Positions 1-64,000 of a stretch of 64,000 nt of DNA are shown here, one piece after another. A program made the translations under genes and the position numbers. The notes beneath the pieces were generated by a model. The model was given only the letters and a program-made list of their open reading frames with translations, was not told the DNA's origin and did no database searches. This stretch comes from Flavobacteriales bacterium (GTDB lineage: Bacteria; Bacteroidota; Bacteroidia; Flavobacteriales_F; PHOS-HE28). The DNA lies in assembly GCA_019638085.1 (NCBI GenBank), contig JAHBUL010000004.1:166444-230443 (forward strand), written 5' to 3'. Positions within the stretch are counted from its first letter, which is position 1. Each line of letters begins with the position of its first letter.

Positions 1-681
1 GTGGAGAATGCCTCTGCGGATTCAGCCGCAACCCCTGGTGCCATTGCGCCATTGGCCGATGCTAGGCTGTTCCATCTACTGGACCTGCCCAATCTGGAGG
101 ACAACATCCACCACGATACCCTGCTGATCTATACCATCCATGGATTGCCTGATGGCACCTTCCTGCTTGCTGGAAAGAACATGGAGGACGATCGCGAAGG
201 ATTGCGGCTCATTCAATATCGTCCTCGACCGGATAGCAGCGCGGAGGTATTGGCCGTTTCAAAACCGGCGTACGATAGCCAAGTGATGTTACCCACCTTC
301 TTCGTCACCAACGACACTGCGGATGGCGTCATCATCCTAGCCAACTACGGAGGCTTGGAGAGTTGGGGCCAGAACGTTTTCTGGCTGAAGGATCATCAGT
401 TCAAGGACCTGGGGTGGCTGGACGTAACGGAACGCGGCTGGAAAACGCGCTTGGATAGCCTGCAGCAATGGCGCACCAGCATCGCTCCGAGGACGGTGGT
501 GAGCGAAGCCGATGGACAATTCGAATTCACCTTCACCACCGATAGCGTGCAGCTGTTCGACGATCTTCAAGGTGGTACCGAAGTGATGTTGCCCTCCACC
601 CGAATCAAATACCGGTATGATGGGGATCAGATGGTGCTGATCGTGGACGGCACCCCGCGATACCGCAAAAAGCCGCTGTGA
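1..681 (+). CDS. hypothetical protein, cut by the left window edge
   Basis: The frame is open from base 1 to a TGA at 679-681 and encodes 226 residues. The first codon is GTG, but no ribosome binding site can be inspected, so this is probably the C-terminal part of a longer protein. The sequence is acidic and rich in Asp and aromatic residues, with alternating hydrophobic stretches that suggest beta structure, perhaps a repeated-blade or beta-sandwich secreted protein. I recognise no family. Its stop abuts the stop of the convergent lipoprotein gene with no gap. No C-terminal sorting domain is visible. Confidence 0.6.
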   Translation: MENASADSAATPGAIAPLADARLFHLLDLPNLEDNIHHDTLLIYTIHGLPDGTFLLAGKNMEDDREGLRLIQYRPRPDSSAEVLAVSKPAYDSQVMLPTFFVTNDTADGVIILANYGGLESWGQNVFWLKDHQFKDLGWLDVTERGWKTRLDSLQQWRTSIAPRTVVSEADGQFEFTFTTDSVQLFDDLQGGTEVMLPSTRIKYRYDGDQMVLIVDGTPRYRKKPL

Positions 682-1599
682 TCACTCCACGATCGGGATC
701 AATCCACGGATACCCATATCCACCACGGTATCGCCGGCCAGTGGTTCAAAGATCCCATCGCCCGCACTATCGATCCACTCGAAGCTCTTGTTGGTGCTGA
801 GCGAAACGATGATAGTAACATCCTCCGTCTCGTTGCCGGTGATGACCAAGGGTGATGCGAAGGCTCCCGTGGCCACGCAGGAACCTGCGGGGATCGGAGA
901 AGTGGCGAACAAGGGATTCACCACTGTGGTGGCCCCGGCGGGTGCTTGTCCGGTGATCGGAGCCAGCGGGATCGGCGGGTTGTTCACTTCGAAGGCCCAA
1001 TAGCCTTGCGGACGGTTACCGTTCACCACCACTTGCTGCTGACCTACGGTGAAGGTGCCGATATAGGTATTGAAACCGATGAAGGAAGCGACGGTTCCTG
1101 TCAGGTCCAATGCACCTAGACCAAAGACCGTATCGGTGTAGCGGAAGTTCACATCGTAGTTCTGATAGGACAAGGAGACACGCAGCCAGGAATAGGTCCC
1201 GACAGGCAGGGATGAAAGCGGAATATCGAGGAAGGTTCCTCCGTCCGCTGCGTGTACCTCTTGTGCGAAATCGATCGCAGTACCGCCGCCGATAGCGGTT
1301 TCGGGGGCGTGATACACCACCGCTCCGGCTCCCAACGCCGTAAGGCCCGATGGCGCGAACTCCGCGTAATGAGCGCTGATGCTGTTGAACCGGGGACTTT
1401 GGGCCGCGTGTCCGGCCGGTATCGATACCGGCTCACCGAAACTGCCTAAACGTGCTTGGGTACTATCCAGCTTGAACTTCAGCACCAAGCGAGGTCCACT
1501 CTCCACGGGAGGTGTCGGGATAGGGTCCGGTTGTTCCTTCTTGCAGGCCACAGCAATGACCAGGAAAAGGGCGGGGAGCATGAAGCGTGACTTGACCAT
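682..1599 (-). CDS. putative lipoprotein, possibly MbnP-like
   Basis: This 305-residue protein begins with a lipoprotein signal: a charged start, a hydrophobic run and the lipobox AVAC with Cys19, followed by KKEQ and a Pro-rich linker. It is probably an envelope lipoprotein. The rest is Gly- and Ser-rich and beta-prone, with paired segments (around residues 38-60 and 105-160) that loosely recall MbnP-like Bacteroidota lipoproteins; that resemblance is a guess. It is transcribed away from the T9SS protein at 1721, with 121 bases between the starts, and its stop meets the stop of the gene at 1-681. Confidence 0.7.
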   Translation of the reverse strand: MVKSRFMLPALFLVIAVACKKEQPDPIPTPPVESGPRLVLKFKLDSTQARLGSFGEPVSIPAGHAAQSPRFNSISAHYAEFAPSGLTALGAGAVVYHAPETAIGGGTAIDFAQEVHAADGGTFLDIPLSSLPVGTYSWLRVSLSYQNYDVNFRYTDTVFGLGALDLTGTVASFIGFNTYIGTFTVGQQQVVVNGNRPQGYWAFEVNNPPIPLAPITGQAPAGATTVVNPLFATSPIPAGSCVATGAFASPLVITGNETEDVTIIVSLSTNKSFEWIDSAGDGIFEPLAGDTVVDMGIRGLIPIVE

Positions 1600-1720
1600 G
1601 GATCAACTTTTTGAAGAGGCAAAGGTTGAACAATCGCCCGGATCCCTCATTTTTTTTTATTCGGCCTTACCATATGGGATCCAACGATCGCCTATTTTGC
1701 CAGTTCCAGACCCGATCCCA

Positions 1721-3775
1721 ATGAACCTCCCATCCCTGAATCCCGTGCGACTTCTGCTTCCATTCCTGTTCATTTTCTGTTCTTTCGGCGCGAGCGCCAC
1801 CCACATTGTAGGTGGTGACCTCGGCTATCGCTATCTCGGTGAAACAGCTCCCGGAACAGGGGAATACCGCTACAAGCTGATCCTTCGCCTCTTCGTCAAT
1901 TGCGGGCCGAGCTCGAGCTTTCCATCCGTCATCGATATCGTGGGCTCCCCTACTGGAGGGTTGCCCGTAGGCGTCTATAGTGATGATCCCACAGCCCCCA
2001 ACGCCAATAAGACCATGCTGACCTCGGGCTTGGTCTATGTGACCTCATACGGCGTGATCACCCCCGACCTTGCCGATGATTGCAGCCTCGGCGATGGCCA
2101 ATGTGTTGAGGAAAGCCGGCTGGAAGGCGAAGTGGTGCTTTCTGCAAGTCCCACCGGCTTTCACCTCTATCTACAGCTCTTCGCACGGAACCAGAGCATC
2201 GACAACCTTGTGGATCCGGGGGGCACGGGAATGGGGTTCTATTCCTACATCCCACCTACCGCCATCGTCAATTCCTCACCCGTCTTCACCGGTACTCCGG
2301 TTCCCTATATCTGCATTTCAGATACCACTGCCTTCAGCAATGCCGCCATTGATAGCGATGGCGATTCGCTCGTGTTCAGCTTCGAAACGCCCTATGCCTC
2401 TCAGGATGACGTAGGGGGCGTCGCCACCCCCCCGGCCATTCTCCAGTGGCCCCTCCAGCCCGTCCAATTCCTGGGAGGTTCCAGCCCCACCGCACCGTTC
2501 GGGGCGGCAGGCTTCGCCAGTATCGATGCCGCGACCGGAGCTACACAGTACAGCACAACCATGATCGGGAACTGGGTGGTGGCGGTGGAAGTGAAGGAAT
2601 ACCGGAATGGTCAGTTGATCGGATTGATCCGCAGCGACCTCCAATTGCTTAGTGTGCCCTGCAGTGGGACCAACGTTGCACCCATGCCATTGAACGGTGA
2701 GCTCACCACCAGTTATCAAGTGGTCGCCGGGGAACAGCTCTGCTTCCCGTTGGACTTCGTGGATGTGGACGGCGACCTGCTCACCATCGGTGTGATCGGC
2801 GGCATCTTCGAGAGCACCATCACCGATCCACCGGCAGCACTAACCGGGCCTATCACCGGGGACAGCCTGCTCTCCTCCCTGTTCTGCTGGACCACCGCGT
2901 GCGACCAAGGCAGCAGCGACGTGTACCACTTCTCCGTGCTGGTGTATGATGATGCATGCCCGCCGGGAACGTACAGTGCGACGATCACGATCGAGGTGGT
3001 GCCGAGCTTCGCACCACCATCCATCTCCGGCCTCGGGATCGGTTGCTCCGGGCAGACCACAACGGAATACTGCACCGAACTGGTGGAGAATGCAACCTAC
3101 AACTGGACCGTGACCGGCGGAACGATCGAATCCGAGCAGGACGGCCCTTGCATCACCATCGCTTGGGGAGCACCCGGTATTGGGCAGATCACCGTGGAAC
3201 GTATCATGGATGGATGCTCGATGGAGACCGTACAGCCGATCAATATCCTCACCACCCCACCGGCTGAATTCACGATCACCACGGACACCACCTGTCTCGG
3301 CATCCGCGCACTGGCATTCGACACCAGCCCCAACACCGTGGGTTCCACGTGGTTCGTGAACGGGGTTGAGACCACAGTGGGGCAGAATGGCCCGGAGTTC
3401 CTGCTCCCCTTCAACCAAGCGAATGTTATCGGGCTGCAGACCACCACCAACACCGGATGCGTCGGTTATACGGAGCAAACGGTAATGGTGGCGCCCTATG
3501 GTGAACTCGTACACTTCGAACTGCCGAACGTATTCACGCCGAACAAGGACAATGTGAATGACCGCTTCAAGCTGAAGACGACACAGACCTTGGATCCCTG
3601 CTTCATCGTACAGATATTCGACCGTTGGGGGAAACTGGTCCATGAAGGCGACGGCGGCAACAACGGGTGGAACGGCACTACACTTCAGGGAGAACCCGCC
3701 AGCGAGGGCGTGTACTTCTACATAGTAACGTTGAACCATGAGACTTTCCACGGGCATGTGAGCCTGATGCGTTAA
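1721..3775 (+). CDS. T9SS type B sorting (gliding-associated C-terminal) domain protein
   Basis: The longest frame opens at 1379, but ATG 1721 starts a clear signal peptide (hydrophobic core about residues 8-25, then ATHIVGGDLGYRYLG) and gives 684 residues. The THIVGG...YRY opening is typical of large Bacteroidota surface proteins annotated as gliding-motility associated. The middle holds repeated beta-sandwich, Ig or PKD-like segments. The last ~85 residues form the CHU_C/type B sorting domain: LPNVFTPNKDNVNDRFK, then QIFDRWGKLVHEG, then a WNGTTLQGEPASEGVYFY segment. Inferred fate is export by Sec, then T9SS to the cell surface. A TATTTTG box at 1693-1699 could be its -7 element. Confidence 0.9.
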   Translation: MNLPSLNPVRLLLPFLFIFCSFGASATHIVGGDLGYRYLGETAPGTGEYRYKLILRLFVNCGPSSSFPSVIDIVGSPTGGLPVGVYSDDPTAPNANKTMLTSGLVYVTSYGVITPDLADDCSLGDGQCVEESRLEGEVVLSASPTGFHLYLQLFARNQSIDNLVDPGGTGMGFYSYIPPTAIVNSSPVFTGTPVPYICISDTTAFSNAAIDSDGDSLVFSFETPYASQDDVGGVATPPAILQWPLQPVQFLGGSSPTAPFGAAGFASIDAATGATQYSTTMIGNWVVAVEVKEYRNGQLIGLIRSDLQLLSVPCSGTNVAPMPLNGELTTSYQVVAGEQLCFPLDFVDVDGDLLTIGVIGGIFESTITDPPAALTGPITGDSLLSSLFCWTTACDQGSSDVYHFSVLVYDDACPPGTYSATITIEVVPSFAPPSISGLGIGCSGQTTTEYCTELVENATYNWTVTGGTIESEQDGPCITIAWGAPGIGQITVERIMDGCSMETVQPINILTTPPAEFTITTDTTCLGIRALAFDTSPNTVGSTWFVNGVETTVGQNGPEFLLPFNQANVIGLQTTTNTGCVGYTEQTVMVAPYGELVHFELPNVFTPNKDNVNDRFKLKTTQTLDPCFIVQIFDRWGKLVHEGDGGNNGWNGTTLQGEPASEGVYFYIVTLNHETFHGHVSLMR

Positions 3776-3841
3776 GTCATTGGATCGCAGTCCTCATCAA
3801 CGTGAACGCGTTGCAGGACCCGTTTGTAGATCCCTATATAA

Positions 3842-3857
3842 GGTATGCACGCATACC
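3842..3857. promoter_or_regulatory. palindromic operator upstream of MarR gene
   Basis: GGTATGCACGCATACC is a perfect 7-bp inverted repeat around a 2-bp centre, 34 bases before the MarR start codon. A near-identical palindrome lies at 17623-17638 before the acyl-CoA dehydrogenase, and both are followed by TTT. Symmetry, size and location fit a MarR dimer site and autoregulation. Binding by this MarR is inferred. Confidence 0.75.
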
Positions 3858-3891
3858 TTTTTTCTGACTAACTTCGGGCCTTGTCACAAGC

Positions 3892-4326
3892 ATGAGACCC
3901 GAGGAGACCATCGACCATCCGATCCGTTGGGCATGGCATCGCATCATGCGGCGCTACAACGAGCAGGCATCGGTGCATGGCGGCTCGATGAGCATCGGCT
4001 ACGTGCTGCTCAACATCGATCCCGAAGGCACGCCCAGCACCAAGCTGGGCCCCAAGATGGGGATGGAGTCCCGCAGCCTTACCCGCACGTTGAAGAACAT
4101 GGAGGAGAAAGGCCTGATCAAGCGCGTGGGCGATAACTCCGATGGCCGCATGAGCCGGGTGATGCTGACGGCCAAGGGCAAGCAGATGCGGGACGTGAGC
4201 AAGGATACCGTGATCCGTTTCAACGAGACCGTGCGCGCCAATATCCCAGCCGGTCAGCTCCAGACCTTCCACACGGTGATGAACAAGATCAATACGTTGC
4301 TCGACAACGATGAACTCTTCAAGTGA
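3892..4326 (+). CDS. MarR family transcriptional regulator (likely fatty-acid oxidation repressor)
   Basis: This 144-residue protein is the usual size for MarR regulators. The winged helix is visible: a recognition-helix region STKLGPKMGMESRSLTRTLKNME (about residues 47-69), then a KGLIKRVGDNSDGRMSRVMLT wing (about 71-93). The N-terminal segment DHPIRWAWHRIMRRYNEQA and the C-terminal helices would form the dimer interface. It is the first gene of a set with the dehydrogenase/hydratase and the thiolase, so regulation of beta-oxidation by an acyl-CoA ligand is the likely role. A matching palindrome lies before it and before the acyl-CoA dehydrogenase at 17715. Confidence 0.92.
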   Translation: MRPEETIDHPIRWAWHRIMRRYNEQASVHGGSMSIGYVLLNIDPEGTPSTKLGPKMGMESRSLTRTLKNMEEKGLIKRVGDNSDGRMSRVMLTAKGKQMRDVSKDTVIRFNETVRANIPAGQLQTFHTVMNKINTLLDNDELFK

Positions 4327-4347
4327 AGAACAACCGCCACGACGCGA

Positions 4348-4448
4348 CGACGCAACGAAAACGCCACGAACGCATTCATTGAATATCACCGCAGGAATGA
4401 TCGACACGAACGCAGAACGGAAAGGCACCTTGTGCCACCGTTGCGTCG
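4348..4448. repeat. inverted repeat pair in MarR to dehydrogenase gap
   Basis: CGACGCAACG at 4348-4357 is repeated in inverted orientation as CGTTGCGTCG at 4439-4448, with 81 bases between. The 152-base gap between the MarR stop and the next start has low-complexity CACGA/ACGC words and no visible gene. It could form a long-range stem in the mRNA or be a decayed repeat element. Confidence 0.45.
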
Positions 4449-4478
4449 TAGCGCCGTTGCGGTAAAAACCAACCAGAA

Positions 4479-6842
4479 ATGCCAAACCGTACCATCAAGA
4501 AAGTAGCCGTCCTCGGATCCGGCGTAATGGGATCCCGCATCGCCTGCCACTTCGCCAACGTGGGTGCTGAAGTGTTGCTGCTGGACATTGTTCCCAAGGA
4601 GGGCACCGACCGCGACGCGGTGGCCAAGGGGCATCTGGCCTTCGCGCTCAAGAGCAACCCCTCTCCCATCTACGACAAGTCTTTCGCCAAGCGCATCACC
4701 ACCGGCAACTTCGATGACGACCTACCGAAGATCAAGGACTGCGATTGGGTGATCGAGGTGGTGGTCGAACGGCTCGACATCAAGCAGCAGGTGTATGCCA
4801 ACGTGGAGAAATACCGCACGCCCGGTACGCTGATCACGAGCAACACCAGCGGCATTCCAATCCACTCACTACTCAAAGGTCGCAGCGAGGATTTCACCAA
4901 GCACTTTCTCGGCACGCACTTTTTCAACCCGCCGCGCTATCTGCCCTTGCTGGAGCTGATCCCCAGCCCCAAGACCGATCCGGCGGTGGTCGCTTTCCTG
5001 GAGGAATATGGTCGTCGCGTGTTGGGCAAGGTCACCGTGTTGGCCAAGGACACGCCCGCCTTCGTGGCCAACCGCATCGGCGTGTTCGGTATCATGGACA
5101 TCTTCCACCTGATCACCGACATGGGCCTTTCCGTGGAAGAGGTGGACCGCCTCACCGGCCCCGTGATCGGACATCCGAAGAGCGCCACCTTCCGCACCGC
5201 CGACGTGGTAGGCTTGGACACGCTGGTGAACGTCGCGAAAGGCGTGCATGACAACTGCCCCAAGGACGAGCGCAATGCCCTCTTCGCCATTCCGGAGTAC
5301 CTCCAGAAGATGGTGGAGAAGGACATGCTCGGGAGCAAGACCGGCAAGGGTTTCTACTTCAAGGACAGGAGCAGCAAGAAGGGCGAGATCCTCTCCCTCG
5401 ACCTGAAAACGCTGGAGTACAAGCCGCAGGTAAAGCCCAAGTTCGCAACGCTGGACGCGGCGAAGAAGGTGGATGACCTGCGCGAACGCACCAAGCTCGT
5501 CTACCACGGCACCGACAAGGCCGGTGAGTTCTACCGCCGTTCGTTCCAAGCGATGTTCGCCTACGTTAGCAACCGGATCCCGGAGATCAGCGACGAGCTC
5601 TACCGCATCGACGATGGCATGCGCGCTGGCTTCGGCTGGGAGCTGGGGCCTTTTGAAACATGGGAAGCGATCGGTGTGAAGGAGGTGATGGAGGAGATGA
5701 AGGCAAAGGGGGTTAAGGGGGCACCTTGGGTCGATGAGATGATCGCCGCAGGACACAAGACCTTCTACAAACGCGAAGGCGGCAAGCGGCTCTTCTACGA
5801 TATCCCGAGCAAGAGCTACAAGCCGGTGCCCGGCCAGGAAGGCCTGATCGTGCTCGCCGACCTGCCCGAAAGCAGCATCGTGTGGAAGAACAAGAACGCC
5901 ACCGTGCGCGACATCGGTGACGGCATCCTCGCGGTGAGCTGGAACAGCAAGATGAACACCATCGGCGCGGAGGTGATCCAGGGCCTCAACAAAGCGATCG
6001 ACCTCGCCGAGGAAGGCTACAAAGGCCTCGTGGTCTACAACGACGGCGCGCTCTTTAGCGCCGGCGCCAACGTGGGCATGATCTTCATGATGGCCGTGGA
6101 ACAGGAGTACGAGGACCTCGACATGGCCATCCGCACGTTCCAGAACACGATGATGCGCATGCGCCACAGCAGCATCCCCGTGGTGGCCGCACCGCACCAG
6201 CTAACACTCGGCGGTGGCACCGAGCTCTGCATGCACGCGGACAAAGTGGTGGCACACGCGGAGACCTACATGGGCCTCGTGGAATTCGGCGTCGGCGTGA
6301 TCCCCGGCGGCGGTGGCAGCAAGGAATTCGCACTGCGCCTCAGCGATGAACTGAAGGAAGGCGACATCCGCATCAACCGCTTGCGCCACCGATTCCTCAC
6401 CATCGGCCAAGCCAAAGTGAGCACCAGCGGGCAGGAAGCGTTCGACCTCGGCTACTTGCGCGAAGGCCTCGACGAAGTGATCGTGAGCCGCGCCCACCAG
6501 CTCGCCTACGCCAAGGGATGCGCGCTCGCCCTCTGGGAACGCGGCTACACCAAGCCACCGATACGCAGGGACATCAAGGTGCTGGGCCGCGAAGGCCTGG
6601 GCATCGTCCACGTCGGCGCCAACAGCATGCAGAGCGGCAACTACATCAGCGAGCACGATGCGTTGATCTCCGAGAAGCTCGGCTACGTGCTCTGCGGCGG
6701 GGACTTGAGCGAGATCACAGAGGTGAGCGAGCAGTACCTCTTGGATCTGGAGCGGAAGACGTTCTTGGAGCTTTGCATGCAGCGGAAGACGTTGGAGCGG
6801 TTGCAGTCGATAATTACTAGTGGGAAGGTTTTGCGGAATTGA
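4479..6842 (+). CDS. 3-hydroxyacyl-CoA dehydrogenase / enoyl-CoA hydratase fusion
   Basis: This 787-residue bifunctional beta-oxidation enzyme should hydrate trans-2-enoyl-CoA and oxidise the 3-hydroxyacyl-CoA with NAD+. The N-terminus carries the Rossmann motif GSGVMG (residues 13-18), then a 3HCDH-type catalytic region with the THFFNPPRYLPLLELIP signature and a second C-terminal 3HCDH-like copy. The crotonase domain comes last (about residues 490-700), with the oxyanion elements FSAGANVGMIF and LTLGGGTELCMHAD and the acidic GLVEFGVGVIPGGGG motif. The order is dehydrogenase then hydratase, opposite to E. coli FadB, so I avoid that symbol. It lies between the MarR and thiolase genes on the same strand. 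Confidence 0.95.
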   Translation: MPNRTIKKVAVLGSGVMGSRIACHFANVGAEVLLLDIVPKEGTDRDAVAKGHLAFALKSNPSPIYDKSFAKRITTGNFDDDLPKIKDCDWVIEVVVERLDIKQQVYANVEKYRTPGTLITSNTSGIPIHSLLKGRSEDFTKHFLGTHFFNPPRYLPLLELIPSPKTDPAVVAFLEEYGRRVLGKVTVLAKDTPAFVANRIGVFGIMDIFHLITDMGLSVEEVDRLTGPVIGHPKSATFRTADVVGLDTLVNVAKGVHDNCPKDERNALFAIPEYLQKMVEKDMLGSKTGKGFYFKDRSSKKGEILSLDLKTLEYKPQVKPKFATLDAAKKVDDLRERTKLVYHGTDKAGEFYRRSFQAMFAYVSNRIPEISDELYRIDDGMRAGFGWELGPFETWEAIGVKEVMEEMKAKGVKGAPWVDEMIAAGHKTFYKREGGKRLFYDIPSKSYKPVPGQEGLIVLADLPESSIVWKNKNATVRDIGDGILAVSWNSKMNTIGAEVIQGLNKAIDLAEEGYKGLVVYNDGALFSAGANVGMIFMMAVEQEYEDLDMAIRTFQNTMMRMRHSSIPVVAAPHQLTLGGGTELCMHADKVVAHAETYMGLVEFGVGVIPGGGGSKEFALRLSDELKEGDIRINRLRHRFLTIGQAKVSTSGQEAFDLGYLREGLDEVIVSRAHQLAYAKGCALALWERGYTKPPIRRDIKVLGREGLGIVHVGANSMQSGNYISEHDALISEKLGYVLCGGDLSEITEVSEQYLLDLERKTFLELCMQRKTLERLQSIITSGKVLRN

Positions 6843-6872
6843 GAGATGTCCTATGTCTCATGCAGGATTGTC

Positions 6873-7008
6873 TTATGCGAATGACCTTGATGCGCAACTG
6901 TCCGATGTCCAATGGAAGATTGTCTATGCGAATGCCTTGGATGCGAAACTGTCCGATGTCGAATGCGAGACCATCTTATGCGAATGACCTGGATGCGAAA
7001 ACAAACCA
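6873..7008 (+). repeat. imperfect tandem repeat, three units of 51-52 bp
   Basis: Units starting with TATGCGAATG begin at 6874, 6925 and 6977. They share the body ATGCGAATGxCCTxGATGCGxAA; the first two also share CTGTCCGATGTC. The block fills most of the gap between the dehydrogenase/hydratase and the four-helix-bundle gene and has no plausible gene of its own. Confidence 0.8.
6905..6930 (+). repeat. left arm of inverted repeat flanking four-helix-bundle gene
   Basis: The stretch ATGTCCAATGGAAGATTGTC plus TATGCG matches, in reverse complement and with a few mismatches and one extra base, the sequence at 7502-7528 on the other side of the four-helix-bundle gene. Confidence 0.6.
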
Positions 7009-7023
7009 ACCAAACCACTCCCG

Positions 7024-7404
7024 ATGAACCGCTTCAAGAATCTTATTGTGTGGCAGCAGGCGCTGGATCTTTCCGTGGATGTGTACCGTGTCACTGAGAA
7101 ATTCCCGAAGAAGGAAGTCTATGGCCTTGCCAGCCAGATGCAGCGTGCCGGGGTATCCGTGCCAAGCAATATCGCCGAAGGAGCTGCGCGGAACCACGAT
7201 GGCGAGTTCTTCTATTTCCTCGGGATCGCGTGTGGCTCAGCTGCGGAGTTGGCAACACAGACCATCATCGCTGAACGACTTGGCTACATTGAGAAGATCG
7301 AAGCTGACAAGATCCTTGGCGAGACCGAGCACATCATGAACCGCGTCTTCAAGTTGCAACAGCAGTTGGAGACGAAACACAAAAAACGCCCAGTGCGGAG
7401 TTGA
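7024..7404 (+). CDS. four-helix-bundle protein (S23/IVP family)
   Basis: This 126-residue protein has the family hallmarks: an N-terminal FKNLIVWQQALDLSVDVY helix, SQMQRAGVSVPSNIAEGAAR in the middle, and a last helix with KLQQQLETKHK. The family is known from 23S rRNA intervening sequences and as stand-alone genes; some relatives (Avd) serve retroelements. Function here is unknown. The gene sits within the beta-oxidation run, yet it is bordered by tandem repeats upstream and an inverted-repeat partner downstream, so it looks like an inserted unit. No reverse transcriptase or variable repeat is nearby. Confidence 0.9.
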   Translation: MNRFKNLIVWQQALDLSVDVYRVTEKFPKKEVYGLASQMQRAGVSVPSNIAEGAARNHDGEFFYFLGIACGSAAELATQTIIAERLGYIEKIEADKILGETEHIMNRVFKLQQQLETKHKKRPVRS

Positions 7405-7501
7405 AGCATGTCCGATCTAATACTGTCTTATGCCGAAAGCCGTATCGCAAGGGCTCGCGCATTCGACAACCTTGGCTCGGAGCTAGGATCGCAGGGACCG
7501 C

Positions 7502-7528
7502 CGCATAGGACAATCTTTCATCGGACAT
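7502..7528 (-). repeat. right arm of inverted repeat flanking four-helix-bundle gene
   Basis: CGCATAGGACAATCTTTCAT followed by CGGACAT is the reverse-complement counterpart of 6905-6930. It ends 19 bases before the thiolase start. Another GTCCGAT...TGTCTTATGC fragment at about 7410-7435 shows the same word family on this side. Confidence 0.6.
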
Positions 7529-7547
7529 AAGACAACAGACAATCCCA

Positions 7548-8723
7548 ATGAACGCATACATCATAGCCGGATTTCGATCCGCAGTAGGAAAAGCCCCCCG
7601 CGGCAAATTCCGTTTCACACGCCCGGACGACCTCGCCGCGCACGTGGTCAAACACCTGATGGCCTCCGTGCCCAACCTCGCGCCCGATCAAGTGGACGAT
7701 GTGATCGTGGGCAACGCCACGCCCGAGGCGGAGCAGGGCCTCAACATCGGCCGCACCATCAGCCTGATGGGCCTGAACGAGGAGAAGGTGCCCGGCATGA
7801 CGGTGAACCGCTACTGCAGCAGCGGCAGCGAGACCATCGCCATCGCCTCGGCGAAGATCCACAGCGGCATGGCGGACGTGATCATCGCCGGTGGCGTGGA
7901 GTGCATGAGCCCGATCCCCTTCGGTGGTTGGCGCATCGTGCCGAACTACGAGGTGAGCAAGACGCATCCCACGTGGTACTGGGGCATGGGCCTCACCGCG
8001 GAGGCCGTGGCGCGCGAGTACAAGGTGGGCCGAGAGGAGCAGGACGCCTTCGCGCTGAAGAGCCAGGAGAAGGCGCTGGCCGCCATCGCCGCCGGTCGCT
8101 TCAAGGAGGACATCGTGCCTTTCGAAGTGGAGCAGGTGTACCTCGATGAGAACGAGAAACGCCAAGTGCGCAAGTACGTGGTGGACACGGACGAAGGTCC
8201 GCGCGCGAGCACCTTGGAAGGGTTGGCGAAGCTGAAGCCGGTGTTCGACCCCAAGGGTAGCGTTACGGCTGGCAACTCTTCGCAGACCAGCGATGGCGCG
8301 GCCTTCGTGCTGGTGGTGAGCGAGCGCATGCTGAAGCAATTGAATGTGAAGCCGATCGCGCGTCTCCTCTCCTACCACGTGGCCGGGGTGCCGCCGCGCA
8401 TCATGGGCATCGGTCCCATCGCCGCGGTGCCGAAGGCAGTGGAGATGGCCGGCCTGAAGCTGAAGGACATCGAGTTGATCGAGCTGAACGAGGCCTTCGC
8501 CAGCCAGAGCGTTGCCGTGATCCGCGAGTTGGGCCTGGACCCGAGCATCGTGAACGTGAACGGGGGCGCCATCGCGCTGGGGCATCCGCTGGGATGCACA
8601 GGTGCGAAGCTTTCCGTACAGCTATTCAATGAGATGCGGAGAAGGAAACAGAAGTACGGTGTGGTTACGATGTGCGTGGGGACCGGGCAGGGAGCGGCCA
8701 GTGTGTTTGAACTTTTGAACTGA
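7548..8723 (+). CDS. fadA: acetyl-CoA C-acyltransferase (3-ketoacyl-CoA thiolase)
   Basis: This 391-residue enzyme cleaves 3-ketoacyl-CoA with CoA in the last beta-oxidation step. It has the complete thiolase catalytic set: Cys90 in NRYCSSGSETIA, NEAFASQ, His346 in GGAIALGHPLGCTGAK and Cys376 in CVGTGQGAA near the C-terminus. Length is normal for the family. It follows the dehydrogenase/hydratase on the same strand, but the four-helix-bundle gene and repeats intervene, so it may need its own promoter or readthrough. The symbol reflects function; the exact chain-length preference cannot be read. Confidence 0.95.
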   Translation: MNAYIIAGFRSAVGKAPRGKFRFTRPDDLAAHVVKHLMASVPNLAPDQVDDVIVGNATPEAEQGLNIGRTISLMGLNEEKVPGMTVNRYCSSGSETIAIASAKIHSGMADVIIAGGVECMSPIPFGGWRIVPNYEVSKTHPTWYWGMGLTAEAVAREYKVGREEQDAFALKSQEKALAAIAAGRFKEDIVPFEVEQVYLDENEKRQVRKYVVDTDEGPRASTLEGLAKLKPVFDPKGSVTAGNSSQTSDGAAFVLVVSERMLKQLNVKPIARLLSYHVAGVPPRIMGIGPIAAVPKAVEMAGLKLKDIELIELNEAFASQSVAVIRELGLDPSIVNVNGGAIALGHPLGCTGAKLSVQLFNEMRRRKQKYGVVTMCVGTGQGAASVFELLN

Positions 8724-8729
8724 ATTGTC

Positions 8730-9014
8730 ATGGAGGATAAGGAGCTTGAACAGGTCATTTCGGAATTTGTCGGTGCCTTCGAAATCGTCTTCCGATATGA
8801 TTGGGATTACTCGAAAGCGATGATGGGTGATGAAGAGGAAGGATGCAACTTCATTGAACCTGGTTTGAACGATGAGATTGACAATTGGGGAGCGCGAGGA
8901 ACACTACTTGAGAAATACCGCGATCTGATTGCTGCTATGAAGGAGAGAAACATGGAACCACGCTTCCCCGTCCCTTTCGATCGGATAGATCCAAAAATCA
9001 AAAGGGTTTGGTAA
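8730..9014 (+). CDS. small acidic hypothetical protein
   Basis: This 94-residue acidic protein starts six bases after the thiolase stop. It has no signal peptide, membrane segment or motif I recognise. It has a Trp-rich middle (FRYDWDYSK, NWGARGT) and a basic C-terminus (DPKIKRVW). Codon choice is visibly more AT-rich than in the neighbouring metabolic genes, which suggests recent acquisition. Size and composition resemble orphan immunity or antitoxin-like proteins, but there is no direct support for that. Confidence 0.6.
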   Translation: MEDKELEQVISEFVGAFEIVFRYDWDYSKAMMGDEEEGCNFIEPGLNDEIDNWGARGTLLEKYRDLIAAMKERNMEPRFPVPFDRIDPKIKRVW

Positions 9015-9106
9015 CGAGTACACATAGTTCTTGGATGGGTGAGTCGGCTCGAAGACTCGCCGTCTCGCTTTCCACTGCAATCGCTCACGCGAAGACTTGA
9101 CCTCCA

Positions 9107-9418
9107 ATGGTGATCAAGGAAATCAAGACGGAACTCTGGATCGAGCTCATCAAGAGTTCAGTGAACGATGGCTGGCGGATAGTTCATGAGTATGACAACT
9201 TCGATAAGGGCATCGACCATGATTTCTTTATCCTGACCAAAGGCAGTGAGATGATGTTCTTCGCTTGGGACAACTGGTTCGAAGGCGAGATCAAATGCAC
9301 GGAGGAAAGACAACGAGAGCTCGAGAAGCAAGTCAATGTGACGTTCAAAGTCGGTGACCCGCTCTATCTCAAGCCTGATGTCATTGCACACAAGCTTGAA
9401 GAGATGAAAAAGGCGTGA
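9107..9418 (+). CDS. small acidic hypothetical protein
   Basis: This 103-residue soluble protein has a mixed alpha/beta look: KTELWIELIKSSVNDGWRIVHEYDNF, then DHDFFILTKGSEMMFFAWDNWFEGEIKC, then a charged helix ERQRELEKQVNVTF. I recognise no family. Like the preceding gene it is AT-richer and acidic, and the two may be one acquisition. ATG 9107 follows a 92-base gap. The 151 bases after it, up to the Bro-N gene, show no gene. Confidence 0.6.
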   Translation: MVIKEIKTELWIELIKSSVNDGWRIVHEYDNFDKGIDHDFFILTKGSEMMFFAWDNWFEGEIKCTEERQRELEKQVNVTFKVGDPLYLKPDVIAHKLEEMKKA

Positions 9419-9569
9419 CCATGCAATCTGAGCCTCTCGTGACCAAGGTCGCACCCCGTAAGGCCTACTTCAAATCCGCCGGTCACTCCGTATGTTGTAC
9501 AACGCCCGCTGACAAAGAAGCCGTCACCTGCTAAACCCAATCCTTCGCTAAAGCTTCGGCTTACAAAGC

Positions 9570-10427
9570 ATGAGCGCCCTCCTACCCTCCTCCGCGATCT
9601 TCGAGCAGAACCAGATCCGTCGTCTCTATGATGATGCCACGGAGAGGTGGTGGTTCTCGGTGATCGACATCATTCAGGCCTTGGTACAGCAGCCGGATTA
9701 TCAAGCCGCCCGCAAGTACTGGAAAGTCCTGAAGGGTAGGCTGGACAAGGAAGGTAGCCAACTGGTAACAAATTGTTACCAGTTGAAAATGCCTGCCGAC
9801 GATGGGAAGATGCGCCTTACCGACGTGGCCACTGCCGAGACGCTCCTGCGACTCGTTCAATCCGTTCCAAGCCCGAAAGCGGAACCGATCAAGCTTTGGC
9901 TGGCGAAGGTGGGTTATGAGCGCATGCAGGAAATGGCCGATCCGAGCCTTGGCGTTGATCGCGCCCGTGAGCTTTGGCTAAAACACGGCCGCAGTGAGAA
10001 GTGGATCCAGCAGCGGATGATGGGCCAAGAAACCCGCAACAAGCTCACCGACTACTGGAAAGAACACGACATAAAGGAAGGTGAAGAGTTCGCCATCCTT
10101 ACGAACATCATTCATCAGGAGTGGAGCGGTGTTACCGTGAAGGGCCATAAGGCGATCAAAGGCCTAAAGACCCAGAACCTGCGCGACCATATGAGCGAGG
10201 CCGAACTGATCTTCACCGCGTTGGCGGAACTCAGTACCCGGCAGATCGCTGAGAGCGACAAGGCCAAGGGCATGCCGAAGAACAAGGTGGCCGCAAGGAA
10301 AGGCGGTGGCATTGCGAAGAAAGCTCGCTTGGAATTGGAAGAGCGCACCGGAAAGTCCGTGGTGACGGGCAGCAATTTCCTACCTCCCGCAAAGCAGAAG
10401 ATCGCTCCGAAGAAACGGACGAAATGA
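9570..10427 (+). CDS. Bro-N domain protein (DinD/antirepressor-like)
   Basis: This 285-residue protein opens with a Bro-N type domain (about residues 10-110: IRRLYDDATERWWFSVIDIIQAL, ARKYWKVLKGRL, MRLTDVATAETLLRLVQSVPSPKAEPIKLWLA). It continues with the WIQQRMMGQETRNKLTDYW region also seen in DNA-damage-inducible protein D-like chromosomal proteins, and ends in a Lys-rich tail. Bro-N domains bind DNA and are frequent in phage antirepressors. No other phage gene is nearby. The stop overlaps the following start by four bases (ATGA). Confidence 0.8.
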   Translation: MSALLPSSAIFEQNQIRRLYDDATERWWFSVIDIIQALVQQPDYQAARKYWKVLKGRLDKEGSQLVTNCYQLKMPADDGKMRLTDVATAETLLRLVQSVPSPKAEPIKLWLAKVGYERMQEMADPSLGVDRARELWLKHGRSEKWIQQRMMGQETRNKLTDYWKEHDIKEGEEFAILTNIIHQEWSGVTVKGHKAIKGLKTQNLRDHMSEAELIFTALAELSTRQIAESDKAKGMPKNKVAARKGGGIAKKARLELEERTGKSVVTGSNFLPPAKQKIAPKKRTK

Positions 10428-11395
10428 CCCTGATCGCTTTGAAAGCCTTCAACAGCCCCGGTTTCAAACCGGTTCCGCAGCCCACGCGCAACGGCCTGTT
10501 GGCAGTCGGCCTATTCGCCTTCGCGCTCTTCCCTGGCTGTGCATCGTCCCAGCCGAAGCCGGATGCAGTGCCGCTGGAGATACGCACCGCCGACTACGAC
10601 CTGATCATTCCGGCTCGGCAAAAGGCGTTGCTGATCCTCTTCCCCTGCTTCAGCTGCGATGCGGCCGATACGCGTTCGGAATCGAAGATCACCGACGAGG
10701 CCGTGGCGAACGGCATCGCCGTGATGCTGATGAACTTCAACCGGCACCTGATGCTGAACGAGGCCGAACAACAGGGCCTGATCGACACCATCGCGCAGGC
10801 CATACGCGCGAACGGGCTGCATGCGGAGAACACCTTCATTGGCGGCTTCTCCTCCGGCGGCAACGTGAGTGTGCTCTTGGCAAAAGCCTTGGTGCATGGC
10901 CAGCGCACGATCCAGCTGAAGGGTGTTTTCGCGGTGGACTCCCCGCTTGACCTCTCCCACCTCTACGCCTCGTCCCAGCGCCGTGTGGAGCGGCCTTCCT
11001 TCCCGGACTACAAGGGGGAGGCACGCATGGTGGTAGCCCTGCTGAACGATGCGCTGGGAGATCCCGCTACCCACCCGGATGCTTACGAAGCGCGATCACC
11101 CCTCTACCGAACGCCCAAAAGCCTGCTGCCGCTGAAGGACCTGCCCATCCGATTCTACACCGAACCGGACACCGCGTGGTGGCGGCTCAACAGAGGCGAT
11201 TCCTACGAAGACATGAACGCCTACTCGTTGGAGCAACTGCATGCACAGCTTGTTGCCGCCGGGAACGATCAAGCGGAGCTCATCCGCACGCAGGATCGCG
11301 GCTTCCAGCACGGGCATCGCCATCCGCATGCGTGGTCGATCGTGGATGAGCGGGAGCTGGTGCGGTGGATCGACAAGTTGTCGAAAGAGCACTAG
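10424..11395 (+). CDS. alpha/beta-hydrolase-like lipoprotein
   Basis: This 323-residue protein overlaps the Bro-N gene by four bases. A hydrophobic stretch ending in LFPGC (Cys39) gives a lipoprotein signal, though the ~20 residues before it are long for one, so a start further inside is possible. The mature part has a nucleophile-elbow motif GFSSGG (Ser143) in a FIGGFSSGGNVSVLLAKAL context, with later Asp and a His-rich GFQHGHRHPHAW segment that could supply the catalytic His. An esterase or peptidase role at the envelope is likely; the substrate is unknown. Its stop overlaps the convergent RNA ligase-like gene by four bases. Confidence 0.7.
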   Translation: MTLIALKAFNSPGFKPVPQPTRNGLLAVGLFAFALFPGCASSQPKPDAVPLEIRTADYDLIIPARQKALLILFPCFSCDAADTRSESKITDEAVANGIAVMLMNFNRHLMLNEAEQQGLIDTIAQAIRANGLHAENTFIGGFSSGGNVSVLLAKALVHGQRTIQLKGVFAVDSPLDLSHLYASSQRRVERPSFPDYKGEARMVVALLNDALGDPATHPDAYEARSPLYRTPKSLLPLKDLPIRFYTEPDTAWWRLNRGDSYEDMNAYSLEQLHAQLVAAGNDQAELIRTQDRGFQHGHRHPHAWSIVDERELVRWIDKLSKEH

Positions 11396-11934
11396 CCGAG
11401 CGGAAACTTCCGCACCGGCCCGTAGATCGTCCCGGGTTGCAACGGCCCCTTGAGCAGCACCACCCCTCCTACGCGCTCCTGATGCTGCAGCCCGTGGGGC
11501 GCGAGCATACCCCATGCCGCGTGGAACTTATCGGGCTTCAGTCCGGCAGCGAGGGTAAGGTGCGGATGGTCGGTTTCACGAACGGCGCCGGCCAAGACTT
11601 CGTCGGCCTTCAATGCGCAGATGATCGGGGTGCGCACCGCAGCGATGGCTTCCTTCTCCACCGGATCGATGAAGATGGTGCGTTTGTCGGGAAAGTGGGT
11701 GATGCCCTTGTAATGCAGCATGAAGGCCTGCAGGCCGACCGTGCCTGATGCCACTGCGCCAACGACCTGCGGTTCCATTGCCTCCGGAAGATCGAGGAAA
11801 CAGAGCGTGATGTGCGGTGGCGTATTGCGCCCGCTGAACGAGCCGATGCGCGCGAAAAGCGCGGCACGCAGGGCCATCACCTTTTCAGAAAGATCCGTGC
11901 TTGGGAGGATGGTGAGGAGGAAGCGGTGGAGCAT
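11392..11934 (-). CDS. 2'-5' RNA ligase / cyclic phosphodiesterase family protein
   Basis: The open frame runs upstream to 12081, but that part is translation of a 166-bp repeat. ATG at 11934 gives 180 residues beginning MLHRFLLTILPS, typical of the family. The two catalytic HxT motifs of 2H phosphoesterases are present: HIT (41-43) and HLT (125-127). Such enzymes act on 2'-phosphate, cyclic-phosphate or 2'-5' RNA bonds; the cellular substrate is rarely known. The repeat begins 24 bases before the start codon, so the promoter must lie in or beyond the repeat. Confidence 0.85.
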   Translation of the reverse strand: MLHRFLLTILPSTDLSEKVMALRAALFARIGSFSGRNTPPHITLCFLDLPEAMEPQVVGAVASGTVGLQAFMLHYKGITHFPDKRTIFIDPVEKEAIAAVRTPIICALKADEVLAGAVRETDHPHLTLAAGLKPDKFHAAWGMLAPHGLQHQERVGGVVLLKGPLQPGTIYGPVRKFPLG

Positions 11935-11957
11935 GTTCCACAAAGGTGGCCCAACGC

Positions 11958-12123
11958 TGCGTGAGGGACAGCAGCGGCGGCCTGCCGAAGGTGCGCCCTG
12001 CCGCCACGTGCAGTGAGGAGGCCCCGAGGAACGAGGGGACCCCGGAGCGCCGTGGCGGCCAAGGCGCACCGAGGCAGCCATAGCGGATGGCCCGGCGCTC
12101 AGGAAGGCGGGGACACGCCCAAC
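11958..12123 (-). repeat. 166-bp dispersed repeat, copy 1
   Basis: This GC-rich block is almost identical to 17426-17591 and lies in the same orientation. Read on the minus strand it starts GTTGGGCGTGTCCCCGCC and contains GCCGGGCCATCCGCT, which recalls an intergenic repeat I have seen widely in Bacteroidota; that is memory, not a search. Long frames through it are artefacts. With the bases around it, it fills the 293-base gap between the RNA ligase-like start and the TPR kinase. Confidence 0.85.
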
Positions 12124-12227
12124 AGCACACCATCGCGCTGATCGAACGATTACTCAATAGGCACATACACTCACTGGATGGTGCCAGCCCGTATGGATCA
12201 TCGCATTAGGTTTGCCCGCTCCCGCCC

Positions 12228-14174
12228 ATGCCCGATCTACGCGCCCTTCTATTGCTGGTTCCCATTGCACTCCTGTACTTGGGCGGTTGCAGCACTGGCA
12301 CACCCCGGATGCCGGCACCGGTCTTCGGGGAGGACAGCACGTCCTTCCGGGATGAGCTGGCCGCGGCCCGCACGCTGATGAGCCAAGGGGATATCGCGAC
12401 GGCCGAGCCGATCGTGCGGGCCATTCTCGCTGGTGCCACTGCACCCGCCATGGTGCGGCAGCGGGCGCTGGCCATGGGCTACTTGGGCAACATCATGCAA
12501 CGGCACAACCAACTGGACAGCGCCGCGAACTGCCACCTTGCGGTGATCGCCATGGCGCAGGAGCACGGGCAGCCGGAGACCGAGGCCACCGCGCGCATCA
12601 ACCTGGGCGTGGCCTTGGAAATGAAAGGTGACCACGCCGGTGCCCTGGGGCAGCAGTTGGAGGCCTTCCGACTGAAGGAACACTTGGCCGACAGCGCCGG
12701 CATGGCGCGCGGCCTGAACAACATCGGAATGCTGCATGCCCGTACCGGCGATACGCTGGAGGCCCGGGATCTCTTCCTGCGGTCGGTGGCCCTCAATGAA
12801 CGGGTGGCCCGGGCAGGAGGGCAAACGGGCGACAGTGCCAGCTGGCACCGCAGCCTGATGAATTTGGCCGTGGTGGAAATGGACCTGGGCCGCTACGACA
12901 CGGCGCTGGTGTTGTTGCAGCGATCCGCCGAAGTTTGCCCGCCGTGGATGTTCAACGGCAATAAGGCGGCATTGCTCACCAACATGGCGCTGGCACACGA
13001 GGGATCGGGCCATTGGGACACCGCGCGGGCACTGTACGAAGAAGCCCTTGAACTGGCCCGCCAACTTGACGACCAATGGTCCTTGGGTGAACTGCGGCAT
13101 TTCCTGGCCGACCTGCTGGTGCGCACCGGGAAACCGGCGCAAGCGTTGGCCCACTTGGATACCGCCCTAACGATCACCCGCGAGCTGGGCGACCGCTTGT
13201 CGGAGCGGAATATCCTTCTCTCCCAAGCCCAGGCCTATGCCGCCACGGGCCGCCACAAGGAGGCCTACGCCGCGCAACTGGGCTACACGGCATTGGCCGA
13301 TTCCTTGATGAATGCCGGCAAGGACGCAGTGATGCGCGAGCTGCATGTGAAGTACGACGTGGAGCGGAAGGAGAACGAGAACCAGCGCTTACGGACCGCA
13401 GCCGAGCTGGCTGAAGCACGCGGGCAGAATTTGCGCTGGATGCTGGCGGCCGCGCTCGTGCTGGCGGCAGGCACCGGGCTGGTGGCCCGGCTACTGGCCC
13501 AACGCTCGCGTGAGCGCGCCCAACGCCGCGAGGCCAACTTGGAGCAGCAGGCCCTGCGCGCACAGATGGACCCGCATTTCCTGTTCAACGCGCTCAACAC
13601 CATACCCGGCCTGTACGCCAACGCCGATGTCCGCACCGCCACAGCATACGTGGGCCACCTCTCCAATTTGTTGCGGCTGATCCTGGAAAGTTCCCGGCAA
13701 CTGATGGTGCCGTTGCGCCAGGAATTGCAACTGATCGAGCACTACCTGCACGTAAGCGCCTCGCGCCATCCGGGCATGTTCCATCACGAGATCATCGTGG
13801 GCGGCGATATCGATACGGACTCGGTGGCCATACCGCCCATGTTGCTGCAGCCGTTGGTGGAGAACGCCATTTTGCACGGCCTGGTGCCCCGGCGCTCGGA
13901 CGGCCTGTTGCGGATCACGATCCACCGCGACGGCGGCATGCTGATCTGCCGCATCCGCGACAACGGGGTGGGGCGTGCGGCCAGCGCCCTGAACGGCGGG
14001 CGCTCGCTCACACCATCGCGCGGACTGCAGATCACCATCGAACGCCTGCGGCAGTTCAACCGCGGGGCCGGTATGCCGCACGGGCTGGAACTGGCCGACC
14101 TGCACAACTCCGAAGGCCGCCCCACCGGCACCGAGGCCGTCGTACGCACCATCTTCCGCCACACATGGACCTGA
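12228..14174 (+). CDS. TPR sensor histidine kinase (LytS/His_kinase type)
   Basis: This 648-residue sensor kinase begins with a lipoprotein-like signal (LLYLGGC, Cys about 21). Tetratricopeptide repeats follow from about residue 40 to 385. A transmembrane helix (WMLAAALVLAAGTGLVARLL, about 405-424) and a short linker lead to the His_kinase domain with phospho-acceptor His450 in MDPHFLFNALN, then an ATPase domain with VENAILHGL and DNGVG. This is the standard Bacteroidota LytS-type layout. The stop overlaps the LytTR regulator by 10 bases, so they form a two-component pair. The module lies between the two direct repeat copies. Confidence 0.93.
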   Translation: MPDLRALLLLVPIALLYLGGCSTGTPRMPAPVFGEDSTSFRDELAAARTLMSQGDIATAEPIVRAILAGATAPAMVRQRALAMGYLGNIMQRHNQLDSAANCHLAVIAMAQEHGQPETEATARINLGVALEMKGDHAGALGQQLEAFRLKEHLADSAGMARGLNNIGMLHARTGDTLEARDLFLRSVALNERVARAGGQTGDSASWHRSLMNLAVVEMDLGRYDTALVLLQRSAEVCPPWMFNGNKAALLTNMALAHEGSGHWDTARALYEEALELARQLDDQWSLGELRHFLADLLVRTGKPAQALAHLDTALTITRELGDRLSERNILLSQAQAYAATGRHKEAYAAQLGYTALADSLMNAGKDAVMRELHVKYDVERKENENQRLRTAAELAEARGQNLRWMLAAALVLAAGTGLVARLLAQRSRERAQRREANLEQQALRAQMDPHFLFNALNTIPGLYANADVRTATAYVGHLSNLLRLILESSRQLMVPLRQELQLIEHYLHVSASRHPGMFHHEIIVGGDIDTDSVAIPPMLLQPLVENAILHGLVPRRSDGLLRITIHRDGGMLICRIRDNGVGRAASALNGGRSLTPSRGLQITIERLRQFNRGAGMPHGLELADLHNSEGRPTGTEAVVRTIFRHTWT

Positions 14175-14905
14175 AGCTGCGCCTGCTCATCGTGGATGAT
14201 GAAGCCCCCGCCAGGGCCGCCTTGCGCGAGGCCTTGGCAAACTGCGGCGTGCCGCACGAGATCGTAGGCCAGGCCGATGGCCGCGAAGCAGCCGTAAGGC
14301 TCATGGACCGGCTGCGGCCCGATGTGCTCCTGCTGGATATCCGACTGGGTGACGGAACCGGATTCGAAGTGCTCGACCAGGCCGCGTGGAAGAAGGCCCG
14401 CGTGATCTTCATTACCGCCTACGACCAGTATGCCATCCGGGCGTTCCGCTGTGCCGCCGTGGACTACTTGCTGAAACCCGTGGACCCCGCTCTTCTCACC
14501 CACGCCTTGGAGCGCGCCTTGTCGGATCCCGATCCCGCACAAATGGAGACCTTATTGCGCAACCTGGCCACGCCCGGCGAAGAACGCGTGGTGGTGCCCT
14601 GTACGGAAGGGATCCATGTGCTGGACCCGCGCAACATCCTGCGCTGCGAGGCCGACAGCAACTATACCCGCTTGTTCACCCATGATGGAGAGCGCATTGT
14701 ATCGGCACGCACCCTGAAGGATTTCGAGGACCTGCTGGCCCCGCACCGGTTCGAGCGTGTACACATGAGCCATTTGGTGAACCTGCTGCATGTACGAAAA
14801 TTCCTGAACCGCGATGGGGGCACCCTGGTGCTCACCGATGGGTCCACCGTGCCGGTATCGCAACGCAAGCGCCAGGTGGTGGTCGATGCGATAGCGAAAC
14901 TATGA
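14165..14905 (+). CDS. LytTR family response regulator
   Basis: This 246-residue regulator has an N-terminal receiver with acidic DDE (11-13), phospho-acceptor Asp58 in LLLDIRLGDGTG and a conserved Lys in YLLKPVDP. The C-terminal LytTR DNA-binding domain (about 145-243) shows ILRCEADSNYTRLFT, RTLKDFEDLL, FERVHMSHLVNL and SQRKRQ. It starts inside the kinase gene, which is strong evidence that the two are partners. Its targets are unknown; the T9SS gene immediately downstream is one candidate. Confidence 0.95.
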   Translation: MDLKLRLLIVDDEAPARAALREALANCGVPHEIVGQADGREAAVRLMDRLRPDVLLLDIRLGDGTGFEVLDQAAWKKARVIFITAYDQYAIRAFRCAAVDYLLKPVDPALLTHALERALSDPDPAQMETLLRNLATPGEERVVVPCTEGIHVLDPRNILRCEADSNYTRLFTHDGERIVSARTLKDFEDLLAPHRFERVHMSHLVNLLHVRKFLNRDGGTLVLTDGSTVPVSQRKRQVVVDAIAKL

Positions 14906-15036
14906 GACCATGGCAGTGCCCTATGCGAGCACACAAGCGACTAAGCGAGGCGACTGCTCAATGCTTCCCGGCGACTGCCCCTGACCGAACATTCCCGTAC
15001 AATTCCTTCCCCATCTTGCGCCCTCACTCAATTTCC

Positions 15037-17247
15037 ATGAAACAAAAAATATCGACTCTCCTCCTCCTTGCGGCATCGCTCCACCTATCGGTACAGGCCC
15101 AGCAGATGAATCCCGCCACCAATGAATTCCTGGTGAACCAGCAGATCAGCGGCACACAGACCCATCCCCAAGTGGCGAGCGATGAAAATGGCGGGTATGT
15201 GATCGCCTGGACCACCACGGGGAACACCATCATGGCCCGCCGGTACGGTGCCCACCACCAGCCCGTGACGGATGAGATACAAGTGGCCACCGCCGCCATC
15301 AAGGCATTCGTGTACTACTGGAAAGAGGGCAAGTACCTCATTGCGTGGAACGGCAACCCCTCAGGCATGAAGGTGCTGCAAGCCGACAATACCTTGAGCA
15401 CGACCTATGCGTTGGGAAGTAGTGATGAGATGGACCTCGACGTGCGCGGCGACATTGTGTTGGCGGCCTACCCCTCAAGCGGGCACATCTACTTGCGCAA
15501 ATGGGACCTGCTTACACAGGCATGGGCGGGCACTGCCATGCAGGCCAGCGAGACGCCATCCAACAACTACAAATTGCCCCAGGTGCGCTGGACCAGCACC
15601 GGTGGAATCGTTGCCGTGTACAGCAACGGCTCCGGTACCCGGCGCATTTATCGAAAGACCTTCAATGCCAACCTGCTGGCACAAACCCCCGAGGAGATCC
15701 TGCAAACCACCAGCGGTACGGTGAACGTGGTCAAGGCATCGATCAACGTCCATGACCAGCTTTTGATCTATGCCAAGTTCGGGGTGAACGGCACCGATGT
15801 CTTCTGGGGGCAGGTACTTGATGCCGATGGCACGGTGCTCGCGGCCAGCGTGGGCAACATGTCCGCGCCGTATGCCTACTACTACTCGGACTGCGAGCTC
15901 TTCGACAACGGCGCCGTAGTGCTCACCAACAATTACATGACCTCATTGAACGACCCGGAGAACTACAACGTGCGGGCCAACTACGGCATCTCCTTCGGCT
16001 CACCGAACACGGGCTGGCAGGTGGCCAGCAACACCGTAAGCGGCGAGCAACGCTATCCCGCTGTCGCCAAGCTCCCCAATGGCGGCTTCCTGATGGTGTG
16101 GAACGGCAACGGCTTCCAGGGGGATGCGGACGGGGTGTATGCACGCGCCTTTGATGCAGCCGGATTCCCGGGGTTGACCACGACCACGCCACTTCCCGTT
16201 GTAGTGGACGAGACCGGCACAACGCAGGGCCTCGGCCTACGGTTGGGCATTTCACCCACGGGCAACGTGGTGGTGGACCTCACCGTAAGTGACCCCACGG
16301 AAGCATCCCTCAGTGCTGCCCAGCTCACCTTCACCAGCACCAACTGGAACCAAACGCAATCCGTGACCATCACCGGCGTGGACGATACCGAGGATGACGG
16401 CGACATCACCCTCCATGTGCTCGCCTCCATGAACAACGCAACGTCAGACCCCATCTATGCAGCCCTTCCCCCCCAGCAGTTCGCCGTGGTGAACCGCGAT
16501 GATGACGCCACCCTCACCATGCCCGGGGACCTGAGCTTCTGCCGCGTGGACGGGATCGCCGCAGTAATGATATCGGCGACCAACAACGGCGACCCGCTGG
16601 GCTCTCCTGTGGTGGTGAGCAGCAACCAAGCCATTGTTCCCGATGCTGCCATTGCCGTTACAGAGGCCAGCGCCGGCATTTTCCACATCAGCATCACCGA
16701 ATTGCCCGACAATGCGCCGGGCACAGCCGTGCTCACCTTCAGTGTAAGCGATGGCACCTTCGACTACAGCGACACCTTCGATGTGAGCACACTGGGCGTG
16801 GCGCCCGAGATCACTTGGGTGGACATGGAATTGGTGAGCACCGCGGCAACCACTTATCAATGGTATTTGGACGGGGCCGCCATCACAGGTGCAAACGATC
16901 AAACCTGGTCCCCGGTAGCCAATGGCAACTACACGGTGGAAACCACCGATGCCGACGGCTGCACGGACCTCAGTGAGATCTTCTTTTTCGGAAGCACAGG
17001 ACTGAACAGCCCGGTGCCGATGCGTGACCTGCAAGTGTTTCCCGTACCCGCAAGAGGGATCATGACGGTGCAGGGCGCCGAGCCGGGTGATGACCTGTTC
17101 CTGCACGACCTGAGCGGAAGGCAGGTGGCCCACACCCGCTTTGTTGCGCAGCAGGCCACATTCGACCTCTCGCCGATAGCCCGGGGTTGTTACCTGCTTC
17201 GGGTCGCCGGAAGCAAGGAACACAGCCAGCTTGTGGTGGTGGATTAG
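15037..17247 (+). CDS. T9SS type A sorting domain protein
   Basis: The frame is open from 14902, but ATG 15037 begins a signal peptide (MKQKISTLLLLAASLHLSVQA) and gives 736 residues. The N-terminal half has repeated beta segments that could form a propeller (residues ~30-370, with GGYVIAWTTTGN and GGFLMVWNGNG). A Calx-beta or cadherin-like part follows (VDLTVSDPTEASLSAAQLTFTSTNW), then an Ig-like stretch. The C-terminal ~75 residues are a type A sorting domain (LQVFPVPARGIMTVQG, then LHDLSGRQV, then ARGCYLLRV). Cell-surface or secreted location is inferred. It follows the two-component pair and ends at a strong terminator. Confidence 0.88.
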   Translation: MKQKISTLLLLAASLHLSVQAQQMNPATNEFLVNQQISGTQTHPQVASDENGGYVIAWTTTGNTIMARRYGAHHQPVTDEIQVATAAIKAFVYYWKEGKYLIAWNGNPSGMKVLQADNTLSTTYALGSSDEMDLDVRGDIVLAAYPSSGHIYLRKWDLLTQAWAGTAMQASETPSNNYKLPQVRWTSTGGIVAVYSNGSGTRRIYRKTFNANLLAQTPEEILQTTSGTVNVVKASINVHDQLLIYAKFGVNGTDVFWGQVLDADGTVLAASVGNMSAPYAYYYSDCELFDNGAVVLTNNYMTSLNDPENYNVRANYGISFGSPNTGWQVASNTVSGEQRYPAVAKLPNGGFLMVWNGNGFQGDADGVYARAFDAAGFPGLTTTTPLPVVVDETGTTQGLGLRLGISPTGNVVVDLTVSDPTEASLSAAQLTFTSTNWNQTQSVTITGVDDTEDDGDITLHVLASMNNATSDPIYAALPPQQFAVVNRDDDATLTMPGDLSFCRVDGIAAVMISATNNGDPLGSPVVVSSNQAIVPDAAIAVTEASAGIFHISITELPDNAPGTAVLTFSVSDGTFDYSDTFDVSTLGVAPEITWVDMELVSTAATTYQWYLDGAAITGANDQTWSPVANGNYTVETTDADGCTDLSEIFFFGSTGLNSPVPMRDLQVFPVPARGIMTVQGAEPGDDLFLHDLSGRQVAHTRFVAQQATFDLSPIARGCYLLRVAGSKEHSQLVVVD

Positions 17248-17280
17248 TGCGTACAGCACGAACAGGCAAATTGCAAACAC

Positions 17281-17318
17281 AAGAGCCGGGACCGGGAACT
17301 TTCCTGTCCCGGCTCTTT
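17281..17318 (+). terminator. rho-independent terminator after the T9SS gene
   Basis: AAGAGCCGGGAC and GTCCCGGCTCTT pair as a 12-bp GC-rich stem with a loop of about 14 bases, followed by TTTGC. It lies 33 bases after the stop of the T9SS protein gene and closes the kinase-regulator-cargo unit. Confidence 0.8.
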
Positions 17319-17425
17319 GCATTCTATACATCCGTTGAAATGGAGCAACACGGCCGCCAAGTGAAGGAAAACAAGAGGGTTGTTGGAAAGGATACGGGGG
17401 AGGTCATCCATATCCGCCGGGGTCT

Positions 17426-17591
17426 TGCGTGAGGGACAGCCGCGGCGGCCTGCCGAAGGTGCGCCCCTGCCGCCACGTGCAGCGAGGAGGCCCCGAGGAA
17501 CGAGGGGACCCCGGAGCGCCGTGGCGGCAAGGTGCACCGAGGCAGCCAAAGCGGATGGCCCGGCGCGCAGGAAGGCGGGGACACGCCCAAC
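17426..17591 (-). repeat. 166-bp dispersed repeat, copy 2
   Basis: This is a near-identical direct copy of 11958-12123, with a handful of substitutions and single-base indels. It lies between the terminator at 17281-17318 and the operator of the acyl-CoA dehydrogenase. The two copies bracket about 5.3 kb. No coding function is evident. Confidence 0.85.
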
Positions 17592-17610
17592 TTTGCATCG
17601 CACATCCGGA

Positions 17611-17642
17611 TTTGCTCAATTTAGTATGCGTGCATACCTTTA
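17611..17642 (+). promoter_or_regulatory. promoter with overlapping MarR-type operator for acyl-CoA dehydrogenase
   Basis: TTTG at 17611-17614 and TACCTTTA at 17635-17642, 20 bases apart, fit the Bacteroidota -33/-7 pattern. The palindrome AGTATGCGTGCATACC (17623-17638; core GTATGC-GT-GCATAC) covers the -7 start, a position suited to repression. It matches the palindrome before the MarR gene at 3842. Confidence 0.7.
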
Positions 17643-17714
17643 TCCGAACTACCGTATACCCCCTTTCGTAAAGACATTCCACAGGCATTGCAGCCTGAAC
17701 ACCTGAACTGAACA

Positions 17715-19556
17715 ATGGCGAGCGAGACCAATACCAAGGCCCTTCAAGGCGGTGAGTTCCTGATCCGCGAAAGCGACCCGAAGGACATTTTCATTCCGGA
17801 GGAATTCAACGAAGAGCAGCGCATGATCGCGGATAGCGCCCGCGAGTTCCTGGAGCAGAACGTGTGGCCCAACCTGGACCGCATCGATTCCATGGAGGAC
17901 GGCCTGATGCAGAGTTTGCTCGTAAAAGCCGGTGAGCTCGGGCTATTGGGCATCTCCGTGCCGGAAGAGTTCGGCGGATTCGGCAAGGACTTCGTGACCA
18001 CCATGCTGGTCACGGAGGTCACCGGTGCCGGTCACAGCTTCAGCGTGGCCATCGCGGCACATACGGGCATCGGCACCTTGCCGATCCTCTACTACGGCAA
18101 CGAGGAGCAAAAGAAAAAATACATCCCCAAACTGGCCACCGGCGAGTGGAAGGCCTCCTATTGCCTCACCGAACCTGGTGCAGGCAGCGATGCCAATAGC
18201 GGGAAGACCAAGGCCGAACTTTCGCCTGACGGCAAGCACTACATCCTCAACGGCCAGAAGATGTGGATCACCAATGCCGGCTTCGCTGACATCTTCATCG
18301 TCTTCGCCAAGGTGGTGGACCCGAAGACCGGGGAGGCGGACAAGAACCTCAGCGCCTTCATCGTGGAGAAGGAATTCGGTGGCATCACGCTGAACCCGGA
18401 GGAGAAGAAGATGGGGATCAAAGGCAGCAGCACGCGACAGGTTTTCTTCAACGATTGCAAGGTGCCCGTGGAGAACATGCTGAGCGAGCGCGGCAACGGC
18501 TTCAAGATCGCAGTGAACATCCTCAACATCGGTCGCATCAAACTGTCAGGTGCTGCCCTGGGCGGGGCGAAGGCCGTGGTGGATATGAGCGTGAAATACG
18601 CCAACGAGCGGCAGCAATTCGGTCGGCCGATCAGCAGCTTCGGCGCGATCCGCCAAAAGCTCTCTGACCAAGCCACTTATTGCTACGTGGTGGAAAGCGC
18701 CACCTACCGCTGCAGCAGCGATATGGAGCGCGCGATCGAGGAACTCAAGGCCGAAGGCGCAGCTGATGCCAAGGCATTCCTGAAAGGCGTGGAACAGTAC
18801 GCTGCAGAAGCCGCCATCCTGAAAGTGGCCGGCAGTGAGTGCTTGGACTACGTGGTGGACGAGGGCGTGCAGATCTATGGCGGCATGGGCTATAGCGCGG
18901 AAAGCCCCGTGGAGCGTGCGTACCGCGACAGCCGGATCAATCGGATCTTCGAGGGTACGAACGAGATCAACCGGATGCTCATCGTGGACATGTTGCTGAA
19001 GCGCGCCATGAAAGGCCAGCTGGATCTGATGGGTCCCGCGCAGGCCGTGGCCGCTGAACTGATGGGCATCCCCGACATGCCGGAGCCGGATGACAGCCTG
19101 CTCGGCGAGGAAAAACGCATGGTTGCGAACTTCAAGAAGGCGGTGCTGATGGTGGCCGGAGGTGCCGCACAGACCTTGGGATTGGAACTGGCCAAGCACC
19201 AAGAGACCTTGATGCACATCGCGGACATGGTGATCGATACCTATCTCGCGGAGAGCGTGCTGTTGCGGACGTTGAAGGCGGCGAGCATGAAAGGTCCCTC
19301 GTCAGCAGGGTCCCCTTCGGGTGACCCTGCGGTGACCTCGGGAACAGTGGCCATGACGCAACTCTTCATCCATCAGGCTGCGGACCGCATTCACAAATCC
19401 GCGAAAGAGGCCGTGAACAATTTCGCCGAGGGCGATGAGCAGCGGGCCATGCTGATGGGCGCACGGCGCTTCACCAAGAGCAGCAACCTGAACACGGCTG
19501 CACTGCGTAAGCTGGTGGCGAAGCAGATGATCGAGGCGGGGAAGAACCCGTTCTGA
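17715..19556 (+). CDS. acyl-CoA dehydrogenase (VLCAD-like, with C-terminal extension)
   Basis: This 613-residue flavoenzyme should oxidise acyl-CoA to trans-2-enoyl-CoA, the first beta-oxidation step. The core has the family signatures CLTEPGAGSDA (FAD/substrate region), KMWITNAGFADIFIVFAKV, QFGRPISSFGAIRQKL and the catalytic-Glu region RIFEGTNEINR. An extra ~170-residue C-terminal helical extension makes it longer than short-chain homologues and like VLCAD/ACAD9-type enzymes. ATG 17715 lies 77 bases after a palindrome shared with the MarR gene. A small insert rich in Ser, Gly and Pro near residues 525-540 (GPSSAGSPSGDPA) is unusual and probably a loop. Confidence 0.95.
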   Translation: MASETNTKALQGGEFLIRESDPKDIFIPEEFNEEQRMIADSAREFLEQNVWPNLDRIDSMEDGLMQSLLVKAGELGLLGISVPEEFGGFGKDFVTTMLVTEVTGAGHSFSVAIAAHTGIGTLPILYYGNEEQKKKYIPKLATGEWKASYCLTEPGAGSDANSGKTKAELSPDGKHYILNGQKMWITNAGFADIFIVFAKVVDPKTGEADKNLSAFIVEKEFGGITLNPEEKKMGIKGSSTRQVFFNDCKVPVENMLSERGNGFKIAVNILNIGRIKLSGAALGGAKAVVDMSVKYANERQQFGRPISSFGAIRQKLSDQATYCYVVESATYRCSSDMERAIEELKAEGAADAKAFLKGVEQYAAEAAILKVAGSECLDYVVDEGVQIYGGMGYSAESPVERAYRDSRINRIFEGTNEINRMLIVDMLLKRAMKGQLDLMGPAQAVAAELMGIPDMPEPDDSLLGEEKRMVANFKKAVLMVAGGAAQTLGLELAKHQETLMHIADMVIDTYLAESVLLRTLKAASMKGPSSAGSPSGDPAVTSGTVAMTQLFIHQAADRIHKSAKEAVNNFAEGDEQRAMLMGARRFTKSSNLNTAALRKLVAKQMIEAGKNPF

Positions 19557-19941
19557 TCCGCTGAGTCTTCAGCGTGCGGCGGCGCGCGATGCCAAACGTG
19601 CGTTCCGTGGAGGTCTGCTGAGAGGATCGTATTGCCATTCGTGAAGGAGTGAGATGCCTTAGGAACGTAGAACTCCATATTCTTGGAATATCGAATGCGG
19701 TTTAAAGCCGATGACCGCATTGCTTTCTGGAATACGCCGCATTCCCTCACGGTTTGCTTCTGCTCCCTATTGGGTCCGCCCAAAGCTGACAGTAGCTTCA
19801 TGAATTCCCCTTCGCCAGTTGCCCTTCTCTCCGTTCAGATCAGCCCTACATAATGTGGCAGGCCGCGATCTGAAGGGTGCGAGTGTCTTCTATATGCAGG
19901 TATCCGCTACGTAGCGCCTGTGTAGTTAACTTTAAGACATC
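19557..19941. other. intergenic region without gene
   Basis: I see no gene, hairpin or tandem repeat in these 385 bases. Short frames on both strands have poor coding character. The sequence is noticeably less GC-rich toward the T9SS gene, and a promoter for that gene is presumably here, but I cannot place it with confidence. Confidence 0.5.
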
Positions 19942-22200
19942 ATGATGAACCTCCACACCCTCCTCACCCGCGTTCTTCCGGCTATCATGTTTGCCACCGC
20001 TTTTGGACAAGCACAGGCTCAGGTCTTCATTCCGGACACCGTGGAACGCAATGCATTGAACGAAATGATCCCTGGCATCGTGGACCAAGCAGGCATCATG
20101 GATACGTTGGATCCAGCAATCCCTTCTTTGGAAAGTGTTTCCATTTTCATCAACTACTACGGACCTTCGATCTCGGCTGAATTCGTCGGACTTAGGTATT
20201 TACACGCGATGACGCACTTGCACATCGATGTGTATTTCGACTCGTTGGGTAGCTTTTCCCTGAATGGATTGCCTGCCGGCCTGAAGAGCCTTGTGATATA
20301 CTCCTTTGCTCCGATCAACTTGAACACCCTTCCAGCAGGCTTGGACACGCTTTGGCTTGGTTGCTTGGGCGGAAGCAATGAAATTGCAGTCCAGATCACC
20401 TCCATGCCTGACAGCCTGTTGGACATGTATGTGGCGAATTTGAACCATGTTGCCTGGCAGGGTCCGTTCCATATTGGCAACCTTCGGGTGACTCAATGGA
20501 TCAATAACGCCTTCGTTCTTCCACAATGCTCCATCGACAGCCTGTATCTGTCCACCAACCTAGCGGACGTGGATCTTTCATCCGCGGAGATCAGGCATGT
20601 CTTTTTGGATGGTTTCCAATACGGCCAGATCGCATTGCCCTCGCAAATGGACTACCTCAGGATTCGACCGGGTTCTTATGACCAGCCCATTTGTCTTCCC
20701 GGACTCCCCGATGGCTTGGACACGCTTATATTGGAGCATATGACGAGCGGATTTTGCATGCCCAATTGGCCCGTGTCTTTGACCAATTGCTCCTTGAACG
20801 ATGTAGCAGTCGGTCCTAGCGATGCCCCCTATTGTTCCATATTGAATTCTTCCTGCCCGGGGATTGGATCAGGTATGAATGGACATACTTTCATCGATCA
20901 GACCGGAGATGGCGAGTACGGCCCCGGTGATCTCCCGTTCAATTTTCTTTCGATTCATACCGAGCCGGCTTCGTACGCCACCGGCTGCAATAGCACAGGC
21001 TATTGGTTCCTGGACGTACAACCGGGCAGTTACGGCATCCTGCCTTCAGCCCAGTACCCATACATCCAATCCATCACGCCTGCACAACACTATGCTGACC
21101 TTGCTGCCTTGGGCGATCTTGACACCCTGAACGACTTCGCCGTCACGCTAATTCCCAACATCCACGATCTGCAACCCAACCTGTATGCAGAACCCGCGCG
21201 GCCCGGCTTTGATAACCGCCTCTATCTCTCTTGCCGGAATTTCGGAACCGTACCCATGGATGCACAATTGGTATTGAACTACGACGCGGATCAAACGTGG
21301 GTGGGCAGCTCCATCGCCCCCAATTCCCAGAGCAACAACACCGCCATATGGAACCTGCCCACACTGGCCGTTGGGGCAACTGCAAACTTGACCGTGGACC
21401 TGAACACGCCGGCCAGCGTGCCTTTGGGCACACCCATTGACCACATCCTGAACGCATTGCCCGATGCTGATGATGAGACACCTTCCAACAACTTCATACT
21501 GTTCCCTGATACTGTGGTGGGCAGTTTCGACCCGAACGACAAGCTCCTGTCACCTGCGGTGATGTCCCCTTCCGAAGTACAGGCAAACGAGAAGCCCATC
21601 ACTTACACGGTGCGCTTCCAGAACACGGGCACCTACATGGCGGAACGTGTGGTCATTGTTGATACGCTGCCCGATGGCCTGCAAACCGAGAGCATCCAAT
21701 TCCCCGCTGGCAGTCACAGCTACCGTTGGTACATGGATCATGGTGTGCTCTACATCCTACTTGAGAACATCAACCTACCCGACAGCACCAGCGATGCCTT
21801 GAACAGCCAAGGGTTCGTCAGCTTCAGCCTACTGCCCGATAACGATCTGGCGCTCGGGACGACGATCACCAACATTGCTCACATCGTTTTCGACTACAAT
21901 ACTCCGATCACCACACCGCCTGCAGTATTTCATGTGGAGCTCAACACTGCGGTTTCTGAGGAATCTCAACAAGCAGCGCGCCTGTATCCCAACCCCGCCC
22001 AGGACCGACTGTGGGTCATCGGGACCACACGAAGCCATGTGCTGAATTTCGTGGTGAACGATCTTTATGGAAGGGACTTGCTCCATGGGCAGATAAGAAA
22101 CGATGCTGCCGTGGATGTCGCTGGCCTTCCTGCCGGTTCGTACACCATCACTACTTTCGATCGGGATGGTGCACATACTTCGCGCTTCGTGAAGTTGTAG
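19942..22200 (+). CDS. T9SS type A sorting protein with LRR-like and DUF11-like regions
   Basis: This 752-residue protein has a signal peptide ending about residue 25 (AFGQAQAQ). Residues ~60-300 carry degenerate leucine-rich-repeat-like units (LPAGLKSLVIYS, LPAGLDTLWLGC, LPDGLDTLILEH). Next comes a domain common in Bacteroidota surface proteins: GSFDPNDKLLSP, then TYTVRFQNTGTYMAERVVIVDTLPDGLQ, ending NIAHIVFDYN. The last ~75 residues are a type A sorting domain (ARLYPNPAQDRLWV through GLPAGSYTITTF). It is more AT-rich than the flanking genes. Secretion and surface attachment are inferred; an adhesive role is possible but unproven. Confidence 0.88.
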   Translation: MMNLHTLLTRVLPAIMFATAFGQAQAQVFIPDTVERNALNEMIPGIVDQAGIMDTLDPAIPSLESVSIFINYYGPSISAEFVGLRYLHAMTHLHIDVYFDSLGSFSLNGLPAGLKSLVIYSFAPINLNTLPAGLDTLWLGCLGGSNEIAVQITSMPDSLLDMYVANLNHVAWQGPFHIGNLRVTQWINNAFVLPQCSIDSLYLSTNLADVDLSSAEIRHVFLDGFQYGQIALPSQMDYLRIRPGSYDQPICLPGLPDGLDTLILEHMTSGFCMPNWPVSLTNCSLNDVAVGPSDAPYCSILNSSCPGIGSGMNGHTFIDQTGDGEYGPGDLPFNFLSIHTEPASYATGCNSTGYWFLDVQPGSYGILPSAQYPYIQSITPAQHYADLAALGDLDTLNDFAVTLIPNIHDLQPNLYAEPARPGFDNRLYLSCRNFGTVPMDAQLVLNYDADQTWVGSSIAPNSQSNNTAIWNLPTLAVGATANLTVDLNTPASVPLGTPIDHILNALPDADDETPSNNFILFPDTVVGSFDPNDKLLSPAVMSPSEVQANEKPITYTVRFQNTGTYMAERVVIVDTLPDGLQTESIQFPAGSHSYRWYMDHGVLYILLENINLPDSTSDALNSQGFVSFSLLPDNDLALGTTITNIAHIVFDYNTPITTPPAVFHVELNTAVSEESQQAARLYPNPAQDRLWVIGTTRSHVLNFVVNDLYGRDLLHGQIRNDAAVDVAGLPAGSYTITTFDRDGAHTSRFVKL

Positions 22201-22251
22201 CGGTGCGAACATCTATCGAAGTAAGTTCATGACACAGGTCTTGCATGCCTG

Positions 22252-23463
22252 ATGTTACCTTCGAACATGCGCAGCCTCCTTCCCCTTCTGCTCCTGATCT
22301 CTTCAGCGGTTTCCGCGCAGACCTGGCAGCAACTCCCGGACTTCCCCGGCACCGCACGAGATGATGCCGCCTCCTTCAGCATAGGCAACAAGATCTACGT
22401 GGGCACCGGCATGGAGGTGGGCTGGGGCTTGACGAATGATTGGTGGTGCTATGATGCACAGGCCGGGAGCTGGAGCGAAATTGCGGCCATGCCGACCATG
22501 CCCCGTCAGTACTGCGCTGCCTTCACAGTGAATGACACGGGCTATGTATTCGGTGGTTTGGATGCGAACGGCGCCTTGAGCGAATTGTGGGCCTACTACC
22601 CGGAATCCGACCAGTGGATCCAGAAGAGTGCCATGCCCGCAGAGGCGCGTTTTGCTTCCGTTGCGGTGGAAGCATGGAACTACGGCATTGTCGCTACGGG
22701 TATGTTGGCCAGCGGCGTTCCCACCAAGGAAGCTTGGAAGTATTTCCCTGCCACCGACTCGTGGGAAGCCATGAACCCGATGCCCGGTCCATCCCGGCAT
22801 CGCGCCGTGGCCATTCAGGACGGCGGTGGCATGTTGATCGCCGGAGGAGCTGATTCAACCGGGACCGCGCTGAGCGATGCGTGGAGCTATCCCGTCTGGT
22901 TCGAGACCGGAACCTATTATCCTCGTGCTGACCTGCCCGCATCGCGATACGAGATGAAGGGTGGCTCGCAATATGTGATGGTGGTTGTGGGAGGAGCAGA
23001 CAGCGATTCCACCTTCCACGATGATGCTTGGGGCGGATACACCGGTGATTGGTCCGCCCTCCCCTCGTTCCCTGGCGGACCAAGGCGGGGCGGCGTTGGT
23101 GCAGGCATCGAAGCGACCAACATTTGGAGCAACTCCTTCTTCTTCGGCCTTGGGCTGGATCAGAGCCTTATGCGCCACAACGATTGGTGGAGACTGGACT
23201 TCGCCACGGCGATCGAGGAAGTGCATATGCCCCGGATCAACATCTTCCCGAATCCTGCGATCCACACGGTCACTGTGACCTGGCCCGCCACTTGGTCCGA
23301 AGCCCATGTCCGGATACTCGATGCGCTGGGACGCACTGTGAGCGACCAGCAGGTGAACAGTGGGTCGCCCATCGATGTTAGTCGTTTATCACCCGGCCGC
23401 TACGTGGTGGAAGCCCACGATGGACCGATCCAACTTCGCGGCATACTGACCAAACTTCCCTGA
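22252..23463 (+). CDS. Kelch-repeat T9SS type A sorting protein
   Basis: This 403-residue secreted protein has a signal peptide ending SAVSAQ; ATG 22267 would give a more typical short signal peptide than ATG 22252. Kelch-type repeats follow, each with a glycine pair and a spaced Trp (NKIYVGTGMEVGWGLTNDWWCYDAQAGSW, GYVFGGLDANGALSELWAYYPESDQW), making a likely beta-propeller. The C-terminal ~75 residues form a type A sorting domain (INIFPNPAIHTVTV, then VRILDALGRTV, then LSPGRYVVEA). The stop overlaps the next start as TGATG, so it is translationally coupled to the methyltransferase. Confidence 0.88.
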   Translation: MLPSNMRSLLPLLLLISSAVSAQTWQQLPDFPGTARDDAASFSIGNKIYVGTGMEVGWGLTNDWWCYDAQAGSWSEIAAMPTMPRQYCAAFTVNDTGYVFGGLDANGALSELWAYYPESDQWIQKSAMPAEARFASVAVEAWNYGIVATGMLASGVPTKEAWKYFPATDSWEAMNPMPGPSRHRAVAIQDGGGMLIAGGADSTGTALSDAWSYPVWFETGTYYPRADLPASRYEMKGGSQYVMVVVGGADSDSTFHDDAWGGYTGDWSALPSFPGGPRRGGVGAGIEATNIWSNSFFFGLGLDQSLMRHNDWWRLDFATAIEEVHMPRINIFPNPAIHTVTVTWPATWSEAHVRILDALGRTVSDQQVNSGSPIDVSRLSPGRYVVEAHDGPIQLRGILTKLP

Positions 23464-24104
23464 TGAAATTCCTGGACCCCGCACTCGACGCGTATTGTGA
23501 ATCAAATAGCGGCAATGAGCCGTCCTACTTAAAGGAACTCACGACGGAGACACAAGAAAAGGTCCATATGCCGCAGATGCTCAGCGGGCACCTGCAAGGG
23601 CGCTTTCTCTCCATGCTCAGCCACCTGGTGAAGCCGAAAACCATCGTGGAGATCGGAACCTACACTGGCTACAGCGCGCTGTGCCTTGCGGAAGGTCTGG
23701 CAAACGGCGGCATGTTGCACACCATTGACATCGACCCCTCTTTGATGGAGATGGTGCAACGCTATGTCCTGAAGGGCGGCATGAAGGACAAGATCACCAT
23801 GCACCATGGCCCTGCACTGGAGGTCATCCCCAATCTGCAAGCACCGTTCGACCTCGTCTTCATCGATGCGGATAAGGAGAACTACCCGAACTACTTCGAT
23901 GCGGTGATCGACAAGGTGCGCCCCGGCGGCCTGATCATCGCGGACAATGTGCTGTGGAGCGGCAATGTGCTGACACCAAAGAACGAACAGGACGAGCAGA
24001 CCCGAGCGCTGGTGGAATATGCTCGCCGAGTGCATGGCGATGGACGTGTGGAAGCTGTGATGGTCCCAATGCGGGATGGCCTGCTGGTAGCCCGGAAGAA
24101 ATAG
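23463..24104 (+). CDS. class I SAM-dependent O-methyltransferase
   Basis: This 213-residue enzyme belongs to the caffeoyl-CoA/catechol O-methyltransferase-like family. SAM-binding motif VEIGTYTGYSALCLAEGL sits at about residues 61-78. The metal-binding motif FIDADKENYPNYFDAV follows, then IIADNVLWSGNVL. The N-terminal LQGRFLSMLSHLVKP helix is also typical. The small-molecule substrate cannot be predicted. It overlaps the Kelch gene by one base, and the DUF2007 gene follows after three bases, so the three are co-transcribed. Confidence 0.93.
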   Translation: MKFLDPALDAYCESNSGNEPSYLKELTTETQEKVHMPQMLSGHLQGRFLSMLSHLVKPKTIVEIGTYTGYSALCLAEGLANGGMLHTIDIDPSLMEMVQRYVLKGGMKDKITMHHGPALEVIPNLQAPFDLVFIDADKENYPNYFDAVIDKVRPGGLIIADNVLWSGNVLTPKNEQDEQTRALVEYARRVHGDGRVEAVMVPMRDGLLVARKK

Positions 24105-24107
24105 CAC

Positions 24108-24533
24108 ATGAACGAGTTCGACCTGGTGCCGATCCGCTTCTATGACGATCCGTTGGAGGCGCACATGGCCCGTTGCCTGCTGGAGAATGAGGGGATCGAG
24201 GCTTTCGTACACGATGAGCACATCATTGGCCTCAACCGAATGTTCAGCTACGCTTTGGGGGGCATTAAACTGAAGGTTCCTGAAGGGTCGAAGGCAGATG
24301 CGATCCGCATCCTCAGCGAGTCGGAGCATCGCCCCTTCTTGGATGAAAATGAACAGCCGATCCGCTGCCCGAAGTGTGGTTCGCAAGCGTTGACGAACGG
24401 CGTTTCACAACCGCGAACCACAAGTGGCATCTTCCATTGGGCGGTGGCGCTGCTCTTCTCGGTTTACCCGCTCTCGTTGGACCGTTCCATGCGTTGCGAT
24501 AATTGCGGCCACTTCTTCAAGCGGTTGGAATAA
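24108..24533 (+). CDS. DUF2007 domain protein with zinc ribbon
   Basis: This 141-residue protein has an N-terminal DUF2007-type signal-transducing-like domain (FYDDPLEAHMARCLLENEGIEAFVHDEH, then GGIKLKVPEGSKADAIRIL, residues ~10-70). A C-terminal part has two CxxC pairs (RCPKCGSQA and RCDNCGHFF), probably one zinc-ribbon site, and between them a hydrophobic stretch that may be a membrane hairpin. Function is unknown. It is the last gene of the Kelch-methyltransferase-DUF2007 run. Confidence 0.85.
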   Translation: MNEFDLVPIRFYDDPLEAHMARCLLENEGIEAFVHDEHIIGLNRMFSYALGGIKLKVPEGSKADAIRILSESEHRPFLDENEQPIRCPKCGSQALTNGVSQPRTTSGIFHWAVALLFSVYPLSLDRSMRCDNCGHFFKRLE

Positions 24534-24623
24534 CGCCGAAAATCCGTTCTGATTCCTGACCCCGACTGCTGAAGCGAAGTCGCGGGATCAGAAGTTCAGT
24601 TTTCAGCAGGACATTAAAAAGAA

Positions 24624-24659
24624 CAACGGGCCGACCGCATTACTGCGATCGGCCCGTTG
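24624..24659. terminator. bidirectional terminator between convergent genes
   Basis: CAACGGGCCGA and TCGGCCCGTTG form an 11-bp stem around a 14-base loop, with A-rich sequence before it (serving the minus strand) between the DUF2007 gene and the convergent T9SS gene. The downstream T run on the plus strand is weak. Confidence 0.7.
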
Positions 24660-24677
24660 CCGTTCAAGTAGATTGGA

Positions 24678-25919
24678 TCACTCCACCACCACGGTCGTGG
24701 TTGCGATCCCCTTGTTGGTCACCGCACGGAGGACATAGATCCCTGGGGACAGATGTCCTACATGCAACATTTCGGCAGGCTTGTCCACGTTCGGCTTGAA
24801 CATCACCTCTCGGGATGATGCATCGTAAACACGCAACTCAGTGATCATCGCGCCGCCCGCGTTCACGATCACTTTGTCCGATGTAGGTACCGGATAAGCA
24901 TGCACTGCCACGTTCGGCTTTGCTTCATTCACGGAGGTGGCCACGGCGAGCTTCAAACGATACACGCCGTTGTCGGTGGCTGCATAAACATCGCCATTGA
25001 TATCCCGAGCCATGTTGTAGATCAGATGCTGGGAGATCTCCTCCTCCACGCGCGTCCAGCTATCGCCGTTGTTGAAACTCTCATATAGGTTACCTTGAAC
25101 GGTTGCTCCAGCTTCGTGACACATGAAGAAGACATGCCCGCCGCCCATGTTGAAGACCCGTGAACCCCTGGTACTTGCATACGGGAAGCTGACGGACAGG
25201 GTCGTCCATTTTTCGCCATCGTCGAAGCTCCTCAGCACGCGCAGGCCATTGGAGCTGTAGATGGAATGGTCGGCATTGGCACTGGCTCCGGTAAGGTCAT
25301 GCTTGATGCCACTGATCCGCTGCCAGGAATCGCCATTGTCCGAGGAACGGAAAAGTCCTACCCCGAGATCGCTTTGGGCATTCTCGCCATAGGCCTGTAT
25401 CAGCAGGCGACCTTGGCCATCCCGACCGATCAAACGGGCGTTGACCTCCGCATCGGTTCCAAAGGAAGGAACCCAACTGCTGCCCATCTGATCGCTTATG
25501 ATGATGGAGCCTGTTCCAGGATTGCCCGATGAGGCCACTATCCGACCGTTGTCCAACACATCGAAATCCGTGATGGTTACGCCGAGGTCGATCCATTCGT
25601 TCCCGCTGTCGGTCATGCGGTACAAGCCGTGCGCTCCAGTGTGCGTGGTCCCGTGATTCACATATTCGGTCCGCTTATGCTCCTGGTACTTCCATGACAG
25701 GCCATCGCTGGCATATCGAATGTCCTCCCAGGAAGCTCCCTTGTCGTTGGACCGGTAGATCGTTCCATTGTCCTCCGCTGAGTGGAAATAAATGGAACCG
25801 TTGATCACTTGAACGCCACCCACGGTGGAACTGACACCTTCCAAACCCACATGTTGCCATTGTGCCATGCTGGCGGTGGCAAGTAGTGAACCGAAGATCA
25901 ATGCATAGTTACGCTTCAT
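24678..25919 (-). CDS. T9SS type A sorting protein with BNR/sialidase-like repeats
   Basis: ATG 25919 is preferred to the longer frame start at 25961 because it begins a signal peptide (MKRNYALIFGSLLATASMA), giving 413 residues. The body has BNR/Vps10-like beta-propeller repeats with Asp-box-like segments: YRSNDKGASWEDI, YRMTDSGNEWIDL, FRSSDNGDSWQRI, YESFNNGDSWTRV. The C-terminus is a type A sorting domain (VHAYPVPTSDKVIV, then LRVYDASSREV, then SPGIYVLRAV). Secreted or surface-bound; glycan binding is possible but no sialidase catalytic residues could be assigned. Confidence 0.87.
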   Translation of the reverse strand: MKRNYALIFGSLLATASMAQWQHVGLEGVSSTVGGVQVINGSIYFHSAEDNGTIYRSNDKGASWEDIRYASDGLSWKYQEHKRTEYVNHGTTHTGAHGLYRMTDSGNEWIDLGVTITDFDVLDNGRIVASSGNPGTGSIIISDQMGSSWVPSFGTDAEVNARLIGRDGQGRLLIQAYGENAQSDLGVGLFRSSDNGDSWQRISGIKHDLTGASANADHSIYSSNGLRVLRSFDDGEKWTTLSVSFPYASTRGSRVFNMGGGHVFFMCHEAGATVQGNLYESFNNGDSWTRVEEEISQHLIYNMARDINGDVYAATDNGVYRLKLAVATSVNEAKPNVAVHAYPVPTSDKVIVNAGGAMITELRVYDASSREVMFKPNVDKPAEMLHVGHLSPGIYVLRAVTNKGIATTTVVVE

Positions 25920-26076
25920 CTGTTCTGAATTGAAGGGCGCTGTTACGTATTGGAGTTCCAAAGGTTCAGTTCACGCACGCTCCTTGATGGTCGCCTGGTG
26001 CGGTAGGTACAGCATTCAACCCGCCTTGCTCCCGCAGCTGCCATGGCCGGCATTCCTGCATGAACAATGCCTTTTC

Positions 26077-26517
26077 ATGGAAATCAACCGCTCGCGCACA
26101 TTCACCCATCGCGATCGTTTACCTTTATGCGTGGACCAGCGGAAATTCTATACCGAGCTCGGGCGTTTGCTCTACGCCATCGCAGCCGTGGACGGACGTG
26201 TCCATGCGACCGAGACGGCCATGATAAAGCGCATAGTCTCGGAGCGATTGGTACCGCAGGAGGCCGCCTTGGACCACTTCGGCACGGACCGGGCCTACAT
26301 CACCGAGTTTGAATTCGACATCCAAGTGGATCGTGGGGAAGCACCTGAAGTGGCCTTCGAATCCTTCATCCTCTATCTCACCCAGCACAAGGACCGCTTC
26401 AGCCCTAAGCAAAAGGATCTGGTATTGCATGCTGCCCATGTAGTTGCTGATGCCTTCCATGGCGTGAATGCCAAGGAACTTAGGATGCTCGATGAACTTG
26501 AACGCAGGATCCTATAG
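26077..26517 (+). CDS. TerB-like domain protein
   Basis: The open frame begins at 25930, but ATG 26077 (MEINRSRTFTHRD) is the likely start, giving 146 residues. The helical segment FYTELGRLLYAIAAVDGRVHATETAMIKRIV is characteristic of TerB-like domains, including the acidic VDGxVxxxE motif. It is followed by a long helix and KQKDLVLHAAHVVADAFHGVNAKELRMLDELE, which resembles the closing TerB helices. Role unknown; TerB-like proteins are linked to stress at the membrane. It lies seven bases before the longest frame of the threonine aldolase and reads in the same direction. Confidence 0.75.
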   Translation: MEINRSRTFTHRDRLPLCVDQRKFYTELGRLLYAIAAVDGRVHATETAMIKRIVSERLVPQEAALDHFGTDRAYITEFEFDIQVDRGEAPEVAFESFILYLTQHKDRFSPKQKDLVLHAAHVVADAFHGVNAKELRMLDELERRIL

Positions 26518-26562
26518 CTGTCCGTGTCGAAGGTGCTGTGCCACCGTCATATCTTGGCCACC

Positions 26563-27591
26563 ATGTCATTCATAGACCTCCGTTCGGACACGGTTACTCA
26601 GCCCACACCCGCCATGCGCGAGGCCATGGCCTCGGCGGTGGTAGGCGATGATGTTTTCGGGGAAGACCCCACGGTTAACGCCTTGGAAGCACGCGTGGCG
26701 CAGCTTTTCGGCCATGAGGCCGGTCTCTTCTGCCCCAGCGGCACCATGGCCAACCAGATCGCGATCAACGTACATACCCGGCCCGGGGATGAAGTGATCT
26801 GCGAGGAAGGAGCGCATATCTACCGGTATGAAGGTGGTGGCACCATGGCCAACAGCGGATGCAGTGTGAAGTTCGTGCCCGCTGATCGAGGACGGTTCAC
26901 GGCGGAGAAGGTGGAAGCAGCGGTGAACGACCCGGAGGCCGCCTACTTGGCCCGCACCCGATTGGTGAATATTGAGAACAGCACCAATCGCGGCGGCGGA
27001 AGTGTATGGGACATCGCCGAGGTAAAGCGCATCCGCACCATCTGTGACCGGCACGGCTTGAAAATGCATCTGGACGGCGCACGCATCTTCAATGCCATGG
27101 CCGTGGATGGGAACAGCGCTGCCCAATGGGGAGCACCGTTCGATTCAATCTCCATCTGCCTCAGTAAGGGGCTAGGTGCGCCGGTGGGAAGTTTGCTGGT
27201 AGGAAGCAAAGCATTCATTCTTCAGGCGCGACGCATGCGTAAGCGCTTTGGCGGTGGCATGCGGCAGGCGGGGATCCTCGCAGCAGCAGGTCTTTATGCG
27301 CTGGACCATCATCTCGATCGCCTCGCTGATGACCATCGGCGGGCGAAGCAGGTGGCCGCGATCTTGGAGCGCTGCCCCTTCGTGGAGCAGATGATGCCCG
27401 TGGAAACGAATATCGTGATCATCACACTGGACCAGCGGATGACGGTACCCTCCTTCTTACCAAAGTTGAAGGAGCGGAACATCCTGGCCGTACAGTTTGG
27501 CCCGCAAATGGTACGCTTTGTCACCCATCTCGATGTGGATGACCAAGCCATCGATCATATTGAGGCTGCATTGAAACATGGATACGAATGA
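26563..27591 (+). CDS. ltaE: low-specificity L-threonine aldolase
   Basis: ATG 26563 ([15 protein letters not shown]) is the standard start of the family, giving 342 residues; a longer frame from 26524 adds 13 residues without support. This PLP enzyme cleaves L-threonine or allo-threonine to glycine and acetaldehyde. Visible signatures are [52 protein letters not shown] and the PLP-lysine motif [16 protein letters not shown] (about residue 200). The start of the next lipoprotein gene overlaps its stop by four bases. Confidence 0.95.
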
Positions 27592-27977
27592 AAGCTATAC
27601 CGACCCTACTACTCATCCTCCTCGGCTTTACATCCTGCAAGGCACCCCAATTCATCCAAGGAGGCGAAAAAGATGGTGTTAAGGTGAGCTATCGCTGGAA
27701 CCATCGCGCGGACAAACCCAGCGAGCTGCTCTTGAAGATCGTGAACGATAGCCCATCCGCTCAGCAACTGCACTTGGGGTTGGACCTCTATTATCAAGCC
27801 TTCACCGTGGAGCAGTTCTCTGCCGACACCTGTATTCCTGCGGGCCGCACTTTCAATGGGAAGCTCAACGGCATCTACTTCATTCCTAAGCAGGTAACGG
27901 CCGAACAGGCTGCCAGCCCTGATACCAAGGTGCAGCTCACGGAATTCACCGCGGAGCGATCAACCGCGTGTCCGTGA
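27588..27977 (+). CDS. small hypothetical lipoprotein
   Basis: This 129-residue protein has a lipoprotein signal ([10 protein letters not shown], Cys17) and a small beta-rich mature part. It overlaps the threonine aldolase stop as ATGA and ends 19 bases before the histidine kinase. No family is recognised. It may act with the kinase, but that is only inferred from position. Confidence 0.75.
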
Positions 27978-27996
27978 TATTTCCCTTCAGCCTCAC

Positions 27997-29691
27997 ATGG
28001 TGAAATTCGGGAACATCTCCGAGCGCTGGCTCATCATAGGGATCTCCCTTCTGATGGTACTTGCCTTGGCCATGGTTGCTCAGATACTGGCCAACACCAA
28101 GGAGCGTGGTGAACGCTTGGGCATGTTGCTGTTGGACCGCACCCTTGAGCAGCAAGAGCAGCGTGTGCGCTTGGTGACCCGTACCTATATGTGGGATCTG
28201 ATGCAAGAGTCCGCTCACATCGTGGAGTTGGACAGCATTGACGATGGCGGTCTATTGAAGCGCTGGTTGCCGATCATGCGGACCCGATTTGCCATCCGCG
28301 ATATTGCCTTGGCCAACGAGCATGGCGATGAACGCGTACTCCACCACGTGGATAGTATCTGGCGCTTCATCAAGACTGAACGCAGCGCGAATAGCGTGGT
28401 CTCCATGGCTGCACAATGGCCCATCAACCTGAACCTGATACCTCCGTTGGATACTTGTGCGCCACAGCCCGACCCGCGCAGGTCCAATTGGTTCAGCCGC
28501 GCATTGGAAAACCGCCAGGATGAGCCCGTGTGGTCCGAAAGTGAATCGCCCGAACGGACGAGGCTCCTCCATCTTTCAATTATGATCCATGGAAGATCGG
28601 AGGAGGATAAATTCCAGGTCCTACGCTTCAATATCGATGCGAATGACATGCTCGCCAACCTGACGCAATGGACACCGGAGGTCTCCACCATCCTGTTGGA
28701 CCCCAAGTGGCGCCCGTTGACCTACATCGACACTTCAAGCATCGGCAAAGCATGGGGCAAGGCATTAAGGGACCGTCAGGCAGACCATTCCACCAATACC
28801 TTCCGAAGTACGTCGGATCATCTCCATTGGGTAGGTCGCATTGTTCCCTTGGAGTTCAACGGGACCAGCTTCTACACCGGCGTTCTAATCGGCTTTGAAG
28901 GGATCGAACGTTGGAACAGCGAAGGCCGCATCGGGCTATGGGCCGTATTGGGCCTGCTACTTCTACTGGGCTTGATGCTCGCGTTGATCTTTATCCAAAG
29001 CCGGAGTGCGGAGCGTCGCGTACTTCGGCAGCAGCGACGTTCCAACCTCCAAGCGCGCCACTTGGCCCAGGCCATTGGGGAGCGCGAAGTGCTGGATCGG
29101 GAGGTACACCACCGGGTAAAGAACAACCTTCAAGTGGTGAGCAGCTTACTGAACCTACAAGCACAACGCGTACCCGGTGAGGAGGCCCGCATGGAGTTCA
29201 TGCGTGGCAAACGACGGATCGACTCCATGGCCTTGGTTCATCACAAGCTGTACCGTCAGCAGGACCTCTCAGCCGTGGATCTGGGCATATTCATGGATGA
29301 CCTGGCCAAGGCCGTAGCGGCCATGTACGCTCCCGACAGCCGCGATGTAAGCCATAGTGTGGACACGAACGGGGTGCTCTGTGATGCCGATACCAGCATC
29401 CAGCTTGGTATGATCCTGTGCGAACTGCTTGCCAACTGCCACCAACATGCCTTCCCGTATGCCACGGGGGGGCATATATCCATTACCGTCCGGGAGCGCG
29501 ATGATGGCTTCTACATTTTACAGGTGAAGGACAACGGGAAGGCCTTCGAGCCGGATGCCGTGCTCGATACCCATCTCGGTCTGGAGGTGGTGGAGGCGTT
29601 GGCCGATCAGCTGGATGGTACGCTACGGGTGATCTCCGATGGGGGAACCTTGGTGGAAGTGACCTTCCGGTGCAACAGGCACCAGGTGTAA
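27997..29691 (+). CDS. membrane sensor histidine kinase (HisKA_2 type)
   Basis: This 564-residue kinase has an N-terminal membrane helix (residues ~9-31), an extracytoplasmic sensor region of ~275 residues, a second membrane helix (~308-330, LWAVLGLLLLLGLMLALIFIQ) and a HisKA_2 dimerisation domain with REVHHRVKNNLQVVSSLLNLQ (acceptor His371/372). An HATPase domain follows (ELLANCHQHAF, VKDNGKAF). HisKA_2 kinases in Bacteroidota often pair with separately encoded regulators; none is adjacent here. It follows a small lipoprotein gene and is convergent with the OmpA-family gene. Confidence 0.92.
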   Translation: MVKFGNISERWLIIGISLLMVLALAMVAQILANTKERGERLGMLLLDRTLEQQEQRVRLVTRTYMWDLMQESAHIVELDSIDDGGLLKRWLPIMRTRFAIRDIALANEHGDERVLHHVDSIWRFIKTERSANSVVSMAAQWPINLNLIPPLDTCAPQPDPRRSNWFSRALENRQDEPVWSESESPERTRLLHLSIMIHGRSEEDKFQVLRFNIDANDMLANLTQWTPEVSTILLDPKWRPLTYIDTSSIGKAWGKALRDRQADHSTNTFRSTSDHLHWVGRIVPLEFNGTSFYTGVLIGFEGIERWNSEGRIGLWAVLGLLLLLGLMLALIFIQSRSAERRVLRQQRRSNLQARHLAQAIGEREVLDREVHHRVKNNLQVVSSLLNLQAQRVPGEEARMEFMRGKRRIDSMALVHHKLYRQQDLSAVDLGIFMDDLAKAVAAMYAPDSRDVSHSVDTNGVLCDADTSIQLGMILCELLANCHQHAFPYATGGHISITVRERDDGFYILQVKDNGKAFEPDAVLDTHLGLEVVEALADQLDGTLRVISDGGTLVEVTFRCNRHQV

Positions 29692-29706
29692 AGGATAGTA
29701 CCCGGT

Positions 29707-31059
29707 TCAGCGGATCCACTCCAGTTCCACACGCCGCTCAGCTGCACCTGCCCCTGTGCTTTGGCTGGCACCGAAATAGTTCAGTAAGATCCGATCACCG
29801 CCAACCCCACGCTGGAGCAGATAGTTGCGCACCGCCTTCGCGCGCTGTTCACTCAAAGCAAGGTTCAGTGCAGGGCTTCCACTGGGATCCGCATAACCGG
29901 TCACCAGCAACCGCCCTTGCGGGACCTGACGCATGGATGCCGCTACCTCATTGAGCAAACCTTGGGCGTTCGCGTCCAAGGCCGAGGAACCCATGGGAAA
30001 ATGAACCCGAACATTCTTTCCTGTAAGTGCGCTGAGGCTGGCTACCGGATTTTCCGTGGATGCAGAGGAGTCGCGTTCCCTGTTGAGTTCGTCCACCTGC
30101 AAGCTGACATCATCCAGTCGACCCTCGATATCGTCCATCCGGTCCCTCAACGCCCACAATTCCTTCCTTTGGTCGCTTTGGTCGATCCGCTGATTGATGG
30201 CATCCAATTCAGCCTTCAGCCAGCGGTCCCGCTTGCGCAGCTTCGGCTCGGGCACTTGTTGCTGCATGGTTTCCGCCTTCGCGGCGATATCCGATAGCAT
30301 CGCATCAGTGAGTCGCACGTCCGGTAGGGCCTCACCACTGTCCGCTCGCAGGTCGAGCGCGCAAAGGAAGTTGTCCTCATCGAACACGGTGCTGCACACG
30401 GTAGGTACGGATTCACTGTCGGCTACTTGAGTGGAGACCCCTTCCCCCGTAATTGGTATGCGGATGCCTGACAGCGGGATGAGGTCATTGCGTAACTGGC
30501 GTTCCAGCTCTTGGCGTTGTGCACGGACATAAAACGAGATGGCCAGGTATTTCTCTTGGTCGTCCCCCCCATCAATGCCGAAACTGGCCTGGCTCCAATC
30601 GATGGAACACACCCGCTGCAACTGTTTCCGAGTGGCGTCGGAAAGCACCACTGCAGGTCCCTCAAAGTAGGACGTGGCCAAGGCGATCATCCGGTCCACA
30701 TCGTTGTACATCCGTTCCACCGGGATGTCGGTCCGTACCCCGCTGCGTGTAAAATGGACCCGATGGTCCAAGTACTGTTCCACTCCCGATACGATCAGGT
30801 CGGTAACAGCCACCTCCTGTCCAATATCTCCTTCCGCAAGCCGATGGAGGGTGAAGCGTGGAGCATGACCGTCCAACCCGGTCCAGTCGAAACGGATCAA
30901 GGCAGGGGCTTCCTCAGGTTCTCCGGCATAGCCGGTGACGGCAATGGAATCCACGTTCCCGAGCGCGACAAGTGACAGGTTGGGTTGGGCTGCGAGAAAG
31001 GCAAAGGACCCAAGCAAAAAGAAGAAAGTGATCCCCCGAAGGAGAATGTGCGGTGGCAT
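29707..31059 (-). CDS. OmpA family protein
   Basis: ATG 31059 (MPPHILLRGITFFFLLGSFAFLAAQ) starts a normal signal peptide and is chosen over the frame start at 31086; the product is 450 residues. The N-terminal ~260 residues are not recognised. A coiled-coil stretch follows (~residues 255-320, KRDRWLKAELDAINQRIDQ onward). The C-terminal OmpA domain (~340-450) is clear: FPMGSSALDANAQGLLNEVA, LLVTGYADPSGSPALNLALSEQRAKAVRNYL and GASQS. It probably anchors the outer membrane to peptidoglycan. It is convergent with the histidine kinase. Confidence 0.9.
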   Translation of the reverse strand: MPPHILLRGITFFFLLGSFAFLAAQPNLSLVALGNVDSIAVTGYAGEPEEAPALIRFDWTGLDGHAPRFTLHRLAEGDIGQEVAVTDLIVSGVEQYLDHRVHFTRSGVRTDIPVERMYNDVDRMIALATSYFEGPAVVLSDATRKQLQRVCSIDWSQASFGIDGGDDQEKYLAISFYVRAQRQELERQLRNDLIPLSGIRIPITGEGVSTQVADSESVPTVCSTVFDEDNFLCALDLRADSGEALPDVRLTDAMLSDIAAKAETMQQQVPEPKLRKRDRWLKAELDAINQRIDQSDQRKELWALRDRMDDIEGRLDDVSLQVDELNRERDSSASTENPVASLSALTGKNVRVHFPMGSSALDANAQGLLNEVAASMRQVPQGRLLVTGYADPSGSPALNLALSEQRAKAVRNYLLQRGVGGDRILLNYFGASQSTGAGAAERRVELEWIR

Positions 31060-31167
31060 TTGCGCAGCGAAACTAGAGAACCACACAACGCGGCGCCAGT
31101 CCCCAGCATCGCTAAGTGTTCTTATTCCTTGACCTACCCCCGGGCAAACACAATACGCAAGAGCTTT

Positions 31168-32781
31168 TCAAGGCCGTACCACCTCCGGGACCACCTGCCC
31201 ATCAGCGGCGTTCGGCAGGGCCATACCCACGATAGCACTAACTGTCGGGGCAATGTCAGTTATGGAGGTCCGGCGGAGCACTTCACCCTGTTGGATCCCC
31301 TTTCCGAAGAAGATCACCGGTATCTGGGTATCGTAATTCCAAGGGGAACCGTGCTCGGCGCCCATCCCCATGTTCCCATACTCCTCTTCATAAAAGCCCG
31401 GTTGCATGGCAAAAAGCACGTCGCCGCAACGCGCGGGCATGTACCCCCGAGCCAGGTGGCGTGCAATGCCCCTTAGCTCATCCATTTGCTGTAGGCGCTC
31501 CGCCGTGAGCGCACATGCGATATCAGGATTCATGTTGAGTGCCTCGGCGATCGACCCCGCTGTACCGGCCGGGGCATCAGGTAAGAGGTAGATCTGTCCT
31601 TGGCGAATGATCTGGATGTGATCCCCAAGGCCACGTTCGCTCAACCAAGCTCCCAGCCCTTTCATGGAGGTGTAGCCCGCACTCCCCTTCAGATCCCGCA
31701 AATATGCGGGCACATCCGCACCGCCGTGGTCACCGGTAAGAAAGAGGGTGTATTCACCCCTGCCCACCTGTTTGTCCAGGAAGGCCAGCAGTCGGGCCAA
31801 TTCAATGTCAAGCCGGATGTACATGTCCTCCCCCTCCAAGGATCGTTGCCCCATCAAGTGGCCGAGTTCATCAGGGCTACTGTAGCTCAGGGCGAGCAGA
31901 TCGGTCACGTCGTCCATTCCCAAGGAATCGCCGAGAATGGCGGCAATTGCCATCTCCGTGGTGATCGTATTGCCCCATGGCGTGTATACCAATAGGTCAA
32001 GGTCCTCCCCGCCTTTACGCAAGGCTGCGAGGTCCAATGGCAAGGTGGGCCTGAGGCCTTTACCCAATGGTTCCTCGTAGGGATTATCATCCGGAAGCGG
32101 TGAATGGTAGCGTTCGCGTGGCAAGGCAAGATCCCAAGTGCGACCCAGGTATTCGTGGGCCAACTTCTTTGCATTGAAGGCATTCAGCCAGGCCGGGGGT
32201 TCCTTCCTGTACCACGAGCTGGTCACGAATTTCCCTTCATCACCACCCATATACCAGTAGGCGGCATCACCGGTACGGCCAATGGGCATGATGGCGGACC
32301 GGTCCTTCAGGGCAATACCTACCGTACGGGCGCGACGATCCGTGCGTAGCTCCAGTTCATCGGCCAAGGTGCTGGCCAACAATTGATAGGGCGAGCGCTG
32401 GGCCCGAAGGTCGCTGGTCCCGACCGGTGACACCGTGCTATCCCGGGCGCAATACCAACTGCGCTGGAGCTCCCTGCGATACGGGTAATTGGCTACGATA
32501 CCATGCCTTGCGGGCGTGGTACCGGTGTAAATGCTGGCATGGCCTGGAGCGGTGAAAGTGGGCACATAATCATAATGCGCATCGCGCTGGAAGGAACCTT
32601 CCCGCACGAGTCGTTTGAATCCCCCTTCGCTGTAGTTGTCCCAATAGCGGTAGATGTTGTCCACGCGCATTTGGTCCACTACAACGCCCACCACCAGTTT
32701 GGGCGGCGTGGCCCATTGGGGGTCTTGTGCATTGAGTCCGCTGCAGAGCAAGGCGGCGATGAAGGCGAAAGGGGTTCTCAT
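31168..32781 (-). CDS. PafA-like alkaline phosphatase superfamily protein
   Basis: The frame is open far upstream, but ATG 32781 overlaps the crcB stop by four bases and starts a signal peptide (MRTPFAFIAALLCSGLNAQ), giving 537 residues. Metal ligand Asp36 (VVVDQMRVD), nucleophile Thr77 (TFTAPGHASIYTG) and the Lys159-Asp-Arg161 pair in ALKDRSAIMP match the active site described for PafA phosphate monoesterase. Metal-binding FLTGDHGGADVP and MGAEHGSPWNYD motifs follow. A periplasmic, phosphate-liberating enzyme is likely. It is the last gene of the overlapping obgE-PAP2-crcB-phosphatase run. Confidence 0.9.
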   Translation of the reverse strand: MRTPFAFIAALLCSGLNAQDPQWATPPKLVVGVVVDQMRVDNIYRYWDNYSEGGFKRLVREGSFQRDAHYDYVPTFTAPGHASIYTGTTPARHGIVANYPYRRELQRSWYCARDSTVSPVGTSDLRAQRSPYQLLASTLADELELRTDRRARTVGIALKDRSAIMPIGRTGDAAYWYMGGDEGKFVTSSWYRKEPPAWLNAFNAKKLAHEYLGRTWDLALPRERYHSPLPDDNPYEEPLGKGLRPTLPLDLAALRKGGEDLDLLVYTPWGNTITTEMAIAAILGDSLGMDDVTDLLALSYSSPDELGHLMGQRSLEGEDMYIRLDIELARLLAFLDKQVGRGEYTLFLTGDHGGADVPAYLRDLKGSAGYTSMKGLGAWLSERGLGDHIQIIRQGQIYLLPDAPAGTAGSIAEALNMNPDIACALTAERLQQMDELRGIARHLARGYMPARCGDVLFAMQPGFYEEEYGNMGMGAEHGSPWNYDTQIPVIFFGKGIQQGEVLRRTSITDIAPTVSAIVGMALPNAADGQVVPEVVRP

Positions 32782-33146
32782 GCGTGGCGGGCAAGGAGGA
32801 AGAAGATGGCCAGGCAGGCAACCGTGTTCACCACAATGTTGGCGATGGCCATGCCGGGCAACCCTTCCCGGAAGAGGAGGAAATTCTCGTAGCTGAAGGT
32901 ACTGAACGTACTGAAACCGCCGCAAATGCCGATGGTAAGGAAGGCACTGAGCACCGGGCGTTGCTGAAAATGTCCCGACATCCGCAGAAGCACCCATGCA
33001 AGGATCACCACACTGAGCACATTGGCGAGCAGGGTGGCCCACGGGAACGCCCCGCGCAGGTCGAGCGTCAGCAGCAGCCGGGTGATCCCGTAGCGCAACA
33101 GGCTTCCGATGCCTCCGCCAATGAAGACCGCCGCCCAGATATTCAT
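32778..33146 (-). CDS. crcB: fluoride efflux transporter CrcB
   Basis: This 122-residue membrane protein has four hydrophobic segments and the Fluc/CrcB signatures GGGIGSLLRYGITR (N-terminus), a conserved LLANVLSVVILAW segment (TLxxN motif) and GICGGFSTFSTFSYE with the phenylalanine-containing ion path. It exports fluoride as a dimeric channel. It overlaps the PAP2 gene by four bases and the phosphatase gene by four bases. No fluoride riboswitch is visible because it lies deep inside an operon. Confidence 0.95.
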   Translation of the reverse strand: MNIWAAVFIGGGIGSLLRYGITRLLLTLDLRGAFPWATLLANVLSVVILAWVLLRMSGHFQQRPVLSAFLTIGICGGFSTFSTFSYENFLLFREGLPGMAIANIVVNTVACLAIFFLLARHA

Positions 33147-33724
33147 CGTTCACCAGTGCGTTGATGGACCGTGCTGAAAAGTCCGTATGCCAAGCCGCCG
33201 ATAAGCGAACCGTACAGGGCACCCACGATCACGTCCCCGGGATAATGCGCGCCCAAATAAATACGGCTGTATGCGATAAGACCCGCCCAGAGCAAGAGAA
33301 TGGGTAGCACCCACCACGGCCGCCGACGAAGCATGCCGGCCATGAACACCGCCAGCGCGAAGTGATTGGAGGCATGGGAGGAGATGAAGCCATATTTCCC
33401 ACCGCAATGATCGTTGACCAAGTGGACCAGACCCTGTAAGTCCGCAGCGTGGCACGGGCGCAGCCGCTGTACCGTGTTCTTGAAAAGGACCACCGAACCG
33501 GTATCGCTGCAGAAGATCATCAGGGCCGCTATTGGCAGTGACCACCAGAAGCCGCGCCAACCCCAGCGGAGCTTGATCAATATCAAGAAAAGGACATAGA
33601 GCGGGATCCAGAACAATGGCTCGCTGAGGTAGCTCATCCACGTGTCCGCCGCTGGCGAGTGCGCCCCGTTCACCGCGAGAAATGCCGTGCGGTCCGCCGC
33701 AAGTATGGCATCGGTCCAAGCCAT
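33143..33724 (-). CDS. phosphatase PAP2 family membrane protein
   Basis: ATG 33724 shares a base with the obgE stop (TGATG) and gives 193 residues; a frame-extending TTG at 33727 is unlikely to be used. The three PAP2 motifs are visible: KNTVQRLRP, then SSHASNH, then SRIYLGAHYPGD. Several transmembrane helices surround them. Likely activities are undecaprenyl-pyrophosphate or lipid phosphate dephosphorylation in the inner membrane; the substrate is not certain. Confidence 0.93.
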   Translation of the reverse strand: MAWTDAILAADRTAFLAVNGAHSPAADTWMSYLSEPLFWIPLYVLFLILIKLRWGWRGFWWSLPIAALMIFCSDTGSVVLFKNTVQRLRPCHAADLQGLVHLVNDHCGGKYGFISSHASNHFALAVFMAGMLRRRPWWVLPILLLWAGLIAYSRIYLGAHYPGDVIVGALYGSLIGGLAYGLFSTVHQRTGER

Positions 33725-34749
33725 CAAAAATTGCTAGGTGGCGGCGTGGGCTCCAAGGTGGTATGGATCTTCGACCAGATCAGGTCCTTCAGTTCGTCAA
33801 GTCCTTGGTTAGCCACCGAGCTGATGAGTACATGATCAAGCCCCTGGGGTAGTTCCTTGCGAACCGCTTCTTCCAGTTCCTTGTCCAGCATATCGCATTT
33901 GGTCACCGCCAGAATGCGGTCCTTGTCCATGAGCTCCGGTGAGTACTGCTTCAATTCATTCAGCAGCACATTATACTCCGCTTTGATGTCCGGGCTATCG
34001 GCCGGTACCATGAAAAGGAGCACACTGTTGCGTTCGATATGACGCAGAAAACGAAGGCCGATACCCTTGCCTTCGTGCGCGCCTTCGATGATGCCGGGAA
34101 TGTCCGCCATCACAAAGCTCTTGCTATCCCGGTAAGGCACGATGCCGAGGTTGGGTACCAGGGTTGTGAAGGGATAGTCCGCGATCTTCGGCTTGGCCGC
34201 ACTTACCACCGAGAGCAACGTGCTTTTACCCGCATTGGGAAAGCCCACCAAGCCCACATCGGCGAGGACCTTCAGTTCCAATATGATCCATTTATCGATC
34301 CCATCCTCACCAGGCTGGGCGAAGCGCGGGGTCTGGAAGGTGGAGCTGTGAAAATTCTGGTTGCCCAAGCCGCCACGTCCGCCTTCCAACAGGATCAGCT
34401 CCTGACCGGGTTCGGTGATCTCGCAGAAGATCTCGCCCGTCTCTGGATCCTTCGCCACCGTTCCCAACGGGACTTCGATGATGCGATCCTCCCCCATCTT
34501 GCCGGAGCGCTGGTTGGAACCACCGCTCTCACCATCCTTGGCGATCACGTGCTTGGTGTAGCGCAGGTGAAGCAGCGTCCACAGCTGCGGATTGGCCCGC
34601 AGGATGATGTGGCCACCACGCCCGCCATCGCCACCATCGGGGCCACCCTTGGGCATGTACTTTTCCCGGCGTAGGTGACGGCTTCCGGCCCCGCCCTTGC
34701 CGGAGCGGCATTCAATACGGATCTGATCGATGAAATTCGCGGAGGACAT
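33724..34749 (-). CDS. obgE: GTPase ObgE (ribosome assembly)
   Basis: This 341-residue GTPase has the glycine-rich Obg fold at the N-terminus ([41 protein letters not shown]), then G motifs [11 protein letters not shown] (P-loop), [16 protein letters not shown] (G3), TKCD (G4) and SSVANQG (G5). It functions in 50S subunit assembly and stress signalling. Length and start match the family. The gene lies downstream of adk after a 174-base gap that contains a strong hairpin, and overlaps the PAP2 gene by one base. Confidence 0.97.
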
Positions 34750-34829
34750 GGGCGCAAAGGTGGTGAATGACCGCGAGGAATGGATTTTCGGCCCTTGAGG
34801 GGTTGATCATGAAAAGTCCTGACCGAGGT

Positions 34830-34869
34830 CCCGCATCCGCGAAAGCGGTCGAAGGACCGTGGATGCGGG
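34830..34869 (-). promoter_or_regulatory. structured hairpin between adk and obgE
   Basis: CCCGCATCC (34830-34838) pairs with GGATGCGGG (34861-34869), with an inner GGTC/GACC pair. The stem is strong, but no U-tract follows on either strand, so it is not a classic terminator. It lies in the leader of obgE, about 80 bases before the start; a processing or attenuation site is possible. Confidence 0.5.
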
Positions 34870-34923
34870 TCGGCACGGTGCCAACTTAAGCTCGTAGCCG
34901 GGCCGAATGGGACCCACTACAAC

Positions 34924-35499
34924 CTACCCGTCTATCGCTTTCATCAGTCGTGCGGTGATGTCGGCGATGGAACCCATGCCGTTGATCCGCCGGAGCTTGC
35001 CTTGCCCTTCGTAATATTCCTTCAGCGGAGCGGTCTTGTTCTCATACTCGCGGATCCGCTTGCGCACCACCTCCTCGCTCTTGTCGTCGGGCCTGCCACT
35101 GGTGGCACCCCTGCCGAGCAGGCGTTTCACCAGCTCCTCCTCCTCCACTTCCAAGGCAAGCATAACGGTGATGCCACTGCCGAGCTTCACCAAGGTAGCG
35201 TCCAATGCTTCGGCCTGCGCACGCGTACGCGGGAAGCCGTCGAAGATAAAACCCTTGCTCTTGGGATTGTCCTGCAAGCGGTTGCGGATCATACCCACCA
35301 CCACATCATCCGGCACCAGTTCACCAGCGCTCATCAACTCTTGGGCCTGCAGGCCCAGCGGTGTTTCGGCATGGATCTCCGCACGCAACAGATCGCCCGT
35401 ACTCAGGTGTTCCAATCCGTAGCGCTCCATCAGGAACTTGCTCTGTGTGCCTTTGCCAGCCCCCGGAGGGCCGAAAAGCACGATGTTCATTTTCTTCAT
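34924..35499 (-). CDS. adk: adenylate kinase
   Basis: This 191-residue enzyme catalyses ATP + AMP to 2 ADP. The P-loop GPPGAGKGTQ is near the N-terminus, followed by HLSTGDLLRAEI, FIFDGFPRTRAQAEAL and GRPDDKSEEVVRKRI. It is the short-lid form, without the zinc-type lid. ATG 35499 (MKKMN) and ATG 35490 (MNIVLFG) are both possible starts. It lies between hpt and obgE on the minus strand, an order common in Flavobacteriales. Confidence 0.96.
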   Translation of the reverse strand: MKKMNIVLFGPPGAGKGTQSKFLMERYGLEHLSTGDLLRAEIHAETPLGLQAQELMSAGELVPDDVVVGMIRNRLQDNPKSKGFIFDGFPRTRAQAEALDATLVKLGSGITVMLALEVEEEELVKRLLGRGATSGRPDDKSEEVVRKRIREYENKTAPLKEYYEGQGKLRRINGMGSIADITARLMKAIDG

Positions 35500-35532
35500 C
35501 CGTATACACGCCGAAGCGGCGCTGGCTTTTAT

Positions 35533-36072
35533 TCAGTTGTTCACGATCCGGTAAATGCCGGGCAGGTTCCGTCCCAATCCATCATGGTCGAGGCCGGAGC
35601 CCACCACGAAAATATTGGGGATCTCCATGGCCACGAAATCCACTGGAATGTCCTTCTTATATACATCCGGCTTCAACAGCAGGCTGGCAATGGCAATGCT
35701 CGCAGGGCTCTTCTCCCGAAGCGCTTCCACGATGTGCTCGATGGTGTTGCCGGTGTCCACGATATCCTCCACCACTACCACATGGCGGCCGGCGATCCGC
35801 TCCTGGAGGCCGATCAGCTGGCTCACCGTACCGCTGCTTACCGTACCATGGTAGCTCGCTACCTTCACAAAGGAGATCTCGCAGGTAATGGGCAAGCGCT
35901 TCATCAGTTCCGAGGCGAAGAAGTAGCTACCGTTAAGCACACCCAGAAAAAGCGGTACGTTGTCGGCATATTTGGCCGCCACCTTCTCCGCAACGACATC
36001 GATGGCAGCCGCCAACTCGGCGGCACCGATGAACGGCTCGAAATGCTTGTCGTGAAGGGTGACCTTTTTCAT
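35533..36072 (-). CDS. hpt: hypoxanthine phosphoribosyltransferase
   Basis: ATG 36072 (MKKVTLHDKHF) gives 179 residues, the family length; the frame start at 36129 adds an unlikely leader. It salvages hypoxanthine, and probably guanine, with PRPP. The PRPP-binding motif VVVVEDIVDTGNTI is clear, as are the FLGVLNGSYFFASEL N-terminal loop and the purine-contacting IPVDFVAMEIPNIFVVGSGLDHDGLGRNLP region. First gene of the hpt-adk-obgE run; adk follows after 33 bases. Confidence 0.96.
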   Translation of the reverse strand: MKKVTLHDKHFEPFIGAAELAAAIDVVAEKVAAKYADNVPLFLGVLNGSYFFASELMKRLPITCEISFVKVASYHGTVSSGTVSQLIGLQERIAGRHVVVVEDIVDTGNTIEHIVEALREKSPASIAIASLLLKPDVYKKDIPVDFVAMEIPNIFVVGSGLDHDGLGRNLPGIYRIVNN

Positions 36073-36194
36073 GAGCAGGGGGCCGAAGGTAGCGATCGGG
36101 CGCGGGTGGGCGGAAAGCCCTTTGTGCACAAGCCATCCAAGGAGAGGTGGAGTGAACCCATCCCGTTCGGATCGATGGTAGAGCGACTAAATTC

Positions 36195-36224
36195 CTTGAC
36201 CTATGGATCGGTTCCCTACTTTCG
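36195..36224 (+). promoter_or_regulatory. possible promoter for PorV-like gene
   Basis: TTG at 36195-36197 and TACTTTCG at 36217-36224 are 19 bases apart, near the Bacteroidota consensus. A start point just downstream would fall at or close to ATG 36230, which would make the mRNA nearly leaderless, so the assignment is tentative. Confidence 0.4.
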
Positions 36225-36229
36225 GACCG

Positions 36230-37045
36230 ATGCGCACGATGACCTTCCTCTTGGCGGCGGCCTTGGCCCCTGCCACTGTATTCGCTGGCGGCGAACAGAT
36301 CCCCACCAGCGCCCGTTTCGCCGGAATGGGTTATACCGGGCTCACCTTGGTGGACCTCTGGAGCGTGAGCAGCAACCAAGCTGGGTTGGCCGGACTCGAA
36401 GGACCGGTGGCCGGCGCCTATTACCAACAACACTGGCTCTCGCCAGACCTGGCCATGCAAGGTCTGGCGTTCGCTCTGCCCGTGGGCAAGGGCACGTTCG
36501 CGCTCAGCGCCAATTCCTTTGGCAATAGCTTGTATGCCCAGCGCAACTTCGGACTGGCATACGCCATGAAACTGAGCGAGGGCCTACGTGTGGGCATCCA
36601 GATGGACTATTTGAACATCCAACTGGGCGAGGACTACGGCAGTACAGGAGTGATAACGGCCGAATTGGGCGTGCAGGCCCAATTGACCGAACACCTCTGG
36701 ATCGCTGCTCATCTATACAATCCGAACCGCGCCAAACTGGGCGGCCCATATGAAGAACGCGTACCCACCATCCTGGGTGCTGGCCTGGGATACACCTTCA
36801 GCGACCGGGTGCTGATGACCGGTGAGGTCACCAAGGACATCGACCGGACGGAGCAATACCACATGGGTATCGAATACCGGCCCATCACCCCGCTCTTCCT
36901 GCGCACCGGCGTGAGCACCGGGCCTACCAAAGCGCATTTCGGTGTGGGTGTGCGGATGGGGCAGCTCGACCTGGACCTGGCGGCAGTGCTGCGATCACAA
37001 TTAGGTCTCACGCCAATGGTGAACCTGAACTACCGCTTCAAATGA
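36230..37045 (+). CDS. PorV/PorQ-like outer-membrane beta-barrel protein
   Basis: ATG 36230 starts a signal peptide (MRTMTFLLAAALAPATVFAGG) and gives 271 residues; an in-frame ATG at 36203 is less likely. The SARFAGMGYTGLTLVDLWSVSSNQAGLAGLEGP opening is typical of PorV/PorQ-family and FadL-like Bacteroidota barrels, and the body has alternating hydrophobic strands ending in NLNYRFK with a C-terminal aromatic-Lys. It is shorter than usual PorV. A shuttle or assembly role in T9SS is possible, but a general porin role fits as well. It overlaps the next gene by four bases. Confidence 0.75.
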   Translation: MRTMTFLLAAALAPATVFAGGEQIPTSARFAGMGYTGLTLVDLWSVSSNQAGLAGLEGPVAGAYYQQHWLSPDLAMQGLAFALPVGKGTFALSANSFGNSLYAQRNFGLAYAMKLSEGLRVGIQMDYLNIQLGEDYGSTGVITAELGVQAQLTEHLWIAAHLYNPNRAKLGGPYEERVPTILGAGLGYTFSDRVLMTGEVTKDIDRTEQYHMGIEYRPITPLFLRTGVSTGPTKAHFGVGVRMGQLDLDLAAVLRSQLGLTPMVNLNYRFK

Positions 37046-39219
37046 GGCGGGTCCTGGCATTCGGCCTTGCCTTGCTGGCCTTCATCTTCTCCTTGCGCGC
37101 GCAGGACGTATCGCCCGAGCTGCGCAACATCGTGGAGCAGCGCTTGTCAGCCATCGCCGAACTTTTGGGAGACGACAGCGATGTGGATCTTGCCGAACTG
37201 GCCGATCAATTGCTTGACCGCCTGAATGACCCGATCAATCTGAACAGGACCACAGCCGAGGAGTTGGGATCGCTCCACATGCTATCCGACATTGAGGTGG
37301 CCGCCATCCTGCGGCATAAGCAACGCTTTGGCAAATTCATCAGCATCTATGAACTACAAACGGTGGAAGGACTTGGCCTGGCCACCTTGGAGCTGATCCG
37401 GCCCTTTGTTACCATTACAGGTGAAGGCAGTTCCAATACGCCGCTGAAGACCATGCTCGCCAATGGCAGACATGAATACCTCCTGCGCACACAGATCAAT
37501 ATCGAGCAGCGTCGTGGTTTCATCGGAGGCGGTGACCCCTTCAACAAGCCCTACTACTTCCCCAACGGCACACCGCTTCCCGATACGGACGATCCCGCCG
37601 TGATGGATTCCTTGCGACAGAACAGCAAGGTGTATCTGGGCAGTCCTTGGAAGCTCTACACCCGCTATCGCTTCCAGTACAGACGCAATATTTCCTTCGG
37701 CGTAACGGCTGAAAAGGATGAAGGCGAAGAGTTCTTCAAGGGAACCCAAAAGCAAGGTTTTGACTTCTACTCCGCGCATTTGTTCCTGCGGGACATCGGC
37801 CCGGTAAAGGCGCTTGCCCTGGGTGACTTCCAAGCGCAATTCGGGCAAGGACTGGTGTTCTCCAGCGGACTGTCCTTCTCACGGAAGTCCGCCTATACGA
37901 TGAACATCAAGCGCAACGCAGCGGGTTTGGCTCCTTACGCGAGTGTGAATGAGAACCAGTTCCTGCGTGGCGCGGGTATTACCATGGATCTTGGTAAACG
38001 ACTGGAGGGCACGGCGTTCATCAGCCACAAAAAATACGATGCCAACGTGGTGAACCCGGCAGATACCGTATCCTCTGGTACCGATGTGGACCTGGCCACC
38101 TTCAGCTCCTTCCAGGAGGACGGCTTCCACCGCACCTATAACGAACTGGCAAAAAAGAGCGCCTTGGACGAGCTGATCTATGGCGGCCACCTGCGCTACC
38201 GGGGAAATGGATGGGACGTAGGTGCCACGGCCGCCCAAGTGAACTTCGACAACAGTCTGAAAAAGACAAATACTCAACCCTATAACCAATTCGAGTTCCA
38301 AGGGAATGTGAACACCACCTACGGCATCGATTGGAACGTGCCGTACCGCAACGTCACTTGGTTCGGGGAAGGTGCGCGCAGCTCCAATGGAGGCATGGCC
38401 GGCCTTACCGGCCTGTTGGTGGCTTTGGACAAACGCCTCTCATTGGCCATGTTCTACCGGGACCTCCAACGGGATTTCCAAGGTCTGTACAGCAGCGCGT
38501 TGGCGGAAAGTTCAAACCCGTGGAACGAACGAGGGCTCTATACAGGCATCGAGATCAAGCCCAACCGCCAATGGGTGTTCAATGGCTACTTCGACCAATT
38601 CACCTTCCCGTGGCTGCGCTACCAAACAGATGGACTGAGCAATGGGCATGAGATACTGGGGCAGCTTACTTGGACCCCGAGCCGCAGGATCCAATTGTAC
38701 GTGAAGGCACGCACACAATCCAAACCCCGCAACACATCGGAGAGCGTTGCTGGTGTATTACCCTTGGTGGATACCCGGCAGGACAATTACCGCTTCAATG
38801 CCAGCTACCGTGTTAGCCCCGATGTGACCTTGCGCACCCGCTTCGAACGGGTGAACTACCAGCGTGGTGCAGGGGAAGTGCAGCATGGTTTCATGGTGTA
38901 TCAGGACGTGATCCATCGTCCGATGATGGGAAAACTTGAGTTTACCGGAAGGGTGATGCTGTTCGCTACGGACAGCTACGATGCTAGGATCTATGCGTTC
39001 GAATCCGATGTTCCGGGTGTTTACAGTTTGCCGCCCATATACGGGCGCGGCATGCGGTGGTACACCATGCTGCGCTGGTCAGTGGCCCGGGGTATCGATC
39101 TTTGGGCACGCTATGGCATCACCATGTATACCGATCGGGACGTGATCAGTTCGGGACTACAGGAGATCTCGGGAGACACCCGAAGTGATCTGAAGGTGCA
39201 ACTTCGGTTGAAGTTCTAA
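37042..39219 (+). CDS. helix-hairpin-helix protein with outer-membrane barrel
   Basis: This 725-residue protein has a signal peptide (FGLALLAFIFSLRAQ), then ComEA-like helix-hairpin-helix segments at about residues 55-130: LNRTTAEELGSLHMLSDIEVAAILRHKQRFGKFISIYELQTVEGLGLATLELI. The remaining ~590 residues look like a large outer-membrane beta-barrel, ending KVQLRLKF. The HHH-plus-barrel arrangement occurs in Bacteroidota; its function is not established. Four-base overlap with the PorV-like gene implies co-translation and a shared task. Confidence 0.82.
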   Translation: MRRVLAFGLALLAFIFSLRAQDVSPELRNIVEQRLSAIAELLGDDSDVDLAELADQLLDRLNDPINLNRTTAEELGSLHMLSDIEVAAILRHKQRFGKFISIYELQTVEGLGLATLELIRPFVTITGEGSSNTPLKTMLANGRHEYLLRTQINIEQRRGFIGGGDPFNKPYYFPNGTPLPDTDDPAVMDSLRQNSKVYLGSPWKLYTRYRFQYRRNISFGVTAEKDEGEEFFKGTQKQGFDFYSAHLFLRDIGPVKALALGDFQAQFGQGLVFSSGLSFSRKSAYTMNIKRNAAGLAPYASVNENQFLRGAGITMDLGKRLEGTAFISHKKYDANVVNPADTVSSGTDVDLATFSSFQEDGFHRTYNELAKKSALDELIYGGHLRYRGNGWDVGATAAQVNFDNSLKKTNTQPYNQFEFQGNVNTTYGIDWNVPYRNVTWFGEGARSSNGGMAGLTGLLVALDKRLSLAMFYRDLQRDFQGLYSSALAESSNPWNERGLYTGIEIKPNRQWVFNGYFDQFTFPWLRYQTDGLSNGHEILGQLTWTPSRRIQLYVKARTQSKPRNTSESVAGVLPLVDTRQDNYRFNASYRVSPDVTLRTRFERVNYQRGAGEVQHGFMVYQDVIHRPMMGKLEFTGRVMLFATDSYDARIYAFESDVPGVYSLPPIYGRGMRWYTMLRWSVARGIDLWARYGITMYTDRDVISSGLQEISGDTRSDLKVQLRLKF

Positions 39220-39232
39220 ACGGTCCTCGGGA

Positions 39233-39451
39233 TCACGGAACTCGAGGCGGCATGGTCTGTTCCGTGGGTGCAGGCACCACCTCATGTTCATTGTACTGAC
39301 TGTAGATAACCACCGCAATGATGGATCCCACCACCAGTAGGAGCAGCAGGATCAACAGCATGGATCGCATGGCGAGGGCATCGTTTTTTGCGGGCGGATG
39401 AAAGCCCACGTTCGTATCGTGCTTACCGGGACCTGAAGTGGAGGTGCTCAT
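39233..39451 (-). CDS. small single-pass membrane protein
   Basis: ATG 39451 (MSTSTSGPG) is preferred to the frame start at 39481, giving 72 residues. A cytoplasmic ~30-residue N-terminus precedes one transmembrane helix (MLLILLLLLVVGSIIAVVIY) and a short Pro-rich tail. No family recognised. It lies 26 bases downstream of the Pro-rich gene, with which it is likely co-transcribed. Confidence 0.6.
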   Translation of the reverse strand: MSTSTSGPGKHDTNVGFHPPAKNDALAMRSMLLILLLLLVVGSIIAVVIYSQYNEHEVVPAPTEQTMPPRVP

Positions 39452-39477
39452 GAGCTTGGTTGTTGGTGAACCGACGT

Positions 39478-39744
39478 TCATTGAAAACCGATCTTCCCGC
39501 TTGTCGGCTTCGCGGGTTTGGGATCGGACGGATGTTCGCGTGTGGGTTCCGGCTTCTTACCCGGTTCACTGGGTACTTCCTGCGGTGTACGGGTAGGCGG
39601 ATGTTGGTCCGGAGATGGATCCGGCTTGGTCCCGGGCTTGGGAACCTGATGCGGCTTACCGGGATCAGGGATCGGTGGAGTGGCAGGACCGGGTTGTGTG
39701 CTATCAATTGGATCAGTCATGGTCATGTATTCTTCGTTGCTCAT
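39478..39744 (-). CDS. proline-rich hypothetical protein
   Basis: This 88-residue, highly charged, Pro/Lys-rich protein has no signal peptide or membrane segment (PGPATPPIPDPGKPHQVPKPG...). It is likely disordered. The coding call rests on an intact frame and position between a small membrane gene and the DUF2383 gene rather than on family. Proteins of this sort accompany stress genes in many Bacteroidota. Confidence 0.5.
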   Translation of the reverse strand: MSNEEYMTMTDPIDSTQPGPATPPIPDPGKPHQVPKPGTKPDPSPDQHPPTRTPQEVPSEPGKKPEPTREHPSDPKPAKPTSGKIGFQ

Positions 39745-39885
39745 CAGTGCGGATCAAGTGCCAGATCCGGGAAATAGTAGTACTCGGGTGCATTTGAACA
39801 GGACCGGCCCAAGTAGCTGCGTTTCGATCGGGGTGATCTGAGGAATCCCCTCCACGATCCCGGTATTTCGATCACAACTGCCGCC

Positions 39886-40332
39886 TCATCCCTCGGAGAT
39901 GGACATGTTCAATAGATTGATCCGCTCCAGATTGTCCATCAATTCCTCCCGTTGCACCCGCAGGACCTCCTTCACCTCCTCTGTCACGCCCTCGTCCCGC
40001 AACGCGGCATCCACCCTGCCGATCAAATAGGATTCACCACGGAGGCATTCGCTGATCATGTTCACATCGTCGGTGTGGGCGACCACATCGCGGATAGCGA
40101 TCCATACCCTGTGCAGCATCCCTTTGAACGTACCGGACAGCGGTGGACGTATGCCCCGGTCCTCCAATAGACCGGAGACCGTGGCGATCTTGTCGATCCG
40201 ACCTTGGCCTATTCCAGTGAGTAGATCGGTCAAGCGCGGATCGTCCGTCCTCCGCGACGTATCCCCGTATCCGAGCTTGCTGTCTATCAGCAACTCGCTG
40301 ATATCCTTGAGGTATCGATCCGTGGTTGTCAT
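39886..40332 (-). CDS. DUF2383 (PA2169-type) four-helix protein, paralog 1
   Basis: ATG 40332 (MTTTDRYLKDISELLI) is chosen over an ATG at 40356 because a conserved upstream motif (40359-40371) abuts the latter and the two paralogs start at the same alignment point; the product is 148 residues. The fold is a ferritin-like helical bundle with DISELLIDSKLGYG, then GMLHRVWIAIRDVVAHTDDVNMISECLRGESYLIGR. The function of DUF2383 is unknown; members are common in stress-linked gene sets. Two paralogs lie at 44366 and 55861. Confidence 0.85.
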   Translation of the reverse strand: MTTTDRYLKDISELLIDSKLGYGDTSRRTDDPRLTDLLTGIGQGRIDKIATVSGLLEDRGIRPPLSGTFKGMLHRVWIAIRDVVAHTDDVNMISECLRGESYLIGRVDAALRDEGVTEEVKEVLRVQREELMDNLERINLLNMSISEG

Positions 40333-40735
40333 TGTAATGGTGTTTGTCCCCTTCATGGCCAATATCATACCGCCTCTCGCACTTTTCGGGAACCAGCCCC
40401 ATATCCGGTGGCCCTCTACGGCCACAGGGTGTTCCAACAGCGACCGGCGGGCTTCCCCTCCACCCTGGGATCGGGGAAGGATCTGCACGAGCCGTTGCCC
40501 GATCGGGGTATGGAGGAACAAAACCAACAGCCCGGTTTGACGATCATCCCGCGGATCGTATCGCGCACCACGCCCGCCCCATGAGCCATGGTGGAAGCGG
40601 CCTTGATGAGCGAACGGTGTCCACGGCGTGCGCATAGTACACTCGGATCCCCGGGACTTGATCTATTGGCACCCACCTTGGATAGCCAACTACCGACCGG
40701 AAGGGCGAAATTGCTTGGTACGGTCGATCTCGACC
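40333..40735. other. divergent intergenic region with shared motif and palindrome
   Basis: About 400 bases separate DUF2383 paralog 1 from the weak gene at 40736. It holds the motif at 40359-40371 and the perfect palindrome GGTCGA-TC-TCGACC at 40722-40735, directly before ATG 40736, which may be an operator. I see no other gene or repeat. Confidence 0.5.
40359..40371 (-). promoter_or_regulatory. shared stress-island motif, copy 1
   Basis: On the minus strand this reads GGTATGATATTGG, with 26 bases to ATG 40332. It matches copies at 44987, 46378 and 48269 (consensus GGTAYGAWWWTG). It may be a -10-type promoter element; see findings. Confidence 0.5.
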
Positions 40736-41050
40736 ATGGCTCGGACTAGCGAAGAAGGCTCTACACTTAAGCAGCAGGATACTGACATAGGACGGGAGTT
40801 GCTCCGGCTTTTTCTCCAAAAGCATCGGCCCATACCCAAGCGGCCTGCGTTCTCCCGCACATCCACACTGATCGTTCGCAAGGAATTCCTACCCTTCTAT
40901 TACGCCATCTACGACCATGATCTGGCCCGTTTCATTGAGCTCCAATATCGCACAGTGAAAGATGGCCCGTTGCTTACGGTGCAAGTGCCCATGGATGTGC
41001 AACCACCGGGACCAGCCATAAGATCGACCGGGCCGAGCGGAGCGGGATGA
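40736..41050 (+). CDS. uncertain small hypothetical protein
   Basis: ATG 40736 in a frame open from 40628 gives 104 residues: Arg/Lys-rich N-terminus, then FSRTSTLIVRKEFLPFYYAIYDHDLARFIELQYRT. No family known. The tail is low in complexity and Pro-rich. Support is weak: no shared family and a palindrome instead of a clear ribosome binding site before the start. The helical middle looks more protein-like than typical noise. Confidence 0.35.
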   Translation: MARTSEEGSTLKQQDTDIGRELLRLFLQKHRPIPKRPAFSRTSTLIVRKEFLPFYYAIYDHDLARFIELQYRTVKDGPLLTVQVPMDVQPPGPAIRSTGPSGAG

Positions 41051-41124
41051 CTGTTCGAGGCTCGTTCCAAACTCAGTTGCCTGGTAGCGGCATTCGGATC
41101 ACTGGAATGAGGGAACTAATGCAT

Positions 41125-41148
41125 TGTGGGAGCTTGATAGCTCCCACA
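41125..41148. other. perfect hairpin before GEVED gene
   Basis: TGTGGGAGCT-TGAT-AGCTCCCACA is a 10-bp perfect stem with a 4-base loop. No T run follows on either strand, so it is not an ordinary terminator. It lies 18 bases before the promoter of the next gene and could end transcription from 40736 weakly or bind a protein. Confidence 0.55.
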
Positions 41149-41165
41149 GCGAAGACGAATCCAAC

Positions 41166-41197
41166 TTGCTGAATTTTGTCTGATCGCTGTACTTTAG
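41166..41197 (+). promoter_or_regulatory. promoter for GEVED/T9SS gene
   Basis: TTG at 41166-41168 and TACTTTAG at 41190-41197, 21 bases apart, approximate the Bacteroidota -33/-7 elements, and the start codon is 31 bases further on. The fit is good but not perfect (last base of the -7 box preserved, one mismatch). Confidence 0.55.
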
Positions 41198-41227
41198 ATG
41201 CTCCTGAACATCCAAAACCCACCACAC

Positions 41228-42001
41228 ATGAAACGTCTTTCCGCTTTCCTGCCCTTAGCACTGCTTGCAATTTTCGGTGTGAACGCCCAGTACTGCTCGC
41301 CAAGTTTTGAAAATGGATGTAGCCTCTGGCATATCATGAACGTGAGCGTAGGCTCCTCCTTCAACTGGAACTTTACGGATTGCGCCGATTGGGACCAGAC
41401 CCCTACCACGATCCCGGTGAACTCCACGGACATGGTACCCATGTCCGTGACTTCCGGCATCTGGTGTGGCAGCAGTGTATGGGTGGATTGGAACAACAGC
41501 AGCAGTTTCGAGGAATCCGAGAACCTGTACCACAGCTATGTTGGCGGAGACCCGAGCTATACCTACAACTTCAATATTGTGGTGCCCAATGGAACACCTG
41601 CTGGACAGTACCGCATGCGCATCATCGGTGCATGGGGCTCCGATGGGTTCACGGTCGGGAGCCAGAATGGCTATGGCCCGTGCGGCAATTTCCTATACGG
41701 CAACTTCAACGACTTCACGTTGGAAGTGAGCACTCCCACGTCGATCGCTGACCTTGCGAACGCATCCACATTTTCGGTCAGCCCCAACCCCACCACCGGC
41801 ATGGTGACACTGAACTTGGGCCAACGAAACGCGCAGGACATGATCACCGTGGAAGGCATGGACGGACGTGTAGTGCGTGAAGTGATCACCACTGGAACCA
41901 CGGTGCTGAACTTGGACTTGAGCGACCTGCCGGCGGGGATGTATTTCCTTCGGAATACTTCGGATACCAGCGCGCATCCCGCGCGGCTCGTGAAGCAGTG
42001 A
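41228..42001 (+). CDS. GEVED domain protein with T9SS type A sorting
   Basis: ATG 41228 starts the signal peptide (MKRLSAFLPLALLAIFGVNAQ) and gives 257 residues. Residues ~20-170 are a GEVED-like domain (VWVDWNNSSSFEESENLY, then NIVVPNGTPAGQYRMRIIGAWG, then GNFNDFTLEV). The C-terminal ~75 residues are a type A sorting domain (FSVSPNPTTGMVTLNLG, then VEGMDGRVVREV, then LPAGMYFLRN). It is a small secreted or surface protein of unknown role. A promoter lies at 41166-41197. Confidence 0.9.
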   Translation: MKRLSAFLPLALLAIFGVNAQYCSPSFENGCSLWHIMNVSVGSSFNWNFTDCADWDQTPTTIPVNSTDMVPMSVTSGIWCGSSVWVDWNNSSSFEESENLYHSYVGGDPSYTYNFNIVVPNGTPAGQYRMRIIGAWGSDGFTVGSQNGYGPCGNFLYGNFNDFTLEVSTPTSIADLANASTFSVSPNPTTGMVTLNLGQRNAQDMITVEGMDGRVVREVITTGTTVLNLDLSDLPAGMYFLRNTSDTSAHPARLVKQ

Positions 42002-42364
42002 GTGAGTTCCTTTGGGTTAGCTGACCAGCCTCACCACACGCTCCAGCAGGTGTGCCAGCCCCCCGCATGATCGATCATATTTTATGGCGGGGCCACGTGC
42101 GGGTGTTGGGGTCGCAACCGGTCCTTGAAGAGCCTTGAAGGACCGGGTTCCTTTGGTAGGTGCTCATGGTATTATTAATTCTGAACTCGACCTTTCAAGG
42201 ATGATCACGAGGAATAATTGGTTGTGAACTCGGCCCTTCGAGGCCCTCAGGGACCGAGTTCACGAGACCCTCAGGGACCGAGTTCACGAGGCCCTCGAGG
42301 ACCGAGTTCACGAGCCTCGGGCGGCGATCGCTACCTTCATCCCACTTCCGATCAAATCCCTAAC
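42002..42364. other. repeat-rich intergenic region
   Basis: These 363 bases hold no credible gene. They contain a CCCCGC/GCGGGG hairpin (42061-42092), an ACCGGTCCTT/AAGGACCGGGT stem (42117-42148), a TGTGAACTCGGCCC arm (about 42223-42236) inverted to the tandem repeat, and the repeat itself (42241-42312). A TACCTTCA box near 42332 may be the OsmC -7 element. Confidence 0.65.
42241..42312 (+). repeat. three tandem 24-bp repeats upstream of osmC-like gene
   Basis: Units AGGCCCTCAGGGACCGAGTT+CACG, AGACCCTCAGGG... and AGGCCCTCGAGG... run at 42241, 42265 and 42289. Each carries CCTCAGGG or CCCTCGAGG with near palindromic symmetry. In one frame they would encode RGPQGPSS-like repeats, but that frame is probably not translated. 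Confidence 0.8.
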
Positions 42365-42760
42365 ATGTCCCATTCCATTGATGCACACATCGGCCGTGAC
42401 CATTACCGCACGGAGATCCGTACCGCTTCCCATACATTGATCGCGGATGAGCCGGAGCAGAACGGTGGTAAGGACCTTGGTTTCACCCCGCACCAACTGT
42501 TGGCCGCTGCCTTGGGTGGTTGCACCAATGCCACCGTGCGCATGTACGCGGACCGGAAGGAATGGCCGCTCGAAGCGGTCGACACGCAGGTGATGATCGA
42601 GCATGGCGACAACTTCGATACCACCCGGATCCACCGATCCATCCGATTCACCGGTGCCCTTACAGAAGAGCAACGCTCACGCCTGCTGCAGATCGCGGAA
42701 CGCTGCCCTATCCACCGCACGTTGAGTGGTGACCTGAAGATCCTTACCGAACTGTTGTGA
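42365..42760 (+). CDS. OsmC family protein
   Basis: ATG 42365 (MSHSIDAHIGRDHYRTEIRT) gives 131 residues; the longer frame start at 42218 would add the tandem-repeat translation and is rejected. The fold is the OsmC/YhfA type, with the two redox cysteines in AALGGCTNATVRMYADRKEW (about residue 54) and AERCPIHRTLSGD (about residue 117). Such proteins detoxify organic hydroperoxides or handle other thiol reactions. It lies in the stress island. Confidence 0.92.
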   Translation: MSHSIDAHIGRDHYRTEIRTASHTLIADEPEQNGGKDLGFTPHQLLAAALGGCTNATVRMYADRKEWPLEAVDTQVMIEHGDNFDTTRIHRSIRFTGALTEEQRSRLLQIAERCPIHRTLSGDLKILTELL

Positions 42761-42811
42761 CCTTCGGGTCTCCGCCATTCGGCTGAAACTCTTTGATGTC
42801 AGGGCTAACTA

Positions 42812-43036
42812 TTACTTCCGCCTTACCATCAAGCTGCCCGGAGGGCTCACTTGCACATCCTGCAGCAAGAGTATGCCACCCACAAAGAGGGCAAAGCCCC
42901 CTCCGAGGAAGAGCACCGTGTTCAGGTCGAACACATCCGACAACTCGGCCAGATGTGCGCTGCTGAGATGGAGCAGGCCGCAAAGGCCGAAGAAGATGCC
43001 GGAGATCAAGCTCGCAATGCCAATTGTTCTGTTCAT
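42812..43036 (-). CDS. small membrane protein, two helices
   Basis: This 74-residue protein has two transmembrane helices (IGIASLISGIFFGLCGLLHL and VLFLGGGFALFVGGILLLQ) and a short positively charged C-terminus (MVRRK). No family recognised. It is convergent with the OsmC gene. The intact frame and clear membrane topology support it, but not its function. Confidence 0.6.
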   Translation of the reverse strand: MNRTIGIASLISGIFFGLCGLLHLSSAHLAELSDVFDLNTVLFLGGGFALFVGGILLLQDVQVSPPGSLMVRRK

Positions 43037-43150
43037 CGCATGAGGGGTATTTCAATGATCAAACAGATCCATCGCGTCTACGGTTCACTTCTGCGTGAGG
43101 CGGTCCATGGTTCCACGCAATAGGAGCTTACCGCGGTCTGCCGAGGAATA

Positions 43151-44335
43151 CTACTCCTCCCCTTTCTTCGTGTCCGCTTCCGCCTCAGTGCGGCCCTTAT
43201 CATCGCTATTGAACAGTTTCTCGAAGAAACCGCGATCATCCTTCTTCTCGATCTCACCAACGGAGTTAATGGAGACCTCCTGGTCCAATGCGGGAACAAG
43301 GGCTTGTATGAAGGCGTTACGCAACAACTGGATCACGGCGTAGATCGAACTGGTCTTCACATCATCCAACTTGCCTTTCAGTTCCACCTTGGTGGCCACT
43401 TGCTCCTTTCGCGGATTGGTAAGGATGCTACCCACTGTTCCTACTATCCCTTCATAGACCTTGTGGAAGAATGAATCATTCTTGTCCTCCGGACCGAGAA
43501 CATCCAGGTCCTTGATCACCGGTTTCACATAACCGGTGAACTCGCCGTTCCGCGTGGCGATCTCGGTGTAAAGGCTCATAGTACCTTGGTTCACGTCCAC
43601 ATTGCCGTAGGCCTGTAGCATTTCATTCAGTTCGGTCAGATCTGTCTCCGTCAACTTGAGGTTCATGTCGAAAGTGGGTGATGGCGCCAAGGGATCGATG
43701 CCCATGTTGAACGTCAGTTGCCCACCGTAAAGCCCGGCGCTGGCCACTACTTTGGATGGCAGTACGACGGTGCTGTCCATGGCATTGCTCAAATTGGTCG
43801 CAAGCAGGTCCACTTGGCTCAGCTGCACATCCACTTTGGGGCTCGACGTGGGATCGATATAGCGGACCGCACTGTTGTGGAATTCCAGCCGGTTGATCTT
43901 CAATGGCATGAAATCATGCAACAGGTCCGCAAAACTTGCGGTGTCCTTTTGCAGTTCGGCCGGCTCAGCCACCTCCTTCGTAAAACGGACCTCCGCTGTG
44001 TCCACCACCAGTTCGCCCACGATGCTGCCATGGAAGAGCGCACGCCATTCCACGGAAAGGTCGATCACACCGGCACTCAGAAAAGGGGTTCGTTCCTCCG
44101 TCACCGTATCTTTCCTGTCAAGGTAGAAGCCTTCGAGCTTATACGCTCCACGGATGATCGCCAGGTCCAGGTCCGCAATGTGTCCGTAGTAGCCTTTGAC
44201 CTTTTTCAGACGGTCATTCGCGAAATGCAGCAGCACATAAGGGAGAATGATCCGGACGATCAGCAAGGCCGCGATCACGATAAGGAGGACGCGCCAGCGC
44301 TTGTTGCGGGTGGAGCGGGATGGGCGTTCGGTCAT
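43151..44335 (-). CDS. DUF748/AsmA-like domain protein
   Basis: This 394-residue protein has one N-terminal membrane helix (residues ~12-33), then GYYGHIADLDLAIIRGAYKLEGFYL and repeated beta segments of the DUF748/AsmA-like type (SVEWRALFHGSIVGELVVDTAEVRF, then FHNSAVRYIDP). The last ~70 residues are charged and probably disordered (AEADTKKGEE). AsmA-like proteins are linked to lipid transport or outer-membrane maintenance. The start is 30 bases downstream of DUF2383 paralog 2, so the pair is one transcription unit. Confidence 0.8.
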   Translation of the reverse strand: MTERPSRSTRNKRWRVLLIVIAALLIVRIILPYVLLHFANDRLKKVKGYYGHIADLDLAIIRGAYKLEGFYLDRKDTVTEERTPFLSAGVIDLSVEWRALFHGSIVGELVVDTAEVRFTKEVAEPAELQKDTASFADLLHDFMPLKINRLEFHNSAVRYIDPTSSPKVDVQLSQVDLLATNLSNAMDSTVVLPSKVVASAGLYGGQLTFNMGIDPLAPSPTFDMNLKLTETDLTELNEMLQAYGNVDVNQGTMSLYTEIATRNGEFTGYVKPVIKDLDVLGPEDKNDSFFHKVYEGIVGTVGSILTNPRKEQVATKVELKGKLDDVKTSSIYAVIQLLRNAFIQALVPALDQEVSINSVGEIEKKDDRGFFEKLFNSDDKGRTEAEADTKKGEE

Positions 44336-44365
44336 GGAACAGGTCTTAAGGGGTGGAGGATATGA

Positions 44366-44827
44366 TCAGTGCTCAACGGACTCCAAGGCCTGACGGGTCT
44401 CAGTGATCTCGTGCAGGTTCCTTTCGATCTCAGCATATTGCCGGGCCAACGTGGCCCGGCTGGCCTCGTTCAGGTCGATCGTATTCAACACCTTTTGATA
44501 GCGGCGAAGCAGGTCCAACTCCTGTCGCTCACATTCCACCAGCACGTTCACTTCGCTGGTATTGTTCAGCATGTCGCGGAACTTGAGTGCGACGCGATGG
44601 ATGGTCCCAGCCATGGTGCCGCTGCCCGGCTTCGCACGCGGGTCGTGTTGTACCAGGTCCTGTGCCAATTCACTCTCAAGTGCGGTACGTTGGGAACTGA
44701 TGAGGAGTAGCAACTGTTTTACCTGCTGATCGTCCACGCGCTGTGCAGTGGCCTTATAGTCCTTCCGGCTATCGGCCAGAAGATCGTGGATCTCCTGTAT
44801 GGATCTGAATTGTTCGTCGGTGTGCAT
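44366..44827 (-). CDS. DUF2383 (PA2169-type) four-helix protein, paralog 2
   Basis: ATG 44827 (MHTDEQFRSIQEIHDLLADSRKDYK) gives 153 residues, at the same start as the other paralogs; the frame start at 44974 is dropped. The core HRVALKFRDMLNNTSEVNVLVECERQELDLLRRYQ aligns with paralogs 1 and 3. It is upstream of the DUF748 gene. Upstream, TGTATGCTTTACC is only a weak match to the shared motif. Confidence 0.85.
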   Translation of the reverse strand: MHTDEQFRSIQEIHDLLADSRKDYKATAQRVDDQQVKQLLLLISSQRTALESELAQDLVQHDPRAKPGSGTMAGTIHRVALKFRDMLNNTSEVNVLVECERQELDLLRRYQKVLNTIDLNEASRATLARQYAEIERNLHEITETRQALESVEH

Positions 44828-44986
44828 CGTACAAAATGTATTGGGGTAAAGCATACAGCCATCATCGGGCCGTTCACTTACGCTCCCTGAAATTCGCATA
44901 CCATCGGGCAGACCCACCGCCTGCATTGCCCATATTGAGGAAGTTCCACCACGAAACCCGCAGCTGGCTCGCATGGAAAGTGGTCC

Positions 44987-44999
44987 GGTACGATAAATG
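44987..44999 (+). promoter_or_regulatory. shared stress-island motif, copy 2
   Basis: GGTACGATAAATG ends 33 bases before ATG 45033. It matches copies at 40359, 46378 and 48269. Confidence 0.5.
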
Positions 45000-45032
45000 C
45001 CGGAGTGTCACCAACCAAAAAACCACACGATC

Positions 45033-45200
45033 ATGCTTAGATGGGTAGTTACTTTCCTCGTTATCGCGATCATCGCCGGGATCCTCGGATTCGGTGGATT
45101 GGCGGCCGGTGCCGCAGAGATCGCCAAGATCATTTTCTACATCTTCCTGGTGCTTCTCGTGCTGTCCCTCCTGTTCGGCTCACGCATCTGGAAAGGCTAA
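45033..45200 (+). CDS. DUF1328 small membrane protein
   Basis: ATG 45033 ([26 protein letters not shown]) gives 55 residues and the exact DUF1328 family form: two transmembrane helices, the second [21 protein letters not shown] longer frame from 44997 is less likely. The function is unknown; homologues are common in stress-responsive gene sets. A terminator follows at 45220. Confidence 0.92.
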
Positions 45201-45219
45201 CGGAACCCTGCTCCAAGAG

Positions 45220-45260
45220 GAAGGCCCGGTGGTGGAACGATCCATCATCGGGCCTTCTTT
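45220..45260 (+). terminator. terminator after DUF1328 gene
   Basis: GAAGGCCCG and CGGGCCTTC form a 9-bp stem around an imperfectly paired loop and are followed by TTT, 20 bases after the DUF1328 stop. Confidence 0.75.
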
Positions 45261-45371
45261 CGGAAGTGGGGTGATGCGGGGAAAGCAAGAGTGCTTCACC
45301 GCAGAGTGTCTCTGCTTACACTCCGTCCTGCTGGTGCTCGGGGCATTCGTTGGCAATCGCGCCCTGCTGTG

Positions 45372-45737
45372 TTACAGCTTGACGTTCGTACCCGGTGGAG
45401 CAGCCTGCACGGGACGCGTGTGCCCCGGATGGGGATGTGCATCCAGCGGACGCACCATCCGATTGATGTGCGCCTCCGCAGCGGCGCCATAACTGCCGAC
45501 CAACAGCCCCTTTATGCCGAGCTCCTCGCTGCTGATAGCATAGACAATGCTCATATCCCCCGGGTCGCTAGGTCCTTCGAAGCGGTGGAACGAGTCGATG
45601 ATGAACTTGGATGGGTCCAGCGGCTGGTCTTTCCTGAACAACCCCTTGGCATCCAGTTGCAGCTCGTCGATATAACCACGGGCGTGGAGATCATCCACAG
45701 CCTGAGAGAGTGTACCATATTGGTTGTCCATTTCCAT
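45372..45737 (-). CDS. conserved Bacteroidota small protein
   Basis: This 121-residue protein (NQYGTLSQAVDDLHARGYIDELQL, then SKFIIDSFHRFEGPSDPGDMSIVYAISS) belongs to a conserved Bacteroidota family that I recall being annotated as a phosphoribosylpyrophosphate synthetase; it lacks PRPP synthetase domains, so that label is doubtful. The second half is GLLVGSYGAAAE and a His-rich tail. No signal peptide. A TACCTTTG box lies 20 bases before the start. Confidence 0.75.
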   Translation of the reverse strand: MEMDNQYGTLSQAVDDLHARGYIDELQLDAKGLFRKDQPLDPSKFIIDSFHRFEGPSDPGDMSIVYAISSEELGIKGLLVGSYGAAAEAHINRMVRPLDAHPHPGHTRPVQAAPPGTNVKL

Positions 45738-45757
45738 GATCGTGATCGAATTTATTC

Positions 45758-45765
45758 AAAGGTAA
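45758..45765 (-). promoter_or_regulatory. -7 promoter box for the gene at 45372
   Basis: TACCTTTG on the minus strand is an exact TAnnTTTG match 20 bases before ATG 45737. No matching TTG at the expected -33 distance; GGAAC is found there instead. Confidence 0.45.
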
Positions 45766-45863
45766 CTGCAAAATCGTGCCGTTCCCTGCGCCACTGCCGC
45801 AGTCACCTGTGGGTCGGCGATCAAGGAATGGTCGCGACGAAACGCGGGTCGGTTTCACCACTG

Positions 45864-45962
45864 TCATCCCACCACGAATGCGATCCACGTGAGTAGAACG
45901 ATGAAGAGAAAGATGGCTACGAGGCGATAGCCCCATGGCATGGGAGGCGGGTTCTTGGACAT
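45864..45962 (-). CDS. 32-residue single-helix membrane protein
   Basis: Starting at ATG 45962, the frame encodes MSKNPPPMPWGYRLVAIFLF followed by a short hydrophobic end. One transmembrane helix (about residues 12-31) and a Pro-rich start resemble tiny envelope stress proteins. The longer frame from 46121 is less likely. The evidence is the intact hydrophobic frame and its location among similar genes; no family is known. Confidence 0.45.
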   Translation of the reverse strand: MSKNPPPMPWGYRLVAIFLFIVLLTWIAFVVG

Positions 45963-46117
45963 GGGAAGGGAGCGATGTTCCGTAGGGTGGTGAAGGTTCA
46001 ACTTGGGGATATCTGTTATCACGAACACATTCTGCTTGGTGCAGGCCATGGATACCCGATCCGTGTGCCCGATCAAGCTTGACAGCCGTACTCCATCAAT
46101 ACTTGTGCAGTGGTGGA

Positions 46118-46351
46118 TCAAGGCTTACCATCCATAGTGGGGTTGGTTGCGGTATCCATCCGATCCATTGCCGTGGTATCCGGCAGGTTCTTGTCCGGAT
46201 ACATGCCTTGATCATGCACTTTCTGCTCTTGGCCATCCTTGAAGGGGTCCTGAGGAACTTCACAGGACGACAGAACCGCAACGGACGGGATCATTAAAAA
46301 CAGCAGTACGGAAAGGGTCGACCGACCTGCGGGAAATAGTTGGGCATTCAT
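46118..46351 (-). CDS. small lipoprotein
   Basis: ATG 46351 (MNAQLFPAGRSTLSVLLFLM) gives 77 residues and a lipobox LSSC (Cys about 28), then a short acidic Met/Asp-rich tail. A frame from 46426 would put 25 residues before this start and is rejected. Function unknown. The shared motif is 26 bases upstream of the start. Confidence 0.65.
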   Translation of the reverse strand: MNAQLFPAGRSTLSVLLFLMIPSVAVLSSCEVPQDPFKDGQEQKVHDQGMYPDKNLPDTTAMDRMDTATNPTMDGKP

Positions 46352-46377
46352 AACTAAAGGTCTTTTCGGACCATCCG

Positions 46378-46390
46378 CCATTTTCATACC
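46378..46390 (-). promoter_or_regulatory. shared stress-island motif, copy 3
   Basis: On the minus strand this reads GGTATGAAAATGG, with 26 bases to ATG 46351, the same distance as copy 1. Confidence 0.5.
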
Positions 46391-46542
46391 AGCACGAGTT
46401 CTGCGGTTAAATTTGGTATCCCCCACCCCGGTCGTGGAACTTATTGCTCATTTCCCGTTCGTAAAAAAGAAGGTGGTCCCCGGTGAACTTAAGTGTTCTT
46501 GGAGCGTTCAGCTTCGACCTCAGCCTCACATCAACCGTCTCC

Positions 46543-47652
46543 ATGGAAGAAGCCCGAACGCCCGTTGCCCCACCGCTGTATCAGCGCTTAAGCCTTGTTC
46601 TCCTCGGTCTTTCCGTGTTCGTCTGCGTCCTCTGGCTCACACAAGAGCTTGTAGTCCCGTTGCTCTTTGCGCTCTTATTGGCCATCCTCTTGGATCCATT
46701 GGTGAAGTGGCTCGGCCGCTTGGGTATACACCGCGTGATCGGGATCTCCCTTTCCGTGTTGATCTCCATGCTCGCCCTTGCGGCGATCGGCTATTTCGTA
46801 GTGACCCAAGCCGCTAAATTCAGCCAATCGATCCCGGAGTTGAAGGAGAAGCTGCACGACACCGGCCAGCAGCTGACCGGCTGGGCGACCAACACGGCCC
46901 ATCTGGAACCCCAGGAAATCGATGATGCCGTCGATAAGGTAAAGAAGCAAGGGATGGAGAGCGGCGGCGCGATCGTCGGTAAAACGCTCACCACGGTAGG
47001 TGCGTTGTTCGGCTTCTTTTTCCTATTGCCCGTATTTACCTTCCTCATCATCTACTACAAGGAACTCTTCCAGGATTTCCTTTCGAAGCTCTTCGCTCGA
47101 AAAGACCAGGATGCCTTGGAAGATGTGCTTGGGGAGACGAAGAGCGTGGTTCAAAGTTTTTTGGTGGGAAGGATGGTGGAGACAGCGATCCTGACCGCCA
47201 TGAATTGGACCGCCCTGATGCTGATAGGAGTGAAATATGCTTTGTTGCTCGCGGTGATCGGCGCGTTGATGAACCTTGTGCCCTACCTCGGAATGATCGT
47301 GGCCACCGTCATTACAGTAATGGTGGCATTCGTGTTCCAAGACCTCAATGCTGCCCTGTGGGTGCTCGGCGCATACTCCCTGATCCAATTCATCGACAAC
47401 CAGTTCCTTACACCCTTGGTGGTGGGTGCACGGGTCCAGATCAATGCACTGTTCTCCATCGTTGTGGTGATCGCAGGCGGCATGCTCTGGGGTATACCGG
47501 GCATGTTCCTGGCCATACCGCTCTTCGGTATTCTCAAGGTAGTGTTTGACCGCATCCCAGAATTGGAACCGTGGGGCTATGTGCTCGGTACGGGCGAGCG
47601 CTCGGAAAAGACACAGAGGAGATCCTTGATAAAGAAGAAAAAGAAGAAGTAA
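46543..47652 (+). CDS. AI-2E family transporter (PerM-like)
   Basis: ATG 46543 (MEEARTPVAPPLYQRLSLVLLGL) is chosen over 46483 and gives 369 residues. It is a polytopic membrane protein of the AI-2E/PerM family: two N-terminal helices, a large central segment, then several C-terminal helices with the characteristic FLVGRMVETAILTAMNWTALMLIGVKYALLLAVIGALMNLVPYLG and FIDNQFLTPLVVG. The tail ends in a run of Lys (IKKKKKK), whose length could vary by slippage. Substrate unknown; not a proven AI-2 exporter. Confidence 0.93.
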   Translation: MEEARTPVAPPLYQRLSLVLLGLSVFVCVLWLTQELVVPLLFALLLAILLDPLVKWLGRLGIHRVIGISLSVLISMLALAAIGYFVVTQAAKFSQSIPELKEKLHDTGQQLTGWATNTAHLEPQEIDDAVDKVKKQGMESGGAIVGKTLTTVGALFGFFFLLPVFTFLIIYYKELFQDFLSKLFARKDQDALEDVLGETKSVVQSFLVGRMVETAILTAMNWTALMLIGVKYALLLAVIGALMNLVPYLGMIVATVITVMVAFVFQDLNAALWVLGAYSLIQFIDNQFLTPLVVGARVQINALFSIVVVIAGGMLWGIPGMFLAIPLFGILKVVFDRIPELEPWGYVLGTGERSEKTQRRSLIKKKKKK

Positions 47653-47789
47653 ACCCGCTCCCGGATACCGTCCCGGAAAAAGGAGACCAGCGGTGAGCGG
47701 ATGATCCAGCTGACCTATATCCCGCACTGACCCGGATCGGTTGCTGAACGGCTGACGGAAGCCCCCCAAGCGCGGACCTGTTCAACACG

Positions 47790-47820
47790 AAAAAGGCCCC
47801 GCAAGAAGCAGGGCCTTTTT
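47790..47820. terminator. bidirectional terminator
   Basis: AAAAAGGCCC and GGGCCTTTTT form a 10-bp stem with an 11-base centre. T runs on both sides allow it to end both the transporter and the convergent gene at 47843. Confidence 0.85.
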
Positions 47821-47842
47821 GATCACGAAAGTGTCTCTACGA

Positions 47843-48235
47843 TCACTCGGTCATGTCCTCTTCGGGCGTGCTGGCCGGCTCCACTTTATGCTTCATCTGT
47901 TTGCTCGCATGCGTGCTGCACCACTTCACCCAGTTGTCATACTGCTCAGGGGTCAATACATCTTTCACCTTCGCCTCATAGCTGTCCATCACGGGCGAGG
48001 TCTTCGTAGCCGTTTTCGTGTCCACGGACTTTGAACTTTCCGCCTTCCTCCATTCTGTCTGGAGCTCCTTCACCTTGGCGGATTGCTCGCTACTCAAGCC
48101 CAAGCTGCTCCAGTCCTTATCCGTTGTGGAGGTCAGGCAATTGTGCGGCGCACTCGCATCTTGCACCTTTTCACTTTGCGCTTGCGCGCTGAACATGCCG
48201 AGGCACAGGGCCGCAGCGGTTATTACGATCTTCAT
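47843..48235 (-). CDS. secreted Spy-like small protein
   Basis: ATG 48235 (MKIVITAAALCLGMFSAQAQ) starts a signal peptide and gives 130 residues. The mature part has WSSLGLSSEQSAKVKELQTEW and LTPEQYDNWVKW, both typical of LTxxQ/Spy-like periplasmic proteins. It is related to the divergent gene at 48560 (WSAFTENERRSLDLTDVQLVKL, LSPAQYELW), so the pair arose by duplication. The shared motif lies 33 bases upstream. Confidence 0.7.
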   Translation of the reverse strand: MKIVITAAALCLGMFSAQAQSEKVQDASAPHNCLTSTTDKDWSSLGLSSEQSAKVKELQTEWRKAESSKSVDTKTATKTSPVMDSYEAKVKDVLTPEQYDNWVKWCSTHASKQMKHKVEPASTPEEDMTE

Positions 48236-48559
48236 GTTACAGGTTTTAAGGGTTTGCGATGCCTGCGCCCAAAATCGTACCGGCGGCTGCATCGCCCCTT
48301 CCACCATCCCATGCGGAGCTTCCAAACACCCGTTGATCACGGTTGAATTGCCGATGAAGCCCGGCAACTTTTCGACCACCGTTCCCGGGTGTTGGGGTGA
48401 AACCGTGCCGCTGGATCAACCACCAGTGTTGACTTCCCACCCCACCGCCCACATGGATCGCCCCGAATCGCCACATCCTTCGCCATAACTTCGTGCTCCA
48501 CGCTCATATTCAATATGGCCGGGATCTTGAACTGGAGGAAGGAACCAATCCGAACATCC
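48236..48559. other. divergent intergenic region
   Basis: These 324 bases separate the two related secreted protein genes. The motif at 48269-48281 serves the minus gene. No other gene, stem or repeat stands out. For the plus gene, ATTCAATATGGCC near 48508 weakly recalls the same motif, but I do not count it. Confidence 0.5.
48269..48281 (-). promoter_or_regulatory. shared stress-island motif, copy 4
   Basis: On the minus strand this reads GGTACGATTTTGG, with 33 bases to ATG 48235, the same as copy 2. Confidence 0.5.
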
Positions 48560-49033
48560 ATGCGTGCCATACATCCAACCCCCATCGCCTTTGATTCCTT
48601 CAGGAACCTCATTCCCGCCATCAGCAAATGGTTCCTTGCGGTCTTGTGCATCACCGGTTTTCTACATGCTGCACATGCACAAACGAAATCGAAATCCACT
48701 GAAGCAACGAGCACCACAACAGTGCAGGATCCCGTCCATACACCGGGGGCCATGGGCTGGTCGGCATTCACGGAGAACGAGCGACGCAGCCTGGACCTCA
48801 CCGACGTCCAATTGGTGAAGCTGAAGGATATGGATGCCGGATTCGAAGCCAAGTACAAGTCCATGGGCATCGAACCTTGGACGAACGAAAAATTCCCCGA
48901 GCTGAACCGGCAACGGAACCAGGCCATTCAGGATATCCTGAGCCCGGCGCAGTACGAGCTATGGGCCCAGCCTTCCACGGCCGTACCTTCCACACCGCCC
49001 ACCATCGTTCCGGCAACCTCGCCTGAGCAGTGA
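48560..49033 (+). CDS. secreted Spy-like small protein, paralog
   Basis: ATG 48560 (MRAIHPTPIAFDSF) gives 157 residues with a signal segment (WFLAVLCITGFLHAAHAQ). The mature part has LTDVQLVKLKDMDAGFEAKYKSM and ILSPAQYELWAQ, which align with the divergent gene at 47843. A Pro/Thr/Ser-rich tail follows. Periplasmic function is inferred. The frame start at 48515 adds 15 residues without support. The stop at 49033 overlaps the longest frame of the following gene. Confidence 0.68.
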   Translation: MRAIHPTPIAFDSFRNLIPAISKWFLAVLCITGFLHAAHAQTKSKSTEATSTTTVQDPVHTPGAMGWSAFTENERRSLDLTDVQLVKLKDMDAGFEAKYKSMGIEPWTNEKFPELNRQRNQAIQDILSPAQYELWAQPSTAVPSTPPTIVPATSPEQ

Positions 49034-49074
49034 TCGGCCGACCGTCCCTTTACTTCCACCAACACGAACACAAC

Positions 49075-49581
49075 ATGCCCGTCAACAAGCCCGTACATGA
49101 TGCCGCAGCGATCGAACGCTTCAAAAAGCTGATCGAGCATGCTCCGATCTGCCACTTCCTTACCCGACTGGATGAGCGACCGGTTCCCACACGCCCCATG
49201 GCCACCCAGCAGGTGGATGATGAAGGGAACTTTTGGTTCCTCAGCACCCGCAGCAGCGAAAAGGACACCGATATCGTGAACGACTCGTATGTACAATTGC
49301 TTTACGCGAATCCCGGTGGTTCGGAATTCCTCTCCGTCTATGGGACCGCCACCGTGGTGGAGGACATGGCCAAAAAGCGCGAGCTTTTCGGCCCCTTGGC
49401 CAAAGCGTGGTTCCCCAATGGACCCGAGGACCCCGACCTCAGCGTGCTGCGGGTAAAGCCCATGCAGGGCTACTACTGGGACACCAAGCAAGCCAAAATG
49501 CTCAAGCTCCTGAAGATGGCCGCTTCCGCCATCGTAGGCAGAACGAGCAGCCGTGGCGCCGAAGGCGAGATCTCCATCTGA
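49075..49581 (+). CDS. pyridoxamine 5'-phosphate oxidase-like (general stress) protein
   Basis: ATG 49075 (MPVNKPVHDAAAIERFKKL) gives 168 residues; a frame from 49030 lacks support. The sequence is a flavin-binding split barrel of the general-stress-protein-26 type: ICHFLTRLDERPVPTRPMATQQVDDEGNFWFLSTRSSEKDTDIV, then VQLLYANPGGSEFLSVYGTATVV, then LSVLRVKPMQGYYWD. FMN binding is likely. It fits the stress island; no enzyme activity is implied. Confidence 0.88.
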   Translation: MPVNKPVHDAAAIERFKKLIEHAPICHFLTRLDERPVPTRPMATQQVDDEGNFWFLSTRSSEKDTDIVNDSYVQLLYANPGGSEFLSVYGTATVVEDMAKKRELFGPLAKAWFPNGPEDPDLSVLRVKPMQGYYWDTKQAKMLKLLKMAASAIVGRTSSRGAEGEISI

Positions 49582-49601
49582 ACCATCGGGGAAAGGTTGC
49601 A

Positions 49602-51551
49602 CTAGACCGCCAAGGGCAGGGTGAAGGAGAAGATGGAACCCTTCCCCTCCTCGCTTTCCACGGCCATCTGGCCGCCATGCCGCTTCACGATATCCGCCAC
49701 GAGATATAGGCCGATCCCGAAGCCATCAATGTGTGTGGCCCTCTCCTTGTTCTTCACCCGGTAAAACCGCTGGAAGATGAGTTCCTGTTCGCTTTTCGGG
49801 ACGCCAACACCGTGGTCGGCCACGGAGATCAACACCGTATCGGGGCCCAGCTCGCACGCAACGCCCACCTCCTTCCCCTTCGCTGAATATTTCACGGCAT
49901 TGCCCAATAGATTGCCCAACACCTGCGCGATGCGGTAGCGATCCGCGTGCACGGGTGCTTGGGCACAGCCCTCCATGTTGAAGATCCGGTCCGGATGGTT
50001 CCGCCGCATCTCATCCACCACGTTCCGCACCACCTCCGTCACATTGAAATGCGAGAGGTCCAACTCCAAGGTCCCTTGCTTCAGGGTGGAAACGTCCACC
50101 AGATCGGAAAGCAGGCGCGTGAGCTTCTCCAACTGGCGCCCCATCATATCCAGTATTTGGCGCTGCTCCGTTTCCATATCGTCCTTCCCCTCGATCTGGA
50201 GCAGATCCACGCACGACCGCAGTGTGCTCAACGGATTCCGCATTTCATGGCCGGCCATGCCGATCAGGAAATTCTTTTCCTGCTCCTGTTCCTTCATCGT
50301 CTGGATGTCCGTGCTGGTACCCACCCAAAGATGGATCTTGCCTTCCTTATCGCGCAGCGGCCTTGCCCGGCTTAGCTGCCAGCGGTATTCGCCATCCTTC
50401 CTGCGGAAGCGATGCTCGAAAAGGAAGTCCTTGCCCGAGGTGATCGCTTCGGTCCACATCCGCATGTTGGCTTCCCGCTCATCGGGGTGTACGATCTCCA
50501 GCCAACCTTGGGCGTTGAGCTCCGAAGCAGGGATCCCGCTGTAATCGCTTACGGCCTGGTTGAAGTAGTTCAGTTCACCATCCGGCTTTCCGGTCCATAC
50601 GAACTGCGGCATGGAGTCGGCCAAGAGCCGGAACCGGGCCTCGCCGGATTCCGCGCGTTGCTTGGCGAGCACTGTCTCGGTAACATCGGAACCCACCGCC
50701 ATCACAGCCTCGTACGCACCATCCGGTCCCACCAACGGCTCGAAGGTGAAATTGAGATAGGCGGTCACCGTTTCAAGATCGTGTTGAAAGTGTACGGGAA
50801 GTTCAGTGGCATAGTAGGGTATTCCTGCCAGCGCATCGCCGAGGAACTTGCCGAAGCCTTGTTCCTTCAATTCAGGCAGCACTTCCAGTATGGGCCGGCC
50901 CTCTACCGCATTCCGTTCACGACCCCAGATCTCCAAGGCTCGTTCATTGGCGATCTCCACCACATGATCCGGTCCATTGAACACGGCCACGGCCACCGGT
51001 GCTTGATGTACGATCGAACGGATCAGATCTTCGTTCGATCGGGATTGGGCCAAGGCCGCCACCTTCTCCGTGGTTTCGAGGCAGGTGACCAATATCCCGA
51101 CCACCTGGCCCGATCCATCCTTGGCTGGGCTGTAGCTGTAGGTCCAATACACATCCTCGATCCGGCCGTTGCGCAGGATCGGGACCAGTTCATCCTCATG
51201 CCAAAAGCTTTCCCCAGTGGAAAGCACACGCCCAAACCGGGGTTGCATGGTCCCCCATGCCTCGGCAAAAGCCTCGTTGGCCGTAGCGCCCAAAATGCCG
51301 GGGTGTTTGCCATCGTTGCCCAAGCTGGGCCGGAAGGCATCGTTATAGAAGCAATAGAGTTCGGGTCCCCAATAGATGAGCATTGGGAACCGGTTGCCAA
51401 GGATGGTGTTCAATAAGCTCCTGAGCAGTGGGGGCCAGCTCTCCATTTTCCCCAAGGGATGGTGCGACCAATCCTTGCGATCGATCAAGCGAGCCATTTC
51501 GTGCCCTGCCGACCCAAAGGTCCCCGCCAGATCATTACCTCGGTCGTCCAT
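49602..51551 (-). CDS. PAS domain sensor histidine kinase
   Basis: ATG 51551 (MDDRGNDLAG) is preferred; the frame is open to 51890 with weak coding character. The product is 649 residues. An N-terminal PAS-like domain (NRFPMLIYWGPELYCFYNDAF) is followed by two more PAS domains (~140-250 and ~270-390), a HisKA domain with MAGHEMRNPLSTLRSCV, and an HATPase with LGNLLGNAVKYSAKG, VADHGVGVPKSEQELIF and GFGIGLYL. It lacks transmembrane helices, so it is a cytoplasmic sensor. It is divergent from the YtxH gene; no dedicated regulator is adjacent. Confidence 0.92.
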   Translation of the reverse strand: MDDRGNDLAGTFGSAGHEMARLIDRKDWSHHPLGKMESWPPLLRSLLNTILGNRFPMLIYWGPELYCFYNDAFRPSLGNDGKHPGILGATANEAFAEAWGTMQPRFGRVLSTGESFWHEDELVPILRNGRIEDVYWTYSYSPAKDGSGQVVGILVTCLETTEKVAALAQSRSNEDLIRSIVHQAPVAVAVFNGPDHVVEIANERALEIWGRERNAVEGRPILEVLPELKEQGFGKFLGDALAGIPYYATELPVHFQHDLETVTAYLNFTFEPLVGPDGAYEAVMAVGSDVTETVLAKQRAESGEARFRLLADSMPQFVWTGKPDGELNYFNQAVSDYSGIPASELNAQGWLEIVHPDEREANMRMWTEAITSGKDFLFEHRFRRKDGEYRWQLSRARPLRDKEGKIHLWVGTSTDIQTMKEQEQEKNFLIGMAGHEMRNPLSTLRSCVDLLQIEGKDDMETEQRQILDMMGRQLEKLTRLLSDLVDVSTLKQGTLELDLSHFNVTEVVRNVVDEMRRNHPDRIFNMEGCAQAPVHADRYRIAQVLGNLLGNAVKYSAKGKEVGVACELGPDTVLISVADHGVGVPKSEQELIFQRFYRVKNKERATHIDGFGIGLYLVADIVKRHGGQMAVESEEGKGSIFSFTLPLAV

Positions 51552-51669
51552 ATCCCAATGTTCAAGCGGTGAAAATAACTTGAGCCGAAGTTTCCCGGAC
51601 CTGAAGTTCCAATGTGGGTGAAAATGGCTTTGGCCCGACTCTGGCAAGACTTCCGGAAACCACATCAAA

Positions 51670-51918
51670 ATGACGAACAGGAACATCCTTATTGCTTTGT
51701 TGGGCGCAGGCTTGGCCGGTGCCACCGTCGGCTTACTGCTGGCCCCGGATTCAGGGAAGACCACCCGAAAGAAGTTGATGAAAAAGGCGCTGAGCGCAAA
51801 GGACAGCATTGCATATTGCTTGCTCCAGGTAGAGGAGCAGATGGACCACATGCGGGGAAAATTGGGGAAGGATGCCGACACCGCGACCAACCCCGAACTT
51901 CACGCTTCCGATAAGTGA
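51670..51918 (+). CDS. YtxH domain protein
   Basis: This 82-residue protein has an N-terminal membrane helix (ILIALLGAGLAGATVGLLLAP) and the YtxH signature LLAPDSGKTTRKKLMKKA. The charged C-terminus is helical. YtxH proteins are small stress-associated membrane proteins. It is divergent from the PAS kinase and precedes a charged hypothetical protein. Confidence 0.85.
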   Translation: MTNRNILIALLGAGLAGATVGLLLAPDSGKTTRKKLMKKALSAKDSIAYCLLQVEEQMDHMRGKLGKDADTATNPELHASDK

Positions 51919-51945
51919 ACGATCATGCTCTAATACACAGGACCG

Positions 51946-52356
51946 ATGAACACTGCACATCCAAAAAAGAACGACAAACCTGAAAGGCACGGCCCCATCC
52001 CCCACGACCCTCGGGACGAACCCTTGCCCACCGGAAAACCGGACGAGAAGAGCCGCTCACGGGAAGAGGCCGAAGAGGAGGCCCGCAGAGAGGAAGGAGT
52101 GGACATGAAGCAGAAGGAAAGGGACATCCCCAAGGAGCTCTCCGAGGACGCTGTGATCGTGAACCCGACCGCCGATGATGAACTGCCCACAGGCATACAG
52201 ACCGGCCAAACCACCCGGGGATCCTACTCCACGGATACCAGCACTGGAGGGGGACGCTATGCGGACCACCGGGCCGGAAGGTTCGGTACAACGGATGTGG
52301 CCCAACCCGGGAACGACCAGACCGTGGAACCGGACCCGATCGACCCTGAGCTTTAA
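51946..52356 (+). CDS. charged, probably disordered hypothetical protein
   Basis: This 136-residue protein is highly charged (SREEAEEEARREEGVDMKQKERDIPKELSEDAVIVNP) with a Gly/Thr/Asp-rich tail and no membrane segment. It is probably disordered. ATG 51946 lies 27 bases after the YtxH stop, so co-transcription is likely. Confidence 0.6.
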   Translation: MNTAHPKKNDKPERHGPIPHDPRDEPLPTGKPDEKSRSREEAEEEARREEGVDMKQKERDIPKELSEDAVIVNPTADDELPTGIQTGQTTRGSYSTDTSTGGGRYADHRAGRFGTTDVAQPGNDQTVEPDPIDPEL

Positions 52357-52426
52357 GGTGCGCGTGAAAGGCGGATCGCCTGTTCGTTAGTGCACCCGCT
52401 CCGCAAATAAAACACCGCACAAAGCC

Positions 52427-53626
52427 ATGATGGATCTACGCTCGGGGATGCCGTACCACTGGATCCTCAATGGACTTCCCCACACCTATCCCTTGCTGGA
52501 CCACGACGCGCAAACCACGGCCTTGGTCGTGGGGGGAGGAATAACCGGTGCCCTTTGCGCACAGGCTTTGGCCGATGCAGGCATCGAGGTCCTCGTGGTG
52601 GAAGCAGGTTCCATTGCTACACGAAGCACCAGCGCCAGCACGGCCCTGCTGCAGTACGAGTTGGATACACCGCTGCACATCCTCGCCGGCCAAGTAGGCG
52701 AAGCAACGGCCGTGCGTAGCTATCAACTTTGCGCCGAAGCCATCGAAAGCATCATGCTCCTGGCGGAAACGCTGGGAGAATGCGCTGCCACGCGACGGGT
52801 AAGCCTGCAATACGCCAGTAAGCGCGGCCATGTGGAGCAACTGGAAACGGAGCATACATTCCGGAAAAAGCATGGCTTCGAGACCGACCTTTTAGCGGCA
52901 CGCGAAGTGAGGAAACGCTTTGGCTTCCGCAAGCCCGCAGGCCTGGTCAGCCACAAGGCCGCAGAGATCGATCCGTATCGCTTTACCCACTTGCTCTTAC
53001 AGGATGTCCTCAAAAAGGGTGGCCGCGTGATGGACCGTACCAAGGTGGTCTCAAGCGAACGAAGCAACTCCGGTTACCTGCTGCGAACGGATAAAGGCCA
53101 TCTTATCCACGCCGAGCATGTGGTGATGGCCACCGGCTACCAGAGCCAGCGTTATGTGGATGAGCCGGGCATCCAATTGCACTCCACCTATGCCATCGCC
53201 AGCGAACGCATCCCGATTGCGGAGCCGTGGTACCGCAATGCACTGATCTGGGAAACCGCCACACCCTACCTCTACCTGCGGACCACGCCTGATGGTCGCA
53301 TCCTTATCGGAGGGCTTGATGAAGGCTTCCGCAATCCGGCCCTGCGCGACAAACTACTGGACCGCAAAGCGAGGAAGCTGGAGAAGTTGTTCAAAAAGCT
53401 TTTTCCGGAGATCCCCTTCAAGACCGAGTACAGTTGGTGCGGCACCTTCGGTGGCACTTCCGATGGGCTGCCGTACATCGACCGCGATCCGCGAACAGGT
53501 GCATGGTACGTATTGGGCATGGGCGGCAACGGCATTACCTTCAGCAAGGTGGGCGCGGGCATGGTGCGCGACCACATCCTTGGCAGACCCGGCCCCGATG
53601 CGGGCATGTTCCGCTTCGGGCGTTAA
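52427..53626 (+). CDS. FAD-dependent oxidoreductase (DAO family)
   Basis: This 399-residue flavoprotein has the FAD-binding Rossmann motif VVGGGITGALCAQALADAGIEVLVVE (about residues 36-61), a central region, the HVVMATGY motif and a C-terminal GTSDGLPYIDRDP...YVLGMGGNGITFSKVGAGMV segment typical of the D-amino-acid oxidase/glycine oxidase family. The substrate cannot be read. The stop overlaps the convergent iron-permease gene by four bases. Confidence 0.92.
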   Translation: MMDLRSGMPYHWILNGLPHTYPLLDHDAQTTALVVGGGITGALCAQALADAGIEVLVVEAGSIATRSTSASTALLQYELDTPLHILAGQVGEATAVRSYQLCAEAIESIMLLAETLGECAATRRVSLQYASKRGHVEQLETEHTFRKKHGFETDLLAAREVRKRFGFRKPAGLVSHKAAEIDPYRFTHLLLQDVLKKGGRVMDRTKVVSSERSNSGYLLRTDKGHLIHAEHVVMATGYQSQRYVDEPGIQLHSTYAIASERIPIAEPWYRNALIWETATPYLYLRTTPDGRILIGGLDEGFRNPALRDKLLDRKARKLEKLFKKLFPEIPFKTEYSWCGTFGGTSDGLPYIDRDPRTGAWYVLGMGGNGITFSKVGAGMVRDHILGRPGPDAGMFRFGR

Positions 53627-54000
53627 TCCTCACCGCGTTTCTTTTTCGCGAGTCGCTGATATTCATCGCGGAGTTTCTTCATGTCCTCCTCTTCCAACTC
53701 CTCCAGATCAAGGAGCTTATCATCCGCCTTGCCGTGCGACTTGATCAATTCGTCCAGCTTTACTTGTACGGCCTGGCTGTCCCGGTTCTGCGTGTTCTGG
53801 ATCAGGAACACCATGAGGAAGGTGATGATGGTGGTGCCCGTATTGATCACCAACTGCCAAGTATCGCTGTATTGGAATATCGGACCTGTGATGGCCCAAA
53901 CCACGATCGCCAATACAGCGACCCCGAATACTACAGGCGTACCTGCATAGTGGGAAGTGGCTTTTGCAAAACGTGTGAACAAGGATGGATCGTGGGACAT
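53623..54000 (-). CDS. low-affinity iron permease family protein
   Basis: ATG 54000 (MSHDPSLFTRFAKATSHYAG) gives 125 residues, with two transmembrane helices (TPVVFGVAVLAIVVWAITGP and LVINTGTTIITFLMVFLIQ) and the NTQNRDSQAVQVKLDELI motif of the PF04120 low-affinity iron permease family. The tail is a charged coiled coil. Iron transport by single small bacterial members is not well proven. A longer frame from 54063 lacks support. Confidence 0.88.
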   Translation of the reverse strand: MSHDPSLFTRFAKATSHYAGTPVVFGVAVLAIVVWAITGPIFQYSDTWQLVINTGTTIITFLMVFLIQNTQNRDSQAVQVKLDELIKSHGKADDKLLDLEELEEEDMKKLRDEYQRLAKKKRGED

Positions 54001-54195
54001 GGCTGCTTTTTGATCTGGCCAGTGGCATGTTACGGGCCAGATCCGCGAGCAAGCGAGATGCACTTCAACCGCCGGTACGGCAGAATGGAGAAACTTCCTC
54101 AGCCGGGGAAGAACTTACCGAGAAAAAACGCGAGGCCACCTGAGGAAATGCTCATGGTCCATGATCTGTATCAACCCGCATGTACCAATACCCGA

Positions 54196-54390
54196 ATGAA
54201 AATGCCACGCGGAGATAAAGACAAGTACACGGACAAACAAAAGCGCCAGGCCGCGCACATCGAGGAAAGTGAAAAGAAGGAAGGCAAAAGTGAGAAGACG
54301 GCCGAACGCATTGCTTGGGCCACGGTGAACAAGCAGGACGGCGGTGGGAAGAAAAGCGGCAGTGGAAGAAAACCTGCCTCGAAGGACTGA
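54196..54390 (+). CDS. small basic protein with GGGKKSGSG tail
   Basis: ATG 54196 (MKMPRGDKDKYTDKQKRQAAH) gives 64 residues; the huge frame from 53434 is an artefact. The sequence (EKTAERIAWATVNKQDGGGKKSGSGRKPASKD) belongs to a small conserved bacterial family seen in many stress contexts, sometimes annotated as plasmid stabilisation protein. Function unknown; highly basic and perhaps DNA-binding. Confidence 0.75.
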   Translation: MKMPRGDKDKYTDKQKRQAAHIEESEKKEGKSEKTAERIAWATVNKQDGGGKKSGSGRKPASKD

Positions 54391-54466
54391 TCGGTCCGTG
54401 CTTACTTCTGCCGTAGAGCAGTCCCTGTGAGTTGGGACGTTTGCCATGGCGAGCATGGCCCGAGTT

Positions 54467-55723
54467 CTACTTTTCCGGCTTCAGTGCGCGTTCCATGAGC
54501 GCGGAGATCACCAAGCCCAAGAGGACAAAGCCCGTGAACAGGTAGAAGCCCAGTTCCAGTGCGGACCTGTTGGTGGTCATGATGTGGATGCTGGACGATA
54601 GATCACGCAGCTGGGCGAGTTGGCTGTTCACCAGGCCGTTGAACCCCAAGTAGGTCATGAACATCGCCACCACCAATACATCGGCCATGGACCACTTCGC
54701 GCTTTTCAGCACAAAGAAGCGCAGTACCTTGCTCTTTGGAAGTTTATTGCGCAGCACGCTAGTGAAGGAAAGGATGAGCTTGGTAAAGGGGAAGGCCACA
54801 CTGAAGCAGAACACCAGCACCGCTACGAGCATCAGGGCTGGGTCCCGGTCCTCCAAAAGCAGCCAGATCACTTGCAGGATGCTCCTGCTCTCGTAGAACA
54901 GCACTTGATCGCTGAAGGTGATGGGACCACCCAACACAACGAGCTTGAAGGAGGTGATGCGCGCCTCGATATCGATCATCGGCATCAGCAATGCGGTGAC
55001 CAGGAGCACTGTGGCGCTCAGCAGTAGCACGGCCAGATCCAATTTGCGGGGGGCCTCGCGGATGAGCATCAGCACTACCATCAGAACGATCAATCCAAGA
55101 ATGGCCCAGCCATAGGCCGTGCGTGTATTCTCCAGTACCGCTCGATCATGCCGCAAGGAGGCGATCCCCGCTTTGGGATCGGTGAAACCGTACCGGGCCA
55201 TGATCCGATCATGGAGATGCATGTCGATCTTCCCTGAGGTTTCCGCGGCCAATGAATCCAATTGGTCCAATGCAAAACCCTTCAGTTTCTCCCGGTTGGC
55301 GGGTTTGTCCAATTCATCCAGGACGCTCTCGGCATACTCCGGGATGTCCGCGCGTATGGCATCCATCGGCACCACGGCATTCATCACCGCTTTGCGAAGG
55401 GTGCCCTTCACGCCGTGGTCGTGGTCGTCCACCGTGCGGCGTAACTCGTCGAGCACTTGGCGCATCGCCTTCTCAAGCTGCTCTTTCACTACCACACGGT
55501 CCTTCCCTTCGATCTTGAAGGTGATGATCTCCTGGGCCACTATGGCCTTTATCGCATCCTTCCAGCGGTCCGGGTTGAACAGGCCATAGTTGATGGAGCT
55601 CAGCTCCATCTCATCGGCTTTCAATTGATGGGACCGCTGCTCCACATTATGCACCAGCAGGCTGCACACCGTGAGCGCAAGGGCCAGGAGAACGAGAAGT
55701 ACCGAGCGTAGCTTTTTGTACAT
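54467..55723 (-). CDS. PqiA-like membrane protein
   Basis: ATG 55723 (MYKKLRSVLLVLLALALTVC) gives 418 residues, with an N-terminal membrane helix and a large extracytoplasmic helical segment (~35-210). Four further helices (~235-410) in the C-terminal half resemble the paraquat-inducible protein A domain: VFCFSVAFPFTKLILSFTSVLR, KSAKWSMADVLVVAMFMTYLGF. PqiA proteins help envelope lipid transport with PqiB/MCE proteins; no MCE gene is adjacent. The extended N-terminal domain is unusual for PqiA. Confidence 0.82.
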   Translation of the reverse strand: MYKKLRSVLLVLLALALTVCSLLVHNVEQRSHQLKADEMELSSINYGLFNPDRWKDAIKAIVAQEIITFKIEGKDRVVVKEQLEKAMRQVLDELRRTVDDHDHGVKGTLRKAVMNAVVPMDAIRADIPEYAESVLDELDKPANREKLKGFALDQLDSLAAETSGKIDMHLHDRIMARYGFTDPKAGIASLRHDRAVLENTRTAYGWAILGLIVLMVVLMLIREAPRKLDLAVLLLSATVLLVTALLMPMIDIEARITSFKLVVLGGPITFSDQVLFYESRSILQVIWLLLEDRDPALMLVAVLVFCFSVAFPFTKLILSFTSVLRNKLPKSKVLRFFVLKSAKWSMADVLVVAMFMTYLGFNGLVNSQLAQLRDLSSSIHIMTTNRSALELGFYLFTGFVLLGLVISALMERALKPEK

Positions 55724-55805
55724 GCGCAGGTATTGCTTATGAACAGCATTCGCACCAACAAGGTTCACTGCATTCCAGAGCGCGGCGTGGCCTTATGCTT
55801 GGAAT

Positions 55806-55847
55806 TAAAAAGCGGGACCCGGACGACCGCCCGGATCCCGCTCCTTT
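55806..55847 (-). terminator. terminator after DUF2383 paralog 3
   Basis: On the minus strand AGCGGGATCCGGG and CCCGGGTCCCGCT form a stem with a central CGGTCG part, followed by TTTTTAA. It lies just after the stop at 55861. Confidence 0.8.
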
Positions 55848-55860
55848 GAAATGGACGCGT

Positions 55861-56322
55861 TCACTTCTCCACCGCTTCCATGCTTTTCCGCAGGGTCTTC
55901 ACCATCGCCAAGTTCTCGCGTATCTGTTCGCGATGGATGTTGAGGAGCTGCCTGGTGGAGGCATCGACATCGTGGTCCGCGATCACCTCGTCATAGCGCT
56001 GCAGGATGTAATTCTCCCCCCGTTCGCACTCGTTGAGCATGTTGGTATTATCCGCAGTGCCCAGCGCCTCCCGGATATCGATCCAAGCGCGGTGCAGATC
56101 GCCCTTCACCGTACCATCCTGCAGCCGATCATCGGGACGTAAGCGGCGGATCACTCCTGCCATTTCCGCCTGCATGCTATCGCGTTGTCGGCTCAACCGT
56201 TCCAATAGTTCCGCCAGTTGCGGATGGTCCACTTTCCGGGCCGTCTCGTGGTAGCCTTTCCGGCCATCCGCCAGCAGTTCGTGCAGGTCGTTCAATTCCT
56301 TGATCGCATCATTCCGTTCCAT
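55861..56322 (-). CDS. DUF2383 (PA2169-type) four-helix protein, paralog 3
   Basis: ATG 56322 (MERNDAIKELNDLHELLADGRKGYHETARKVDHP) gives 153 residues; the frame start at 56364 is dropped. The core LHRAWIDIREALGTADNTNMLNECERGENYILQRY aligns with paralogs 1 and 2. It has its own terminator. The shared motif of the other stress genes is absent upstream. Confidence 0.85.
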   Translation of the reverse strand: MERNDAIKELNDLHELLADGRKGYHETARKVDHPQLAELLERLSRQRDSMQAEMAGVIRRLRPDDRLQDGTVKGDLHRAWIDIREALGTADNTNMLNECERGENYILQRYDEVIADHDVDASTRQLLNIHREQIRENLAMVKTLRKSMEAVEK

Positions 56323-56494
56323 GAGGGTGTGTTTTTTCGAAGAGCGTTGCGAGATCCGCGCCACTACCGGTTCTCGAACGGAATGGACCTACAGGTGAGC
56401 AGTTCCATGCACATGGAGCCAATTCATGGGGAGCTTCTTCACGTGGACGGCATGGACGGAGCCCTTCAACCTGGCAGACGGTCCGAATCGCTTA

Positions 56495-57268
56495 TCACAC
56501 GCCCTGAACAGGCAACTCCACTTCCACCGTGATCAACTCCTCCCGGTTGCCTTCACATTGCGCGATCACTTTCTTCAGCGGGTCGGTCACCTGCGAGCGG
56601 CCGGAAAGAACGCTCTTCACCCCGCCCTGCTCCAGCACCCCTGCGGCATTGCAGTATGCGAACACCACATTGTTCTCGAAGGCACGCGTGGTGCAAAGTG
56701 AATCGATCAAATGGATCTCGTCCTGCATCTTCACCGTGCCTTCCGGCCCATCCTGCGGGAATGACCAATAGCTGGGGGACAGGATGAGTTGCACACCCTG
56801 CGCGTTCATGGCGGCGAAGAGCTCCGGGAATGCAATGTCCCAGCAGATCGAGAGGCCCACCCGCCCGAACCGCGTGGTGAAGACCGATGCAACAGTACCC
56901 GGTGCCAGCGCAGCGGACTCCGTTTCCCACAGGTGGATCTTGCGGTAACTACCCGCCACTAACCCTTGTGCCGTAATGTAGTGTGCTTGATTGTACAGTG
57001 CCCCGTCCTCCGCCACGGTCCACGTACCGGGAACAAGATCCACTTGATGCTTTATCGCCAAGGCCTGCATGCGCGCCAGATAGGCGTCACTGTGCGCAAC
57101 AAAACCCGTTTGCCCGCTGAGCGGACCGCATACGGCATCCTCCGGGAACACGACCAGGTCCGCGCCCTTGGCTTTCGCTTGTGCCGTGAATTCCTCCATA
57201 CGCGCCAAATTCTTCAGCGGCGCACCCGGTTCGATCAGGAATTGTACCAAGGCGAGGGTGAAGGACAT
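56495..57268 (-). CDS. nitrilase/carbon-nitrogen hydrolase family protein
   Basis: This 257-residue enzyme has the Glu-Lys-Cys triad of the family: Glu43 in VVFPEDAVCG, Lys in SYRKIHLWETE and Cys in LSICWDIAFPELF. It probably cleaves an amide such as an omega-amidase or N-carbamoyl substrate; no specificity can be assigned. Length and start are normal. The small gene at 57357 lies 88 bases upstream. Confidence 0.92.
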   Translation of the reverse strand: MSFTLALVQFLIEPGAPLKNLARMEEFTAQAKAKGADLVVFPEDAVCGPLSGQTGFVAHSDAYLARMQALAIKHQVDLVPGTWTVAEDGALYNQAHYITAQGLVAGSYRKIHLWETESAALAPGTVASVFTTRFGRVGLSICWDIAFPELFAAMNAQGVQLILSPSYWSFPQDGPEGTVKMQDEIHLIDSLCTTRAFENNVVFAYCNAAGVLEQGGVKSVLSGRSQVTDPLKKVIAQCEGNREELITVEVELPVQGV

Positions 57269-57356
57269 GCCGTTGCTGTGTTCGTATGGTGTTAGGACAA
57301 GGAATCCGCTCCAGTGATCACCTTGAACACTTCTGCTGCCCAGCCCTGTTTTCGAG

Positions 57357-57593
57357 CTACTTCACGCCTTGCTCACGCACGGTTCCCATCCGTTCCTCGA
57401 TGCTGCGCTGCACCCTTCCCCACACCGCCTCATCCATGTCCGTAAGATTGCCCACATCGATGCGCATATCGGCCAAGTGCAAGGAATTCCCCATGTTCTC
57501 CATGGTGGCGCCCAAGCCAAGCAGTGTACGCAGGCGGGATACCCTGCGGTTAATGCGGTCCATACCGGGAGCGAAGACGTTCTTGGTTTCCAT
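57357..57593 (-). CDS. small hypothetical protein
   Basis: ATG 57593 (METKNVFAPGMDRINRRVSRLRTLLG) gives 78 residues; the frame from 57641 uses TTG. It is basic and helical with LHLADMRIDVGNLTDMDEAVWGRVQRSIEERM at the end. No family recognised. It is between the nitrilase and the giant sensor protein. Confidence 0.55.
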   Translation of the reverse strand: METKNVFAPGMDRINRRVSRLRTLLGLGATMENMGNSLHLADMRIDVGNLTDMDEAVWGRVQRSIEERMGTVREQGVK

Positions 57594-57676
57594 GTGAGGT
57601 AAATAAGAGGAGCCGTGCTCCCGTGTACCGGCCATGTGCAATATCCATGCCCCTACCCGATCTAGGGGGCGGGTCC

Positions 57677-60600
57677 TCAGGCGGTGGACCTATCCGTCAA
57701 GGTGCTGAACAACATGGCCCGGTCCACCGGTTTCACCAAGTGCTTGTCAAAGCCGGCCTCTTGGGATCGCATCTTATCCTCCTTTTGTCCCCAGCCGCTC
57801 AAGGCGATGATCCGCACCCCTTTGGCCCACTCCGTGGTGCGCATTCGGCGGCAGGTCTCGTAGCCGTCCATGCCCGGCATGCCGATGTCCATGAAGATCG
57901 TGTCCGGTCGGAAGCTTTCGCCCACCCGCAATGCCTCCTCTCCGCTATGCGCGGTATGTACATCCGCCTCCTTGGACCGCAAGAGCAGCGAAAGCATCAA
58001 GGCGGAATCCGCATTATCATCCACCACGAGAACACGCATGCCCTTCACAGTGGCGTGTACCGCGGGCAATACCGGCTGCGCCGCTGGAGGCGCATCGGTG
58101 ATCGGCAATTGAACGGTGAACACTGCGCCTACACCACCCGGCCCGTCGGATACGTTCACCGTACCTCCGTGCATTTCCACCAAGCGCTTCACCAAATGCA
58201 GCCCGATGCCCAGTCCGCCCGCCTCCACCCGGTTCTCGGGATCCACTTGGCTGAACATCTCGAAGACATGCGCATGCTGGCCCGCAGGTATCCCTATTCC
58301 GTTGTCCGCAACGGTCACCTTCAGAACCGCGTCCTGTACATCCGCCCGCACCTCGATCTTTCCCTCTTCGGGGGTGAACTTGCTGGCGTTATGCAGGAGG
58401 TTGCTGAAGATCTGGGTGATCCGCACTTTGTCCCCATGGATGTGTACGGTGCGCGGGCTTGAACGGAATTCGATGGTCTGTCGCTTCTTAGTGATGAAGG
58501 GCATCTCCGTTTCAATGGCCTCCTGCATGGCCTCCATCGGCTCCATGGGCTTGCGCCGCAGCTTGAGGCGGCCAGTGCTTATCCGGCCCAGGTCCAATAG
58601 ATCATCCACCAGTTGCACCAGATGGTCCACTTGCCGCTGCATCACCTTGCGCGTTTGCCGGAACTCCTCGTCGCCGTCCATGCTCTTGAGCAACTCGAGC
58701 CCGCTGCGTAGTGGTGCCATGGGGTTACGCAGTTCGTGCGCCAAGGTGGCCAGGAACTCATCCTTCCGGCGATCGGCCTTTTGCAAGGCTTCCTCGGCCC
58801 GCATCATATCCGTGATGTCCGTGCAGGTGCCGAACCATTGCTCCACCTTCCCTTGTTCACCCCGGCCCGGAGAGGCACGGGCGAGCATCCATCGGTATTC
58901 GCCGTCATACCGCTTCAACAGGAAGGTGCTCTCCCAAGCTTCGTCCTGCCCCACATGATGGCTGATCGTCTGCCGCACCTCCTCGAAATGATCGGGATGG
59001 AGCAGTTGCTCGTAATCCGAAAGGAGCTGATCAGGTGTCAGGCCCGTGAATTCACGCCATCGCTCATTGAACCAATAGTTGCTGTTGTCCGCCTTGCGGA
59101 TCCATGCCAATTGGTCCATGTTCTCGGCCAACAGCTTGAACCGCTGCTCGCTCTCGTCCAAGGAGGCCGCCAGCCGCTTCACCTCCGAGATGTCGCGTTC
59201 GATCTTGGAGATGCCGACGATGGAACCTTCCGCTGCGCGCAGCGGGGAAACCGTGAGCGATACCTGCACCGCGTGGCCGTCCTTGTGCAGCCGTACCGTT
59301 TCGAAAAAATCCACTTGTTCACCGGCAATGATGCGCGCCACCAACTTGTGTACTTCGTCCTTCCGGTCAGGGGGAAGTATGCGGTCCAACGAGCCGCCCA
59401 CCATTTCCTTCGCCGTCCAGCCGAACATGCGTTCCGACCCTTGGTTCCAGCTCAGTACATTGCCCTCAAGGTCCAAGCTCAGGATGCCGTCGCGGGAACT
59501 GGTGACTATCGCCGCCAGCCGTTGCAGCGCATCATTGGACCTCTGCCGTTCGGTCACATCCTCCAAGGTCACCAGCAACCGTTGCTGGGGCCCGAGGTGA
59601 TCGATGCGTCGTGCATTCACCACAAAGGTGTGCTCCTCATTTGAAGGATAGATGTGCTTCACCTCGAAGCCCACCATCTCCGTACCGTGCTGCAACACGT
59701 CCATCAGCAGGCGGCGTAGTCCCTCCACATCCCAGCGGTGGTTACCGATCTCGTGGATCAAAACGCCCTCCACCTCCTCCTTGGTGGTCTGGAAGGCCCG
59801 GTGGAAGGCCGGGTTCGCTCGCCGGACGCGCAATTGCGCATTCAATACCACCAGCGGGGTGGCCATGGTGGCGATGATGCCCTCGGCATAGTCCCTGGAT
59901 TCCTTCAACTCCAATTGGCGCTGGAGCAATTCATCATTGATGGTGATCAACTCTTCGTTGGTGCTCTGCAATTCCTCCTTGCTGGTCTCCAGTTCCTCGT
60001 TCATGCTTTGCAGCTCCTCATTGCTGGAAAGCATTTCCTCGTGGGCTGTTTGCAACTGCTCATCATTGAACTCGGACTCCTCGGTAAGCACACGCATCTG
60101 CTCCCGCACATCGCGGACTTCGCGCTCCAGCAGCAGTATGCGCCGGTCCTTGGCGCTTTCGGTTCCGGCTTTGGCCATGGCCGGCGAAGCGTTCTTCCCG
60201 GCGTTCCCCTCGTTGAGGAACACGATCAAGTAGTGCTCTTCTTCCCCGGGGGCACCCATCGGCGCCACTTCGATGTCAACCGTACTGGCCACACCATCGA
60301 TACTGTACTGCACTTTGCTGCCCACCGCGGGAACATGATCTTCCTTCACTTTGCGCAACAGCCCACGCAACTCGAACACCAGATCCTCCCGTACCAGCTT
60401 CAGCAGGTGCAGGCTTGCCTTCCCGCTCTGTGGGGACAGGTACGGTGCGGTGTTGCCGCGGAAACGGACGACCTCGAGCGAGCGGTTCACCACGATGCTC
60501 GCCGGTACATGCCGGTGCAGGAGCAAGCGATCGGCCTCCTGGTCCAGCCCCTGCTCCAGCCCGCGGCGGCCCACTGCCCGCACAACGGTTGGGATGGGCG

Positions 60601-62269
60601 CGCGTTCGCCATTACCCCGCGAGGGGTATGGACCATGTACCTGTACGCGCTTCGTGCTACCGTTCTTCCTGAAGAACTTCTCCTCCTTGTTCAACACAAT
60701 GAACATTTCCTCGGCCGCGCTCACGGATTCCGACCGGCCCAAGGCCAGAACGCCATCGGCGCGGAGCGCGTAGTGGAAATTCTGAAGCACGTGGCGCTGT
60801 GCGCTCTGGTCAAAGTAGATCAGTACGTTCTGACAGCTCACCAGGTCCATCCGCGAGAACGGGGGGTCCTTCAGCAGGTCATGATGCGCAAAGACGCACA
60901 TGTCCCGTATGGTCTTCACCACTTGGAAGGAACCGTCCTTCTTCTTGAAATAGCGGTTCAGTATGGTCGGTGACAGCCCTTCCATGGCGGACTTGCCGTA
61001 GATGCCGGAGCGTGCCTTCTCCACCATCTTCGGGTCAAGGTCCGTGGCGAAGATCTGCACCGGGATCTCCGTTCCCGAGGTGCGCGCGTGTTCGAGGAAG
61101 GTGATCGCTATGGACACCGCCTCCTCCCCGCTGGAGCAGCCGGCCACCCACACGCGTATCGGCATTTCCTTATTCTCCCGTTCCTGGAACCGGGGCAGGA
61201 TCTGCTCCTTCAGTGCCGTGAAGAACCTCGCCTCCCGGAAGAAGGAGGTCACGTTGATCAAGAGGTCGTTGAAGAGAAGGTCCACTTCTTTCGGGTCCTT
61301 GTCCAAGAGTTGGGCGTAGGCCTCGAGGTCCTTCAGTTTGTGGAGTACCAACCGGCGCAGGATACGGCGCTTGATGGTGGCCCTTTTATACTTCTGGAAA
61401 TCCACCCCGGTACGCAAGCGCAACAGCGCAAGAATGTCCGCCAGGCCGGGATCCGCGTTGGATGCCGACAGCGCACCGCTGGCCACGGCATTGAGCGGGT
61501 GGCGGTGCAAGAGGGCCAGTTGCCGGGCGATGCCTTCCGGCGAAAGCACGAAATCCACCACGTTTGCCTCTATGGCACTGCGCGGCATATCCTGGAACTG
61601 GGCCGAATCGTCCTGTGCAAAGGTCCATCCGCCCCCTGCACGGATGGCCTTGAGACCCAAGGTGCCATCACTTGCAGTGCCTGAAAGCACAATGCCCACA
61701 GCGCTCATTTGATAGGCTTCCGCCAGTGCGACCATGAACCCGTTGATGGGGTGGAAACCCTTCAGGGATTTCTGCCTTGGTGTGCGCAAGGTGAGCAGGC
61801 CGTCCACCATGCCCATGTTGGCGTTGGGCGGGATCACATACACCGTGTCCGGTTGCAATGGCAGTGCATTCTCCACCAGTACCACGGGCATGCTGGTATG
61901 CTTCCGGAGGATCTCCGGCAGCTGGCTCTCGTGGTCGGGGCTCAGGTGCGACACCACCACATAGGCCATCCCGAGGTCGGGCTGCAGGACCTTCAACAGG
62001 TCACGTACGGCTTCCAACCCCCCGGCCGATGCGCCGATGGCCACCACAGGAAATGGTTTCGCTTGCCCGGACCGCTCCTTGTCCAGTTCACCCAGCATCC
62101 GTAATATGGCTTCCCTGGTGAACGTGATCTCATCTCCGCTCGTGGTCGTCTCCAGCCTCCCCTCCTTCACCCATTCCTGAACGCGATCGATGTCCACGTG
62201 CATCAGTTCGGCCGCTTCAGCCAAGGACACCCGCTCCGCGACCGGTTTCAGCATCTTCTTCTTCGCCAT
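57677..62269 (-). CDS. giant CheB-CheR-PAS-histidine kinase-receiver hybrid
   Basis: This 1530-residue protein fuses chemotaxis-like and two-component domains. An N-terminal excisionase/MerR-like helix-turn-helix (about 13-60, RVSLAEAAELMHVDIDRVQEWVKEGRL) is followed by a CheB methylesterase (~70-250: GASAGG, SHLSPDHES, SGTASDGTLG) and a CheR methyltransferase (~270-500: KRRILRRLVLHKL, AGCSSGEEAVSIA). A long coiled coil (~715-790) leads to three PAS domains (~790-1160), then HisKA (LAHELRNPMAPLRSG, ~1179), HATPase (LLHNASKFTPEE, ~1291) and a receiver (VVDDNADSALML ... DIGMPGMDGYET ... LVKPVD, ~1410-1520). Likely a soluble sensor; its targets are unknown. ATG 62269 lies downstream of a hairpin. 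Confidence 0.93.
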   Translation of the reverse strand: MAKKKMLKPVAERVSLAEAAELMHVDIDRVQEWVKEGRLETTTSGDEITFTREAILRMLGELDKERSGQAKPFPVVAIGASAGGLEAVRDLLKVLQPDLGMAYVVVSHLSPDHESQLPEILRKHTSMPVVLVENALPLQPDTVYVIPPNANMGMVDGLLTLRTPRQKSLKGFHPINGFMVALAEAYQMSAVGIVLSGTASDGTLGLKAIRAGGGWTFAQDDSAQFQDMPRSAIEANVVDFVLSPEGIARQLALLHRHPLNAVASGALSASNADPGLADILALLRLRTGVDFQKYKRATIKRRILRRLVLHKLKDLEAYAQLLDKDPKEVDLLFNDLLINVTSFFREARFFTALKEQILPRFQERENKEMPIRVWVAGCSSGEEAVSIAITFLEHARTSGTEIPVQIFATDLDPKMVEKARSGIYGKSAMEGLSPTILNRYFKKKDGSFQVVKTIRDMCVFAHHDLLKDPPFSRMDLVSCQNVLIYFDQSAQRHVLQNFHYALRADGVLALGRSESVSAAEEMFIVLNKEEKFFRKNGSTKRVQVHGPYPSRGNGERAPIPTVVRAVGRRGLEQGLDQEADRLLLHRHVPASIVVNRSLEVVRFRGNTAPYLSPQSGKASLHLLKLVREDLVFELRGLLRKVKEDHVPAVGSKVQYSIDGVASTVDIEVAPMGAPGEEEHYLIVFLNEGNAGKNASPAMAKAGTESAKDRRILLLEREVRDVREQMRVLTEESEFNDEQLQTAHEEMLSSNEELQSMNEELETSKEELQSTNEELITINDELLQRQLELKESRDYAEGIIATMATPLVVLNAQLRVRRANPAFHRAFQTTKEEVEGVLIHEIGNHRWDVEGLRRLLMDVLQHGTEMVGFEVKHIYPSNEEHTFVVNARRIDHLGPQQRLLVTLEDVTERQRSNDALQRLAAIVTSSRDGILSLDLEGNVLSWNQGSERMFGWTAKEMVGGSLDRILPPDRKDEVHKLVARIIAGEQVDFFETVRLHKDGHAVQVSLTVSPLRAAEGSIVGISKIERDISEVKRLAASLDESEQRFKLLAENMDQLAWIRKADNSNYWFNERWREFTGLTPDQLLSDYEQLLHPDHFEEVRQTISHHVGQDEAWESTFLLKRYDGEYRWMLARASPGRGEQGKVEQWFGTCTDITDMMRAEEALQKADRRKDEFLATLAHELRNPMAPLRSGLELLKSMDGDEEFRQTRKVMQRQVDHLVQLVDDLLDLGRISTGRLKLRRKPMEPMEAMQEAIETEMPFITKKRQTIEFRSSPRTVHIHGDKVRITQIFSNLLHNASKFTPEEGKIEVRADVQDAVLKVTVADNGIGIPAGQHAHVFEMFSQVDPENRVEAGGLGIGLHLVKRLVEMHGGTVNVSDGPGGVGAVFTVQLPITDAPPAAQPVLPAVHATVKGMRVLVVDDNADSALMLSLLLRSKEADVHTAHSGEEALRVGESFRPDTIFMDIGMPGMDGYETCRRMRTTEWAKGVRIIALSGWGQKEDKMRSQEAGFDKHLVKPVDRAMLFSTLTDRSTA

Positions 62270-62284
62270 ACCGTTCTATTTGTA

Positions 62285-62317
62285 CTGGCCCGGTGCGGGG
62301 TGGCACACACCGGCCAG
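62285..62317 (-). promoter_or_regulatory. leader hairpin before the giant sensor gene
   Basis: CTGGCC and GGTG near 62285-62295 pair with CACC and GGCCAG at 62308-62317, with a single bulge. The hairpin occupies bases 16 to 48 upstream of ATG 62269 and could influence translation. It has no downstream T tract. Confidence 0.45.
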
Positions 62318-62516
62318 CATGCAGCGAATATAATGGCGTTCATGGGGTTTCCACACCCGCCCCGGCAACGGAAAGCACTTGCCCGCCAGCGGGAGCTTAT
62401 CCTCATATGTTTTCATCCAAAAGGGTGGGTGGAATGAGATGCATCCGCTGTGCAAGGTGGGCAGCACCCATAGTGCCCGTGGACCTTTGCCCACGTATTG
62501 CCCCATCGGTGACGGC

Positions 62517-63059
62517 TCAGAATTTTTCCTCCTGTGGGATGGTGGCTTCCTGTGATGCCTTCGCGATATCGCGGTCCAGCTCGTACAGGTTCACATTGCC
62601 ATCCTTCTTCGTGGTGGCCAGCACGTAGAGGTCCAGCAGGTTGTTCACCAAGGTCTCTTCCTCCACCTGTTCTTTCACGAACCACTGGGCGAAATTCAAG
62701 GTTGCCCAGTCCCTTTCCTTGTGTGCGAGATCAGCCAAGTGGTCGATCAGTTTGGAGTTCTCCACCTCGTGCTGGAGCAGCTTCTTCAGGCAATCGCCCA
62801 GGTCCTTGGGGTCGGCCGGTGCCGCTTGTATGGCGTCAACCTTCACTTTCCCACCACGGTTAAGTATGTACTTGAGGATCTTGAACATGTGCTCCCGTTC
62901 CTCGTGCGCGTGCTTGTACAGGAAATCGGAGGTACCTGCATAGTGAGCGCCCTCCGCCCAAGCCCCATAGGAGAGGTACACTTGGGCCTGCCAAGCCTCC
63001 TGCGTCATTTGAGCGTTGAGTGCTTTCTCCATCGATGCGCTGATCCGTTTTGTTGCCAT
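62517..63059 (-). CDS. ftnA: ferritin
   Basis: This 180-residue non-heme ferritin stores iron. The four-helix bundle carries ferroxidase-type residues: EAWQAQVYLSYGAWAEG, HAHEEREHMFKIL (the EExxH pair), LQHEVENSKLIDHLADLAH and WFVKEQVEEETLVNNLLDLY. Length is as expected. It is encoded near other stress genes and a topoisomerase IB. A plausible promoter with a long T run lies in the 63060-63080 region, not resolved further. Confidence 0.94.
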   Translation of the reverse strand: MATKRISASMEKALNAQMTQEAWQAQVYLSYGAWAEGAHYAGTSDFLYKHAHEEREHMFKILKYILNRGGKVKVDAIQAAPADPKDLGDCLKKLLQHEVENSKLIDHLADLAHKERDWATLNFAQWFVKEQVEEETLVNNLLDLYVLATTKKDGNVNLYELDRDIAKASQEATIPQEEKF

Positions 63060-63169
63060 GGGTCCGCTCTTTTTTTTGCATCACCGGCCATTCCGTCGGC
63101 AGGTGCGAAAAGGAACAACGCACTTCGGCAATTCGTTCACGATGCCGGCAAGATGATGGGGGCGCGGGC

Positions 63170-64000
63170 TCATTTTTCCGTGCAGATCCGCATCAGGACC
63201 TTTTCTGCCAGCGACAAGGCATGGCGGCTCCGGCCTTCGCGCAACCCTTCTGCCATCGCGGACAACGTACCTGCTTCGGCATGTTCCATGGCGCGGGGAT
63301 GGATGTAATGCGAACGGCAGACCGCGCGGGTATTCCCGAGCTGCTCCGCCACCTCATCGATCATGGTCACCACGCAACTGCGACGCGCGGTGAGGCTGGG
63401 GGCCGGCCCCATCCGCAATGCCGCCTCCACGAAGCAAGCACTTCCCTGCCATGTGCGTAGGTCCTTGCTGGTGAAGTCCCCATGCGTGGCCGTGCGTATG
63501 TACTCGTTCACCATTCCGGAATCCACCGCATGTACTTCACCGGCCTCATCCTCGTATTGGAACAGGTGCTGGCCCGGCAATTCCTTGCAGCGCATCACCA
63601 AGCGGGCCAAGCGTTTGCTGCGCAGTCCCACGTCGTGCGTCTTCCCGGATTTACCCTTGAACCGCAGGTGTGTCCCGGAGCGGTCCTTTTTCAGGTGATG
63701 GTCCTTCAAGGTGCTCAGGCCGAAGCTGCCATTGGCCTGGGCATAGGCCTTGTTGCCCACCCGCATGCGTGTGCGCTCCATGATGGCGATCACGCCTGCC
63801 AGCACTTTCTCCTTGGGCATGCCTTGCCTGCGCAGATCGGCATCCACCACCTTGCGCATCTTCGGAAGCGCCTTGCCCAACGCGGCCAAGCGATCGAACT
63901 TTACTTGCCCGCGCACCTTGCCCCAGCGCGCGTGGTAGCGGTATTGCTTCCGCCCCTTCACATCAATGCCGGTGGCCTGCAGGTGACCGTTGGCGTACGG
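63170..64000 (-). CDS. DNA topoisomerase IB, N-terminus beyond the right edge
   Basis: The frame continues unbroken through the right edge (codons spell ...PYANGHLQATGIDVKGRKQYRYH), so this is the C-terminal 276 residues of a topoisomerase IB. It has the catalytic Tyr in SHYIHP, the active-site Arg in TSKDLRTWQGS, conserved KGRKQYRYH and HLRFKGKSGKTHDV elements of the poxvirus-like family. It relaxes supercoils by a 3'-phosphotyrosine link. The enzyme is often found in stress-related gene neighbourhoods of environmental bacteria. The stop is at 63170. Confidence 0.93.
   Translation of the reverse strand, partial: PYANGHLQATGIDVKGRKQYRYHARWGKVRGQVKFDRLAALGKALPKMRKVVDADLRRQGMPKEKVLAGVIAIMERTRMRVGNKAYAQANGSFGLSTLKDHHLKKDRSGTHLRFKGKSGKTHDVGLRSKRLARLVMRCKELPGQHLFQYEDEAGEVHAVDSGMVNEYIRTATHGDFTSKDLRTWQGSACFVEAALRMGPAPSLTARRSCVVTMIDEVAEQLGNTRAVCRSHYIHPRAMEHAEAGTLSAMAEGLREGRSRHALSLAEKVLMRICTEK

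Follow-up and report, generated by a model that had tools for sequence, protein, structure and literature searches.

A protein that carries the methylesterase CheB and the methyltransferase CheR in one chain, without a chemoreceptor gene near it and with a helix-turn-helix (HTH) at its N-terminus, raises the question of what these two enzymes would modify and whether such a sensor could also contact DNA. The gene for this protein lies in a stretch of 64,000 nucleotides of a Flavobacteriales genome (contig JAHBUL010000004.1), which is called the window here, and its ORF (57677-62269, minus strand) starts with ATG and is open over 1530 amino acids (aa). An in-frame stop is found 5' of the ATG with two codons in between, which limits the N-terminus and places the winged HTH (wHTH) within this ORF. 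The features assigned to the gene and to its leader are the following:

57677..62269, minus strand: hybrid sensor kinase of 1530 aa, in the order wHTH-CheB-CheR-PAS-coil-PAS(n)-HisKA-HATPase-REC (open ORF, Pfam)
62285..62317, minus strand: leader hairpin, 14 pairs with a bulge, of weak significance and absent in two relatives
62069..62236, minus strand: MerR/excisionase-type winged helix-turn-helix, aa 12-67 (Pfam HTH_17, topology, Foldseek, VIA-align)
61517..62044, minus strand: CheB methylesterase domain, aa 76-251 (Pfam; triad Ser81/His108/Asp201 kept)
60680..61444, minus strand: CheR_N and CheR methyltransferase, aa 276-530 (Pfam, CheR_N 276-326 and CheR 339-530, both above cut-off; comparison with Salmonella residues)
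60212..60547, minus strand: PAS-like domain 3' of CheR, aa 575-686 (from the secondary structure of the model only)
59867..60154, minus strand: single predicted helix of 96 residues, aa 706-801 (model), which contains the glutamate-pair heptads
59927-60061, minus strand: Glu-pair heptads, aa 737-781, inside that predicted helix
58826..59503, minus strand: PAS domains ahead of the kinase, PAS_4 at aa 923-1032 and PAS_3 at aa 1067-1148 (Pfam)
58097..58765, minus strand: histidine kinase core, aa 1169-1391 (Pfam, HisKA 1169-1233 and HATPase_c 1279-1391, both above cut-off), with AHELRNP at aa 1177 as the phospho-acceptor motif
57701..58033, minus strand: C-terminal receiver, aa 1413-1523 (Pfam Response_reg), with MDIGMPGM at aa 1460 as the phospho-acceptor motif

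The architecture originally predicted, a CheB-CheR-PAS-kinase-receiver giant with an N-terminal HTH-like domain, was borne out by Pfam and by the models, with CheB, CheR_N, CheR, PAS, HisKA and HATPase all found in the one ORF and with a further weak PAS_7 match at aa 800-911 that falls under its cut-off. The highest mean hydropathy over 19 residues is 1.5, giving no clear membrane helix, and sequence and models place the protein among the cytoplasmic hybrid histidine kinases with fused CheB and CheR. Judged by their motifs, the catalytic sites of CheB, the kinase and the receiver are intact and that of CheR largely so. The AlphaFold2 model of aa 1-864, built from 43 rows, has a mean pLDDT of 81.5 and a pTM of 0.44, so that the packing of the domains in it is tentative.

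The N-terminal domain is found just under the Pfam threshold in the window protein and above it in two relatives. Pfam HTH_17 at aa 15-59 gives 20.9 bits in the whole protein and 26.6 bits when the domain is taken alone, against a cut-off of 27, and the NCBIfam model 'excise' gives 23.2 bits against 28.8, while the relatives G005 and G011 reach 37.8 and 37.4 bits for HTH_17. The AlphaFold2 model of aa 1-70 (three rows, mean pLDDT 77.9) and that of aa 1-864 agree in their elements (E13-15, H16-23, H27-35/36, E41/42-44, E47-51, H52-67), that is, in the E-H-H-E-E-H topology of a wHTH, and the block of aa 11-60 has a pLDDT of 86-92 in the longer and 82-89 in the shorter model, with 56 for the block of aa 61-70 in the longer one. 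The best Foldseek matches of the 70-aa model were RacA, BldC, the Xis of phage Pukovnik and HiNmlR, at a probability of 1.00 and with E-values of 0.0076 and worse, none being at or below 0.001; VIA-align gave Z of 7-8 to MerR proteins, CbpM, Xis, RacA and BldC, such Z being common according to the tool. The three-row profile matched BldC (6amk, E 6.9e-07) and Xis (4j2n, 1.2e-05), and its top match, the TALE protein 4hpz (3.4e-07), concerns the CheB part only, in nine weak pieces. Taken by sequence and model together, aa 12-67 are a winged HTH of the MerR-superfamily or excisionase type; the excisionase-like HTH of about 50 residues that the original prediction had read here is recovered, and the comparison with MerR and Xis domains proposed there gives Xis, RacA and BldC among the best structures. 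A chance match or a mis-called N-terminus was rejected, the start being limited by the upstream stop and the domain being shared by two relatives at higher scores.

Fusions of CheB, CheR, PAS and kinase are common, but the HTH is not, being found only here and in two relatives of the same genus. A search of 58 related genomes returned the two same-genus proteins, G005 and G011, with matches from residue 14 or 11, and among 45 genomes of the genus a CheB match was present in three, all of which carry the HTH. When 395 Bacteroidia genomes were searched, 139 matched, and among the matches listed only those of the window genome and G011 begin ahead of position 40 of the model; in the draw of 395 genomes across the phylum 164 matched, the window protein starting at position 1 and all others among the matches listed at 31 or later, and G005 is not among the matches listed in either draw. 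A first scan with a single sequence found no HTH elsewhere. When the species collection was scanned with the HTH-CheB junction as query, the best 80 of 357 relatives included only two records with a match ahead of query residue 48, both Flavobacteriales MAGs whose proteins are equal to those of G005 and G011, and 70 of these best 80 of 357 loci gave a readable CheB ORF. Altogether 126 CheB ORFs were read from 124 of 155 loci, with repeat reads of one gene kept in: the HTH is present in ten of them (three genomes), 107 have fewer than 50 residues ahead of the CheB motif, and the nine with longer N-termini gave no HTH family match. The plasmid matches obtained by tblastn, 30 records listed out of at least 5000, begin at residue 44 or later except for H20 and H21 of Caballeronia, whose matches seemed to reach residue 1, and H20 was rejected as a carrier because its N-terminal stretch contains a stop codon and no HTH. 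An origin from a stand-alone HTH_17 gene of the same genomes was likewise rejected, since the sole HTH_17 match in each of the three is the fusion protein itself. In the CheB-CheR tree of 43 rows a branch separates the HTH-bearing trio from all others, with a support of 94/94, just under the star of the tool, and it is present in 92% of bootstrap trees. A single gain is the simplest reading of this branch, and the HTH was probably gained once in this lineage. Surveying the fusions for the same N-terminus gave a divided answer, in that the domain occurs in the two close homologues found and is missing from the remaining CheB proteins that were read. Neither outcome that would have refuted the original prediction, absence from homologues or a predicted linker of non-DNA-binding type, was seen among the nearest relatives.

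A fold of this kind need not grip DNA, and BldC offers the residues for comparison. According to the available part of the BldC report (PMC5859096), its Arg30 and Lys26 contact bases, Thr27, Thr29, Trp31 and Lys33 contact phosphates, His46, Arg47 and Arg48 make the wing contacts, and binding is essentially lost in R30A and H46E. In the alignment the window protein has Glu32 and Asp28 at the positions of Arg30 and Lys26, and Arg29, Gln31, Trp33 and Lys35 at those of the phosphate-contacting Thr27, Thr29, Trp31 and Lys33. In the relatives Arg30 is replaced by Ala, Lys26 by Asn and Lys33 by Arg, Thr27 and Trp31 being kept; apart from the Arg30 and His46 positions, these two copies are the more canonical ones. 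The BldC wing GGHRR reads GDEIT in the window copy and GPEKV and GKEEV in the relatives, with Glu at the His46 position in all three in a wing alignment that is gapped and unsure. The net charge of the domain is -5 in the window copy and +5 and +4 in the relatives. The basic recognition helix and wing contacts of the BldC kind (R30, H46, R47, R48) are thus not found in the window copy, the wing being gapped there. The suggestion of a sensor that could also contact DNA holds for the fold and falters at the contact: because of the net -5 and of Glu at the Arg30 and His46 positions DNA binding is doubtful in the window copy, whose wHTH probably lacks a good grip on DNA.

It is unlikely, then, that the wHTH binds DNA, perhaps head-to-tail like BldC, with its occupancy set by the kinase or methylation state. 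Such a DNA-contacting sensor would accord with the fold, with the many DNA-bound proteins among the nearest structures, with the above-threshold scores (37.8 and 37.4 bits) and basic charge of the relatives' HTHs, and with the Trp and Lys/Arg retained at the W31 and K33 phosphate-contact positions, but it has to be squared with the acidic window copy, with Glu32, Asp28 and GDEIT in place of Arg30, Lys26 and GGHRR, with Ala and Asn in the helix of the relatives and Glu at the gapped His46 position of all three, and with the effect of R30A and H46E reported for BldC. A module for protein binding or oligomerisation, comparable to CbpM, whose MerR-like fold binds a J-domain protein, has a somewhat less than even chance. 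The structure 3ucs (CbpA J-domain with CbpM, where chain B is assumed to be CbpM) shares first place among the VIA-align matches (Z 8.0, rmsd 3.0, 63 residues) and the acidic composition suits a partner other than DNA; however, likeness of fold shows no function, MerR regulators equal it at Z 8.0 where Z of 7-8 is common, and no partner is known. Given the charge of the window copy and its lost contact residues, a docking role, with another protein or with itself as partner, is favoured over sequence-specific binding of DNA.

The lack of a nearby chemoreceptor gene, pointed out at the outset, proved to hold genome-wide: MCPsignal is absent from the whole window genome, which is 99% complete, and likewise from the two HTH-bearing relatives, CheW is absent from the whole window genome, so that the MCP and CheW of a canonical chemotaxis pathway are not found in it, and its one CheB and one CheR both lie within the ORF 57677-62269. 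Because the class is common, a CheB/CheR fusion without an adjoining chemoreceptor gene does not by itself imply DNA. On the upstream side of the gene are a ferritin and a type IB topoisomerase, and on the downstream side a carbon-nitrogen hydrolase and a DUF2383 protein, with a PAS kinase farther on; this clustering (window 49602-63961) looks like a stress-gene neighbourhood, and it points to no particular target gene for the HTH. Near the G011 copy a DUF2383-like and a truncated hydrolase-like gene, both named by eye, are found within 6 kb. Directly upstream of the G005 gene lies a gene with a MEDS domain (DcmR sensory; L046:7287-7868), and farther upstream a KaiC-like ATPase and a PAS kinase; the MEDS (DcmR-type) gene was rejected as a constant partner, being found at G005 only and absent in the window genome and G011.

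The hairpin claimed in the leader does exist, with its 14 pairs, and barely exceeds chance. The whole fold of 61 nt has -24.3 kcal/mol at z -1.75, with 10 of 200 shuffles equally good; the leaders of the two relatives hold nothing comparable (z -0.65 and -0.56), no Rfam family matches up to E 1, the repeat finder did not report the hairpin as an inverted repeat, and the promoter scan found none against 2.0 expected. Copies of one arm of the hairpin with up to three mismatches number 55 in the window against 41.5 expected, 2 of 100 shuffles giving as many. The hairpin is not clearly more than chance, and the relatives' leaders and Rfam do not support it as a conserved element.

A substitute for the missing chemoreceptor may lie within the protein itself, in the coil that follows CheR. 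A Glu-pair heptad coil 3' of CheR is present in all 46 fusions (L046-L125) that are at least 700 aa long and have the CheB and CheR motifs required by the filter, a non-random sample fetched by similarity to the HTH-CheB junction. In the alignment A3 of the window protein with 42 of these 46 (43 rows; L090, L104, L105 and L115 omitted as near-copies by eye), Glu744, 745, 751, 752, 759, 765, 766 and 773 are invariant at a 7-residue spacing, as are Asn771 and Asn778, and Glu758 and Glu772 are nearly so, which makes five invariant or nearly invariant Glu pairs. Position 738 is Gln in the window protein alone and Glu in the other rows. The coil at aa 737-781 is as invariant as the catalytic residues. 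The methylation consensus of methyl-accepting chemotaxis proteins (MCP), [ASTG][ASTG]xx[EQ][EQ]xx[ASTG][ASTG], after Alexander and Zhulin as quoted in the available part of PMC6829392, occurs at two coil sites in the 43 rows, against 0.5 expected by shuffling, and at none in aa 1-864 of the window protein, and the coil was therefore rejected as a strict consensus site. The relaxed form [ASTG]xx[EQ][EQ]xx[ASTG] is found in every one of the 43 rows, 247 times in 2482 coil residues, where shuffling of the coils gives 13.7, and 54 times in the 32,688 residues outside the coils; the same partial source reports DE and TQ pairs, which are outside the strict form, as further candidate sites of adaptation (PMC6829392). 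Judged by its sequence, the coil resembles tandem MCP methylation sites while failing the strict consensus.

The association of the coil with CheR was followed with a 22-row profile, made from the window row and 21 of 42 segments; at E <= 1e-5 it matched in 39 of the 198 Bacteroidia genomes searched. In 24 of the 30 coil loci returned, CheR precedes the coil within one ORF, and the remaining six are the weakest matches of the set. Among the 24, L188/L197 has its CheB in a separate overlapping frame just upstream of the CheR-coil frame (L197:4682-7968), as a split fusion or a frameshift. Among 20 regions around further coil matches that looked non-fused, a subset of such matches, one is this same case, 16 of the other 19 have neither CheB nor CheR in the fetched stretch, two of the 16 being short contigs, and three (L208, L209, L214) contain CheB and/or CheR. 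Runs of at least five Glu pairs, each 7 residues from the next, were seen in 21 of the 22 rows fused to CheR and in 3 of the 24 non-fused segments, the latter ending at the profile match, which can shorten the runs. Around stand-alone CheB, seven of ten regions hold a large ORF with a kinase motif, and a similar coil is found by the strict pattern in two of these seven (L158, L165) and in one other ORF (L161). In the Bacteroidia loci L157, L158, L163, L165 and L166, separate CheR, CheB and large sensor kinase genes stand side by side (CheR and kinase assigned by motif, CheB by motif or match position). An exclusive occurrence of the coil with CheR was rejected, as weaker Glu-pair coils exist in ORFs without CheR, and the sequence comparison speaks for a functional link of the coil with CheR that is not exclusive.

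The CheR of the HTH-bearing trio departs from that of the other fusions. With Salmonella CheR numbered as the 1AF7 alignment position plus 10, the window protein keeps the SAM-site residues R98, E129, D154 and Y235 and has Val for Y131 and Gln for R230. Both exchanges occur only in the trio among the 43 rows, the 40 others having Tyr (39) or Phe (1) at the first position and Arg (33) or Cys (7) at the second. In motif terms, the trio (window 60680-61255; L046, L047) reads GEE[AV]VS and CQN; in the rest of the aligned fusions Tyr (Phe in one) and C[RC]N stand at these places. On account of these two exchanges the CheR of the trio might be weakened.

Taken jointly, these observations are best read, tentatively and with odds falling just short of even, as a PAS-driven kinase in which CheR and CheB would methylate and demethylate the protein's own coil (aa 737-781), and in which the wHTH would be a docking module gained once. 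The PAS domains would sense an intracellular cue, leading to autophosphorylation at the histidine of AHELRNP, from where the phosphoryl group would pass to the receiver at the C-terminus; CheR and CheB would reversibly methylate the Glu pairs of the helix lying between CheR and the kinase, and this methylation would reset the sensitivity, as that of MCPs does, with the wHTH as an added docking module for a ligand that may be a protein. The self-methylation of the coil is offered as a hypothesis. In its favour stand the kept motifs, the genome with its only CheB and CheR in this ORF and with neither MCP nor CheW, the coil in 46 of 46 fusions, the excess of relaxed motifs (247 against 13.7), the position of CheR ahead of the coil in 24 of 30 loci, the wHTH fold and the 94/94 branch; against it count the strict consensus at two coil sites in 43 rows and at none in aa 1-864 of the window protein, the Y131 and R230 exchanges in the trio and the pTM of 0.44. 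Besides, the weaker Glu-pair coils in 16 of 19 non-fused regions mean that the coil could be a plain signalling helix. It is accordingly a real possibility, if one that we would not quite put at even, that CheB and CheR act on another protein or as scaffolds, and that the coil is a conserved signalling helix that holds the two kinase subunits in register. Such helices form a known class of linkers (PMC1592074, in its available part), and the occurrence of Glu-pair coils without CheR, the failed strict consensus and the exchanges in the trio's CheR would all suit such a helix, whereas the longer Glu-pair runs in CheR-fused rows (21/22 against 3/24, the non-fused being cut at the profile match), the kept SAM-binding residues of CheR and a genome without an MCP to serve as substrate would not. 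Extended to the whole class, the preferred reading of self-methylation becomes rather doubtful: a widespread family with a private adaptation, in which CheR and CheB would methylate and demethylate a built-in coil of the same chain and to which the HTH branch would add a wHTH tether, to DNA or to a partner. If true, it would mean chemotaxis-style adaptation applied to gene regulation without a chemoreceptor. The near-invariant Glu-pair coil of the same chain is a concrete and directly testable substrate candidate, and a stronger lead than the HTH.

Among known systems, the protein belongs with the CheB/CheR fusion proteins (KEGG K13924, 'CheB/CheR fusion protein'). The fusions (46 read) share with it the CheB-CheR-coil order, the catalytic motifs and the Glu-pair coil, and in the G005 relative the kinase and receiver were confirmed by Pfam as in the window protein. 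Fusions occur in at least five phyla (tree rows); tblastn with the whole protein returned at least 5000 plasmid records, many of them perhaps through the kinase part only, and 40 plasmid records match at least 80% of its length at a single place. This class is common, widespread and little studied. The literature searched, mostly open-access, gave no description of HTH-CheB-CheR proteins, of coil methylation or of a methylation target of CheB/CheR fusions. The window protein differs from the other fusions in its wHTH of about 55 aa, which replaces a short, often Lys-rich N-terminus, and together with the rest of the trio in the Y131 and R230 exchanges; a fold of DNA-binding type has apparently been joined to a CheB/CheR kinase once. 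With the MerR-like BldC of Streptomyces and the Xis of phage Pukovnik the domain has fold and sequence in common, and the topology of BldC, as given in the available part of its report, is close to the wHTH model (PMC5859096); however, BldC is described there as a stand-alone protein of 68 aa, while the window wHTH is fused, and the BldC contacts R30, K26 and H46-R48 are not kept. CbpM has a MerR-like fold like that of the window wHTH (Z 8.0) and binds the CbpA J-domain according to the title of 3ucs, but it stands alone, the likeness being one of fold. The basic relatives and the acidic window copy offer a natural comparison for DNA versus protein binding. The cfcABCDE genes of Pseudomonas putida are similar in that CheB/CheR genes lie beside a histidine kinase and a chemotaxis role was ruled out, as far as the available part of the report goes (PMC4951495), and unlike in that the genes are separate and that no HTH is mentioned in that part; their link to the fusion family is one of analogy; they give a precedent for the non-chemotactic use of CheB and CheR.
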